Of a stretch of DNA of 40,505 nt, positions 1-40,505 are shown one piece after another. Every line of letters starts with the position of its first letter. Within the stretch, counting starts at the first letter, position 1. A program made the translations under genes and the position numbers. The notes beneath the pieces were generated by a model, which saw only the letters and a program-made list of their open reading frames with translations, ran no database searches and was not told the DNA's origin. Source of the stretch: Myxococcales bacterium (GTDB taxonomy: Bacteria > Myxococcota > Myxococcia > Myxococcales > Anaeromyxobacteraceae). The stretch lies in the NCBI GenBank assembly GCA_021818285.1, contig JAKAEO010000007.1, forward strand, positions 1 to 40,505, in the 5' to 3' direction.

Positions 1-634
1 CGCGCAGCGGCCGGCCCAGCACCAGCACGTCGGCGCCGGCCCGCACCGCCTCGGCCGGCGTTGCGACGCGCGACTGGTCGCCCCTGTCGGCGCCCGGCGG
101 CCGCACGCCCGGCACCACCAGCAGCGGCTTGGGCCCCACCGCGGCCCGGACCGCGGCCACCTCCAGCGGCGAGCAGACCAGGCCACCGGCGCCGGCCTCC
201 ACCGCCAGCCGGGCCAGCCGGACCACCGCCGCCTCGGCCGGACCGGCCAGGCCGATGGCGGCCAGCTGCGGCTCGTCGAGGCTGGTGAGGACGGTGACCG
301 CCAGGACGCGGAGCCGGTCGCCGGCGGCCTTCACCGCCGCCTCCACCATGCGCGGCCCGCCGCCGGCGTGGACGGTGAGGAGGGAGGCGCCGCTCCCGGC
401 CGCCGAGCGGGCGGCGCCGGCCACGGTGTTGGGGATGTCGTGGAGCTTCAGGTCCAGGAAGATCGGCAGGCCCAGCGCCGCGGCGGCCCGCACCGCCGCC
501 GGTCCCTCGGCGGCGAAGAGCTCGAGGCCGACCTTCAGCATCCCCACCGCCGGGGCGACGGCGCGGGCGAAGGGCTCGGCCTCCTTCCAGGAGGCGAAGT
601 CGAGGGCGGCGCAGAGCCGTTCGGAGGGCGTCAT
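1..634 (-). CDS. pyrF: Orotidine 5'-phosphate decarboxylase, C-terminus cut off by window edge
   Basis: Decarboxylates OMP to UMP, the last step of de novo pyrimidine synthesis, in the cytosol. About 211 codons are visible from an ATG at 634; the 3' end lies outside the window. The protein shows the substrate lysine in LKVGLEL (K34), the family signature [10 protein letters not shown] (D61, K63, D66 form the Asp-Lys-Asp catalytic set), TVHAGGG, VTVLTS and the phosphate-loop start GVRPPG. It is the last visible gene of a minus-strand run after proS and the DUF4388 gene, but 101 bases separate it from the latter. A TATACC hexamer (651-646) sits 11 bases before the ATG, and no Shine-Dalgarno sequence is visible. 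Family assignment is secure; the true C-terminus is unknown. Confidence 0.95.
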
Positions 635-735
635 GGTGACGGCAAGGTATAGCGCGTCCCCGGCCACGCTCGCGACCTCGTCGCGCGCCGGACCGTCCGC
701 CGTCCCGCGGGCCGCCGCGCCGGCCGGCGGGCGCC

Positions 736-1869
736 CTACCCGCCCATCTGGATCCGGTGCACCTCGCGCCGCAGCGCCTCGACCTCCTCGCGCGGCAGGA
801 GGTTGCGGGCCTCGAAGAGGGCGAAGGCGAGCAGCCCCTCCAGCGCCTCCAGCGCCTTGGCGCGGGCGGCGGCCCCCTTCCAGATCCCGGCCCGCTCGAC
901 GTTGGCGAGGACCCGGGCCACGTCCATGTCGCCGGCGGCGTCGGGCCGCACCCCCTCGAAGAACGCGGCCCGCGGCCCCGGCAGCCCCGCGAACCAGCTG
1001 TCGAGCCGCTCTCGCGCGGTGGGAGCGGCCCGCAGCATCGGACCGTGGATGGCGCGCAGCAGCCGCCGGTAGGCCTCGAAGGGGCCGCGCGGCGGGGAGG
1101 CCGGGGACGAGGTCACTCGGCCTACGTCTCCCTCTCCCCGGTCCCGGCGCGGGGAGTCACCGGTCCCGGGGTGAGGGGCGCTGCCCGCGGTCGGGGTCGA
1201 GGCGGGCGCGGGAGCCTCGGCCGCCGCGCGCTGCTCCGCCGCCTCGGCCCGCTTCAGCCCCGCCAGGATCAGCGCGCGGGTCCGCTCCGGCAGCCGCACC
1301 GCGTTTCGCTCGTCGGGCGGCCCCTGGCGGAAGAGGAACTCCCCGGCGCGGGCCTCGAAGGCCGAGAGGAAGATCTCGCGCACCTGCGCCACCACCGCGT
1401 CGTACAGCTGGCCGGCGGTGAGGATCCCCTCCTCCACCAGCACCTGGCCCAGCGGGCGCCCCGGACCGACCCGCGGCGAGCAGCGCTCCAGCGTGCCGGC
1501 CGGCACCTGCCCGGTGCGCTCCAGCACCGGCCCGAGCCGGTCGGCCGGGTCGGTGGAGGAGGCGAAGATCACCTGCCCCTCGCGGAAGAAGACGCTCTTG
1601 CGCACCGGCGGCGGCCCGGCCGGGACGGCGAGGTGCAGCGCGCCGCTGAGGAGCCCCGAGGCCACGAGCTGCGCCACCTCCGCGAAGGAGGCGGCCCCCA
1701 GCGTCCCGGCGAACCAGGCCCCGCCCGCCTGTCCCGCTTCGTGGGCGACGCCCATCCCGGGGAGGGCGCTCCACTCGACGCCGGCCTCGGCCGAGAGCCC
1801 CGCCGCCGCCGCCTCGCGGGCCGGGAGCGCCACCTCCCCGGCGGTGCCGATGACGAGCTTGAGCCTCAC
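736..1869 (-). CDS. DUF4388 (PATAN-type) domain protein
   Basis: 377 aa, GTG start preceded by GGAGGGG and only 15 bases after the proS stop, so probably co-transcribed with it. Residues ~50-200 look like the DUF4388 domain frequent in Myxococcota: an N-terminal strand/helix part with [14 protein letters not shown], then [39 protein letters not shown] (split here by family pattern) and EFLFRQG. Such proteins are usually accessory to two-component or gliding/polarity signalling, but no specific partner is visible. Residues ~205-265 are a low-complexity Ala/Pro/Arg linker; part of it is encoded by a dispersed repeat (see the repeat entry at 1136-1180). The C-terminal ~110 residues are helical and unassigned. 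No signal peptide, so cytosolic. Function unknown beyond the domain call. Confidence 0.8.
1136..1180. repeat. Dispersed GC-rich repeat, copy A (inside the DUF4388 gene)
   Basis: A ~45-base stretch with the order CCCGGTCCCGGC, CGGGGAG, GGTCCCGGGG, GAGGG. It aligns with 18366-18407 between trxB and moaC in the same order, with two one-base gaps and a few mismatches. The copy contains a 7-bp inverted repeat, CTCCCCG (1134-1140) and CGGGGAG (1150-1156). It lies in frame in the coding sequence and supplies residues of a linker, which is the kind of place where such an element is tolerated. Confidence 0.55.
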
Positions 1870-1884
1870 GTCCCCTCCCGCGCG

Positions 1885-3621
1885 CTACGGCCTCCGGGTC
1901 TCCGCCTCCACCAGCGCCCGGGCCTTCGCCCCGACCTCGCCGAGCGGCACCAGCTGGACCTCCTTGGTGCCGCGCCGCTTCCACTCCACCGTGCCCCCGG
2001 CGAGCCCCTTCCTGCCGACGGCCACGCGGATGGGGATGCCGAGCAGGTCGGCGTCCTTGAACTTCACCCCGGCCCGCTCGTCGCGGTCGTCGTAGAGCGT
2101 GTCGACGCCGGCGCGCTCCAGCTGGCCCAGCACCTCCTCGGCGGCGGCCCGCAGCTCCGGCTCCTGGCCCAGCGTCAGCACCGTGGCCTGGTACGGGGCG
2201 ATGGCCATCGGCCAGACGATGCCGTCGGCGTCGTGGTGCAGCTCGATGGCCGCGGCCATGATGCGCTCCACGCCGATGCCGTAGCTCCCCATCACCAGCG
2301 GCACCTCCTTGCCGTCGGCGGCGAGCACGCTGGCCTTCATCGACTCGGAGTACTTGGTGCCGAGCTTGAAGATGTGGCCCACCTCCAGCGCCTTGAAGAG
2401 GTCGAGGGTCCCGTCGCAGCGCGGGCAGCCCTCGCCGGCCCGGACGCTGCGCAGGTCGGCGACGGCGGCGTGCCACAGCAGGTCGCGGGCCACGTCCACG
2501 CCCTCGAGGTGGACGTCGTCCTGGTTGGCGCCGGTGACCATCCCGGCGGCGCCCCGCAGCGACTCGTCCACGTAGACCGGGGCCGCCGAGAAGGCCACCG
2601 CCCCCAGCGAGCCGGGATCGGCGCCGAGCAGCGGCCGGATCTCCTCGGGGCGGGCCGGCCGCAGCACCGCGGCGCCGCAGGCGGTCTGCAGCTTGGCCTC
2701 GTTCAGCTCGTCGTCGCCGCGCACCACCGCCAGGACCGGCTTCTCGTCGCCCATGTAGACCAGGGTCTTGAGCTGCATGGCGGCCGGGCGGCCGTGGGGC
2801 GGCTTCGCCAGCGCCTCGATGGTGCGGACGCCGGGGGTGGGGAAGCGCCGCGGCACGTCCAGCGCCGGCCCCGGCCGCAGCGGCGCCAGCGGCCCCTTCG
2901 ACCGGGCGGTCTCGGCGTTGGCGGCGTACCGGCACCGCGGGCAGGCGGCGACGTCGTCCTCGCCGGCGTCGGTGCGCACCATGAACTCCTGGGAGGCGCT
3001 GCCGCCCATGGCGCCGGAGTGGGCCTGCACCGCCACGAAGTCCAGGCCGCAGCGGGTGAAGATCCGCTCGTAGGCCACCCGCTGGTCCTCGTAGCTCCGG
3101 TCCAGCCCGGCGGCGTCCAGGTCGAAGGAGTAGGCGTCCTTCATGGTGAACTGGCGGACCCGCAGCAGGCCCGACTTGGGCCGCGGCTCGTCGCGGAACT
3201 TGGTCTGGATCTGGTACCAGACCTGCGGCAGCTGCCGGTAGGAGCGCAGCTCGGCGCGGGCGATGGCGGTGAAGATCTCCTCGTGGGTCATGCCCAGGCA
3301 GTAGTCCCCGCCCTTGCGGTCCTTGAGCCGGAACATGTTGTCGCCCATCACCGTCCAGCGGCCGCTCTCCTTCCAGATCTCCGCCGGGTGGAGCGCGGGC
3401 AGCTCGAACTCCTGGCCGCCGACGGCGTCCATCTCCTCGCGGACGATGGCCTCGACGCGGGCGAGGGTGCGCTTCGCCAGCGGCAGGTAGTCGTAGATGC
3501 CGGCGCCGAGCTGCCGGATGAAGCCGGCGCGCACCAGCAGCCGGTGCGAGGCCACCTGCGCGTCGGCGGGCGCCTCCTTGAGCGTGGGGACGAAGATCTG
3601 GCTGAAGCGGGCGGCTCTCAT
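1885..3621 (-). CDS. proS: Prolyl-tRNA synthetase, bacterial (ProS type 1)
   Basis: Charges tRNA-Pro with proline in the cytosol. 578 aa, the usual size of the bacterial form. The class II core is clear: [11 protein letters not shown] (motif 1 region), [16 protein letters not shown] with MKDAYSFD (motif 2), a YbaK-type editing insertion at roughly residues 225-385 ([24 protein letters not shown]), then the motif 3 region [13 protein letters not shown] and an anticodon-binding domain ending in the glutamate-rich tail. The frame stays open upstream to 3873, but family alignment ([18 protein letters not shown]) fixes the start at the ATG at 3621. A TATAAC hexamer (3636-3631) lies 9 bases before it and there is no Shine-Dalgarno. 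It heads the run proS - DUF4388 - pyrF. Confidence 0.97.
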
Positions 3622-3630
3622 GGTGGGCGG

Positions 3631-3636
3631 GTTATA
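3631..3636 (-). promoter_or_regulatory. Probable proS -10 element
   Basis: TATAAC on the minus strand, 9 bases before the proS ATG. No good -35 is visible. A start point about 7 bases downstream would leave a leader of only a few bases. Confidence 0.4.
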
Positions 3637-3665
3637 CCCCGGCCCCGGGGGGCCGCCCCAGCCCC

Positions 3666-3694
3666 TTTCCCGCGCCGCCGGGGCGGGGTAGACA
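3666..3694 (+). promoter_or_regulatory. Candidate promoter for the cytochrome c gene
   Basis: TTTCCC (3666-3671), 17 bases, TAGACA (3689-3694), then six bases and the GTG start at 3701. No Shine-Dalgarno is present, so the message may begin at the start codon. Confidence 0.35.
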
Positions 3695-3700
3695 CCTCCC

Positions 3701-4051
3701 GTGGACCGGCTCCGACGCCTCCTGCCGCTCGCCGGGCTGGCGCTCCTCGCCGGCAGCGCCGCCTGGTTCCACGGCCCCTGGCGGCCGGCGGCGCCGCCCA
3801 GCGCCGAGCGGCGGCTGGGCGCGCACAAGCTCCGGAGCTTCTGCCTCTCCTGCCACGTGCTCGACGGCCCCATGTCGAGGAATCCCCTCGCCCCCCGGGT
3901 GCGCGGCTGGACCCGGGCGCAGGCCTACGAGCGCGTGGCCCACCTCGACCGGCTCAGCTCGGCGATGATCCTGAGCTTCCAGGGCACCGACGAGGAGCGC
4001 TGGGCGCTGGCGGGCGCGCTGGAGCGGCTCGGGAAGGGAGAGCGTCCGTGA
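3701..4051 (+). CDS. Small membrane-anchored or secreted monoheme c-type cytochrome
   Basis: 116 aa, GTG start. Residues 6-24 form a hydrophobic signal/anchor segment, so the rest should lie in the periplasm. One heme-c site, CLSCH (C48, C51, H52), is followed about 37 residues later by [21 protein letters not shown], which resembles the distal-methionine and C-terminal helix of class I cytochromes (probable sixth ligand M89). It is divergent from proS (79 bases apart) and followed 37 bases later by a four-helix membrane protein, which may be its partner. Likely an electron carrier or a heme sensor; the redox partner cannot be named from sequence. Confidence 0.7.
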
Positions 4052-4088
4052 GCACCCGCGAGCCGGCCGCCGGCGGGAGGGTGGCGCG

Positions 4089-4505
4089 GTGAGCGCCGCC
4101 GCGGCGATCCACGTGGCCCTGGCGGCCCTGGCGGCGGCGGCGGTCCTGCGGGCCTGGTGGACCGCGCGGCCGGCGGAGGCGGGCGGCCCGGCGGCCGTCC
4201 CCTTCGCCCGCGCCACCACCGGCTTCGCGGTGGTGGCCGGGGCCCAGCTGGTCGCCGGGCTCTGGGTGCTGGGGCTCACCCCGCTGGCCCGCGGGCGGGC
4301 GCTGCTCGGCGGCGATCCGCTTGCCACCGCCGCGCTGGTCGTCGCCGTCGCCGCCTGCCTCTCGGCCGTCCGGCTCGGCTGGACGGCGCACCGGCGGCCG
4401 CGCCCGCGGCGCACCGCGGCGCTGCTCGCCCTGCACCTCGCGGTGCTCGGCCTCTGCATGGGGCTGATGGCCGAGGCGCTGGGGCGGGCGATCCCGCCTC
4501 CCTGA
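4089..4505 (+). CDS. Small four-helix membrane protein, unidentified
   Basis: 138 aa with a GTG start after GGGAGGG. Four hydrophobic segments are visible at about residues 5-25, 42-65, 78-98 and 108-130, separated by short Arg/Pro-rich loops, so an integral inner-membrane protein is very likely. I see no conserved histidine pairs for heme and no recognised family motif. Its only context is the cytochrome c gene just upstream on the same strand; a membrane partner or quinol-facing subunit is conceivable but unsupported. Confidence 0.6.
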   Translation: MSAAAAIHVALAALAAAAVLRAWWTARPAEAGGPAAVPFARATTGFAVVAGAQLVAGLWVLGLTPLARGRALLGGDPLATAALVVAVAACLSAVRLGWTAHRRPRPRRTAALLALHLAVLGLCMGLMAEALGRAIPPP

Positions 4506-4577
4506 GGCGGCGCCGCGGCGGGGGACGCGCGGCCCTTCGCCCGGCGCCGGGCGGGCCGGGGAGGCGGCCGGCGGGCC

Positions 4578-5687
4578 CTACTTCGCCGCCCGCTCCGCCG
4601 AGATGCGGGTGGCCTCCTCGACCAGGGCGTCCTCCAGCTCCTCGGCCTTCATGCGCTTCACGATCTGGCCGTTCTTGAAGAGCAGCCCCACGCCCTCGTG
4701 GCCGTAGGCCACGCCCACGTCGGCGGCGCGGGCCTCGCCGGGGCCGTTCACCTCGCAGCCCATCACCGCGACGTTGACCTCGCCCTTGAGCGTGGAGAGG
4801 CGCCGCTCGACCCGCTCGGCGATGGGGATCATGCCCACCGAGCAGCGGCCGCAGGTGGGGCAGGCGGTGAGCGTCGCCCCGCCGAACTTGAGACCCATGG
4901 CCTTGAGGAGCAGGCGCGCCACCCGAACCTCCTCCACCGGGTCGGCGGCCAGCGAGACCCGCACGGTGTCGCCGATGCCCTCGGCGAGCAGGATGCCCAG
5001 CCCGGCGGCGCTCTTCACCGTCCCCGCCAGCAGCGTGCCGGCCTCGGTGACGCCCAGGTGCAGCGGGTAGTCGAAGCGCCGCGAGAAGAGGCGGTTGGCC
5101 TCGACGGTCATGGCCACGTCGTGGGCCTTCAGCGAGACCTTGATCTCTCCGTAGCCCAGGTCCTCGAGGAGGCGGATGTGCCGCTCGGCGCTCTCCACCA
5201 TGCCGGCGGCGGTGGGCCAGCCGTGCCGCTCGACGATGTCCTCCTCCAGCGAGCCGGCGTTCACGCCGATGCGGATGGGGACGCGCCGCTCCGCCGCCGC
5301 CTTCACCACCTCCCGGACGCGGTCGGCGCTGCCGATGTTGCCCGGGTTCAGGCGGATGCAGTGGATGCCGGCGGCCAGCGCCTTCAGGGCCAGCCGGTAG
5401 TCGAAGTGGATGTCGGCCACCAGCGGCACCGGCGTGCCCCGGACGATGGCCGGCAGCGCCGCCGCCGCGTCGGCGTCGGGGACGGCGAGGCGGACGATGT
5501 CGGCGCCGGCCTCGGCCAGCGCCCGGACCTGCGCCAGGGTCCCCTCGACGTCGGGGGTCTGGGTGGTGGTCATCGACTGCACCGGGATGGGCGCGCCGCC
5601 GCCCACCGGCACGCCGCCGACGCGGAGCTGGCGGGTCCGCCGCCGCGGGGCGATGGCGGGGAGCGGCTGGTGGTCGTAGGCGCCCAT
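4578..5687 (-). CDS. ispG: 4-hydroxy-3-methylbut-2-enyl diphosphate synthase
   Basis: Converts MEcPP to HMBPP in the MEP isoprenoid pathway with a [4Fe-4S] cluster. 369 aa from an ATG at 5687 that has GGAGG five bases upstream; the frame continues to 5738, but the ribosome site decides the start. The short, two-domain bacterial form is evident: an N-terminal TIM barrel (PVQSMTTTQTPDV, VPLVADIHFDYRLAL, IRLNPGNIG, IRIGVNAGSLE) and a C-terminal cluster domain with C276, C279 (ACPTCGRC), C311 and E318 (MGCEVNGPGE). These match the E. coli ligands C270, C273, C305 and E312. It follows the DsbA-like lipoprotein gene on the same strand, with a hairpin between them. Confidence 0.97.
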   Translation of the reverse strand: MGAYDHQPLPAIAPRRRTRQLRVGGVPVGGGAPIPVQSMTTTQTPDVEGTLAQVRALAEAGADIVRLAVPDADAAAALPAIVRGTPVPLVADIHFDYRLALKALAAGIHCIRLNPGNIGSADRVREVVKAAAERRVPIRIGVNAGSLEEDIVERHGWPTAAGMVESAERHIRLLEDLGYGEIKVSLKAHDVAMTVEANRLFSRRFDYPLHLGVTEAGTLLAGTVKSAAGLGILLAEGIGDTVRVSLAADPVEEVRVARLLLKAMGLKFGGATLTACPTCGRCSVGMIPIAERVERRLSTLKGEVNVAVMGCEVNGPGEARAADVGVAYGHEGVGLLFKNGQIVKRMKAEELEDALVEEATRISAERAAK

Positions 5688-5720
5688 GGAGCCTCCGGTG
5701 CGTCGCCTCGTTCTAACGAC

Positions 5721-5754
5721 GCGGGGCCCCGGGCGCACGGCCCCGGAGCCCCGC
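5721..5754 (-). terminator. Hairpin downstream of the DsbA-like gene, possible terminator
   Basis: Read on the minus strand, GCGGGGCTCCGGG and CCCGGGGCCCCGC form a 13-bp stem (one G-U pair) with an 8-base loop, 17 bases after the lipoprotein stop and before ispG. The T-run after it is poor, so it may act as a weak or Rho-assisted terminator or an mRNA-end stabiliser. Confidence 0.5.
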
Positions 5755-5771
5755 AGGTGCCGCCGGCGACG

Positions 5772-6758
5772 CTACTTCTGCGCCAGCTCGCGGTCGATGA
5801 TCTGCTTGAACTCGCTGAAGGGCTGGGCCCCGGAGATCATCACGCCGTTGATGAAGAAGGCGGGCGTGCCGGTCACGCCGACCTCGGCGCCGGCCTTCTT
5901 GTTGGCCTCGACCACCGCGGCCTTCTCGCCCGAGGAGAGGCACTTCTCGAACTTGGCGGCGTCGAGCCCCAGCCCCTTGGCGTGCTCCTTCAGGTCGCTC
6001 TCGGCGAGCTTCTGCTGGTTGGCGAAGAGCAGCCCGTGCATGTCCCAGTACTTGCCCTGGTCCTCGGCGCAGTGGGCCGCCTCGGCCGCCTTCTCGGCGT
6101 GCGGGTGGAAGGGCAGCGGGAAGTCCCGGTAGACCAGCCGGACCTTGTCGCCGTAGGTCTTGAGGACCTCCTGCACCGTCTCCTCGGCCTTGCCGCAGTA
6201 CGGGCACTCGTAGTCGGAGAACTCGACGATGGTCACCGGCGCCTTCTCCGGCCCCTTCGACGGCCCCTCGGCCGCGACCTTCACCCGCGGCGGGGTGAGC
6301 AGCACCTCCACCTTCGCGTCCTCGCGCAGCTTCTCCAGGAAGGCCTGCTGCGCCTTCTGCTGGTCGCCGCGGCTCAGGTACTGCGCCACCTGCTCCTTCA
6401 CCTGGTCGAAGGGCGGCAGGTTGGGCTGGCGCGCCTTCTGCTGGTCGTAGAAGGCCTTCATCTCGGCGTCGCTCGGCGCCTTCACCTTGTCCGCCACCTC
6501 GCGCTTGAAGAGGGCCTCGGCGGTGATGCCCTCCGCCTTCGCCTTGGCCTCGACCAGCTTGCGCAGGACCAGCTGGTCGAGCGCCTGCTTCTTGGTCTCG
6601 TAGATGGCGGCGTCCAGCTCTCCGGCGGTGACCACGCCTCCGGTGAAGCGGGCGACGGGCGCGGAGGAGTCGGCCTCCGGCGTCTTGGCCGCGGTGGTGA
6701 CGGGCTTCTGGCAGGCCACGGCCAGCGCGAGGAGGGGGACGAAGTACAAGCGATGCAT
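5772..6758 (-). CDS. Lipoprotein with SurA-like helical region and DsbA-like thioredoxin domain
   Basis: 328 aa. The signal peptide ends in a lipobox (LAVAC, C16), so the mature protein is a membrane-anchored periplasmic lipoprotein. Residues ~35-150 are a charged helical region with the look of a SurA/parvulin N-terminal chaperone domain (TAGELDAAIYETKKQALDQL, SDAEMKAFYDQQ). From ~170 onward is a DsbA/Thioredoxin_4 domain: VTIVEFSDYECPYC with redox pair C185/C188, RDFPLPFHPHA, and the cis-proline loop VGVTGTPAFFING. It should oxidise or isomerise disulfides in exported proteins; the helical region probably holds substrates. The ATG follows AGGAG. A minus-strand promoter lies at 6828-6800. 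The exact redox direction cannot be read from sequence. Confidence 0.88.
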   Translation of the reverse strand: MHRLYFVPLLALAVACQKPVTTAAKTPEADSSAPVARFTGGVVTAGELDAAIYETKKQALDQLVLRKLVEAKAKAEGITAEALFKREVADKVKAPSDAEMKAFYDQQKARQPNLPPFDQVKEQVAQYLSRGDQQKAQQAFLEKLREDAKVEVLLTPPRVKVAAEGPSKGPEKAPVTIVEFSDYECPYCGKAEETVQEVLKTYGDKVRLVYRDFPLPFHPHAEKAAEAAHCAEDQGKYWDMHGLLFANQQKLAESDLKEHAKGLGLDAAKFEKCLSSGEKAAVVEANKKAGAEVGVTGTPAFFINGVMISGAQPFSEFKQIIDRELAQK

Positions 6759-6799
6759 GGGGCTCCTGGGGGTGGGTGCGGCGGCGTTTCGACCGGCGG

Positions 6800-6828
6800 A
6801 TCTAAGTGAAAACCGCCCGAAAGGTCAA
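6800..6828 (-). promoter_or_regulatory. Promoter for the DsbA-like lipoprotein gene
   Basis: TTGACC (6828-6823), exactly 17 bases, then TTAGAT (6805-6800) on the minus strand, giving a ~35-base leader that holds an AGGAG ribosome site. The -35 is good and the -10 is moderate. Confidence 0.45.
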
Positions 6829-6898
6829 TGCATTCCGGGGCCTCCCGCCGGCCCCCGGTCCGCTAGGATGGAGCCCCCCGAGGACCGGAGGTGCCGCC

Positions 6899-7675
6899 GT
6901 GGCGCAGGACAGCTGGGACCCCGAGCAGTACGCCCGCTTCCGGGACGAGCGCAGCCGCCCCTTCCTCGACCTCCTGGCGCTGGTGACCCCCCGCCCCGGC
7001 CTGCGGATCCTGGACCTGGGCTGCGGCACCGGCGAGCTGACCCGGCTGGCCCACGAGCGGCTCCACGCCGCCGAGACCCTGGGGATCGATCGCTCGCCGG
7101 CGATGCTGGCCCGGGCCGCGGCGCACGCCGGCGGCGGGCTGCGCTTCGAGCCCGGCGACCTCGACGCCGCCGCCGGGCGCTGGGACGTGGTGATCTCCAA
7201 CGCCGCCATCCACTGGCTGCCCGGCCACGAGCGGCTGGTGCCGCGCCTCTGCGAGCGGGTCGCGCCGGGCGGCCAGCTCGCGGTGCAGGTGCCCGACAAC
7301 CACGACCACCCCTCCCACCGGGTGGCGCGCGAGACCGGCGAGGAGGAGCCGTTCCGCTCGGCCCTGGGCGGCTGGCGCAAGGAGCGCACCGTGCTGGCGC
7401 CGGAGCGCTACGCCGAGCTGCTCCACGCCGCCGGCTTCGTGGAGCTCGACGTCTCGCTCCGCGTCTACCCGCACCTGCTCGAGGCCCCGGAGGCGGTGGT
7501 GGACTGGGTGATGGGGACGCTGCTCAACGACTGGAAGGAGCGGCTGCCGGCCGACCTCTGGCCGCGCTATCTGGAGCGCTACCGCGCGCGGCTCCTCGCC
7601 GAGCTGGCCCCGGCCCACCCCTACCTCTACACCTACCGCCGGGTCCTCTTCGCCGCGCGCCGCCCCGCGCACTGA
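6899..7675 (+). CDS. tam: SAM-dependent methyltransferase, trans-aconitate 2-methyltransferase-like
   Basis: 258 aa from a GTG at 6899 preceded by GGAGG with a 7-base spacer; the frame is open further upstream to 6806 but without a ribosome site. It resembles E. coli Tam along its length: WDPEQYARFRDERSRPFLDLL, the SAM-binding LDLGCGTGELT, IDRSPAML, the VISNAAIHWLPGH block, QVPDNHDHPSH, and the C-terminal YLERYRARL. Tam methylates trans-aconitate, a spontaneous and inhibitory by-product of the citric acid cycle. The same fold covers other small-acid methyltransferases, so the substrate is an inference from similarity. It stands alone between the divergent lipoprotein gene and an SPW-like membrane protein. 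Confidence 0.85.
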   Translation: MAQDSWDPEQYARFRDERSRPFLDLLALVTPRPGLRILDLGCGTGELTRLAHERLHAAETLGIDRSPAMLARAAAHAGGGLRFEPGDLDAAAGRWDVVISNAAIHWLPGHERLVPRLCERVAPGGQLAVQVPDNHDHPSHRVARETGEEEPFRSALGGWRKERTVLAPERYAELLHAAGFVELDVSLRVYPHLLEAPEAVVDWVMGTLLNDWKERLPADLWPRYLERYRARLLAELAPAHPYLYTYRRVLFAARRPAH

Positions 7676-7819
7676 CCGCCCGCCGCACCCGATCTCGTCA
7701 ACCCGTTTGGACGCGGCCGCCGCCGTGGACGGGCCCTCCCCGGGGTCTATCCTCGACGGCGAAGCGTGGAGTCACCAGGACCCGGGCGCGCCGCGGGCGC
7801 GCGGAAGTGGAGGCACCCG

Positions 7820-8173
7820 ATGATCGCATTGCTGCTGAACCAGCTCCTCGCCGTCTGGCTGTTCATCTCCGCCTTCGTCCTGCCGCACACCACCGCCACC
7901 GCCTGGAGCAGCATGCTGAGCGCGGCCGCGGTGAGCGCCGTCGCCTTCCTGGCCTTCGTCTCGCCGGGCCGGCCGGGCGTCCGCTGGCTCATGGTGGTGG
8001 TCGCCGCCTGGCTGCTCATGGGGGCGATGGTGATGCCGCACGCGTCGATGGGGACGGCCTTCCACGACGTCGCCGTGGCGGTGGCCCTGGCGGCGCTGGC
8101 GCTGTTCCCGCCGGCGCACTGGCTGAGCCACTGGCGGCAGGAGCACGAGGGCCACCCGCGGGCCGCGGGCTAG
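7820..8173 (+). CDS. SPW-repeat-like small membrane protein
   Basis: 117 aa from an ATG at 7820 with GGAGG seven bases upstream. Two copies of a two-helix unit are visible: AVWLFISAFVLPH at residues ~11-23 and AAWLLMGAMVMPH at ~65-77, each followed by a second hydrophobic helix. This matches the layout of SPW-repeat proteins, where a W and a P mark each unit; here the marker is PH. Four membrane helices in total. No function is known for the family. The C-terminus is short and charged (HWRQEHEGHPRAAG). It faces ycsI tail to tail with a five-base gap. Confidence 0.65.
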   Translation: MIALLLNQLLAVWLFISAFVLPHTTATAWSSMLSAAAVSAVAFLAFVSPGRPGVRWLMVVVAAWLLMGAMVMPHASMGTAFHDVAVAVALAALALFPPAHWLSHWRQEHEGHPRAAG

Positions 8174-8178
8174 CGCGG

Positions 8179-8970
8179 CTACCCGCCGGTCGCTAGCGAG
8201 GCGTTGGCGAGGTCGGTCACGAACATGTGGCCGGGGGCGTGGGTGATGCAGAAGGGCAGGCCGCTGGCCAGGACGGCGGCCTGGGGGGTGACGCCGCACG
8301 CCCAGAACACCGGGAGCTCGCCGGGCCGGATCTCCACCGGGTCCCCCCAGTCCGGCCGCGAGAGGTCGCGGATCCCCAGCGCCTCGGGCGCGCCGACGTG
8401 CACCGGCGCCCCGTGGACCCGCTCGAAGCGCGCCGTGACCTGGACCGCCAGCGCCACCTGGGCGGCGGGGACGGGGCGCATGCTCACCACCAGCGGCCCG
8501 CGGAACCGGCCGGCCGCCGCGGTGGCCACCGCGGTCCGGTACATGGGCACGTTGCTGCACGACTCGACGTGGCGCAGCGGCACGCCGGCCGCGGAGAGCG
8601 CCTCCTCGAAGGAGAAGCTGCAGCCGATGAGGAAGGAGACCAGGTCGTCCCGCCACAGGTCGCGCACCTCGGCGCGCTCCCCGGCCAGCTTCCCGTCGCG
8701 GTAGACGCGGTAGCGCGGCAGGTCGGTGCGCAGGTCGGCGCCCGGGGCGCAGGCCGGCTCCACCCTCCCCGCCTCCACCACCTCGATCACCGGGCAGGGC
8801 TTGGGGTTGCGCTGGCAGAAGAGCAGGAAGTCGAAGGCCGCCTCGCGCGGGACGACCACGAGGTTGGCCTGGACCGAGCCGCCGGCGACGCCGGCGGTGG
8901 GCCGGTCCCAGCGCCCGTCGCGGCAGGCCCGCCGCAGCTCGGCCGGGGTCCGTGGGGTGTCGTCGCTCAT
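8179..8970 (-). CDS. ycsI: YcsI/DUF1445-family putative hydro-lyase (D-glutamate cyclase-like)
   Basis: 263 aa, the usual YcsI length. Family landmarks are [17 protein letters not shown] near the N-terminus, [66 protein letters not shown] and the C-terminal [12 protein letters not shown]. The family includes the N-terminal part of the mammalian D-glutamate cyclase, which links D-glutamate and 5-oxo-proline; the bacterial reaction is not settled. ATG with GGAGG upstream, 16 bases after livF, so it is the last gene of the livKHMGF operon. In Bacillus subtilis ycsI sits with the 5-oxoprolinase genes, and here pxpBCA is the divergent arm of the same unit. This strongly supports a role in 5-oxoproline/glutamate metabolism. 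Confidence 0.88.
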
Positions 8971-8986
8971 GGCCTCCGCTCCGCGG

Positions 8987-9691
8987 CTACAGGCCGAGGT
9001 AGGCCTGCCGCACCAGGTCGCTCCGCAGCAGCTCCCCGGCCGCGCCCTCGGCCACCACCCGGCCGGTCTGGATCACCGTGGCCCGGTGGGCGACCGAGAG
9101 GGCCCGCTTCACGTTCTGCTCCACCAGCAGGATGGCGACCCCGGAGCGGTTGATGGCGGCGATGGTCTCGAAGATCCGGGCCACCAGCATGGGGGCGATG
9201 CCCCAGGACGGCTCGTCGAGCAGCAGCAGGCGCGGGCGGGACATCAGGCCCCGGGCGATGGCCACCATCTGCTGCTCCCCGCCGGAGAGGGTCCCGGCCG
9301 CCTGCTGCCGCCGGTCCTTCAGGAAGGGGAAGATCTCGACGACCCGCTCCAGCGAGGCGGCCACCTCGGCCCGGTCGTGGCGGGTGAAGGCGCCGAGCTC
9401 GAGGTTCCGCTGCACGCTGAGGCGCGGGAAGAGGTGGCGGCCCTCGGGCACCAGCGAGATCCCCAGCGGCACCCGCTGGTCGGCGCGCAGCCCGTCGACG
9501 CGCCGGCCGTCCAGCTCGATGGCGCCGGCGTCGAGGCGGTTCAGGCCGGCCAGGGCCCGCAGCACCGTGGACTTGCCGGCGCCGTTGGCCCCCACCACCG
9601 CCACGATCTGGCCGGCGTCGACCGAGAGGCTGACGTCGTGGACCGCCGGCACCCGGCCGTAGCAGACCCGGAGGCTACGCGCCCGGAGCAC
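8987..9691 (-). CDS. livF: Branched-chain amino acid-type ABC transporter ATPase LivF
   Basis: 234 aa cytosolic ATPase of a HAAT-family importer. Walker A is GANGAGKST (residues 34-42), the Q-loop region is [16 protein letters not shown], the signature is LSGGEQQ, Walker B is RLLLLDEPS, and the switch His is replaced in position by the EQN of LLVEQNV, as usual for LivF. GTG start with AGGAG upstream; its first codons overlap the end of livG by 17 bases, and ycsI follows after 16 bases. The substrate cannot be told from the ATPase. Confidence 0.95.
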
Positions 9692-10409
9692 GGTACTCCT
9701 CCCCGAGGTAGGCGGCGATCACCGCCGGGTCGTTGGCGATGGCCCGGGGCGGGCCGTCGGCGATGAGCCGCCCGCGCTCCAGCACCAGCATGCGGTCGGC
9801 GATGGGCATGATGCCCTCCATCACGTGCTCCACCACCACGCAGGCGATGCCCCGGTCGCGGATGCGCCGCACCATCTCCACCGCGTCCTGGACCTCGGCG
9901 GCGGTCAGGCCGGCCATCACCTCGTCGAGCAGCAGCAGCCGGGGCTCGGTGGCCAGCGCCCGCGTCACCTCCAGCCGCTTCTGCTCGGCCACGGTGAGCC
10001 GGCCCGCCGGGTCGGCGGCGCGCCGCTCCAGGCCGGTGAAGCGCAGCGCCTCGCGCGCCCGGGCCACCGCGTCGGGCACCGCCCGGTGGCGCAGCAGCGC
10101 GCCCACCAGCACGTTCTCGAGCACCGTCATGCCCTTGAAGATCCGGACGATCTGGAAGGTGCGGGCCACGCCCCGGGCGGCGACCGCCTCGGGCGGCAGG
10201 CCGGCGATCTCCTCGCCCCGGAAGCGGATCGAGCCGGCGCTGGGGGCGAAGAAGCCGGCCAGGGAGTTGAAGACCGTCGTCTTGCCGGCGCCGTTCGGGC
10301 CGATGAGGCCGGCGATCTCCCCCTCGCCCACGGTGAAGCTCACGTCCTCGTTGGCGGTGAGGCCGCCGAAGCGCTTGGTGAGCCGCTCCACCTCGAGGAG
10401 CGGGGTCAC
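9675..10409 (-). CDS. livG: Branched-chain amino acid-type ABC transporter ATPase LivG
   Basis: 244 aa from a GTG at 10409 that shares bases with the livM stop (GTGA overlap), with GGAGGAG upstream inside livM. Walker A is GPNGAGKTT, followed by VARTFQIVRIFKGMTVLENVLVG (split by the family pattern), Walker B LLLLDE and the switch His in VVVEHVME. Two positions differ from the textbook sequence: the ABC signature reads LTVAEQKRL instead of LSGGQ, and Walker B is followed by VMAGL instead of PMAGL. Both variants are familiar in a LivG subgroup and need not impair ATP hydrolysis. It pairs with LivF under the LivH/LivM permeases. Confidence 0.95.
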   Translation of the reverse strand: MTPLLEVERLTKRFGGLTANEDVSFTVGEGEIAGLIGPNGAGKTTVFNSLAGFFAPSAGSIRFRGEEIAGLPPEAVAARGVARTFQIVRIFKGMTVLENVLVGALLRHRAVPDAVARAREALRFTGLERRAADPAGRLTVAEQKRLEVTRALATEPRLLLLDEVMAGLTAAEVQDAVEMVRRIRDRGIACVVVEHVMEGIMPIADRMLVLERGRLIADGPPRAIANDPAVIAAYLGEEYRAPGA

Positions 10410-11389
10410 GGCTCCTCCTCCGGGCGCTCCGCCCGCGGCCCCAGCCAGCGCCCGGTGATCCAGCCCATGATCCCGGCCGGCTGGTAGACGGCGAAGAGCA
10501 CGATGAGCAGGCCGTAGACCACCAGGTCGGTGCCGCGCCCGGTGCCGCCGAAGATCACCCGGCTCCCCTCCTCGACGGCGGTGAGCACGGCGGCGCCGAT
10601 CACCGGCCCGAAGAGCGTGCCCACGCCGCCGAGGATGGCCACCAGCGACATCTTGATGGAGAGGGAGGTGGAGAGCGTCGAGCCCGGGTCGATGAACAGC
10701 TCCTTCTGGGCGTAGAGGGTGCCGCCCATGGCGGCCAGCGCCGCGGAGAGGGCGATGGCCTGGAGCTTGTAGCGGGTCAGCGACACGCCCAGGCTGCGGG
10801 CGGCGTCGGGCTCGTCCTTGATGGCGCGCAGGTAGTAGCCGGTGCGGCTGCGCGCCACCAGCCAGTTCACCGCCAGCGTCAGGACCAGCAGCGCCAGGGC
10901 GATGTAGTAGTAGGGCAGCTTGGACCGGTTGAAGACGAAGCCGCCGAAGCCGGTCTCGGCGAGCGGCAGGTAGAGCCCCACCGCGCCCCCGAGCCGCTCC
11001 CAGCCGTTCACCACCGCCTGGACGATCTCCACCACCGCGATGGTGGCCATGGCGAAGTAGTGCCCCTTGAGCCGGAAGCAGGGCCAGCCGACCACCACGG
11101 CGAAGGCGCTGGCGACCAGGGCGCCGGCCAGCATGCCCAGCCACGGCGAGAGCCCGAGCCGCATCGAGAGCAGCGAGGAGACGTAGGCGCCGGTCCCGAA
11201 GAAGGCGGCGTGGCCCAGCGAGACCTGGCCGGCGTAGCCGCCGAGGATGTTCCAGGCCACGCCCAGCTGCGCCGCCATCAGCATGAGGATGGCGGTGTTC
11301 TGCCAGGCGGGGCGGGCGACGGCGAGCGGGAAGAGCGCGGCGAGGAGCAGCGCCGCGAGCAGGGCCGCGGTCCCGGCGCGCCGGCTCAT
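10406..11389 (-). CDS. livM: Branched-chain amino acid-type ABC transporter permease LivM
   Basis: 327 aa from an ATG at 11389 that overlaps the livH stop (ATGA). The same frame stays open much further upstream through livH and livK because of the high GC content; that part is not coding. About ten hydrophobic segments; the family motifs NILGGYAGQVSLGHAAFFGTG (split by pattern), SRTGYYLRAIKDEPDAARSLG and ILGGVGTLFGPVIGA are present. It is an inner-membrane subunit that forms the translocation path with LivH. The C-terminus is a charged cytosolic tail. Confidence 0.95.
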   Translation of the reverse strand: MSRRAGTAALLAALLLAALFPLAVARPAWQNTAILMLMAAQLGVAWNILGGYAGQVSLGHAAFFGTGAYVSSLLSMRLGLSPWLGMLAGALVASAFAVVVGWPCFRLKGHYFAMATIAVVEIVQAVVNGWERLGGAVGLYLPLAETGFGGFVFNRSKLPYYYIALALLVLTLAVNWLVARSRTGYYLRAIKDEPDAARSLGVSLTRYKLQAIALSAALAAMGGTLYAQKELFIDPGSTLSTSLSIKMSLVAILGGVGTLFGPVIGAAVLTAVEEGSRVIFGGTGRGTDLVVYGLLIVLFAVYQPAGIMGWITGRWLGPRAERPEEEP

Positions 11390-12249
11390 GCCTTCCCCAG
11401 CAGCCCCTGGGGGCGCAGCCACACCACCAGCAGGTAGAGGGACAGCACCAGCACCATCTTGTAGGCGGGATCCCAGAGGAACCCGCCCACCACCTCGACC
11501 ACGCCCACCAGGATGCCGGCCCAGAAGGCCCCGGTGACGCTGCCGAAGCCGCCCAGCGCCACCAGCACGAAGGCCACCAGGATGAAGCTGGCGCCGACGT
11601 CGGGGAAGATCGGGTAGGTGGAGGAGAGCAGGGCCCCGGCCACCCCGGCGCAGGCGGCGCCGATGCCCCAGGCCAGCGCGAACATCTTCTGGCCGTCGAT
11701 GCCCATGAGCGCCGCCGCCTCCCGGTCGGCGGCGGTGGCCTCCAGCGCCGCGCCCAGGCGGGTGAAGCGCAGGAACCACCAGACCGCGCCGGTGGTGACC
11801 ACCGCCCCGGCCGCCGCCGTCACCTGGGGCAGGCCGAAGGAGAGGCCGCCGAAGGCCACCTTGCCGTCCACCACGGTGTGCTCGACCGAGCGGAAGTCGG
11901 GGCTCCACAGGTACTGGGCCAGGCCGCGGAAGAGGATCATCAGGCCGAAGGTGGTGAAGACCTGCGAGAGCATGGGCGCGTCGATGATGCGCCGGATGAC
12001 CAGGCGGTAGAGCAGCGCGCCGACGGCGAAGAGGCCGAGCGCGGTGAAGGGGAGCGTGAAGAGCGGGTCGAGCTTCCACAGCGCCCAGCCCCAGAAGCTG
12101 GCGTACATGCCGAGCATCAGGAACTCGCCGTGGGCGAAGTTCACGATGTCCATCACGCCGAAGATGAGCGTGAGCCCCACGGCCACCAGGGCGTAGACCA
12201 GCCCGATGAGGACGCCGGAGAGGACGGTCTGGAGGAGGATCTGGGTCAT
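11386..12249 (-). CDS. livH: Branched-chain amino acid-type ABC transporter permease LivH
   Basis: 287 aa, about eight membrane helices. The start region matches LivH (LLQTVLSGVLIGLVYALVAVG), followed by the hallmark GVMDIVNFAHGEFLMLG, the cytosolic loop TRLGAALEATAADREAAALMGID that contacts the ATPases, and VALGGFGSVTGAFWAGI. ATG start; no strong ribosome site is visible, but a stable hairpin (12257-12291) lies just upstream between livK and livH. It heads the tightly overlapping livH-livM-livG-livF group. Confidence 0.95.
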   Translation of the reverse strand: MTQILLQTVLSGVLIGLVYALVAVGLTLIFGVMDIVNFAHGEFLMLGMYASFWGWALWKLDPLFTLPFTALGLFAVGALLYRLVIRRIIDAPMLSQVFTTFGLMILFRGLAQYLWSPDFRSVEHTVVDGKVAFGGLSFGLPQVTAAAGAVVTTGAVWWFLRFTRLGAALEATAADREAAALMGIDGQKMFALAWGIGAACAGVAGALLSSTYPIFPDVGASFILVAFVLVALGGFGSVTGAFWAGILVGVVEVVGGFLWDPAYKMVLVLSLYLLVVWLRPQGLLGKA

Positions 12250-12256
12250 GCGCGGC

Positions 12257-12291
12257 GCCCCCGTCCCCCGGCGCGGCCGGGGGACGGGGGC
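12257..12291 (-). terminator. Perfect 16-bp hairpin between livK and livH (attenuator or mRNA stabiliser)
   Basis: Arms 12257-12272 (GCCCCCGTCCCCCGGC) and 12276-12291 are perfect inverted repeats around a 3-base loop. There is no T-run after it on the minus strand, so partial termination or protection of the livK message end is more likely than full termination. This would make more binding protein than permease, as is common for such transporters. Confidence 0.65.
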
Positions 12292-12312
12292 CTGGTCTCT
12301 CGCGGGTCCAGG

Positions 12313-13566
12313 CTAGCGCTTGTCCCAGGCCGGCAGCGGCCAGGCCACGTCCTTGGAGGCGAGCGCGAAGGGCCAGACGGTGACGTACTTGCCGTCCTGG
12401 ACCTGGACGATGATGCCGGCGCCGAGCTTGTTCTGGCCGGTGGCGTCGTACTGGATGCCGGCCCAGGGCATGATCAGCTGGTCGCCGGGGATGTTGGTCT
12501 CGCGCAGCGCCTTCTGGATGGCCTCGGGCTTGGTCGAGCCGGCCCGGTTGATGGCGTCGGCCAGCGCGAAGATGGCGGTGAAGGCCCGCGCCGAGTTGCC
12601 GTTGAAGTTCACGTGGTGGCGGGCCTGGAGCAGCGCGTTGGCCTTGGCGATGACCGGCTTCTGCGCCGCCAGGTCGAGGGCCCAGACCTCGCGGGAGATG
12701 ATGCCGTTGCCGTCCTTGCCCACCGTCTTCAGGAACTCCGAGTCGTTGAAGCCGGCGTCGTTGGCCACCAGCGCCGTGGGGAGGAAGCCCAGGTCCTTGT
12801 AGGTCTTCACCGAGAGGATGGCGTCGCCCAGGTAGGAGGACTGCATGACCACGTCGGGCCGCGCGGCCTTGAGCTTCTGCACCTCGCTGGTGAGCTGGGC
12901 GGACTTGGGCGGGTAGAGCACCTTGGCGACGACCTCGTAGCCGTTCTCCCTGGCGAACTTCTCCTGGAGCGCCGCGGCGCCGGTGCCGAACTCGGTGTTC
13001 TCGGCGAGGATGGCGATGCGCTTCACCTGGACGCCCTTGCGCTTCTCCAGGTCCTTGAGGAACTCGAAGGAGTTGCGGACGAAGAGCTCGTCGTGGGGCG
13101 TGGTGCGGAAGAACCACTTGAAGCCGCGCTGGGTGAGGTTCGGCGCCGAGGACTCGCCGTTCACGAACGGGATGCCGTAGCGCTCCGCGGTCTGGCTGGC
13201 GGTGGCGGTGACGCTGCTGAAGTAGCAGCCGCCCAGCGCCACCACCTTCTCCTGGGTGATGAGCCGCTCCGCCTCCGAGGCGCCCACCTGCGGGTTGCCC
13301 TGGTGGTCGGCGAAGATCAGCTTGAGCTTGGCGTGGTGGAGGTTGGGCAGGCCGCCGGCGCCGGCCAGCGCCAGGCCCAGCGACTTGTCGGTGCCGTTGA
13401 TGAGGTCGGCGGCCAGCTGGGCGGCGTTCTTCAGCTCCAGGCCGGTGGAGGCGGCGGCGCCGGTGAGCGGGTAGATGACGCCGATGCGCACCTCCTCCTG
13501 GGCCGCCGCCGGGGCGGCCAGGCAGAGGGCTGCGAGCAGCGATGCGGCGCGGGCGAGGCGGATCAT
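12313..13566 (-). CDS. livK: ABC transporter substrate-binding protein, LivK/HAAT type
   Basis: 417 aa from an ATG at 13566 with AAGGAGG upstream; the frame is open to 13641, but that part overlaps the promoter. Signal peptide (residues 1-24, cut after APAAAQ or thereabouts), then the type I periplasmic fold: VRIGVIYPLTGAAASTG, LKLIFADHQGNP, ALGGCYFSSVTATASQ, IPFVNGESSAPNLT, FRTTPHD and RIAILAENTEFG. Such proteins bind branched-chain amino acids, other amino acids, amides or aromatic acids. Here the neighbours (ycsI in the same operon, 5-oxoprolinase divergent) suggest 5-oxoproline or a similar lactam as ligand; that is inference. First gene of the livKHMGF-ycsI operon. Confidence 0.93.
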   Translation of the reverse strand: MIRLARAASLLAALCLAAPAAAQEEVRIGVIYPLTGAAASTGLELKNAAQLAADLINGTDKSLGLALAGAGGLPNLHHAKLKLIFADHQGNPQVGASEAERLITQEKVVALGGCYFSSVTATASQTAERYGIPFVNGESSAPNLTQRGFKWFFRTTPHDELFVRNSFEFLKDLEKRKGVQVKRIAILAENTEFGTGAAALQEKFARENGYEVVAKVLYPPKSAQLTSEVQKLKAARPDVVMQSSYLGDAILSVKTYKDLGFLPTALVANDAGFNDSEFLKTVGKDGNGIISREVWALDLAAQKPVIAKANALLQARHHVNFNGNSARAFTAIFALADAINRAGSTKPEAIQKALRETNIPGDQLIMPWAGIQYDATGQNKLGAGIIVQVQDGKYVTVWPFALASKDVAWPLPAWDKR

Positions 13567-13624
13567 GTCGGTTCCTCCTTGGAGCGCGGGCCGGGTGACG
13601 GCCCCCTGGCGGGTACGGTGGCGA

Positions 13625-13671
13625 ACGATACCGGCCGCCATTTGACCGAGTCAACGGGACGGCGATATTTT
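13625..13671. promoter_or_regulatory. Back-to-back promoters of the liv and marR-pxp operons with a palindromic -35 core
   Basis: Plus strand: TTGACC (13642-13647), 18 bases, TATTTT (13666-13671) towards the regulator gene. Minus strand: TTGACT (13654-13649), 18 bases, TATCGT (13630-13625) towards livK. The two -35 boxes form the 13-bp palindrome TTGACCGAGTCAA, so one bound protein could block or control both. A second inverted repeat, CGACGT (13674-13679) and ACGTCG (13689-13694), overlaps the expected plus-strand start point and is a candidate operator. Confidence 0.6.
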
Positions 13672-13680
13672 GCCGACGTT

Positions 13681-14265
13681 TTGTCGACACGTCGTGCCAG
13701 ACGGGGCCCGGCGCGGCCCCTGTTCGTCACCTCCTCGCACCTGGCGGCCTCCTACCCGGAGCTGTCGGGCTTCGAGTTCGGCCTGATCGTCGCCTGGCAC
13801 GCCTTCGAGCGCTGGATGCTGCGCTGCATGGCCACCGCCACCGGCGGCAAGCGGGAGCTGGCGCCCATCGACGTGCTGGTGCTGCACCACGTCCACCACC
13901 GGCACGCCGCCAAGCGCATCGCCGACATCTGCTTCGTCCTCGACGTCGAGGACACCCACGTGGTCTCCTACTCGCTGAAGAAGCTGGCCGCGGCCGGGCT
14001 GGTGCGCGGCGAGAAGCGCGGCAAGGAGGTCTACTTCTCCACCACCTCCTCCGGCGCCGACCTGTGCGGCCGCTACAAGCAGGTCCGCGACGACTGCCTG
14101 GTCTCGGGCTTCACCCGCTCCGACGACGAGGCCGACCGGCTCGCCGGGCACGCCCAGTTCCTCCGCGGCCAGGCGGGCGCCTACGACCAGGCCTCCCGCA
14201 CCGCCACCGTCAGCCTGGGCGGGAACGGCGCGGGCGCCGGGCCGCGCCGCGGGCGCCGCCGGTGA
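13681..14265 (+). CDS. MarR-like winged-helix transcriptional regulator
   Basis: About 194 aa if translation starts at the TTG at 13681; the only other in-frame start nearby is a GTG at 13618, which lies upstream of the -10 box. The protein begins with a helical dimerisation part (SSHLAASYPELSGFEFGLIVAWHAFERW, split by pattern) and continues into a winged helix: ELAPIDVLVLHHVHH, KRIADICFVLDVEDTHVVSY, SLKKLAAAGLVRGEKRGKEVYFSTT. This is the predicted winged-helix family found beside catabolic genes in proteobacteria. It ends in an Arg/Gly-rich tail, and its stop overlaps the pxpB start by four bases. It probably controls its own operon and the divergent liv operon through the palindrome in between, with the pathway substrate as the likely inducer (inference). 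Confidence 0.85.
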   Translation: MSTRRARRGPARPLFVTSSHLAASYPELSGFEFGLIVAWHAFERWMLRCMATATGGKRELAPIDVLVLHHVHHRHAAKRIADICFVLDVEDTHVVSYSLKKLAAAGLVRGEKRGKEVYFSTTSSGADLCGRYKQVRDDCLVSGFTRSDDEADRLAGHAQFLRGQAGAYDQASRTATVSLGGNGAGAGPRRGRRR

Positions 14266-14984
14266 TCCGCCTCCTCTCCCAGGGCGAGGGCGGGATCACC
14301 GTCGAGCTGGGCACCGAGGTGGAACCGGTGGTGAACGCCCGGGTGCACGCCCTGGCGCGCGCCGTGGCCCGCGACCTCGGCGCGCGGGTGCTCGAGGTGG
14401 TGCCGAGCTACGCCTCGCTGCTGGTGGTCTTCGATCCCCTCCGGACCGCGCGCGCGCCGCTGGCGCGCCGGCTGGAGGCGCTGGCGCGCCAGGTGGCCGG
14501 CGCCGCGCCCGAGCCCCCGCGCCGCGTGGTCCGCGTCCCGGTCTGCTACGGCGGCGAGCTCGGGCCCGACCTCGAGGAGGTGGCGCGGCGCGCCGGCCTC
14601 CCGCCCGGGGAGGTGGTCGCCCTCCACGCCGCGCCGGTCTACCGCATCTACCTGCTCGGCTTCACGCCGGGCTTCCCCTACCTGGGCGGCCTCGACCCGC
14701 GGCTCGCCTGCCCGCGCCTCGACTCGCCGCGGCTCCGCACCCCGGCCGGCTCGGTGGCCATCGCCGGGCTCCAGGCCGGCATCTACCCGGTGGAGAGCCC
14801 GGGGGGCTGGCGGGTGCTGGGGCGCACCCCGCTGCGGCTCTTCGACCCGGCGCCGGGCGCCGCCCGCCCCTTCCTCCTCGCCGCCGGCGAGGGGCTGCGC
14901 TTCGTTCCGGTGGGGCGCGAGGCCTACGAGGAGACGGCGCGCGCCGTGGCCGCCGGGGGCTTCGAGCCGGAGGTGGAGCGGTGA
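14262..14984 (+). CDS. pxpB: 5-oxoprolinase subunit PxpB (KipI type)
   Basis: 240 aa, GTG start inside the stop of the regulator gene. Family landmarks: the N-terminal IRLLSQGEGGITVELG, VHALARAVA, EVVPSYASLLVVFDP, VRVPVCYGGELGPDLEEVA, then the highly conserved YRIYLLGFTPGFPYLGGLD and GSVAIAGLQAGIYPVESPGGW (both split by pattern). The CHMT1/cyclophilin-like fold works with PxpC. In the PxpABC complex 5-oxo-L-proline is opened to glutamate at the cost of ATP. Some PxpB/PxpC homologues belong to urea or other amide carboxylases, but the full pxpBCA set here favours 5-oxoprolinase. Bacillus KipI also inhibits a sporulation kinase; nothing suggests that here. Confidence 0.94.
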   Translation: MIRLLSQGEGGITVELGTEVEPVVNARVHALARAVARDLGARVLEVVPSYASLLVVFDPLRTARAPLARRLEALARQVAGAAPEPPRRVVRVPVCYGGELGPDLEEVARRAGLPPGEVVALHAAPVYRIYLLGFTPGFPYLGGLDPRLACPRLDSPRLRTPAGSVAIAGLQAGIYPVESPGGWRVLGRTPLRLFDPAPGAARPFLLAAGEGLRFVPVGREAYEETARAVAAGGFEPEVER

Positions 14985-15958
14985 TCGCGGTGGTGAAGCC
15001 GGGGCTGCTCTGCACGGTGCAGGACGCCGGGCGGCCGGGCTGGCGGGCCTCCGGCATGCCGGTGGCCGGCGCCATGGACCGGCTGGCGCTGGCCGCCGCC
15101 AACCTCCTCGCCGGCAACGAGCCCGGGGCGGCGGCGGTGGAGCTGACGCTGGCGGGCGGCACCTGGCGCTTCGAGGCGCCGGCCCTCGCCGCCCTGGCCG
15201 GCGCCGACCTCTCCGCCACGCTGGACGGCTCCCCGCTGCCGCCCTGGTCCTCCTTCCTGGCGCCGGCCGGGAGCACGCTGGCCTTCGGCGCCTGCCGCGC
15301 CGGCGTGCGCGCCTACCTGGCGGTGCGCGGCGGCGTCGCCGTGCCGCCGGTGCTGGGCAGCCGCTCCACCTACACCCGCGCCGCCGTCGGCGGCCTGGAG
15401 GGCCGGGCGCTGCGCGCCGGCGACCGGCTCCCCGTCGGCCGGCCCACCGGCCGCCCGCCGCCGCCGCAGGCGCTCGGCCCGGAGGAGAGGCCCCCCTGCG
15501 GCGGGGGTGCCCGGCTCCGCGTGCTGCTCGGCCCGCAGGAGGACCGGTTCACCGAGGAGGGGATCGCCACCTTCCTGGGAACGGCCTGGAAGGTGACCCC
15601 GCAGAACGACCGCATGGGCTACCGCCTGGAGGGCCCCGCGGTGCGGCTGCGCGGCGCCGCCGACATCCTCACCGACCCCATCCTCCCGGGCGCGGTGCAG
15701 GTGACCGGCAGCGGCCTGCCCATCGCCATGATGGTGGACTGCCACACCGCCGGCGGTTACGCCAAGATCGCGACCATCGCCGGGCCGGACCTGCGCCTGC
15801 TCGCGCAGGCCCGGGCCGGGGACGAGGTCCGCTTCGCCGCCTGCCGCCAGGCCGAGGCGGTGGCGGCGCTCCGGGCGGAGCGGGCCTGGATCGACGGGCT
15901 GGCGCGGCGCGTGGCCCGGGCCGCGGGCGGGAAGGCCGGGAGCCGGCGAGCGAGGTGA
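14981..15958 (+). CDS. pxpC: 5-oxoprolinase subunit PxpC (KipA type, biotin-dependent carboxylase-like)
   Basis: 325 aa, GTG start overlapping the pxpB stop by four bases. Landmarks: KPGLLCTVQDAGRPGWRASG, PVAGAMDRLALAAANLLAGN, AAAVELTLAGG, YLAVRGGVAVPPVLGSRSTY, RVLLGPQEDRF, NDRMGYRLEGP, ILTDPILPGAVQVTGSGLPI and DCHTAGGYAKIATI. It has the carboxylase-like fold without a biotin carrier. With PxpB it forms the part of 5-oxoprolinase that likely activates the lactam by phosphorylation. Translational coupling to pxpB fits a stoichiometric complex. Confidence 0.94.
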   Translation: MIAVVKPGLLCTVQDAGRPGWRASGMPVAGAMDRLALAAANLLAGNEPGAAAVELTLAGGTWRFEAPALAALAGADLSATLDGSPLPPWSSFLAPAGSTLAFGACRAGVRAYLAVRGGVAVPPVLGSRSTYTRAAVGGLEGRALRAGDRLPVGRPTGRPPPPQALGPEERPPCGGGARLRVLLGPQEDRFTEEGIATFLGTAWKVTPQNDRMGYRLEGPAVRLRGAADILTDPILPGAVQVTGSGLPIAMMVDCHTAGGYAKIATIAGPDLRLLAQARAGDEVRFAACRQAEAVAALRAERAWIDGLARRVARAAGGKAGSRRAR

Positions 15959-15962
15959 CGAC

Positions 15963-16724
15963 GTGGCGGGCGCGACCATCGACCTGAACTGCGACATGGG
16001 CGAGGGAGCCGGCGAGGACGAGCGGCTCATGCCGCTCGTCACCTCGGCCAACGTGGCCTGCGGCGGCCACGCCGGGGACGAGGCCAGCATGCGCGCCACC
16101 GTCCGGCTGGCGCGCCGCCACGGCGTCGCCGTCGGCGCCCACCCCTCCTACCCCGACCGCGCCGGCTTCGGCCGGGAGCGGCTGGCGCGCTCGCCCGCCG
16201 AGGTGCGCGCCGACGTGGCGGCGCAGGTCCGCGCCCTGCTCGCCGTCTGCCGCGACGAGGGCGTGCCGCTCGTCCACGTGAAGCCGCACGGCGCGCTCTA
16301 CAACGCCGCCGCCGGCGACGCGGCGCTGGCGCGGGCCGTGGCCGAGGCGGTGCGCGAGGTGGACCCCGGCCTGGTGGTGGTCTGCCTGGCCGGCTCGGCC
16401 ATGGCCGGCGTGGTCCGGGGGCTGGGGCTGGCCTGCGCCGAGGAGGCCTTCGCCGACCGGGGCTACACGGCGCGCGGGACCCTGGTGCCCCGCGGCCAGC
16501 CGGGGGCGCTGGTGGAGGACCCGGCGGCGGTGGCGGCGCGCGCCTCGCGGCTGGCCCGGGAGCGCAGCGTGGTGGCCGCCGACGGGACGGTGGTGCCGGT
16601 GGCCGCCGACACCCTCTGCCTGCACGGGGACACGCCCGGCGCGCCGGAGCTGGCGCGCGCGGTGCGGGAGCGCCTGGAGCGCGACGGCGTCGCGGTGCGG
16701 GCGCTGCGGCCGGCCCGGCCGTAG
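15963..16724 (+). CDS. pxpA: 5-oxoprolinase subunit PxpA (LamB/YcsF type)
   Basis: 253 aa, GTG start with GAGGTGA upstream, four bases after pxpC. It opens with the hallmark IDLNCDMGEGAGEDERLMPLV (split by pattern), then SANVACGGHAGD, VAVGAHPSYPDRAGFGR, LVHVKPHGALYNAA, EEAFADRGYTARGTLVPR and CLHGDTPGA. These carry the acidic and histidine residues expected for the metal-dependent hydrolysis step. The last gene of the regulator - pxpBCA operon; it faces the membrane/PH-like gene tail to tail with a 4-base gap. Order B-C-A matches many proteobacteria. Confidence 0.95.
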   Translation: MAGATIDLNCDMGEGAGEDERLMPLVTSANVACGGHAGDEASMRATVRLARRHGVAVGAHPSYPDRAGFGRERLARSPAEVRADVAAQVRALLAVCRDEGVPLVHVKPHGALYNAAAGDAALARAVAEAVREVDPGLVVVCLAGSAMAGVVRGLGLACAEEAFADRGYTARGTLVPRGQPGALVEDPAAVAARASRLARERSVVAADGTVVPVAADTLCLHGDTPGAPELARAVRERLERDGVAVRALRPARP

Positions 16725-16728
16725 GGCC

Positions 16729-17310
16729 TCAGCTCTCGGCCACCTCGCGCAGCGCCTGCGCGGCCTCCGGGCTGTCGGCGAGCACCTTCGGCGGCAGCCG
16801 CTGGAGCGCCACCTCCGCGAAGCTGGCGATGCCGTCGTGCCCCTCGGTGACGTAGATCCGGCCGCCGCCCGCCAGGGTCATGAAGAACCAGTTGCTCACC
16901 GGGTTGAAGGTGAGCTTGGCGACGTCGCCCCAGGCCGCCCGGCGGCGCCGCAGCGCCCCCACCCGCTCGAAGCCGGCGTCGTCCACCCGGAGGCAGCCGC
17001 GGGCCTCGAGCAGCAGCAGCCAGCCGCCGAGGATCGTCCCCAGGAGCCCGGTGAAGCCGGCCAGGACGAAGCGGCCCGAGCCGCTCGACGGCGTCCAGGC
17101 GACGGACAGGGCCAGGACGGTGAAGGCGCCGAAGGGGAGGATGGCCAGCGCCGCCAGCACCGCGTGGTGGCCGCGCGGCATCCGCAGCACCAGCGCCCCG
17201 CCGGTGCGGGCGACGCGGAGCTTGCGCTGCCCCCCGATCCAGGCGAGCAGGAGCGGGACGGTGATCATCACGACCACCATGGCCGTGAAGCCGATGACGA
17301 CGTGGGACAT
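16729..17310 (-). CDS. Membrane protein with C-terminal PH-like domain, unidentified
   Basis: 193 aa from the ATG at 17310. Three hydrophobic segments (residues ~3-25, ~50-70, ~83-100) are followed by a soluble domain, LRVDDAGFERVGALRRRRAAWGDVAKLTFNPVSNW (split by pattern), that resembles bacterial PH-like domains: a strand pair, then W-x-D-V and a final helix ending in ALREVAES. The frame is open far upstream because of GC content, but a TGCTATGGT extended -10 just before this ATG argues for the short form. Possible envelope or stress protein; no firm function. Divergent from trxB. Confidence 0.6.
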   Translation of the reverse strand: MSHVVIGFTAMVVVMITVPLLLAWIGGQRKLRVARTGGALVLRMPRGHHAVLAALAILPFGAFTVLALSVAWTPSSGSGRFVLAGFTGLLGTILGGWLLLLEARGCLRVDDAGFERVGALRRRRAAWGDVAKLTFNPVSNWFFMTLAGGGRIYVTEGHDGIASFAEVALQRLPPKVLADSPEAAQALREVAES

Positions 17311-17319
17311 GGGCCCGGG

Positions 17320-17328
17320 ACCATAGCA
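17320..17328 (-). promoter_or_regulatory. Extended -10 element before the PH-like membrane protein gene
   Basis: TGCTATGGT on the minus strand (TATGGT at 17325-17320), 9 bases before the ATG. No -35 and no Shine-Dalgarno are evident, so the leader would be only a few bases. Confidence 0.4.
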
Positions 17329-17412
17329 CGCCCCATCGGTGGCCGATGGCGCGAATCGGGCGATGACAGGATGGCTCCCACACGCTAAGCATTCCGATCC
17401 ACAGGAGAGGAC

Positions 17413-18348
17413 ATGGCCCAGCACGAGAAGCTCGCCATCATCGGTTCCGGCCCCGCCGGCTACACCGCCGCGCTCTACGCGGCCCGCGCCAACCTCGCGC
17501 CGCTGCTCTTCGAGGGCTTCCAGCCCGGCGGCCAGCTCACCATCACCAGCGACGTCGAGAACTACCCCGGCTTCCCCGAGGGCATCCTCGGGCCCGAGCT
17601 GATGGAGAAGTTCAAGCAGCAGGCGGAGCGCTTCGGCACCCGCTTCGTGCTGGGCGAGGTCACCCGGGTGGACTTCTCCGCCCGGCCCTTCCGCATCTGG
17701 CAGGAGGCCGAGGCCTACACCGCCGACGCGGTGATCGTCTCCACCGGCGCCTCGGCGAAGTGGCTGGGGATCCCCTCGGAGACCGCCTACCGCGGCAAGG
17801 GCGTCTCGGCCTGCGCCACCTGCGACGGCTTCTTCTTCCGGGGCGTGGACGTGGCGGTGGTGGGGGGCGGCGACACCGCCGTGGAGGAGGCCTCCTTCCT
17901 CACCAAGTACGCGAACAAGGTCACCATCGTGCACCGGCGCGGCGAGCTGCGCGCCTCCAAGGTGATGGTGGAGCGGGCCCGCCACAACCCCAAGATCGAC
18001 TTCGCCTGGAACGCGACGGTGGACGAGGTGCTGGGCGACGGCAAGGGGGTCACCGGGCTGCGGCTCCAGAGCACCCGGGACGGCTCGAAGCGCGACCTGC
18101 CGCTCAAGGGGATGTTCCTGGGCATCGGCCACGAGCCCAACACCGCCGTCTTCAAGGGCCAGCTGGAGATGAACGAGGTCGGCTACCTGAAGGTCCACTC
18201 CCCCTCGAGCCGCACCAGCGTGGACGGGGTCTTCGCCGCCGGCGACGTCTGCGACCCGACCTACCGCCAGGCCATCAGCGCCGCCGGCAGCGGCTGCACC
18301 GCCGCCATCGACGCCGAGCGCTGGCTGGCCGAGAAGGGCATCCACTAG
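17413..18348 (+). CDS. trxB: Thioredoxin reductase
   Basis: 311 aa, cytosolic flavoprotein that passes electrons from NADPH to thioredoxin. FAD-binding GSGPAGYTAALYAARA at residues 11-26, GGQL, the redox disulfide CATC (C134/C137) in VSACATCDGFFF, the NADPH-binding VVGGGDTAVEEASFL, HRRGELRASK, and the C-terminal FAD site FAAGDVCDPTYRQAISAAGSG (split by pattern). ATG with CAGGAG upstream. A weak promoter-like pair, ATGACA (17363-17368), 17 bases and TAAGCA, lies ahead. The enzyme could keep the DsbA-like lipoprotein's cytosolic electron source supplied, but no direct link is visible. Downstream moaC is separated by 67 bases holding a dispersed repeat. Confidence 0.96.
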   Translation: MAQHEKLAIIGSGPAGYTAALYAARANLAPLLFEGFQPGGQLTITSDVENYPGFPEGILGPELMEKFKQQAERFGTRFVLGEVTRVDFSARPFRIWQEAEAYTADAVIVSTGASAKWLGIPSETAYRGKGVSACATCDGFFFRGVDVAVVGGGDTAVEEASFLTKYANKVTIVHRRGELRASKVMVERARHNPKIDFAWNATVDEVLGDGKGVTGLRLQSTRDGSKRDLPLKGMFLGIGHEPNTAVFKGQLEMNEVGYLKVHSPSSRTSVDGVFAAGDVCDPTYRQAISAAGSGCTAAIDAERWLAEKGIH

Positions 18349-18365
18349 CGCTCCGGCGCCCCCGT

Positions 18366-18407
18366 CCCGGTCCCGGCCGGGGAGCCGGCGGTCCCGGGGG
18401 GAGGGCG
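18366..18407. repeat. Dispersed GC-rich repeat, copy B (between trxB and moaC)
   Basis: Same block order as copy A at 1136-1180 (CCCGGTCCCGGC, CGGGGAG, GGTCCCGGGG, GAGGG), with small gaps. Its left flank (CGGCGCCCCCGTCCC) is also shared with the livK-livH hairpin region, which may be a third, more symmetric relative. Confidence 0.55.
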
Positions 18408-18415
18408 AGCTCCGC

Positions 18416-18865
18416 ATGAAGATGATCGACGTCGGCGCGAAGGAGCGGACCGAGCGCGTGGCGGTGGCGCGCGGCTTCGTCGGCATGGCGCCCGCCACGG
18501 TGCGCATCGTCCGGCGCGGCGAGTCGGAGAAGGGGGACGTCATCGCCGCGGCGCGGCTCGCCGGGGTGATGGCCGCCAAGCGGACGCCGGAGCTGGTGCC
18601 GCTCTGCCACCCCATCGCCCTCTCCGGCGTGGAGGTGGAGGCGCGGCCCCGGGCCGGCGGCGTCGAGATCGTCGCCACCGTCCGCACCGTGGATCGCACC
18701 GGCGTGGAGATGGAGGCGCTGGCGGCCGTCGCCGCCGGCTGCCTCACCGTCTACGACATGCTGAAGCGGTACGAGCGCGGCATGCGCATCGAGGAGATCG
18801 TCCTCCTCGAGAAGAAGGGCGGCCGCAGCGGCCACTGGCGGCGCGGCCGGCGGACGGGGCGCTAG
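18416..18865 (+). CDS. moaC: Cyclic pyranopterin monophosphate synthase
   Basis: 149 aa. Works with MoaA to turn GTP into cPMP, the first stage of molybdenum cofactor synthesis, in the cytosol. Landmarks: MIDVGAKERTERVA, KGDVIAAARLAGVMAAKRT, the active-site LVPLCHPIALSGVEV (split by pattern), RTVDRTGVEMEALAAVA and TVYDMLKRYERGM with the conserved Asp and Lys. It lacks the first ~14 residues of E. coli MoaC, as many homologues do. ATG with GGAGGG ten bases upstream. It ends in an Arg-rich tail and overlaps the stop of the opposite gene through a CTAG. No other moa gene is in the window. Confidence 0.93.
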   Translation: MKMIDVGAKERTERVAVARGFVGMAPATVRIVRRGESEKGDVIAAARLAGVMAAKRTPELVPLCHPIALSGVEVEARPRAGGVEIVATVRTVDRTGVEMEALAAVAAGCLTVYDMLKRYERGMRIEEIVLLEKKGGRSGHWRRGRRTGR

Positions 18866-19650
18866 CGCCTCTCCCGCAGCGCCGCCGGGTCGATCCCCAG
18901 CAGCCGGGCGGCGTTCCCGCCGCAGACCCGCCGCACCACCGCCGCCGAGAGGCCGGCCTGGCGCAGCCGCCCCGCCGCCCGCGGCAGGGCCAGCAGGTCG
19001 CCGCCCGCCTCGCCGGCGCCGGAGGAGAGCACCAGCCCCTCGGGCCCGTGGGCCCGGACCACCGCCACCGCCTCGGCGAGCGCCTCGCTCCCGGTCGCCG
19101 GCAGCCCGGCGGCGTGGCCGCAGGCGCGGACCATGCGCACGGTGCGCGCGTCCACCCCCTGCACCAGGACCCGCCCCGGCTCCAGCTGGGAGGCCTTGAG
19201 CACCGCCAGCAGCCGCCGGGTGACGGCCTCGCGCCGCCGCCAGGGGGCGCGGGCCACCACCGGCAGCCGCAGGCCGGCCGCCAGCTCCAGCTGCCGCTCC
19301 AGCACCCGCTCCTCGCGCGGCCCGCCCTCCTCCAGCCCCACCTCGCCGATGGCCGCCACCCCGGGGCGCGAGAGGAAGTCGGGCAGCTCGTGGAGCAGCG
19401 CCTCCAGGCCGCGGAAGGGGATGCGGCGCGGCGGGATGCCGAGCGCGGCGACGCCGTGCAGCCCGGCCCGGCGCAGCCGCCCCAGCACCGGCCCGGCCAG
19501 CGCCTCCCAGGAGGCGCGCAGCCCGGCGGCGCCGGCCGGGGGGGCCGACTCCTCGGGGGGCACCAGCGCCCCGGCCACGCCGAACCAGCGCAGGTCGTCC
19601 AGGTCGGCGGGGCGCAGGGCGCGCGCCAGCAGGCGGGCGTCGAAGAGCAT
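18862..19650 (-). CDS. TatD/COG1099-like TIM-barrel hydrolase homologue lacking metal ligands
   Basis: 262 aa. The core matches the TatD-related COG1099 group: GVAAIGEVGLEEGG followed by ERQLELAAGLRLPVVARAP, GRVLVQGVDARTVRMV, GLVLSSGAGEAGGDLLALPRA (split by pattern) and GGNAARLLGI. Yet each metal-binding position is changed: the N-terminal HxH is FDAR, the second His region reads ARAPWR, the third reads VQGVD, and the Asp near the C-terminus is replaced in SSGAGEAG. Only the Glu of GEVGLE remains. Catalysis as a TatD-type nuclease or hydrolase is therefore doubtful. The ATG at 19650 directly follows GGAGG, a tight spacing, with a TACGCT -10 box nine bases ahead. Confidence 0.75.
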   Translation of the reverse strand: MLFDARLLARALRPADLDDLRWFGVAGALVPPEESAPPAGAAGLRASWEALAGPVLGRLRRAGLHGVAALGIPPRRIPFRGLEALLHELPDFLSRPGVAAIGEVGLEEGGPREERVLERQLELAAGLRLPVVARAPWRRREAVTRRLLAVLKASQLEPGRVLVQGVDARTVRMVRACGHAAGLPATGSEALAEAVAVVRAHGPEGLVLSSGAGEAGGDLLALPRAAGRLRQAGLSAAVVRRVCGGNAARLLGIDPAALRERR

Positions 19651-19659
19651 CCTCCCCCG

Positions 19660-19668
19660 AGCGTAGCA
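19660..19668 (-). promoter_or_regulatory. Extended -10 element before the TatD-like gene
   Basis: TGCTACGCT on the minus strand (TACGCT 19665-19660), nine bases before the ATG. The same nine bases occur before the Ser/Thr kinase gene (39390-39382), which suggests a recurrent promoter form in this genome. Confidence 0.4.
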
Positions 19669-19765
19669 CCGCGCCCCGCACCCGACGTCTCGCCGCGCCG
19701 CGTAACGCGCGCGCCGGACCGCCTGGGCTATGTTCCGCCGCCTCCGCCCTCGTTCGAGGAAACCG

Positions 19766-20890
19766 ATGATCCACGCCGCCATCACCGGCTGGGGGAAGTG
19801 CCTGCCCCCCGCGGTCCTGACCAACGCCGACCTCGCCACCTTCCTCGACACCGACGACGAGTGGATCGTCAGCCGCACCGGCATGAAGGAGCGGCGGATC
19901 TCCCACGTGCCGCTGGGCGAGCTGGCGCGGGTGGCCGCCTCCCGGGCGCTGGCCTGCGCCGGCGTGGCGCCGGAGGCGCTCGACCTGATCATCGTCGGCA
20001 GCACCGTCGGCGACGAGCTGGCGCCCAACATGGCCTCCGGGCTCCAGCACCGGCTCGGCGCCACCCGCGCCGCCTCGATGGACCTGAACACCGCCTGCAC
20101 CAGCTTCCTCTACGGCCTCTCCACCGCCACCGCGCTGATCCGCACCGGCGTGCTGGAGACGGCGCTGGTGGTCGGCGGCGAGGTGCCCAGCCCCTTCATG
20201 GACTGGGAGGACCGCAACACCGCCGTGCTCTTCGGCGACGGCTGCGGCGCCGTGGTGGTGCGGGCCACCGACCGGGAGGAGGGACTGCTGGCGGAGCGGC
20301 TGGGCTGCGCCGCCGACGCCCGCGGCGCCCTCGACATCCGCGGCGTCGGGGCCCGCTTCGCGAACCTCGGCATCCCCTACGGCCACACCCACTGGATCTT
20401 CGAGGGGCAGGAGATCTTCAAGCGCGCGGTGCTGGAGATGACCCGGGCCGGCGAGGAGGCGCTGGCGAAGCGCGGGCTCTCCATCGGCGACGTGGACCTC
20501 GTCGTCCCCCACCAGGCCAACCAGCGCATCATCGACGCGGTGGGGCGGCGGCTGGGCGCCTCGCCGGAGCGGACCATGCTCACCGTGCACAAGTACGCCA
20601 ACATGTCGGCGGCCACCGTGCCGGTGGCGCTGGTCGAGGCCCTGGAGGAGGGCCGGGTGAAGCCCGGCGCCTGGCTGCTCCTGCCCGCCTTCGGCGCCGG
20701 CCTCACCTGGTGCGCGCACCTCGTGAAGTGGGGAGAGCGGACCACGCCGCTCGGGAGCTCGGACGCCGAGCTGCCTCCCTGCGACCGGACGGCGCTGGAG
20801 ATCGTGAACGAGCTGCGGGCCCGCCGGGCGCGCCACGCCGCCGCCGCCAGGCCGCAGCTCGACGCCGTGCAGGCGCTGCTCGGGGCGTAG
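19766..20890 (+). CDS. fabH: 3-oxoacyl-[ACP] synthase III family protein (FabH-like)
   Basis: 374 aa from an ATG at 19766 with GAGGAAA upstream. Starts fatty-acid (or a related acyl) chain synthesis by condensing acyl-CoA with malonyl-ACP. The triad is intact: C111 in NTACTSFLYGL, H249 in VVPHQANQRIID, N279 in HKYANMSAATVPVAL. Also DEWIVSRTGMKERR and FGDGCGAVVV. It is ~55 residues longer than E. coli FabH because of a C-terminal tail after KWGERTTPL that is rich in Ala and Arg and ends QLDAVQALLGA. HTHWIFEGQEIFKRAV is typical. It stands alone, away from other fab genes, so it could serve a special acyl or secondary-metabolite substrate; primary FabH is the default reading. Confidence 0.88.
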   Translation: MIHAAITGWGKCLPPAVLTNADLATFLDTDDEWIVSRTGMKERRISHVPLGELARVAASRALACAGVAPEALDLIIVGSTVGDELAPNMASGLQHRLGATRAASMDLNTACTSFLYGLSTATALIRTGVLETALVVGGEVPSPFMDWEDRNTAVLFGDGCGAVVVRATDREEGLLAERLGCAADARGALDIRGVGARFANLGIPYGHTHWIFEGQEIFKRAVLEMTRAGEEALAKRGLSIGDVDLVVPHQANQRIIDAVGRRLGASPERTMLTVHKYANMSAATVPVALVEALEEGRVKPGAWLLLPAFGAGLTWCAHLVKWGERTTPLGSSDAELPPCDRTALEIVNELRARRARHAAAARPQLDAVQALLGA

Positions 20891-21001
20891 CGGGCCGGTC
20901 CCCTCGTCGCGCGCCGACGGCGGCGCTGCCCACGGGCTCCGCCGGGGCGCGGGTCCCGGCCCGCCCGTGACAGCGCGCCCGGAAGGAGCGAAGCTCGCGC
21001 C

Positions 21002-21331
21002 ATGCGCCTCGCCCCGCGCTGCGTCGCCCTCGTCGCCCTCGCCCTCGCCGGGACCGCCCGCGCCGAGGACGCGCCCTTCCCGCTGACCACCTACGTCGGA
21101 CAGGCGGTCTCCATCTGCCGGACCGGGACCATCCAGTGTCCGGCCGCCGCGCCCATCTGCGACGACCTCGGGATCGCGACGCCGGTCGAGGGCCCGCAGG
21201 GCCTGGCGTTCCAGGGCGTGGCGCCCGGCACCACCCTCTGCTCGGCCGGCTCGGCGGGGGGCGCCGGGATCCGGCGCGTGTACCGGGTCACGGTGACCGC
21301 GCGCCCGGCGCAGCCGCCCGCCAGGCCCTGA
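21002..21331 (+). CDS. Small secreted cysteine-containing protein, unidentified
   Basis: 109 aa. Residues 1-21 are a clear Sec signal peptide (MRLAPRCVALVALALAGTARA, split), giving an ~88-residue exported protein. Four cysteines in the mature part (ICRTGTIQC, APICDD, TTLCSAG) could form two disulfides. The pattern PLTTYVGQAVSIC...GVAPGTTLCSAG...RRVYRVTV looks like a small beta-rich domain. An AAGGAG lies about 15 bases before the ATG, which is long. No family recognised; it sits alone after fabH. Confidence 0.55.
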   Translation: MRLAPRCVALVALALAGTARAEDAPFPLTTYVGQAVSICRTGTIQCPAAAPICDDLGIATPVEGPQGLAFQGVAPGTTLCSAGSAGGAGIRRVYRVTVTARPAQPPARP

Positions 21332-21361
21332 CGGCGGCGCGGGGGACGGCGCCGGCCCCGC

Positions 21362-22042
21362 TCACCGCCGGTCCCGCGACCTCGTCAGGACGACGTGCGT
21401 GGCCCGGTCCGTGGAGGCGTGCTCCGTGCAGGCGTAGCCGAGGCCCGCCGCGTCGATGCCGGCGAGGAGGTGCTCGCCCCGGCCGAGCAGCACGGGGGAG
21501 ATGGCGAGGTGGAGCTCGTCGATCAGCCCCGCGGCGAGGTACTGCCGGACGGTGGCCACCCCGCCGCCCAGCCGGACGTCCTGGCCCCGGGCCGCCTCCC
21601 TGGCGCGGTCCAGGGCGGCCTGGATGCCGCCGGTGACGAAGTGGAACGTCGTCCCGCCCTCCATCTCGAGCGGCGCGCGGGCGTGGTGCGTGAGCACGAA
21701 GACGGGCACGTGGTAGGGCGGGTCGGCGCCCCACCACCCCTTCCAGCCGTCGTCGGGCCAGGGGCCCCGCTGCGGCCCGAACATGTTGCGGCCCAGGATC
21801 CAGGCGCCGACGCCCTCGAAGCTGCGCGCGGCGAAGGCGTCGTCGACGTCCACCCGGCCCTCCGGGCCGCCGGCCGGCGCTCCGGCCGCCCCGCCGTGCA
21901 TCCGCTGGAAGGTCCTCGTGCCGAGGACCCACTCGTGCAGCGCCATCCCGCCGGCGCCCATCGGCTGGTCCAGGGCCTGGCCGGGACCGGCGCCGTAGCC
22001 GTCGATGGAGATGCTGAATGCGGCGACCCGGAGCCTCGACAT
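21362..22042 (-). CDS. Dihydrofolate reductase-family (RibD C-terminal domain) protein
   Basis: 226 aa from the ATG at 22042 (AAGGA upstream). A single RibD-C/DHFR-like domain: the start VAAFSISIDGYGAGPGQ, WILGRNMFGP, VPVFVLTHHARAPLEMEGGTTFHFVTGG (split by pattern), then RLGGGVATVRQYLAAGLIDELHLAISPVLLG (split by pattern). Stand-alone members use NAD(P)H on unknown small substrates and are not true folate enzymes. The frame is open further upstream to 22393, within the CheR gene's opposite frame, but that is not coding. No operon link with neighbours is evident. Confidence 0.88.
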   Translation of the reverse strand: MSRLRVAAFSISIDGYGAGPGQALDQPMGAGGMALHEWVLGTRTFQRMHGGAAGAPAGGPEGRVDVDDAFAARSFEGVGAWILGRNMFGPQRGPWPDDGWKGWWGADPPYHVPVFVLTHHARAPLEMEGGTTFHFVTGGIQAALDRAREAARGQDVRLGGGVATVRQYLAAGLIDELHLAISPVLLGRGEHLLAGIDAAGLGYACTEHASTDRATHVVLTRSRDRR

Positions 22043-22116
22043 GATCGACCGTCCTTTCCGTCCCGAACTGGCCCGCGGCCCGTCCGGCGTCCGCCGCCGG
22101 CCGGCGCGGGCGGCGC

Positions 22117-22728
22117 CTACCCTGTCCGGCGGAGCACCGTCGCCCCGTCCTGCTCCACCCACTCGACCGGCAGCCCCTCGGCGGCCGGCAGCTCGACCGG
22201 CCCCAGCACCAGCAGCCCGCCGGGGCGCACCGCCTCCAGCAGGGCGGCCGCGGCGCGGCGCGCCTGCCCCGGGTTGAAGTAGATGAGGACGTTGCGGCAC
22301 AGCACCACGTCGAAGGTCCACGGCGGCGGCTCGGCGGCGAGATCGTGGCGGCGGAACTCGACGGCGTCCCGCAGCGCCGGCAGCAGCTCCCACTCCTCCC
22401 CGTGCCGCCGGAACCAGCGCAGCCGCCGCGCCGCGTCCACCCGGCGCAGCGTCCAGTCGCCGTAGCGCGCCGCCCGGGCCAGGGCCAGCCGCTCCTCGGC
22501 GGTGTCGGTGGCGATGATCCGGTCGCCGGTGCGCCCCGCCTCGCGCAGCACCATCGCCAGGCTGTAGGGCTCCTCGCCGGTGGCGCAGCCCGCCGACCAG
22601 CAGAGCAGCGAGCCCCCCTGGTCCACCCGGGGGGCGAGGCGGACCACGGCGTCGAGCTGGGCCCAGTGGCGCAGGAAGGAGGTCTCGCCGACCGGCTCCA
22701 GGGCGGGGAAGTCGGCCGGGTCGGTCAT
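22117..22728 (-). CDS. CheR-type SAM methyltransferase, catalytic domain only
   Basis: 203 aa. It lacks the N-terminal helical domain of chemotaxis CheR (about 70-80 residues) and starts just before the linker motif GETSFLRHWAQ. The catalytic domain is intact: SAM loop LLCWSAGCATGEEPYSLAM, IIATDTAEERLALAR, FDVVLCRNVLIYFNPGQA and GGLLVLGPVELP. The ATG overlaps the stop of the gamma-glutamyltransferase gene by four bases (ATGA). It may methylate glutamates of a receptor or other protein, yet no chemoreceptor or che gene is in the window, and the missing domain normally helps receptor binding. The target is unknown. Confidence 0.85.
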   Translation of the reverse strand: MTDPADFPALEPVGETSFLRHWAQLDAVVRLAPRVDQGGSLLCWSAGCATGEEPYSLAMVLREAGRTGDRIIATDTAEERLALARAARYGDWTLRRVDAARRLRWFRRHGEEWELLPALRDAVEFRRHDLAAEPPPWTFDVVLCRNVLIYFNPGQARRAAAALLEAVRPGGLLVLGPVELPAAEGLPVEWVEQDGATVLRRTG

Positions 22729-24401
22729 GGCGCGGCGGGCAGGCCGTCGTACCGCGGCTCGCTGGCCGCCTCGAAGCGGCGGCCGCTCGCGTCCACCGAG
22801 ACCGCCTGCGGGTTGCCGAAGGGGGCCTTCCGGAAGCGGAGGGCGTGGCCGCGGGCCTCCAGCGCCGCGGCGGTGGCGGCGTCCAGCCCCCAGGGTTCCA
22901 CCAGGATCTCGTCCGGCATCCACTGGTGGTGGATGCGGGGCGCGCCCAGCGCCTGCTCCAGCGGCATCCCGTCGTCCAGCAGGTGGACGATCACCTGGGC
23001 CACGGTGCTGGGGATGGTGGAGCCGCCGGGCGAGCCCAGCGCCACCCGCAGCCGCCCCTCCGGGTCGAAGAGCAGCGCCGGCGCCATCGAGGAGAGCGGG
23101 ATCTTGCCGGGCGCCACCGCGTTGGCGCCGCTGCCCTCCAGGCCGTAGAGGTTGGGCGTCCCGGGCGCGGCGTCGAAGTCGTCCATCTCGTCGTCGAGCA
23201 GGATGCCGGTCCCGGGGACCACCACGCAGGCGCCGAAGGGGGCGTTCACGGTGGTGGTCATCGACACCGCGTTCCCCTCGGCGTCGATCACCGACAGGTG
23301 GCTGGTGTGGCCGTCGACGCGCGGCGCCGGCCCCCCCGCCGGGATGGCCGAGGAGGGGGTGGCCCGCTCGCCGACCTCGGCCCGCAGGGCGCGGTCGAAG
23401 GCCGGGTCGGCCATCCGGCGGGCCGCCGCCACGGCGCCGGGCGCGAAGGCGGGATCGCCGAAGGGGCCGGCGCGGAGCGCGAAGAGCCGCTTCTCCACCT
23501 CGGCGAAGTGGTGCAGGAAGCGCTCCGGCCGGTAGCCGCCCGCGGTGGGCCGGTCCCCCTCCAGCGCCTGGAGCAGCCCGACGAGGATGGCGCCGCCGGC
23601 CGAGGGCGGCGGCATGGTGGCGATCCGCCAGCCGCGGTAGCTGCCCCAGAGCGGCTCCCGCTCGCGCACCCGGAAGGCCGCGAGGTCGGCGGCGGCGAGC
23701 AGCCCGCCGCGGGCCCGCACCGCGGCGGCGATGCGCGCCGCCAGGCGGCCGCGGTAGAAGGCCTCCGGGTCCCGGCCCAGGCGCCGCAGCGTCGCCGCCA
23801 GCTCCCGCCGGACCAGCCGGTCGCCCGGGGCGGGCGCCACCCGCGCGCCGCCCGGGCCCGGCACCAGGAACTCCCGCGCCGCCGCGCCGTCGGCCCGCAG
23901 GCAGGCCTCGTGCTCGGCCGCCGCCGCGGCGTAGCGCGGGGTGACGCGGAAGCCGCGGGCCGCGAGCCGGGCGGCCGGCGCCACCAGCCGGGCCAGCGGG
24001 AGCCGCCCGAAGCGGCGGGCCAGCTCCGCGTACCCCTTCACCGCGCCCGGCACCGCCACCGCCAGGCCGCCCTCCCGCGAGAGCCGGGGATCGGGCTTGC
24101 CGCCGCGCAGGAACATGTCGCGGGTCGCCGCCGCCGGCGCCACCTCGCGGAAGTCGATCACCCGGACCTTCCGCTCCTTCGCCGTCCACACCAGGGCGAA
24201 GCCTCCCCCGCCGACGCCGGAGGACTGGTTCTCCACCACCGAGAGGGCGAAGGCCGCGGCCACCGCGGCGTCGGCGGCGTTGCCCCCTTCCCGCAGCACC
24301 GCGGCGGCGATCTCGCTGGCCGCCGGGTGGGCGGTGGCCACGGCGCCGCGGGGGCCGGCGGCGGTGAAGGCGAGCGCGAGCGCGAGGAGCGCGGTTGCCA
24401 C
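22725..24401 (-). CDS. ggt: Gamma-glutamyltransferase
   Basis: 558 aa. Cleaves or transfers the gamma-glutamyl group of glutathione and similar peptides, normally in the periplasm; the N-terminal 20 residues are a Sec signal peptide. The proenzyme is cut before the nucleophile T366 in GHTSHLSVID. Other landmarks: GGNAADAAVAAAFALSVVENQSSGVGGGGF (split by pattern), DFRE, TTTVNAPFGA, LDDEMDDF and GSPGGSTIPSTVAQV. GTG start at 24401 with a G-rich stretch upstream. The gene is translationally coupled to the CheR-like gene. Free gamma-glutamyl amino acids can yield 5-oxoproline, so this enzyme may supply the substrate of the pxp system in the same window; that link is inferred. Confidence 0.94.
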   Translation of the reverse strand: MATALLALALAFTAAGPRGAVATAHPAASEIAAAVLREGGNAADAAVAAAFALSVVENQSSGVGGGGFALVWTAKERKVRVIDFREVAPAAATRDMFLRGGKPDPRLSREGGLAVAVPGAVKGYAELARRFGRLPLARLVAPAARLAARGFRVTPRYAAAAAEHEACLRADGAAAREFLVPGPGGARVAPAPGDRLVRRELAATLRRLGRDPEAFYRGRLAARIAAAVRARGGLLAAADLAAFRVREREPLWGSYRGWRIATMPPPSAGGAILVGLLQALEGDRPTAGGYRPERFLHHFAEVEKRLFALRAGPFGDPAFAPGAVAAARRMADPAFDRALRAEVGERATPSSAIPAGGPAPRVDGHTSHLSVIDAEGNAVSMTTTVNAPFGACVVVPGTGILLDDEMDDFDAAPGTPNLYGLEGSGANAVAPGKIPLSSMAPALLFDPEGRLRVALGSPGGSTIPSTVAQVIVHLLDDGMPLEQALGAPRIHHQWMPDEILVEPWGLDAATAAALEARGHALRFRKAPFGNPQAVSVDASGRRFEAASEPRYDGLPAAP

Positions 24402-24499
24402 GCCCCATCCATATCAGCCCCGGGCCACGCGGGCGCGGAACCGGCCGCCGGGCACCTCTCCGGGGTGGAAAGCGGGCAAGCGGCGCGGACCGGCCGCCG

Positions 24500-26398
24500 T
24501 CACCGCTCCGGGGCGGGGAGCGGCGCCCGGGGCGGCGCCTCGTGGCAGCTGTCGCAGTCGCCGCCGTCGAGCGGCGGGTGGCCCCCGTCGAGGAGCAGCT
24601 TCCCGCCGTCGGAGACGTGCGGATCGTGGCAGGCGGTGCAGCGGGCCCGCTCGACCGACCAGCCGCCGTGGGCCGCCGCCAGGTCGGGCGAGCCCAGCTC
24701 GTGGCAGCCGGCGCAGAGCTGCGGCACGGCGTCGACGAGCAGCTTCGGCTGGTCGGAGGCGTGGCCCCGGTGGCAGCCGAGGCAGCCGCCGCCGTCGACC
24801 GGCGCGTGGACGGTGGCGCCGGGCTTCGCGAGCCGGGCCTTCAGGGCGCCGTGGCAGCCGAGGCACAGCGCCTCGGGGCCCCGCGCCAGGAGCTTCGGCT
24901 CCTTCGAGCCGTGCGGGTCGTGGCAGGCGGTGCACTTCCCCCGCGCGAAGGGCTGGTGCTTCGACCGGGCGCGGACCCAGATCTTCTGGATGCCGATGTG
25001 ACACTGGAGGCAGACCGCGCCGACCTCCGGCTTCACCAGGCCGGCCTTCCCGGCGGCGTGCGGGGTGTGGCACCCGTCGCAGGCCCCGCCGGCGAAGGGG
25101 GCGTGGAGCTTCCCGCCCTCCCGGGCCTGGAGCATGCCCTGGTGGCACTTCAGGCACTGGTTGCCGATCCCGGCGCGGATCAGGCGGGGCGCGCCGGAGG
25201 CGTGGGGGTCGTGGCAGTCGGTGCAGGTCCCGCGGGGCTCCTCGCCGTGGATGCGCGAGGGCCTCGCGGCGCTCTTCCCCTTCGCGTGGCAGGAGAGGCA
25301 GAGCGGCTCGACGGCGGCGCCGAGCAGGTGCGGCCCCTTCGCGCCGTGCGGATCGTGGCAGGCGGTGCAGTTGCCGGCGCGCACCGGGGCGTGGACCGAG
25401 CGGCTCGACGCCCAGCCCCTGGCCCGCGCGTGGCAGCTGGCGCAGAGCTCCGCCTGCGGCGCGACCAGCATCGCCGGGCGGTCGCCGGCGTGCGGCCGGT
25501 GGCAGCCGTTGCAGCGCCCCTGCGCCGCCGGCCGGTGGGCACCGGCGCCGGCGATCCGCTCGCCGACGTCGCCGTGGCAGTTGGTGCAGAGGTCGGGACG
25601 GGCGGCGGTGAGCAGCGCCCCGCGGTCCGAGTCGTGCGGGTCGTGGCAGGTCGTGCAGGTGCCGGCTGCGACCGGCGCGTGGACCACCTTCTCCTTCTGA
25701 TCCTCCGCCCGGTCGGAGTGGCAGCCGAGGCACAGGTCCGGCTCGGCCTGGGCGGCGAAGGGCTTCCCCGGGGCGGGCGCGTGGCAGGAGGCGCAGTCGG
25801 AGGCCGGCGGGTGGACCACCGCGCGCAGCAGGGAGTCGTTCCCGCCGTGGACGTCGTGGCAGGTGGTGCAGTCCACCGACGCCACCGGGAGGTTCCCGTG
25901 GACCTTCTCCACGCCGGCGTGGCAGCCGGCGCAGAGCTTCGCCGGCGGGGCCCGCAGCAGGGCCGGCCCCGCCGAGGCGTGCGGCGCGTGGCAGCCGGTG
26001 CAGCGCACCGCGTCCGGCCCGCCGCCGTGGTTCGCGTGGAGCGCCCGCCCGGAGTGGCAGCCGGCGCAGAGGTCGGGCTGCTCGGTCTCCGGCGCCGCCT
26101 CGCCCGCGGCCGGGTGGGAGCGGTGGCAGGTGGCGCAGCCGTCGGCGTCGGCGAACGGGGGGTGGACCTGCGCGGCCTTGCGCTCGGCGGCCATCGCCGG
26201 GCCGTGGCAGCGACCGCAGTCGTCGCCGGTGTCGCGCTGCGCGGCGGCGCTGGCCACGGCCGCGGGGGGCTGCGGCTCCGCGGCGGCGGGCCCCGGCGCG
26301 GCCAGGGCCAGGGCGCAGAGGACGAGCGCGAGCCGCGTCGGTGGGTCCGTCGGCGCCCTCCGGGCGGCCGTGGGCGGGTGGCGTGGGTCCGGGAACAA
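24500..26398 (-). CDS. 24-heme c-type cytochrome (secreted, repeat protein)
   Basis: 632 aa. After a Sec-like signal segment (about residues 20-40, ending AAAEP), the protein contains 24 CXXCH heme-c sites, from C61 to C615, and no other domain. Hemes come in alternating pairs in ~45-residue units: an LCxxCH site, a VHxP spacer, then a CxxCHDPH or CxxCHxPH site followed by a leucine/lysine pattern. CxxCHDPH recurs seven times. This is a doubled-CXXCH multiheme family, expected to form an electron wire in the periplasm or on the cell surface for metal or other terminal electron acceptors. The in-frame start used is a TTG at 26398 with no ribosome site, so the exact N-terminus is uncertain. No porin-cytochrome partner is nearby. 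Confidence 0.9.
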   Translation of the reverse strand: MFPDPRHPPTAARRAPTDPPTRLALVLCALALAAPGPAAAEPQPPAAVASAAAQRDTGDDCGRCHGPAMAAERKAAQVHPPFADADGCATCHRSHPAAGEAAPETEQPDLCAGCHSGRALHANHGGGPDAVRCTGCHAPHASAGPALLRAPPAKLCAGCHAGVEKVHGNLPVASVDCTTCHDVHGGNDSLLRAVVHPPASDCASCHAPAPGKPFAAQAEPDLCLGCHSDRAEDQKEKVVHAPVAAGTCTTCHDPHDSDRGALLTAARPDLCTNCHGDVGERIAGAGAHRPAAQGRCNGCHRPHAGDRPAMLVAPQAELCASCHARARGWASSRSVHAPVRAGNCTACHDPHGAKGPHLLGAAVEPLCLSCHAKGKSAARPSRIHGEEPRGTCTDCHDPHASGAPRLIRAGIGNQCLKCHQGMLQAREGGKLHAPFAGGACDGCHTPHAAGKAGLVKPEVGAVCLQCHIGIQKIWVRARSKHQPFARGKCTACHDPHGSKEPKLLARGPEALCLGCHGALKARLAKPGATVHAPVDGGGCLGCHRGHASDQPKLLVDAVPQLCAGCHELGSPDLAAAHGGWSVERARCTACHDPHVSDGGKLLLDGGHPPLDGGDCDSCHEAPPRAPLPAPER

Positions 26399-26443
26399 GG
26401 CCGAGAGGATATGCGGCCCGGCCGGCCGTGGAATTGGCGCAGG

Positions 26444-27709
26444 TCAAGAGGCCGCGCCGGGACCGATCGCGTCGAGGGCGCGCCGGAACTCCCGCAGCAG
26501 GTCCCGCCAGTCCTCCACCCCCACCGAGACCCGCACCAGCGCGTCGCCGAGGCCGCAGCGCCGCATCTCCTCGGGCGACAGCTCGGAGTGGGTGGTGGTG
26601 GCGGGGTGGCAGGCCAGGCTCTCCACGCCCCCCAGGCTCACCGCGTCGCGGGCGATCTCCAGGCGGCGCAGGAACTCGAAGGCCGCCGCCTTCCCGCCGC
26701 GCAGCTCCATCGAGAAGATGGCGCCGGGGAAGCGGCACTGGGCGTCGCGGATGCGGATCTGCTCCGGGTCGGTGAAGCGCGTCGGGTACCGCATCCGGGC
26801 CACCTGCGGGTGGTCGGCCAGCGCCTCGGCGATGCGCTGGGCGTTCTTGCTCTGCCGGTTCATCCGCAGCTCGACGGTGGGCAGGCGCCCGGCCAGCATC
26901 CAGCACTCGTCCGGCTGCAGGATGTTGCCGAGGATGGCGCGGGTGCCGCGCAGCAGCGCCACCTGCTCCGGGTCCCGCCCCAGCACCACGCCGCCCAGCA
27001 TGTCGCTGAAGCCGGAGAGGTACTTGGTGGCCGAGTAGACGACCAGGTCGGCGCCCAGCGCCAGCGGGTGCTGGAAGCAGGGGCCGAGGAAGGTGTTGTC
27101 CACCGCCACCAGCGGCGGCTCGGGGCGCCGCCGCGCCGCCTCGGCGGCCGCCGCCACGTCGCTCATCACCAGGGTCGGGTTGGCCGGCGTCTCCACGAAG
27201 ACCAGCCGCAGCCGCTCGGCCGCGCCGATGGCGGCGGTGAGCGCGGCGGTGTCGCCCGCCGCCACCGGGATGCCGCGCATCCCCAGGGGCTCGAGGAGCT
27301 GGTGGACGAGGTGCTGGGTGCCGCCGTAGAGCGGCGTGGTGTAGACGAAGCTCGCCCCGGGCTGGCCGGCGGTGAAGAAGAGCGTGGAGATGGCGGCCAT
27401 GCCGGAGTTGAAGACCGCGGCGGCCCGGGCCCCCGGCTCCAGCGGCAGGATCTGGTCCTCCAGGATCTCGGCGTTGGGGTGGGACAGGCGCGAGTAGATG
27501 AGGTCCACGCTCTCGCCCTCGGCGGGCCGGGCCCGGCCCAGGGCGATGGCGAAGGCCCGCTCCGCCGCCTCGGGGCTGCTGAAGACGTAGGTGGAGGAGC
27601 GGAAGACCGCGGGCCGGGCCGAGCCCACCGAGAGCCGCGGGTCGAAGCCGCGGGTCAGGACCGCCGTCGGCGGGCGGACCACGTAGGGGTTTCCCTTGCG
27701 TCCGCTCAT
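26444..27709 (-). CDS. Cys/Met-metabolism PLP-dependent enzyme (cystathionine gamma-synthase / methionine gamma-lyase type)
   Basis: 421 aa from an ATG at 27709 with two GGAGG boxes upstream. Fold-type I PLP enzyme: YSRLSHPNAEILEDQI, FNSGMAAIST, TTPLYGGTQHLV, FVETPANPTLVMSDV, VAVDNTFLGP, the PLP lysine K229 in VVYSATKYLSGFSDM, and the C-terminal SLGGVESLACHPATTTHSELS (split by pattern). The N-terminal extension (about 30 residues longer than MetB) is typical of a subgroup annotated as cystathionine gamma-synthase or methionine gamma-lyase. Sequence alone does not separate these reactions. A minus-strand promoter-like pair (TTGTGG, 17, GACACT) lies at 27758-27730. Confidence 0.9.
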   Translation of the reverse strand: MSGRKGNPYVVRPPTAVLTRGFDPRLSVGSARPAVFRSSTYVFSSPEAAERAFAIALGRARPAEGESVDLIYSRLSHPNAEILEDQILPLEPGARAAAVFNSGMAAISTLFFTAGQPGASFVYTTPLYGGTQHLVHQLLEPLGMRGIPVAAGDTAALTAAIGAAERLRLVFVETPANPTLVMSDVAAAAEAARRRPEPPLVAVDNTFLGPCFQHPLALGADLVVYSATKYLSGFSDMLGGVVLGRDPEQVALLRGTRAILGNILQPDECWMLAGRLPTVELRMNRQSKNAQRIAEALADHPQVARMRYPTRFTDPEQIRIRDAQCRFPGAIFSMELRGGKAAAFEFLRRLEIARDAVSLGGVESLACHPATTTHSELSPEEMRRCGLGDALVRVSVGVEDWRDLLREFRRALDAIGPGAAS

Positions 27710-27803
27710 GGCCTCCACCTCCCGGGTCCAGTGTCGCGCCGCGCGCCCCCTTCCACAACGAGGCCGAACGGCGCGGAGGCGGCGCGGCGCCCGCTCATCG
27801 CCC

Positions 27804-27832
27804 TTGAAAGGCGGGGCCCCGGCGCCTAGCCT
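27804..27832 (+). promoter_or_regulatory. glmU promoter placed for a leaderless message
   Basis: TTGAAA (27804-27809), exactly 17 bases, TAGCCT (27827-27832), then six bases and the ATG. Transcription should begin at or next to the A of the ATG, and there is no room for a ribosome site. Confidence 0.55.
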
Positions 27833-27838
27833 GCCGCC

Positions 27839-29266
27839 ATGGTCACCGCCAGGCGCACCCCCCTCGCCGCCATCGTCCTCGCCGCCGGCCAGGGCACCCG
27901 CATGAAGACCCGCCGCCCCAAGGTGCTGCACGAGGTGTGCGGCCGCCCGCTCGTCTACTACCCGGTGCGCCGGGCGCTCGACGCCGGCGCCGGCCCGGTG
28001 GTGGTGGTGGTGGGCCACGAGGCGGAGCAGGTCGAGGCGGCGGTCGCCGCCGCGGTGGCCCCGGCCCGGGTGGAGTTCGCCGTCCAGGGCAAGCAGCTCG
28101 GCACCGCCCACGCGGTGCTGGCCGCCCGCAAGGCCCTCGCCGGCTTCGAGGGCGACGTGCTCATCCTCTCCGGGGACACCCCGCTCATCACCCGCGAGAC
28201 GCTGGAGGCGGTGCGGGCCGCCAAGGCCGGCTCGAAGGCGGCGCTGGCCTTCGCCACCATGCACCTCGAGAACCCCACCGGCTACGGCCGGGTGGTGCAC
28301 GCCCCGCACGGCGGCCCGGCGCTGGTGGTGGAGGAGAAGGACGCCGCCGCCGAGGAGCGGGCCATCCACGAGGTGAACGCCGGGCTCTACTGCGCCGACG
28401 CCGCCTTCCTCTGGGAGACGCTGGGCCGGGTGGACGCGAAGAACGCCAAGCGCGAGTTCTACCTCACCGACCTGGTGGCGCTGGCCGCCGAGGGGCCGGG
28501 GGCGGTCACCGCCCACGTCTCGTCGGTGGAGGCCTCGGGCGTGAACGACCAGGAGGAGCTGTCGCTGGCGGTGCGGGCCCTGACCCGCCGCTTCGCCACC
28601 GCCCACCTGAAGGCGGGCGTCACCATCGAGGACCCGGAGCGCTTCGACTGCGACGAGGAGGTGGCCATCGGCGCCGACACCGTGGTGGAGCCCGGGGTGC
28701 GGCTGCGCGGCCGCACCCGGATCGGCGAGGGCTGCCGGGTGGGCCAGGGGGCGATCCTCACCGACACCGTGGTGGAGGACGGCGCGGCGGTGAAGCCCTA
28801 CACGGTGGCAGAGGAGGCGCGGATCGGGCCCGGCGCGCAGGTCGGCCCCTTCGCCCGGCTGCGGCCCGGCGCCGACCTGGGACCGCAGGTGAAGATCGGC
28901 AACTTCGTCGAGGTGAAGAAGTCGCGCCTCGGCAAGGGCTCCAAGGCGAACCACCTCACCTACCTGGGCGACGCCACCATCGGCGAGGGGGTGAACGTGG
29001 GCTGCGGCACCGTCACCTGCAACTACGACGGGGAGCGGAAGCACCCCACCGTCATCGGCGACGGCGTCTTCGTCGGGTCGGACGCCATCCTGGTGGCCCC
29101 CATCACCATCGGCGAGGGGGCCTACGTCGCCGCCGGCTCGACCCTCACCGCCGACGTCCCGCCGGGCGCGCTGGCGCTGGGGCGCGCCCACCAGGTGAAC
29201 AAGGAGGGCTGGGCGGAGCGGCTCCACCGGGCCCGCAAGGCGCGCGCCGGGAAGCGCCGGAAGTAG
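27839..29266 (+). CDS. glmU: Bifunctional GlcNAc-1-P uridyltransferase / GlcN-1-P acetyltransferase
   Basis: 475 aa. Makes UDP-GlcNAc for peptidoglycan and lipopolysaccharide. The N-terminal pyrophosphorylase domain (about 8-235) has LAAGQGTRMKTRRPKVLHEV (split by pattern), QLGTAHAV, LSGDTPLI, YGRVV, EVNAGLY and the metal-binding GVNDQEEL. The C-terminal left-handed beta-helix (about 260-475) shows hexapeptide repeats, ARLRPGADLG, NFVEVKKSRLGKGSKANHLTYLGDA (split by pattern), CGTVTCNYDG with the catalytic region, and DAILVAPITIGEGAYVAAGS. Normal length. It has its own promoter and is followed by an EamA transporter; glmS, the preceding pathway step, is the next gene but one, so UDP-GlcNAc supply is clustered. 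Confidence 0.97.
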   Translation: MVTARRTPLAAIVLAAGQGTRMKTRRPKVLHEVCGRPLVYYPVRRALDAGAGPVVVVVGHEAEQVEAAVAAAVAPARVEFAVQGKQLGTAHAVLAARKALAGFEGDVLILSGDTPLITRETLEAVRAAKAGSKAALAFATMHLENPTGYGRVVHAPHGGPALVVEEKDAAAEERAIHEVNAGLYCADAAFLWETLGRVDAKNAKREFYLTDLVALAAEGPGAVTAHVSSVEASGVNDQEELSLAVRALTRRFATAHLKAGVTIEDPERFDCDEEVAIGADTVVEPGVRLRGRTRIGEGCRVGQGAILTDTVVEDGAAVKPYTVAEEARIGPGAQVGPFARLRPGADLGPQVKIGNFVEVKKSRLGKGSKANHLTYLGDATIGEGVNVGCGTVTCNYDGERKHPTVIGDGVFVGSDAILVAPITIGEGAYVAAGSTLTADVPPGALALGRAHQVNKEGWAERLHRARKARAGKRRK

Positions 29267-29280
29267 CGGGCGCGACCCCC

Positions 29281-30177
29281 GTGGACGGCGGACGCAGGCG
29301 GCTCCTGTACCTCAAGCTGGCGCTCACCGCGGTGGCCTGGGGCGGCACCTTCGTCGCCGGGCGGGTGCTGGCGCGGAGCATGCCGCACCTGGTCGCGGCC
29401 GGGGGGCGCTACCTGGTGGCCAGCGCCTGCCTGGTGGCCCTGACCATCTGGAAGGAGGGGCGCCTCCCGGTCCCGCCCCGCCCGCAGATCTGGGGGACGG
29501 CGCTGCTCGGCCTCACCGGGATGTTCCTCTACAACCTCTTCTTCTTCGGGGCGCTGGGGCGGCTCCCCGCCAGCCGCACCGCGCTCATCGTGGCGCTGAG
29601 CCCGGCCTCCACCGCCCTCCTCATGGCGGCCTTCCACCGGGAGGCCCTGCCGGCGCGGCGCTGGGCCGGCATCGCCGTGGCCTTCCTGGGCGTGGCCGTC
29701 GCCCTCTCCCACGGCCGGGTCTGGGCCCTCTTCTCCTCCGGGCTCGGCGCCGGGGAGGGGCTGATGCTGGCCGGCACCCTCTCCTGGGCCGCCTACACCG
29801 TCCTCGGGCGCGCCGTGCTCCGCAGCCTCTCGCCGCTCGCCGCCACCACCTGGGCCTCGCTGTGGGGAACGCTCTGGCTGGGGCTCGGCGCCGCCGCCGA
29901 GTGGTCCGGCTTCCACGCCTCGCAGCTCGGCTGGCGGAACCTCGCCGCCATCGGCTACCTGGGCGCGGTGGGCACCGCCATCGCCTTCGTCTGGTACGCG
30001 GAGGGGGTGCGGGAGATCGGCCCCACCCGCTCGGCCATCTTCAACAACCTCGTCCCCATCTTCGGCATGACCGCCGGGGTGGTGCTGCTCGGCGAGCCGC
30101 TGCACTGGACGATGGTGGCGGGCGGGGTGGTGGCGCTGCTCGGGGTGACGCTGGTGAACCTGCCGTCGCGCCGCTGA
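29281..30177 (+). CDS. DMT-superfamily (EamA) transporter
   Basis: 298 aa from a GTG at 29281, 14 bases after glmU. About ten membrane helices in two EamA halves: the first starts LKLALTAVAWGGTFVAGR with FFFGALGRLPASRTALI; the second has LMLAGTLSWAAYTVLGRAVL and ends IFNNLVPIFGMTAGVVLLGEPL with GGVVALLGVTLVNL (split by pattern). Such proteins export or import amino acids, sugars or other metabolites; the substrate cannot be told. Lies between glmU and glmS on the same strand without a visible ribosome site, so it is probably read from the glmU message. The frame is also open across glmU, which is a GC artefact. Confidence 0.88.
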   Translation: MDGGRRRLLYLKLALTAVAWGGTFVAGRVLARSMPHLVAAGGRYLVASACLVALTIWKEGRLPVPPRPQIWGTALLGLTGMFLYNLFFFGALGRLPASRTALIVALSPASTALLMAAFHREALPARRWAGIAVAFLGVAVALSHGRVWALFSSGLGAGEGLMLAGTLSWAAYTVLGRAVLRSLSPLAATTWASLWGTLWLGLGAAAEWSGFHASQLGWRNLAAIGYLGAVGTAIAFVWYAEGVREIGPTRSAIFNNLVPIFGMTAGVVLLGEPLHWTMVAGGVVALLGVTLVNLPSRR

Positions 30178-30230
30178 CGGCGCCCTCGCCGGCGCCGGGC
30201 CCCGCCCGGGCGATGCGGCGGGGCGCACCC

Positions 30231-30259
30231 TTCGACCGGGCGCGGCCCCGTGCTATGAA
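30231..30259 (+). promoter_or_regulatory. glmS promoter placed for a leaderless message
   Basis: TTCGAC (30231-30236), 17 bases, TATGAA (30254-30259) with an extended TGC just before it, then six bases and the ATG at 30266. The geometry is identical to glmU. No glmS ribozyme can fit in the 88 bases upstream together with this promoter. Confidence 0.55.
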
Positions 30260-30265
30260 CCCCCC

Positions 30266-32098
<1,833 letters not shown>

Positions 32099-32103
32099 CC
32101 GCG

Positions 32104-32538
32104 ATGCAGCTCTCCCGGAAGATCCTGCTGACCCTCGCCGCCGCCTTCATCGCCATCCAGCTGGTGCCGGTGCCGCGCACCAACCCCCCGGTCGAGGCGG
32201 ACGTCCCGGCCCCGCCCGAGGTGAAGGCGCTGCTGCGGCGCGCCTGCTACGACTGCCACTCCAACGAGACGGTCTGGCCCCCGCAGTCCCGCGTCGCCCC
32301 CGCCTCCTGGATGGTGGCCTACGACGTGTGGGACGGGCGCCGGGAGCTGAACTTCTCGCGCTGGAACGCGCTCCCCGGGCGCGTCCGGGCGAAGCTCCCG
32401 GAGAAGGTGGCGAAGGAGGTGCGGGACGAGAAGGACATGCCGCCCCTCCTCTACCGCTGGGCCCACCCCGGGGCGCGGCTCACCGACGCCGAGCGGGCCG
32501 CCATCGCCGCCTGGGCGGCGACGCTCGCGCCGCGATGA
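32104..32538 (+). CDS. Haem-binding domain (Haem_bd-type) periplasmic protein
   Basis: 144 aa. An N-terminal membrane anchor/signal helix (residues 6-23) is followed by NPPVEADVPAPPEVKALLRRACYDCHSNET (split by pattern) with one heme-c site (C48, C51, H52), WPPQSRVAPASWMVAYDV, ELNFSRWN, and the end KDMPPLLYRWAHPGARLT with ERAAIAAWA. This is the pattern of the Haem_bd domain found in small periplasmic heme proteins, with M in DMPP as possible sixth ligand. It starts five bases after glmS, and its stop overlaps the thpR start by four bases, so it is co-transcribed, although no functional link to amino sugar synthesis is evident. Confidence 0.85.
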   Translation: MQLSRKILLTLAAAFIAIQLVPVPRTNPPVEADVPAPPEVKALLRRACYDCHSNETVWPPQSRVAPASWMVAYDVWDGRRELNFSRWNALPGRVRAKLPEKVAKEVRDEKDMPPLLYRWAHPGARLTDAERAAIAAWAATLAPR

Positions 32539-33116
32539 GCCTGCGCCTCTTCGTCGCGCTGGAGCCGCCCGGGCCGGTGCGCCGGCAGCTGAAGCTCCTG
32601 GCCGCCGAGCTGCGGGAGCGGGGCGGGCGCGCCGCCCGCGAGGTCCGCTGGGTGCTCCCCGAGCAGATCCACCTCACCCTCCAGTTCCTGGGCAACGCCC
32701 CCGAGGAGCGGCTCGACGACGTGAAGCGGGCCGTGGCCGGGGCGGCGGCCGCCGCCGCGCCGCTGGCGCTCTCGGCGCGCGGCGCCGGCGGCTTCCCCAA
32801 CGCGCGCCGGCCGCGGGTGCTCTGGGCCGGCGTCGAGGGAGAGGTCGAGGCGCTCGCCGCCCTGGCGCGCGACCTCGGCGCCCGGCTCGCCCCGCTCGGC
32901 TTCCCGCCGGAGGAGCGCCCCTTCTCGCCGCACCTCACCCTGGGGCGGGCCCGCGACGGCGCCCCGGGCCTCGCCGGCGCGCTGGCGGCGCTCCAGGACC
33001 GGGCCCTCGGGGCCTGGCGGGCGGAGGAGCTGGTGCTCTTCCGGTCGGAGCTGTCGCTCGCCGGCGCGCGCCACGAGCCGCTGCTGCGGGCGCCCCTGGG
33101 GGCGGGAAGGGCCTGA
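32535..33116 (+). CDS. thpR: RNA 2',3'-cyclic phosphodiesterase (2'-5' RNA ligase family)
   Basis: 193 aa, ATG within the stop of the haem-binding gene (ATGA). LRLFVALEPPGPVRRQL at the start and the two HxT motifs of the 2H phosphoesterase fold: H46-L-T in QIHLTLQFLGN and H133-L-T in FSPHLTLGRARDG, plus GFPNARRPRVLWAGV. Opens 2',3'-cyclic phosphates on RNA, and can join tRNA halves in vitro. Last gene of the glmS - haem-binding - thpR run; faces the Oar-like gene tail to tail with 44 bases between. Confidence 0.93.
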   Translation: MSLRLFVALEPPGPVRRQLKLLAAELRERGGRAAREVRWVLPEQIHLTLQFLGNAPEERLDDVKRAVAGAAAAAAPLALSARGAGGFPNARRPRVLWAGVEGEVEALAALARDLGARLAPLGFPPEERPFSPHLTLGRARDGAPGLAGALAALQDRALGAWRAEELVLFRSELSLAGARHEPLLRAPLGAGRA

Positions 33117-33160
33117 CCGCGGGGCCGACGCGGTCCTGCCTCGCGGTCCGGCCGCCCCGA

Positions 33161-36100
33161 TCAGAACGAAAGCTCCAACCCCATCCGGAAGGTGCGCGGG
33201 TCCTGGAAGGCGGTGGGCCGCCCGTAGTTCGGATTCACGGCGGCGCGCAGTCCCGTGAGCGCCCGGAGGTACGCGAGGTCGGGACAGGCGTCGCGCAGCG
33301 CCGCGCCCGGGTTGGGCGCACCGGCGACGTTCACCGCCTGGCAATGCTCCCCGGCGATGGGGGAGGCCGCGTTCTTCGTGTACCTCTGGTCCACCGCGAT
33401 CGGCGTCCGCGCGTCGAGGGCGTTGAGGACGTCCAGCCGCGCCCGCAGCGCCGCGGACCCGCCCAGCGCCACCTCGACCTGTGCCCGGAGATCGACCTGG
33501 TTCACGAACGGCGTGCGCCCCGCCATGCCGCGGGGGACGAGCAGGGAATACCCGGCGCCGTAGAGCGGATGGGCGGCGGTGGCACTCACCGGGGATCCGC
33601 TCGAGCCGGTGTAGCCGGCTCCCAGGGTCGCGGCGACCCGGGGCAGCACGTCGAGGCGCCGCGCCGCGTAGACCTTCACGAGGTGCGTGCGGTCGGCCGG
33701 AAGCAGCCCGTACTGGTTGCCCACGAGGGAGGGGAGGTCGTAGGCGGGGGTGATGTTGCTCCACCCGGCCGCCGGGCCGGCGTAGTTCCCGCGCAGCTGC
33801 GACCAGGTGTAGCTCGCGAGCGCGAGCCACTTCCCGGACCACGCCTTCGCCGCCCGGAAGGTCACGCCGTCGTAGGAGCGCACGGGCTTGGGGTAGGACG
33901 CGAGATAGCGGCGCCTCGTCAACGGATCGTTGACCCAGACGCCGCGCGGATCCACGCGCACCGGCGAGGGGGTGCCGCCGTACTGGTAGTCGAAGGCGCT
34001 CCCCTCCCCGGGGTTGGCGATGAAGAAGCCGACGCCGTCGTTGAAGCCGATGTCCTCGATCACCCTCCCCTGCCGGCGCCCCTGGTAGTCCACGCCCAGC
34101 GTGAGGTCGGTGACGATCTCGTACTCCGCCGTCGCGCCGAACTGGTCCACGTACTGGCCGCGGAGGTCCGGCGCGACCGGGACCGTGCTGGGGAGCAGGG
34201 CAGCCGTCGCGGGATTCCCCTGGACGTCGTAGCCCCAGTCCGGGACGAGGGCGGTACAGGTGCGCGGATCGTACGGGGCGCTTCCGGGCGAGCTGAACCC
34301 GGGACAGCTGTTCGCGGCGTACGCGGCCCAGACGGCGTTCGTGCTCCAGAAGGAGTAGGTGCCCAGGGACAGCGGGATGGTCTCGTAGTAGCGCCCCCAC
34401 GCCGCCGCGACCTTGGCGCGTCCCTGGCCGGTGGGGTCCCAGATCGCCTGCACGCGCGGCGCGAAGGAATCGCGAATGCGGATGCGCGCCCGCGGATCCG
34501 CGTTCAGGGAGTTGTCCTGGTCCTGCGCCTCCCAGCGCAGGCCGGCGTTGACGGTGAGGGAGGGAACCGGCTGCCAGGAGTCCTGCAGGAAGACCGCGGG
34601 GGAGAGGCTGCGGCCGCGCGACTCGTAGTCCTGGAACAGGGTGAGGTCGCCGGGCGCCAGGCCCGGCGGCCGGACCTCGCCCGGAACGTAGGCGGCCTCG
34701 AAGGCGCCGTTGGCGGGGTCGCCGTCGTCGTAGTAGTTGAAGGAGAGGGAGTGATCGCGCCTGTAGGCGCGCGTCACCTCCACGTCGGCGCCGAGCTTCA
34801 CCTGGTGGGTCCCCAGGGCCCGTCCCAGCCAGGAGACGGCCGCCTTCGCCTGCCACCGCTGCAGGTGCAGGTCGAGCCACTGCCCTCCGCCGGTGACGTA
34901 GCCCGCGACCGGGCAGGCCATCGCCCCGGCCTGGCACGCCGGCGGCACCGCCTCGAACGCTCCGAGCGCGATCGGCGGGCCCAGGCCGTACGGCTGCCAG
35001 GAAACGATCGGCGTGGACCAGAGGTCCACGCCGTCGCCGCCGCCCGCCGGGCGGGACGCGTAGTCGTCGCGGTGCCAGCCGGCAGCGACCTCGACGAGGA
35101 GCCGCTTCTCGAGGAAGCGGCCGTTCCACCGCGCCACCGCGTCGAAGAGCGTGTCGCCGGCGCGCAGTGGCCGGCGGTAGGCAGGGGTCCAGAGGCCCGT
35201 GAACCCGTCCTCCTGCGCGGGGCTGCCGAAGACCGCCAGCGTGAAGGTGTGGTCCTCCGTGGGCGCCCAGGTGAGCTTGCTCGTGAAGCGGTACGTCACC
35301 TGCTCGTCGCGGTGGCGCGTCGCCGTGTCGGGGAGGTCGGACATCACCGGGTTCCCCACCGCGTCCTTGGCGATGTCGCCCGCGGGCGTGAGCGCGTTCA
35401 TCCGCAAGGTGCGCTCGGTCACGGTCCGGCTCACCGCGGGGTCGAAGCCCAGGTGGAACCAGAGCCGGTCCTTCCGGATCGGTCCCCCCACCTCGAAGCC
35501 GGCGTCGGCGTCGTAGGAATTCGGCGAGCCCAGGTCCCGCTTCCAGATCGCCTCCCCCAGCCGCCCGGTGGGCTCGGCCGAGCGCTTGAAGCTGACGGCG
35601 GAGAAGAGGGTCCCGTGGAACTCGTTCGAGCCGGAGCGGGTCGCGGCCGAGAGGATGCCCGCCGTCACCCGGCCGTGCTCGGGGAGGTAGTTGCCCGTCT
35701 TCACGTCGAGCTGCTCCACGAACTGCGACGGGACGGACAGGTACAGGCGGTTGTCGAGCGGGTCGGCGACGTCCAGCCCCTCGACGAGGACGCCGTTCTC
35801 CCGGGCCTGGGCCCCGTCAAAACCGCCGTCGGGGCGCGCCGTGGGGGCGAGGGCGGCGGCCGACTCGAACGTCCCCCCCAGCGGCAGGACGTCGAAGGCC
35901 TCCCGCGGGACCACGATGGCGCTCTCCGCCTTGCCGACGTCCACCGCCGGCGGCGCGCCCTTCACCACCTGCTCCTCGAGCCGGACCTGCGCCGGGACGA
36001 GGACCACGTCGGCGCGCAGCGTCTTGTCGATGCGCAGGAGGATGTCGTCCCGGGCGGCGGGAAGGAAGCCCTCGGCGCTCACGCCCAGCCGGTACGGGCC

Positions 36101-36349
36101 GGGCGGGAGGAAGGTGAGGCGGTACCGGCCGTCCTCCTCCGCCACCGCCGACTGCTCGCCCGGGAGGCCGGCGCCGGTCGCGGCTACCCGGGCGCGCGCC
36201 ACCGGCCTGCCCGTCGAGGCGTCGGTGACGACGCCGAAGATGCTGCCGGTGGTCTGCGCCGCGGCCGCGCCGGCCCACGCCAGGCAGAGGGGCGCGACCC
36301 AGCCGATGCCGCGGCCGCAACGTGGAATGCTTCCGTCCTGCCGGCCCAT
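33161..36349 (-). CDS. Oar-like TonB-dependent outer-membrane protein with carboxypeptidase-regulatory domain
   Basis: 1062 aa from an ATG at 36349 with GGAGGGG upstream. A signal peptide (to AAAAQ, residue ~32) is followed by a CarboxypepD_reg-like beta-sandwich at ~33-115 (GSIFGVVTDASTGRPVARARV, split; LPPGPYRLGVSAEGF), a plug-like region (ENGVLVEGLDVADP, FVEQLDVKTGNYLPEHGRVTAG, split), and a long C-terminal beta-barrel that ends in aromatic LELSF, as outer-membrane barrels do. The layout is that of Oar-family proteins of Myxococcota. Likely imports or exports a large substrate or acts in surface behaviour; no ligand visible. It lies 46 bases behind the kinase gene on the same strand, probably one operon. 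Confidence 0.88.
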   Translation of the reverse strand: MGRQDGSIPRCGRGIGWVAPLCLAWAGAAAAQTTGSIFGVVTDASTGRPVARARVAATGAGLPGEQSAVAEEDGRYRLTFLPPGPYRLGVSAEGFLPAARDDILLRIDKTLRADVVLVPAQVRLEEQVVKGAPPAVDVGKAESAIVVPREAFDVLPLGGTFESAAALAPTARPDGGFDGAQARENGVLVEGLDVADPLDNRLYLSVPSQFVEQLDVKTGNYLPEHGRVTAGILSAATRSGSNEFHGTLFSAVSFKRSAEPTGRLGEAIWKRDLGSPNSYDADAGFEVGGPIRKDRLWFHLGFDPAVSRTVTERTLRMNALTPAGDIAKDAVGNPVMSDLPDTATRHRDEQVTYRFTSKLTWAPTEDHTFTLAVFGSPAQEDGFTGLWTPAYRRPLRAGDTLFDAVARWNGRFLEKRLLVEVAAGWHRDDYASRPAGGGDGVDLWSTPIVSWQPYGLGPPIALGAFEAVPPACQAGAMACPVAGYVTGGGQWLDLHLQRWQAKAAVSWLGRALGTHQVKLGADVEVTRAYRRDHSLSFNYYDDGDPANGAFEAAYVPGEVRPPGLAPGDLTLFQDYESRGRSLSPAVFLQDSWQPVPSLTVNAGLRWEAQDQDNSLNADPRARIRIRDSFAPRVQAIWDPTGQGRAKVAAAWGRYYETIPLSLGTYSFWSTNAVWAAYAANSCPGFSSPGSAPYDPRTCTALVPDWGYDVQGNPATAALLPSTVPVAPDLRGQYVDQFGATAEYEIVTDLTLGVDYQGRRQGRVIEDIGFNDGVGFFIANPGEGSAFDYQYGGTPSPVRVDPRGVWVNDPLTRRRYLASYPKPVRSYDGVTFRAAKAWSGKWLALASYTWSQLRGNYAGPAAGWSNITPAYDLPSLVGNQYGLLPADRTHLVKVYAARRLDVLPRVAATLGAGYTGSSGSPVSATAAHPLYGAGYSLLVPRGMAGRTPFVNQVDLRAQVEVALGGSAALRARLDVLNALDARTPIAVDQRYTKNAASPIAGEHCQAVNVAGAPNPGAALRDACPDLAYLRALTGLRAAVNPNYGRPTAFQDPRTFRMGLELSF

Positions 36350-36395
36350 GATCCCCTCCTCCCGGGCGCGCCGTTCGCGCCGGATCGGCCATCCG

Positions 36396-39353
36396 TCACT
36401 CGCCTCCCGATGCTCCGAGCCGCTCGCCCATCGCCCGCGCCTCCGCGAGGAGCGGCAGGTCGGGATCGCCGTCTCGCCAGAGATCGAGGAGCAGGCCCAC
36501 GGCACGCCGCGCCTCCTCGAGGCGCCCGAGCCGCTCCAGGGCCGCGGCCTCGTGGTAGAGGCTCTTCCCGTGGTTCATCGGCCGCAGGAAGCCAGAGTAG
36601 CCCTCGTCGTAGAGGGGACGCCGGGAGAGCCGGAAGGCCTCGACCGCCTCCGCGTCGCGCCCCAGCTCGGCGAGGATCTGGCCGCGGTGGAGCTGGGCCG
36701 CCTGGCCGTGGATGGCCGACAGGCGCGCGAGCGCGTCCTCGCGATCCCCCGCCTTCCAGCTCCGGACCGCCCGGTAGAGCCGCGCGCAGCCGTAGTCCAG
36801 CGGATTCGCTCCCGCGAGGCGCCGCGCTCCCTCCGCGTCGCCCAGGAGGGCGAGCTGCCAGGCCACGCAGACGACCGGCCCCCCACCGGCGGCGAGGAGC
36901 GCCGCCTCGCCTTCGCGGCGGGTCGCGGCGGCGTCCCCTCGCGCCGCGTACAGGAGGGCGCGCCGCAGGTGGACGCTGAAGCGATTCGCGGCGACCCAGG
37001 TCGCCGGCTGCAGCTGTTTTTCCCGGATCCACCCGATGAGGTCGAGGAGCCTGCCGCGCCACTGCGGGGCGCCGCGCCATCCTGCGCCCGCGGCGCCGAT
37101 TCGCGCCCTGAACTCGTCCATCGCGCCCGCGTGGAGGTAGGCCTCCCAGACCCTGCCCGGCCTCGCTCCCGGAGTCGCCACGTACCGCCTCGCCGCCACG
37201 AGCGCCTCGGCGGTCTCGCCGCGCGCCTGGTGCACGAAGGTGAGGTTCTGGTAGTAGGCCGCCGCGTCGGGAGCCTCGGTCCAGCTCTGGACCAGGGCGA
37301 GCGCCTCGTCGAGGCGGCCGAGCTGGACCAGCCGGTCCGGCAGGGAGCTGTCCCGGTGCGGCGCGAGGGCCACCCACCTCTCCATGTAGGGGCGCGCCGC
37401 CTCGAGGTCCAGCTGCATCGCGAGGCGGATGTCGATCGCCTTCTCGTAGCCCCAGGTGTCCTCCGGCGCGGCGTCGATGTACCGGTCGAGCACGGCCACC
37501 GCGTCCCCGAAGCCGTCGAACTCGTCCCCCTCGCGGGCCAGGAACTCGGCGCGGGCCCGCTCCGCGGGGGGGAGGCGGTGGAGGCCCGCCCGCAACGCGC
37601 TGGCCTGGGCGCGGTCCTGCTCGTCGAAGGCGCTGTTGCCGAGGACGCTCCACCTGAGGTCGAGGAAGGCGATCCGCGCGGGCAGGTACCCGGGGTCGGC
37701 GGCGATGGCCTCCAGGTAGCGGCGCCTGGCCTCGTGGAGCTTGTCGGAGTCCTCCTGACCGGCATTCTCGAGCTGCCGGGCCTCGCGGAGCAGCCGCAGG
37801 ACGTCGGGATTCCTCGGGGCCAGCTCCGGGACGGACTTCTCGTCCCGCGGCCGCTCCGTCCGATCCTCGCCCAGCTCCCGGCGCACCCTGACCACGAGCC
37901 TGCCCAGCGCATCCGGCACGCTGCCCGGCCCGACCGCCAGCTCGCGGAGGCCGAAGAGCGGCCGGCCGCGCTCCAGGTCGAGGGCGCGGACCGACAGCTC
38001 GTAGCCCGAGCCGCCGCGCTGCACCGCGGGGACGAGGAGGAGCTGGGCCTGGACCGCCTTCGCCGCCCGCCGGGTCTCCGCTTCGCCGATGACCCGGGGC
38101 GCCGCGCCGCCCGCCTCGTCGGCCAGGGCGGCCGCGAGCCGCCTCCTCGGCACGAGGGCGACGCGACGCGACTGCTGGAGGGCCGCCCGGAAGGAGTCCC
38201 AGTAGCCGCTCAGCGTGGCCTCGCCGGTGGCGTTCTCGGCGTCGGCCATCGCGGTCACGAGCCGGCCCGGCGGCAGGTGGGGGCGGATCCAGATCCAGAC
38301 GGCCGCCGCCACCGCCGCGCCGGTGAGGGCCCAGGCGAGCCAGACGCGCCTGCGGGGCTCGATCGACCGCTGGAACGCGGCGAGGAGGGCGTGCGCCTCG
38401 GCGCCGTTCACGGGCCGCCCCGTCGGGTTCCGTGCCAGCAGCCGGTCCACGAGCTTCTGCAGCGCCGCCGGCGCGCCGGGGATCTCCGGCGCCGTCCCGC
38501 CCTCCGGTACGCCGCGCTCGCGCTCCCGCTCGTACGGCAGCTTCCCGCTGAGGAGCTCGAAGAGCATCACCCCCAGCGCGTACACGTCCGAGCGCTCGTC
38601 GCCGCTCTCCCCCCTCGCCTGCTCGGGCGCCATGTACGCCGGCGTCCCGCCCAGCAGGCTCTCCCGCCCGAAGACCTGGGCCAGCCCGAAGTCCAGCAGC
38701 TTCACCTGCCCGTCCTCGCAGACGAACACGTTCCCGGGCTTCAGGTCCCGGTGCACCACCCCCTGCGCGTGCGCGTGGGCGACGCCCCTCGAGGCCTCGA
38801 CCCCCACCCGCAGCGCCTCCCGCGGCGCGAGCCTTCCCTCCCCGAGCCGCTCCGCCAGCGTCGCGCCCCGCAGGAGCTCCATGATGAGGTACGGGCCGTA
38901 GGCGCACCGCCCCAGGTCGTAGAGGTGGACGATGTTGGGGTGGGCGAGCCGCGCCGCCGCCTCCGCCTCGGCGAGCATCCGGTCGGCCTTGAGCTCCTTC
39001 GGCCCCGCGCGCCGGACGAGCTTGAAGGCCACCGAGCGGCCCAGCTCCAGGTCCCGCGCCTCGTAGACCGTCCCGAAGCCGCCGCGCCCGATCTCGCGCA
39101 CGATCTCGAAGCGGCCGATCCGCTCCCCCGGCGAGGGACCGCGGGGAGGCGGCGCGGAGGGAGGGTCCGATCCTCCCGGCCCGCCGCCTCCTGGCGGCGG
39201 CGCGGACCCGCCGGACCCGCCGGACCCGCCGCCCGCGCCGGCCGGACGGACGAGCTCGAGCAGGAGCTCGGTGAGCGCCCCCGGGCGGACGGTGGCCGCT
39301 GCTTCGCCTCCTGCGGCGCGCTTCGCGCTCCACCGCTCCCCGTTCCCCGGCAC
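36396..39353 (-). CDS. Membrane Ser/Thr protein kinase with large C-terminal TPR-like sensor region
   Basis: 985 aa from a GTG at 39353 with AAGGGGGG upstream; a GTG at 39395 in the same frame lies upstream of the -10 box and is not used. A Gly/Ser/Pro-rich flexible segment (~35-75) precedes a complete Hanks-type kinase: GRGGFGTVYEA (89-99), Lys111 in VAFKLV, HRDLKPGN (201-208), DFG (221-223), GTPAYMAPEQARG and DERSDVYALGVMLFELLSG. A transmembrane helix (~337-356, VWLAWALTGAAVAAAVWIWI) leads to ~630 periplasmic residues: an ABC-solute/adenylate-cyclase-like alpha/beta part, then TPR-like helix pairs (ARRRYLEAIAADPGYLPA, GRLDEALALVQSW, RGETAEALVAARRYV). Senses an envelope signal; likely partner or target gene is the Oar-like protein downstream. 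Confidence 0.93.
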   Translation of the reverse strand: MPGNGERWSAKRAAGGEAAATVRPGALTELLLELVRPAGAGGGSGGSGGSAPPPGGGGPGGSDPPSAPPPRGPSPGERIGRFEIVREIGRGGFGTVYEARDLELGRSVAFKLVRRAGPKELKADRMLAEAEAAARLAHPNIVHLYDLGRCAYGPYLIMELLRGATLAERLGEGRLAPREALRVGVEASRGVAHAHAQGVVHRDLKPGNVFVCEDGQVKLLDFGLAQVFGRESLLGGTPAYMAPEQARGESGDERSDVYALGVMLFELLSGKLPYERERERGVPEGGTAPEIPGAPAALQKLVDRLLARNPTGRPVNGAEAHALLAAFQRSIEPRRRVWLAWALTGAAVAAAVWIWIRPHLPPGRLVTAMADAENATGEATLSGYWDSFRAALQQSRRVALVPRRRLAAALADEAGGAAPRVIGEAETRRAAKAVQAQLLLVPAVQRGGSGYELSVRALDLERGRPLFGLRELAVGPGSVPDALGRLVVRVRRELGEDRTERPRDEKSVPELAPRNPDVLRLLREARQLENAGQEDSDKLHEARRRYLEAIAADPGYLPARIAFLDLRWSVLGNSAFDEQDRAQASALRAGLHRLPPAERARAEFLAREGDEFDGFGDAVAVLDRYIDAAPEDTWGYEKAIDIRLAMQLDLEAARPYMERWVALAPHRDSSLPDRLVQLGRLDEALALVQSWTEAPDAAAYYQNLTFVHQARGETAEALVAARRYVATPGARPGRVWEAYLHAGAMDEFRARIGAAGAGWRGAPQWRGRLLDLIGWIREKQLQPATWVAANRFSVHLRRALLYAARGDAAATRREGEAALLAAGGGPVVCVAWQLALLGDAEGARRLAGANPLDYGCARLYRAVRSWKAGDREDALARLSAIHGQAAQLHRGQILAELGRDAEAVEAFRLSRRPLYDEGYSGFLRPMNHGKSLYHEAAALERLGRLEEARRAVGLLLDLWRDGDPDLPLLAEARAMGERLGASGGE

Positions 39354-39381
39354 GGTGAGCCCCCCTTGTATGCGCGCGGTG

Positions 39382-39390
39382 AGCGTAGCA
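39382..39390 (-). promoter_or_regulatory. Extended -10 element of the kinase gene
   Basis: TGCTACGCT on the minus strand, giving a ~22-base leader with AAGGGGGG before the GTG at 39353. It excludes the upstream GTG at 39395 as a start. Confidence 0.4.
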
Positions 39391-39507
39391 CGCACATGCA
39401 GCAGAGATCACCCGTAGTGCGTACGGACTAATCCGGTCGGGCGGTGGATCGCGCTCGTCCCGCCGGACATCACCGGGACCACCTCCACGCCCCGGGGCGG
39501 GGGGGCT

Positions 39508-39515
39508 GGTATGCT
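39508..39515 (+). promoter_or_regulatory. Extended -10 element before the nucleotidyltransferase gene
   Basis: TG-G-TATGCT with TATGCT at 39510-39515, seven bases before the GTG at 39523. The ATG at 39511 lies inside this box, so the GTG is the better start. Confidence 0.4.
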
Positions 39516-39522
39516 TCCCGGC

Positions 39523-40029
39523 GTGGCGGGGCTCTTCTATCACGACGTGCTCTCCGGCCTGTCGGAGGCCGGCGTGCGGTTCGTCATCGTCGGCGGCGTG
39601 GCCCTGAACCTCCAGGGTGTCCCTCGCTTCACCTCCGACCTCGACCTCGCCGTGGCCCTCGACGGGCCCTCGCTCGCCGCCGCCGCCCGGGTCCTCCACC
39701 GGCTCGGGCTCCGCACCCGGCTGCCGGTTCGCGACGAGGAGCTCGGGCAGCCGGAGGTCGTCCGCGGCTGGATCGCCGAGCGCAACCTCAAGGCCCTCAG
39801 CTTCGTCGACCCCCGGGAGCCGCTGCGCGAGGTGGACGTCCTCCTCGACGCGCCGGTGCCTTTCGAGGAGATCGAGGCCACCGCCGATCGGATGGAGGCC
39901 GGCGGGCTGTCCCTCCGCGTCGCCAGCGTCGACGTCCTCATCCGCATGAAGAGCGGGACGGGCCGGGCCCAGGACGCGTCGGACGTGGACGCGCTCCGGC
40001 GCCTGCAGGAGGTGCTGCGTGGACCCTGA
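39523..40029 (+). CDS. Nucleotidyltransferase-fold protein of a two-gene module
   Basis: 168 aa from the GTG at 39523 (172 aa if the ATG at 39511 were used). Minimal NTase fold: FVIVGGVALNLQGVPRFTSDLDLAV carries the GG pair (24-25) and the DxD metal ligands D39/D41 (split by pattern), and REVDVLLD offers the third Asp (D105). A C-terminal helix with DVLIRMKSGTGRAQDASDVDALRRL resembles proteins of the AbiEii/DUF6036-like NTase group, some of which are toxins that modify tRNA or proteins. It overlaps a 61-aa gene by 11 bases. A toxin-antitoxin pair is a fair guess; which part would be toxic is unknown. Confidence 0.8.
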   Translation: MAGLFYHDVLSGLSEAGVRFVIVGGVALNLQGVPRFTSDLDLAVALDGPSLAAAARVLHRLGLRTRLPVRDEELGQPEVVRGWIAERNLKALSFVDPREPLREVDVLLDAPVPFEEIEATADRMEAGGLSLRVASVDVLIRMKSGTGRAQDASDVDALRRLQEVLRGP

Positions 40030-40204
40030 ACAGCCCCGGCGCGGCTTCGCGCACCATCACACCGACGACGAGCTCCGGGCCTACCGGGCGCTCCCCGCCG
40101 AGCAGAAGCTCCGCTGGCTGCACGACGCCTGGCGCCTCACCGCCGACTTCCTGCCCCCCGGGCGCCGCGAGGCCTGGCGGCGGATGCGTGCCGGGGAGGC
40201 TTGA
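40019..40204 (+). CDS. Small helical partner of the nucleotidyltransferase, unidentified
   Basis: 61 aa, GTG start with a strong AGGAGG six bases upstream, inside the end of the NTase gene. Sequence: an acidic/His-rich start, then DDELRAYRALPAEQKLRWLHDAWRL (split by pattern) and a final PPGRREAWRRMRAGEA. From memory, similar short proteins with a KLRWL-E/D-x-xxxx pattern and a C-terminal W-xxxRxGE recur next to such NTases in delta-proteobacteria. The translational coupling and small size suggest an obligate partner or antidote; no tested function known to me. Confidence 0.7.
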   Translation: MDPEQPRRGFAHHHTDDELRAYRALPAEQKLRWLHDAWRLTADFLPPGRREAWRRMRAGEA

Positions 40205-40246
40205 GGGCCGAGAGGGCGCGGCGAGCGCCCGCGCCGGGTGGCGCGG

Positions 40247-40505
40247 TCACGCCGCGGCGCCCCGCGGCTCGGCCGGCGGGGCGAAGCGGTTGTAGGCGAC
40301 GGTCAGGGCGGTGGCGAAGAGCACCGCCCCCACGCCCAGGGCCGCGCTCCAGGGCGGCGGCGCCGACAGGGCGAGGCGGAGCAGCACCGTGGCCACCGCC
40401 AGCCCCGAGTTGCGGAAGACCACGTGGTAGCTCGAGCTGTAGCGCAGCGAGATGAGCACGATGAGGATGTCGGCGAAGATGAGCAGCAGGTAGAAGCCCT
40501 CGAAG
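40247..40505 (-). CDS. C-terminal part of an integral membrane protein, cut by window edge
   Basis: The frame is open from the right edge: FEGFYLLLIFADILIVLISL (first visible 20 residues) is a membrane helix, followed by RYSSSYHVVFRNSGLAVATVLLRLAL and a third helix ALGVGAVLFATALTVAYN, ending APPAEPRGAAA (split by pattern). The start lies outside the window, so a GTG at 40459 within the first helix is not the real start. The helix-RYSSSYHVV-helix arrangement faintly resembles PsiE-type phosphate-starvation proteins; not firm. Confidence 0.6.
   Translation of the reverse strand, partial: FEGFYLLLIFADILIVLISLRYSSSYHVVFRNSGLAVATVLLRLALSAPPPWSAALGVGAVLFATALTVAYNRFAPPAEPRGAAA

Follow-up and report, generated by a model that had tools for sequence, protein, structure and literature searches.

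A stand-alone 24-heme cytochrome of an Anaeromyxobacteraceae bacterium, a variant of the 26-heme cytochrome of the 26+16-heme operon and a candidate periplasmic electron wire

Functional and structural characterization of giant multiheme cytochromes (those with more than 20 hemes) is scant. Here we describe a 24-heme c-type cytochrome encoded in a stretch of 40,505 nucleotides from an Anaeromyxobacteraceae genome (assembly GCA_021818285.1, contig JAKAEO010000007.1; the window). The protein is a variant of an already described kind, the 26-heme cytochrome of the 26+16-heme operon. In the reading that we prefer, at a probability of roughly 60%, it is an exported MtrA/NrfB-like heme chain that would act as a periplasmic electron wire made of one polypeptide, and incidentally as an electron store, and that derives from this operon. 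The gene and its parts are as follows.

24500..26398, minus strand: gene of the 24-heme c-type cytochrome, 632 amino acids, with a TTG start (start codon uncertain) and the stop at 24500-24502
26276..26398, minus strand: putative Sec signal peptide, residues 1-41, as read from the sequence, ending in TRLALVLCALALAAPGPAAA and followed by EPQ; no lipobox (LVLC)
25796..26218, minus strand: hemes 1-6, three two-heme units (residues 61-201), in register with relatives
25733..25795, minus strand: heme 7, unpaired (phase break), with DCxxCHA..PAS..PF conserved in stand-alone relatives
24557..25732, minus strand: hemes 8-23, eight two-heme units of about 48 residues, of which hemes 14-22 match MtrA one to one
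24503..24556, minus strand: heme 24 and the C-terminal tail, where most relatives continue with 4-8 more hemes

Heme motifs and distal ligands

Exactly 24 CXXCH motifs are present in the product, between residues 61 and 619; 5000 shuffled versions of the 632-residue protein contained 0.3 on average and 4 at most. The assignment of the minus strand as coding is backed by codon-position GC, and the sole cysteine outside the motifs lies within the putative signal peptide. Pfam and NCBIfam searches returned heme-repeat families only (PF09699 matched 11 times, E = 4e-119), in agreement with the initial annotation, which had counted 24 motifs and no other domain. Profiles of the doubled CXXCH motif scored above their curated cut-offs, namely PF09699 with 388.5 bits against 20.6 and TIGR01905 with 387.2 against 25.2. 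The cut-off of TIGR03508 (DmsE family decaheme) was also passed (234.5 against 192.2 bits), solely by summing over four repeat matches, and automatic annotation may for this reason name the 24-heme protein a decaheme cytochrome.

Successive motifs are 21-28 residues apart, mostly 23 and 25 in alternation, with a pair repeat of about 48 residues. The regular spacing noted earlier is thus present, with a period longer than the 45 residues proposed. Eleven motifs are of the CxxCHxxH type and alternate with the 13 others, apart from the phase break at heme 7 and the unpaired heme 24, and the twelve two-heme units of the initial annotation are an approximation to three units, a lone heme 7, eight units and a lone heme 24. 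A further 27 histidines lie outside the motifs, and 24 of them occupy expected distal-ligand positions. In an alignment with nine stand-alone relatives, 21 of these distal histidines are present in all nine, one is present in each of the eight sequences that reach its position, and one in eight of nine; H124 is kept in five of nine, in a stretch that is locally misaligned. Judging from these positions, the protein most likely has one distal histidine per heme and is an all-bis-histidine 24-heme cytochrome.

The initial annotation had taken the near-identical DNA of about 24 bases around several CxxCHDPH sites as a mark of internal duplication or gene conversion. The identities exist, with 24, 23 and 23 of 24 bases shared in the comparisons among hemes 13, 19 and 23, and they are not unusual because amino-acid conservation is combined with extreme codon bias: when codons for the same protein were simulated with the gene's own codon usage, the top three identities averaged 23.3, 22.7 and 22.5 (P = 0.28 for those observed). 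Tandem Repeats Finder found no tandem array in the gene, and members of the longer repeat families mostly share 60-85% identity with the reference copy of their family. There is therefore no sign of recent duplication or conversion, and we reject this explanation. The alignment with close relatives, in which each unit pairs with the unit of the same number, indicates instead that the heme repeats are old. The phase break in the region of heme 7 and the end spacing of 27-23-25-28 are seen again in most of these relatives, either unchanged or differing by one residue at most.

Relatives and heme number

Relatives were sought in 23 other genomes of the same family, with one genome per species. 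Stand-alone genes with 28 hemes were found in G006, G011 and G014, twice in G017 and once in G021. A 32-heme relative is present in G022 and one with 31 visible hemes in G023, where the first heme is cut by the contig end; a second copy in G022 has 23 hemes. Variation in heme number, which had been suggested for strains from the window alone, is therefore real among relatives in the family (23, 24, 28 and 32 in stand-alone genes), with genus g5 constant at 28 hemes in all five genes. Aligned unit by unit, hemes 1-24 of the window protein pair with hemes 1-24 of each 28- or 32-heme relative, and the 23-heme copy pairs with hemes 1-23, which places the differences at the C-terminal end. Between G021a and G022a, which are 76% identical, a clean in-frame gap of 96 residues spans four hemes, equal to twice the 48-residue unit. 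Assembly collapse is an unlikely cause of the count of 24, as each heme has a one-to-one counterpart in other genomes. A scan of a collection of genome contigs returned distant multiheme proteins only, and a scan of viral contigs returned no relatives.

A further related family comprises a 21-heme protein in G001 (L051:5068-7365, minus strand), which has a long proline-rich tail, and a 19-heme protein in G029 (L067:5924-7876, minus strand); the two have in common a different spacing pattern, with gaps of 33-43 residues between motifs. Separately, the genome that carries the window encodes a 9-heme protein (L058:3713-5002, plus strand, contig C306) and an 11-heme protein (L062:3198-5645, plus strand, contig C119), which resemble adjacent 13- and 11-heme genes of a Planctomycetota contig (L043:5092-6507 and L043:2320-5088).

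Operon cytochromes and direction of change

A four-gene core encoding a 26-heme cytochrome, a 16-heme cytochrome, a prolyl isomerase and a six-bladed propeller has been described in partner bacteria of ANME, in Desulfuromonadales and in Anaeromyxobacter (Skennerton et al. 2017, PMC5539420), and the OetABI conduit was described in the same bacteria (Murali et al. 2023, PMC10553843). The 26/16-heme operon is probably the Oet-type cluster of the latter authors. In the clusters of more distant relatives we observed a PPIC-type prolyl isomerase, lipoproteins (one of them GNA1162-like), NHL and other beta-propellers, and a 740-residue protein, F2, whose sequence reads as an outer-membrane barrel. 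Within the phylum the operon cytochromes, one of 26 and one of 16 hemes, are encoded side by side, and almost every locus examined has these same counts; the 26-heme count was constant in the operon copies examined, and the 16-heme partner of G112 shows 11 hemes in its readable stretch.

The pair is fused into a single 42-heme protein in G012, G023 and G113. Single open reading frames with 42 CXXCH motifs lie at L065:807-4058 (plus strand), L054:7752-11042 (minus strand) and L056:4226-7828 (minus strand), and their motif spacing equals or closely follows what an end-to-end joining of the adjacent 26- and 16-heme proteins from other genomes would give. On the tree, these apparent fusions occupy two or more distinct branches.

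In a tree built on 16 shared hemes, the stand-alone proteins group together (91/77) and are sister to the 42-heme fusions of G012 and G023; support for these twelve sequences together is 100/100, and the operon 26-heme proteins lie outside them. Given this sister relationship, parsimony on the tree favors C-terminal loss from a 42-heme fusion as the most likely origin of the 24-heme form, over the growth by internal duplication supposed earlier; this direction presupposes a root at the operon clade and a moderately supported node (91/77). Hemes 25-32 of the 32-heme relatives find their best in-register match in hemes 27-34 of the G012 and G023 fusions and in hemes 1-8 of 16-heme proteins. The 26/16 boundary is where the window protein stops, within the linker through which relatives extend, and a search after its stop for a frameshifted remnant of lost C-terminal hemes found none. 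Independent fusions may be an alternative to descent from one 42-heme fusion.

Export and genomic neighborhood

The N terminus of the window protein is hydrophobic and export-like. A lipobox-like motif, read by eye, is present in six of the eight relatives with a readable N terminus and absent from the window protein, and the localization of the window protein may thus differ from that of lipobox-bearing relatives. The gene is flanked by genes for gamma-glutamyltransferase (GGT), a Cys/Met PLP enzyme, GlmU and GlmS. No other open reading frame with CXXCH repeats occurs in the window and no porin lies beside the gene, as the initial annotation had stated. A large outer-membrane barrel with an OMP_b-brl_4 and a carboxypeptidase-regulatory-like domain is encoded at 33164-36574 of the window (minus strand), adjoining a protein-kinase-domain protein. 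It is the nearest barrel, 7 kb from the cytochrome with unrelated genes in between, and no link to the cytochrome was seen. The neighbors of stand-alone genes differ between genera and are conserved only between close pairs.

These observations bear on the possibility that the protein crosses the outer membrane inside a distantly encoded porin, as MtrA does in MtrB. The in-register homology to MtrA described below would fit such a conduit, as would the position of the 26-heme cousin beside F2. However, neither the MtrB/PioB family (PF11854) nor a match to the operon barrel protein or the operon prolyl isomerase was found in the genome of the window protein, which is 87% complete and may thus encode the absent partners in unassembled parts. 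Four g5 genomes with only stand-alone genes, one of them listed at 100% completeness, likewise gave no match to the isomerase or the barrel protein. Together with the shifting neighbors and the remote OMP_b-brl_4 barrel, the lack of MtrB and operon-barrel matches in the genome makes a porin conduit improbable.

Discussion

The periplasmic wire is the reading that we favor. The wire would pass electrons between quinol oxidoreductases of the inner membrane and either acceptors in the outer membrane or other cytochromes of the periplasm, with electron-transfer spacing presumably continuous along all 24 hemes. The location would be periplasmic rather than at the surface, and charge storage a side effect. 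When a profile was built from the stand-alone group, its hemes 14-22 paired one to one with nine consecutive hemes of MtrA (PDB 6r2q_A; E = 1.9e-22). In MtrA the hemes are 3.9-6.5 A apart edge to edge, and its ten hemes span 80 A (PMC7198977). By this analogy, the homology supports a continuous chain for nine of the 24 hemes and, if the protein were extended like MtrA, the whole chain would measure about 20 nm, comparable with the periplasm. AlphaFold2 models were too poor to use (pLDDT 33 for the protein alone and 43 with a four-heme repeat alignment). With regard to origin, a gene detached from the 26+16-heme operon may have lost C-terminal hemes stepwise, from a 42-like form through 32 and 28 to 24.

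A more specific version, which we regard as rather unlikely, is that of a periplasm-spanning wire of one polypeptide whose length changes in discrete steps of two units, with four hemes and about 96 residues each (24, 28 and 32 hemes), descended from a fused 42-heme conduit and now working without porin, isomerase or propeller. If true, it would provide a natural length series relating heme number to electron transfer across the envelope.

Slightly less probable than the porin conduit is that the protein serves mainly as a capacitor, holding electrons in times of acceptor shortage, such that heme number would matter and the direction of the chain would not. Charge storage has been proposed for large cytochromes in A. 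dehalogenans, whose proteins include one with 40 hemes (PMC2330069), and the drift of heme number among stand-alone genes would agree with this. The unit register and most distal ligands are, however, strictly conserved over about 50% divergence, suggesting a constrained chain.

Least probable of all is a secreted subunit of an extracellular nanowire polymerized end to end like OmcS, OmcE or OmcZ, for which the export-like N terminus, the many hemes and the lack of a visible membrane anchor or porin partner could speak, but known filament cytochrome subunits are small, with 4-8 hemes, most relatives carry the lipobox-like motif, and no filament cytochrome is named among the PDB matches (E thresholds of 0.01 for the protein and 0.001 for the profile), which comprise MtrA, 16-heme proteins of the Hmc type and other entries, a few of them under generic and uninformative names.

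Beyond the wire itself, our results indicate that the two members of a 26+16-heme pair with a link to syntrophic and extracellular electron transfer can become fused, and that one of the pair's relatives can exist on its own. Homologs with 23, 24, 28, 32 and 42 hemes in conserved register, within and outside the operon, make the roles of heme count, chain length and partner proteins testable.

Among known systems, MtrA and the DmsE-type decahemes (6r2q_A; TIGR03508) share with the window protein nine hemes in register and the CxxCHxPH and HAP(V/F) distal-ligand motifs. MtrA has 10 hemes and is sheathed by the MtrB barrel, whereas the window protein has 24 and no MtrB detected in its genome. 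The high-molecular-weight 16-heme cytochromes Hmc (1gws, 1h29, 2cvc) are large periplasmic multiheme proteins, as the window protein is presumed to be, and give a weak profile match (E = 4e-9), but their heme spacing is irregular and the matches overlap out of register. The Skennerton/Oet 26-heme cytochrome is homologous, with window hemes 1-24 corresponding to its hemes 3-26 in an alignment to G022_26, and it has the same C-terminal boundary, the same 25-28 end spacing and a composition of heme repeats only. It differs in having 26 hemes rather than 24; near the window gene there is neither a 16-heme partner nor a gene for a prolyl isomerase, a propeller or an operon-type barrel, and the window protein belongs to a separate stand-alone clade with variable heme number. 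The 42-heme fusions of G012 and G023 form the nearest sister group, their hemes 1-26 corresponding to the window protein plus one extra unit on the N-terminal side. In contrast to the window protein, these fusions carry 16 more C-terminal hemes and have smaller cytochromes encoded nearby, accompanied in G012 by a prolyl isomerase and an NHL propeller.
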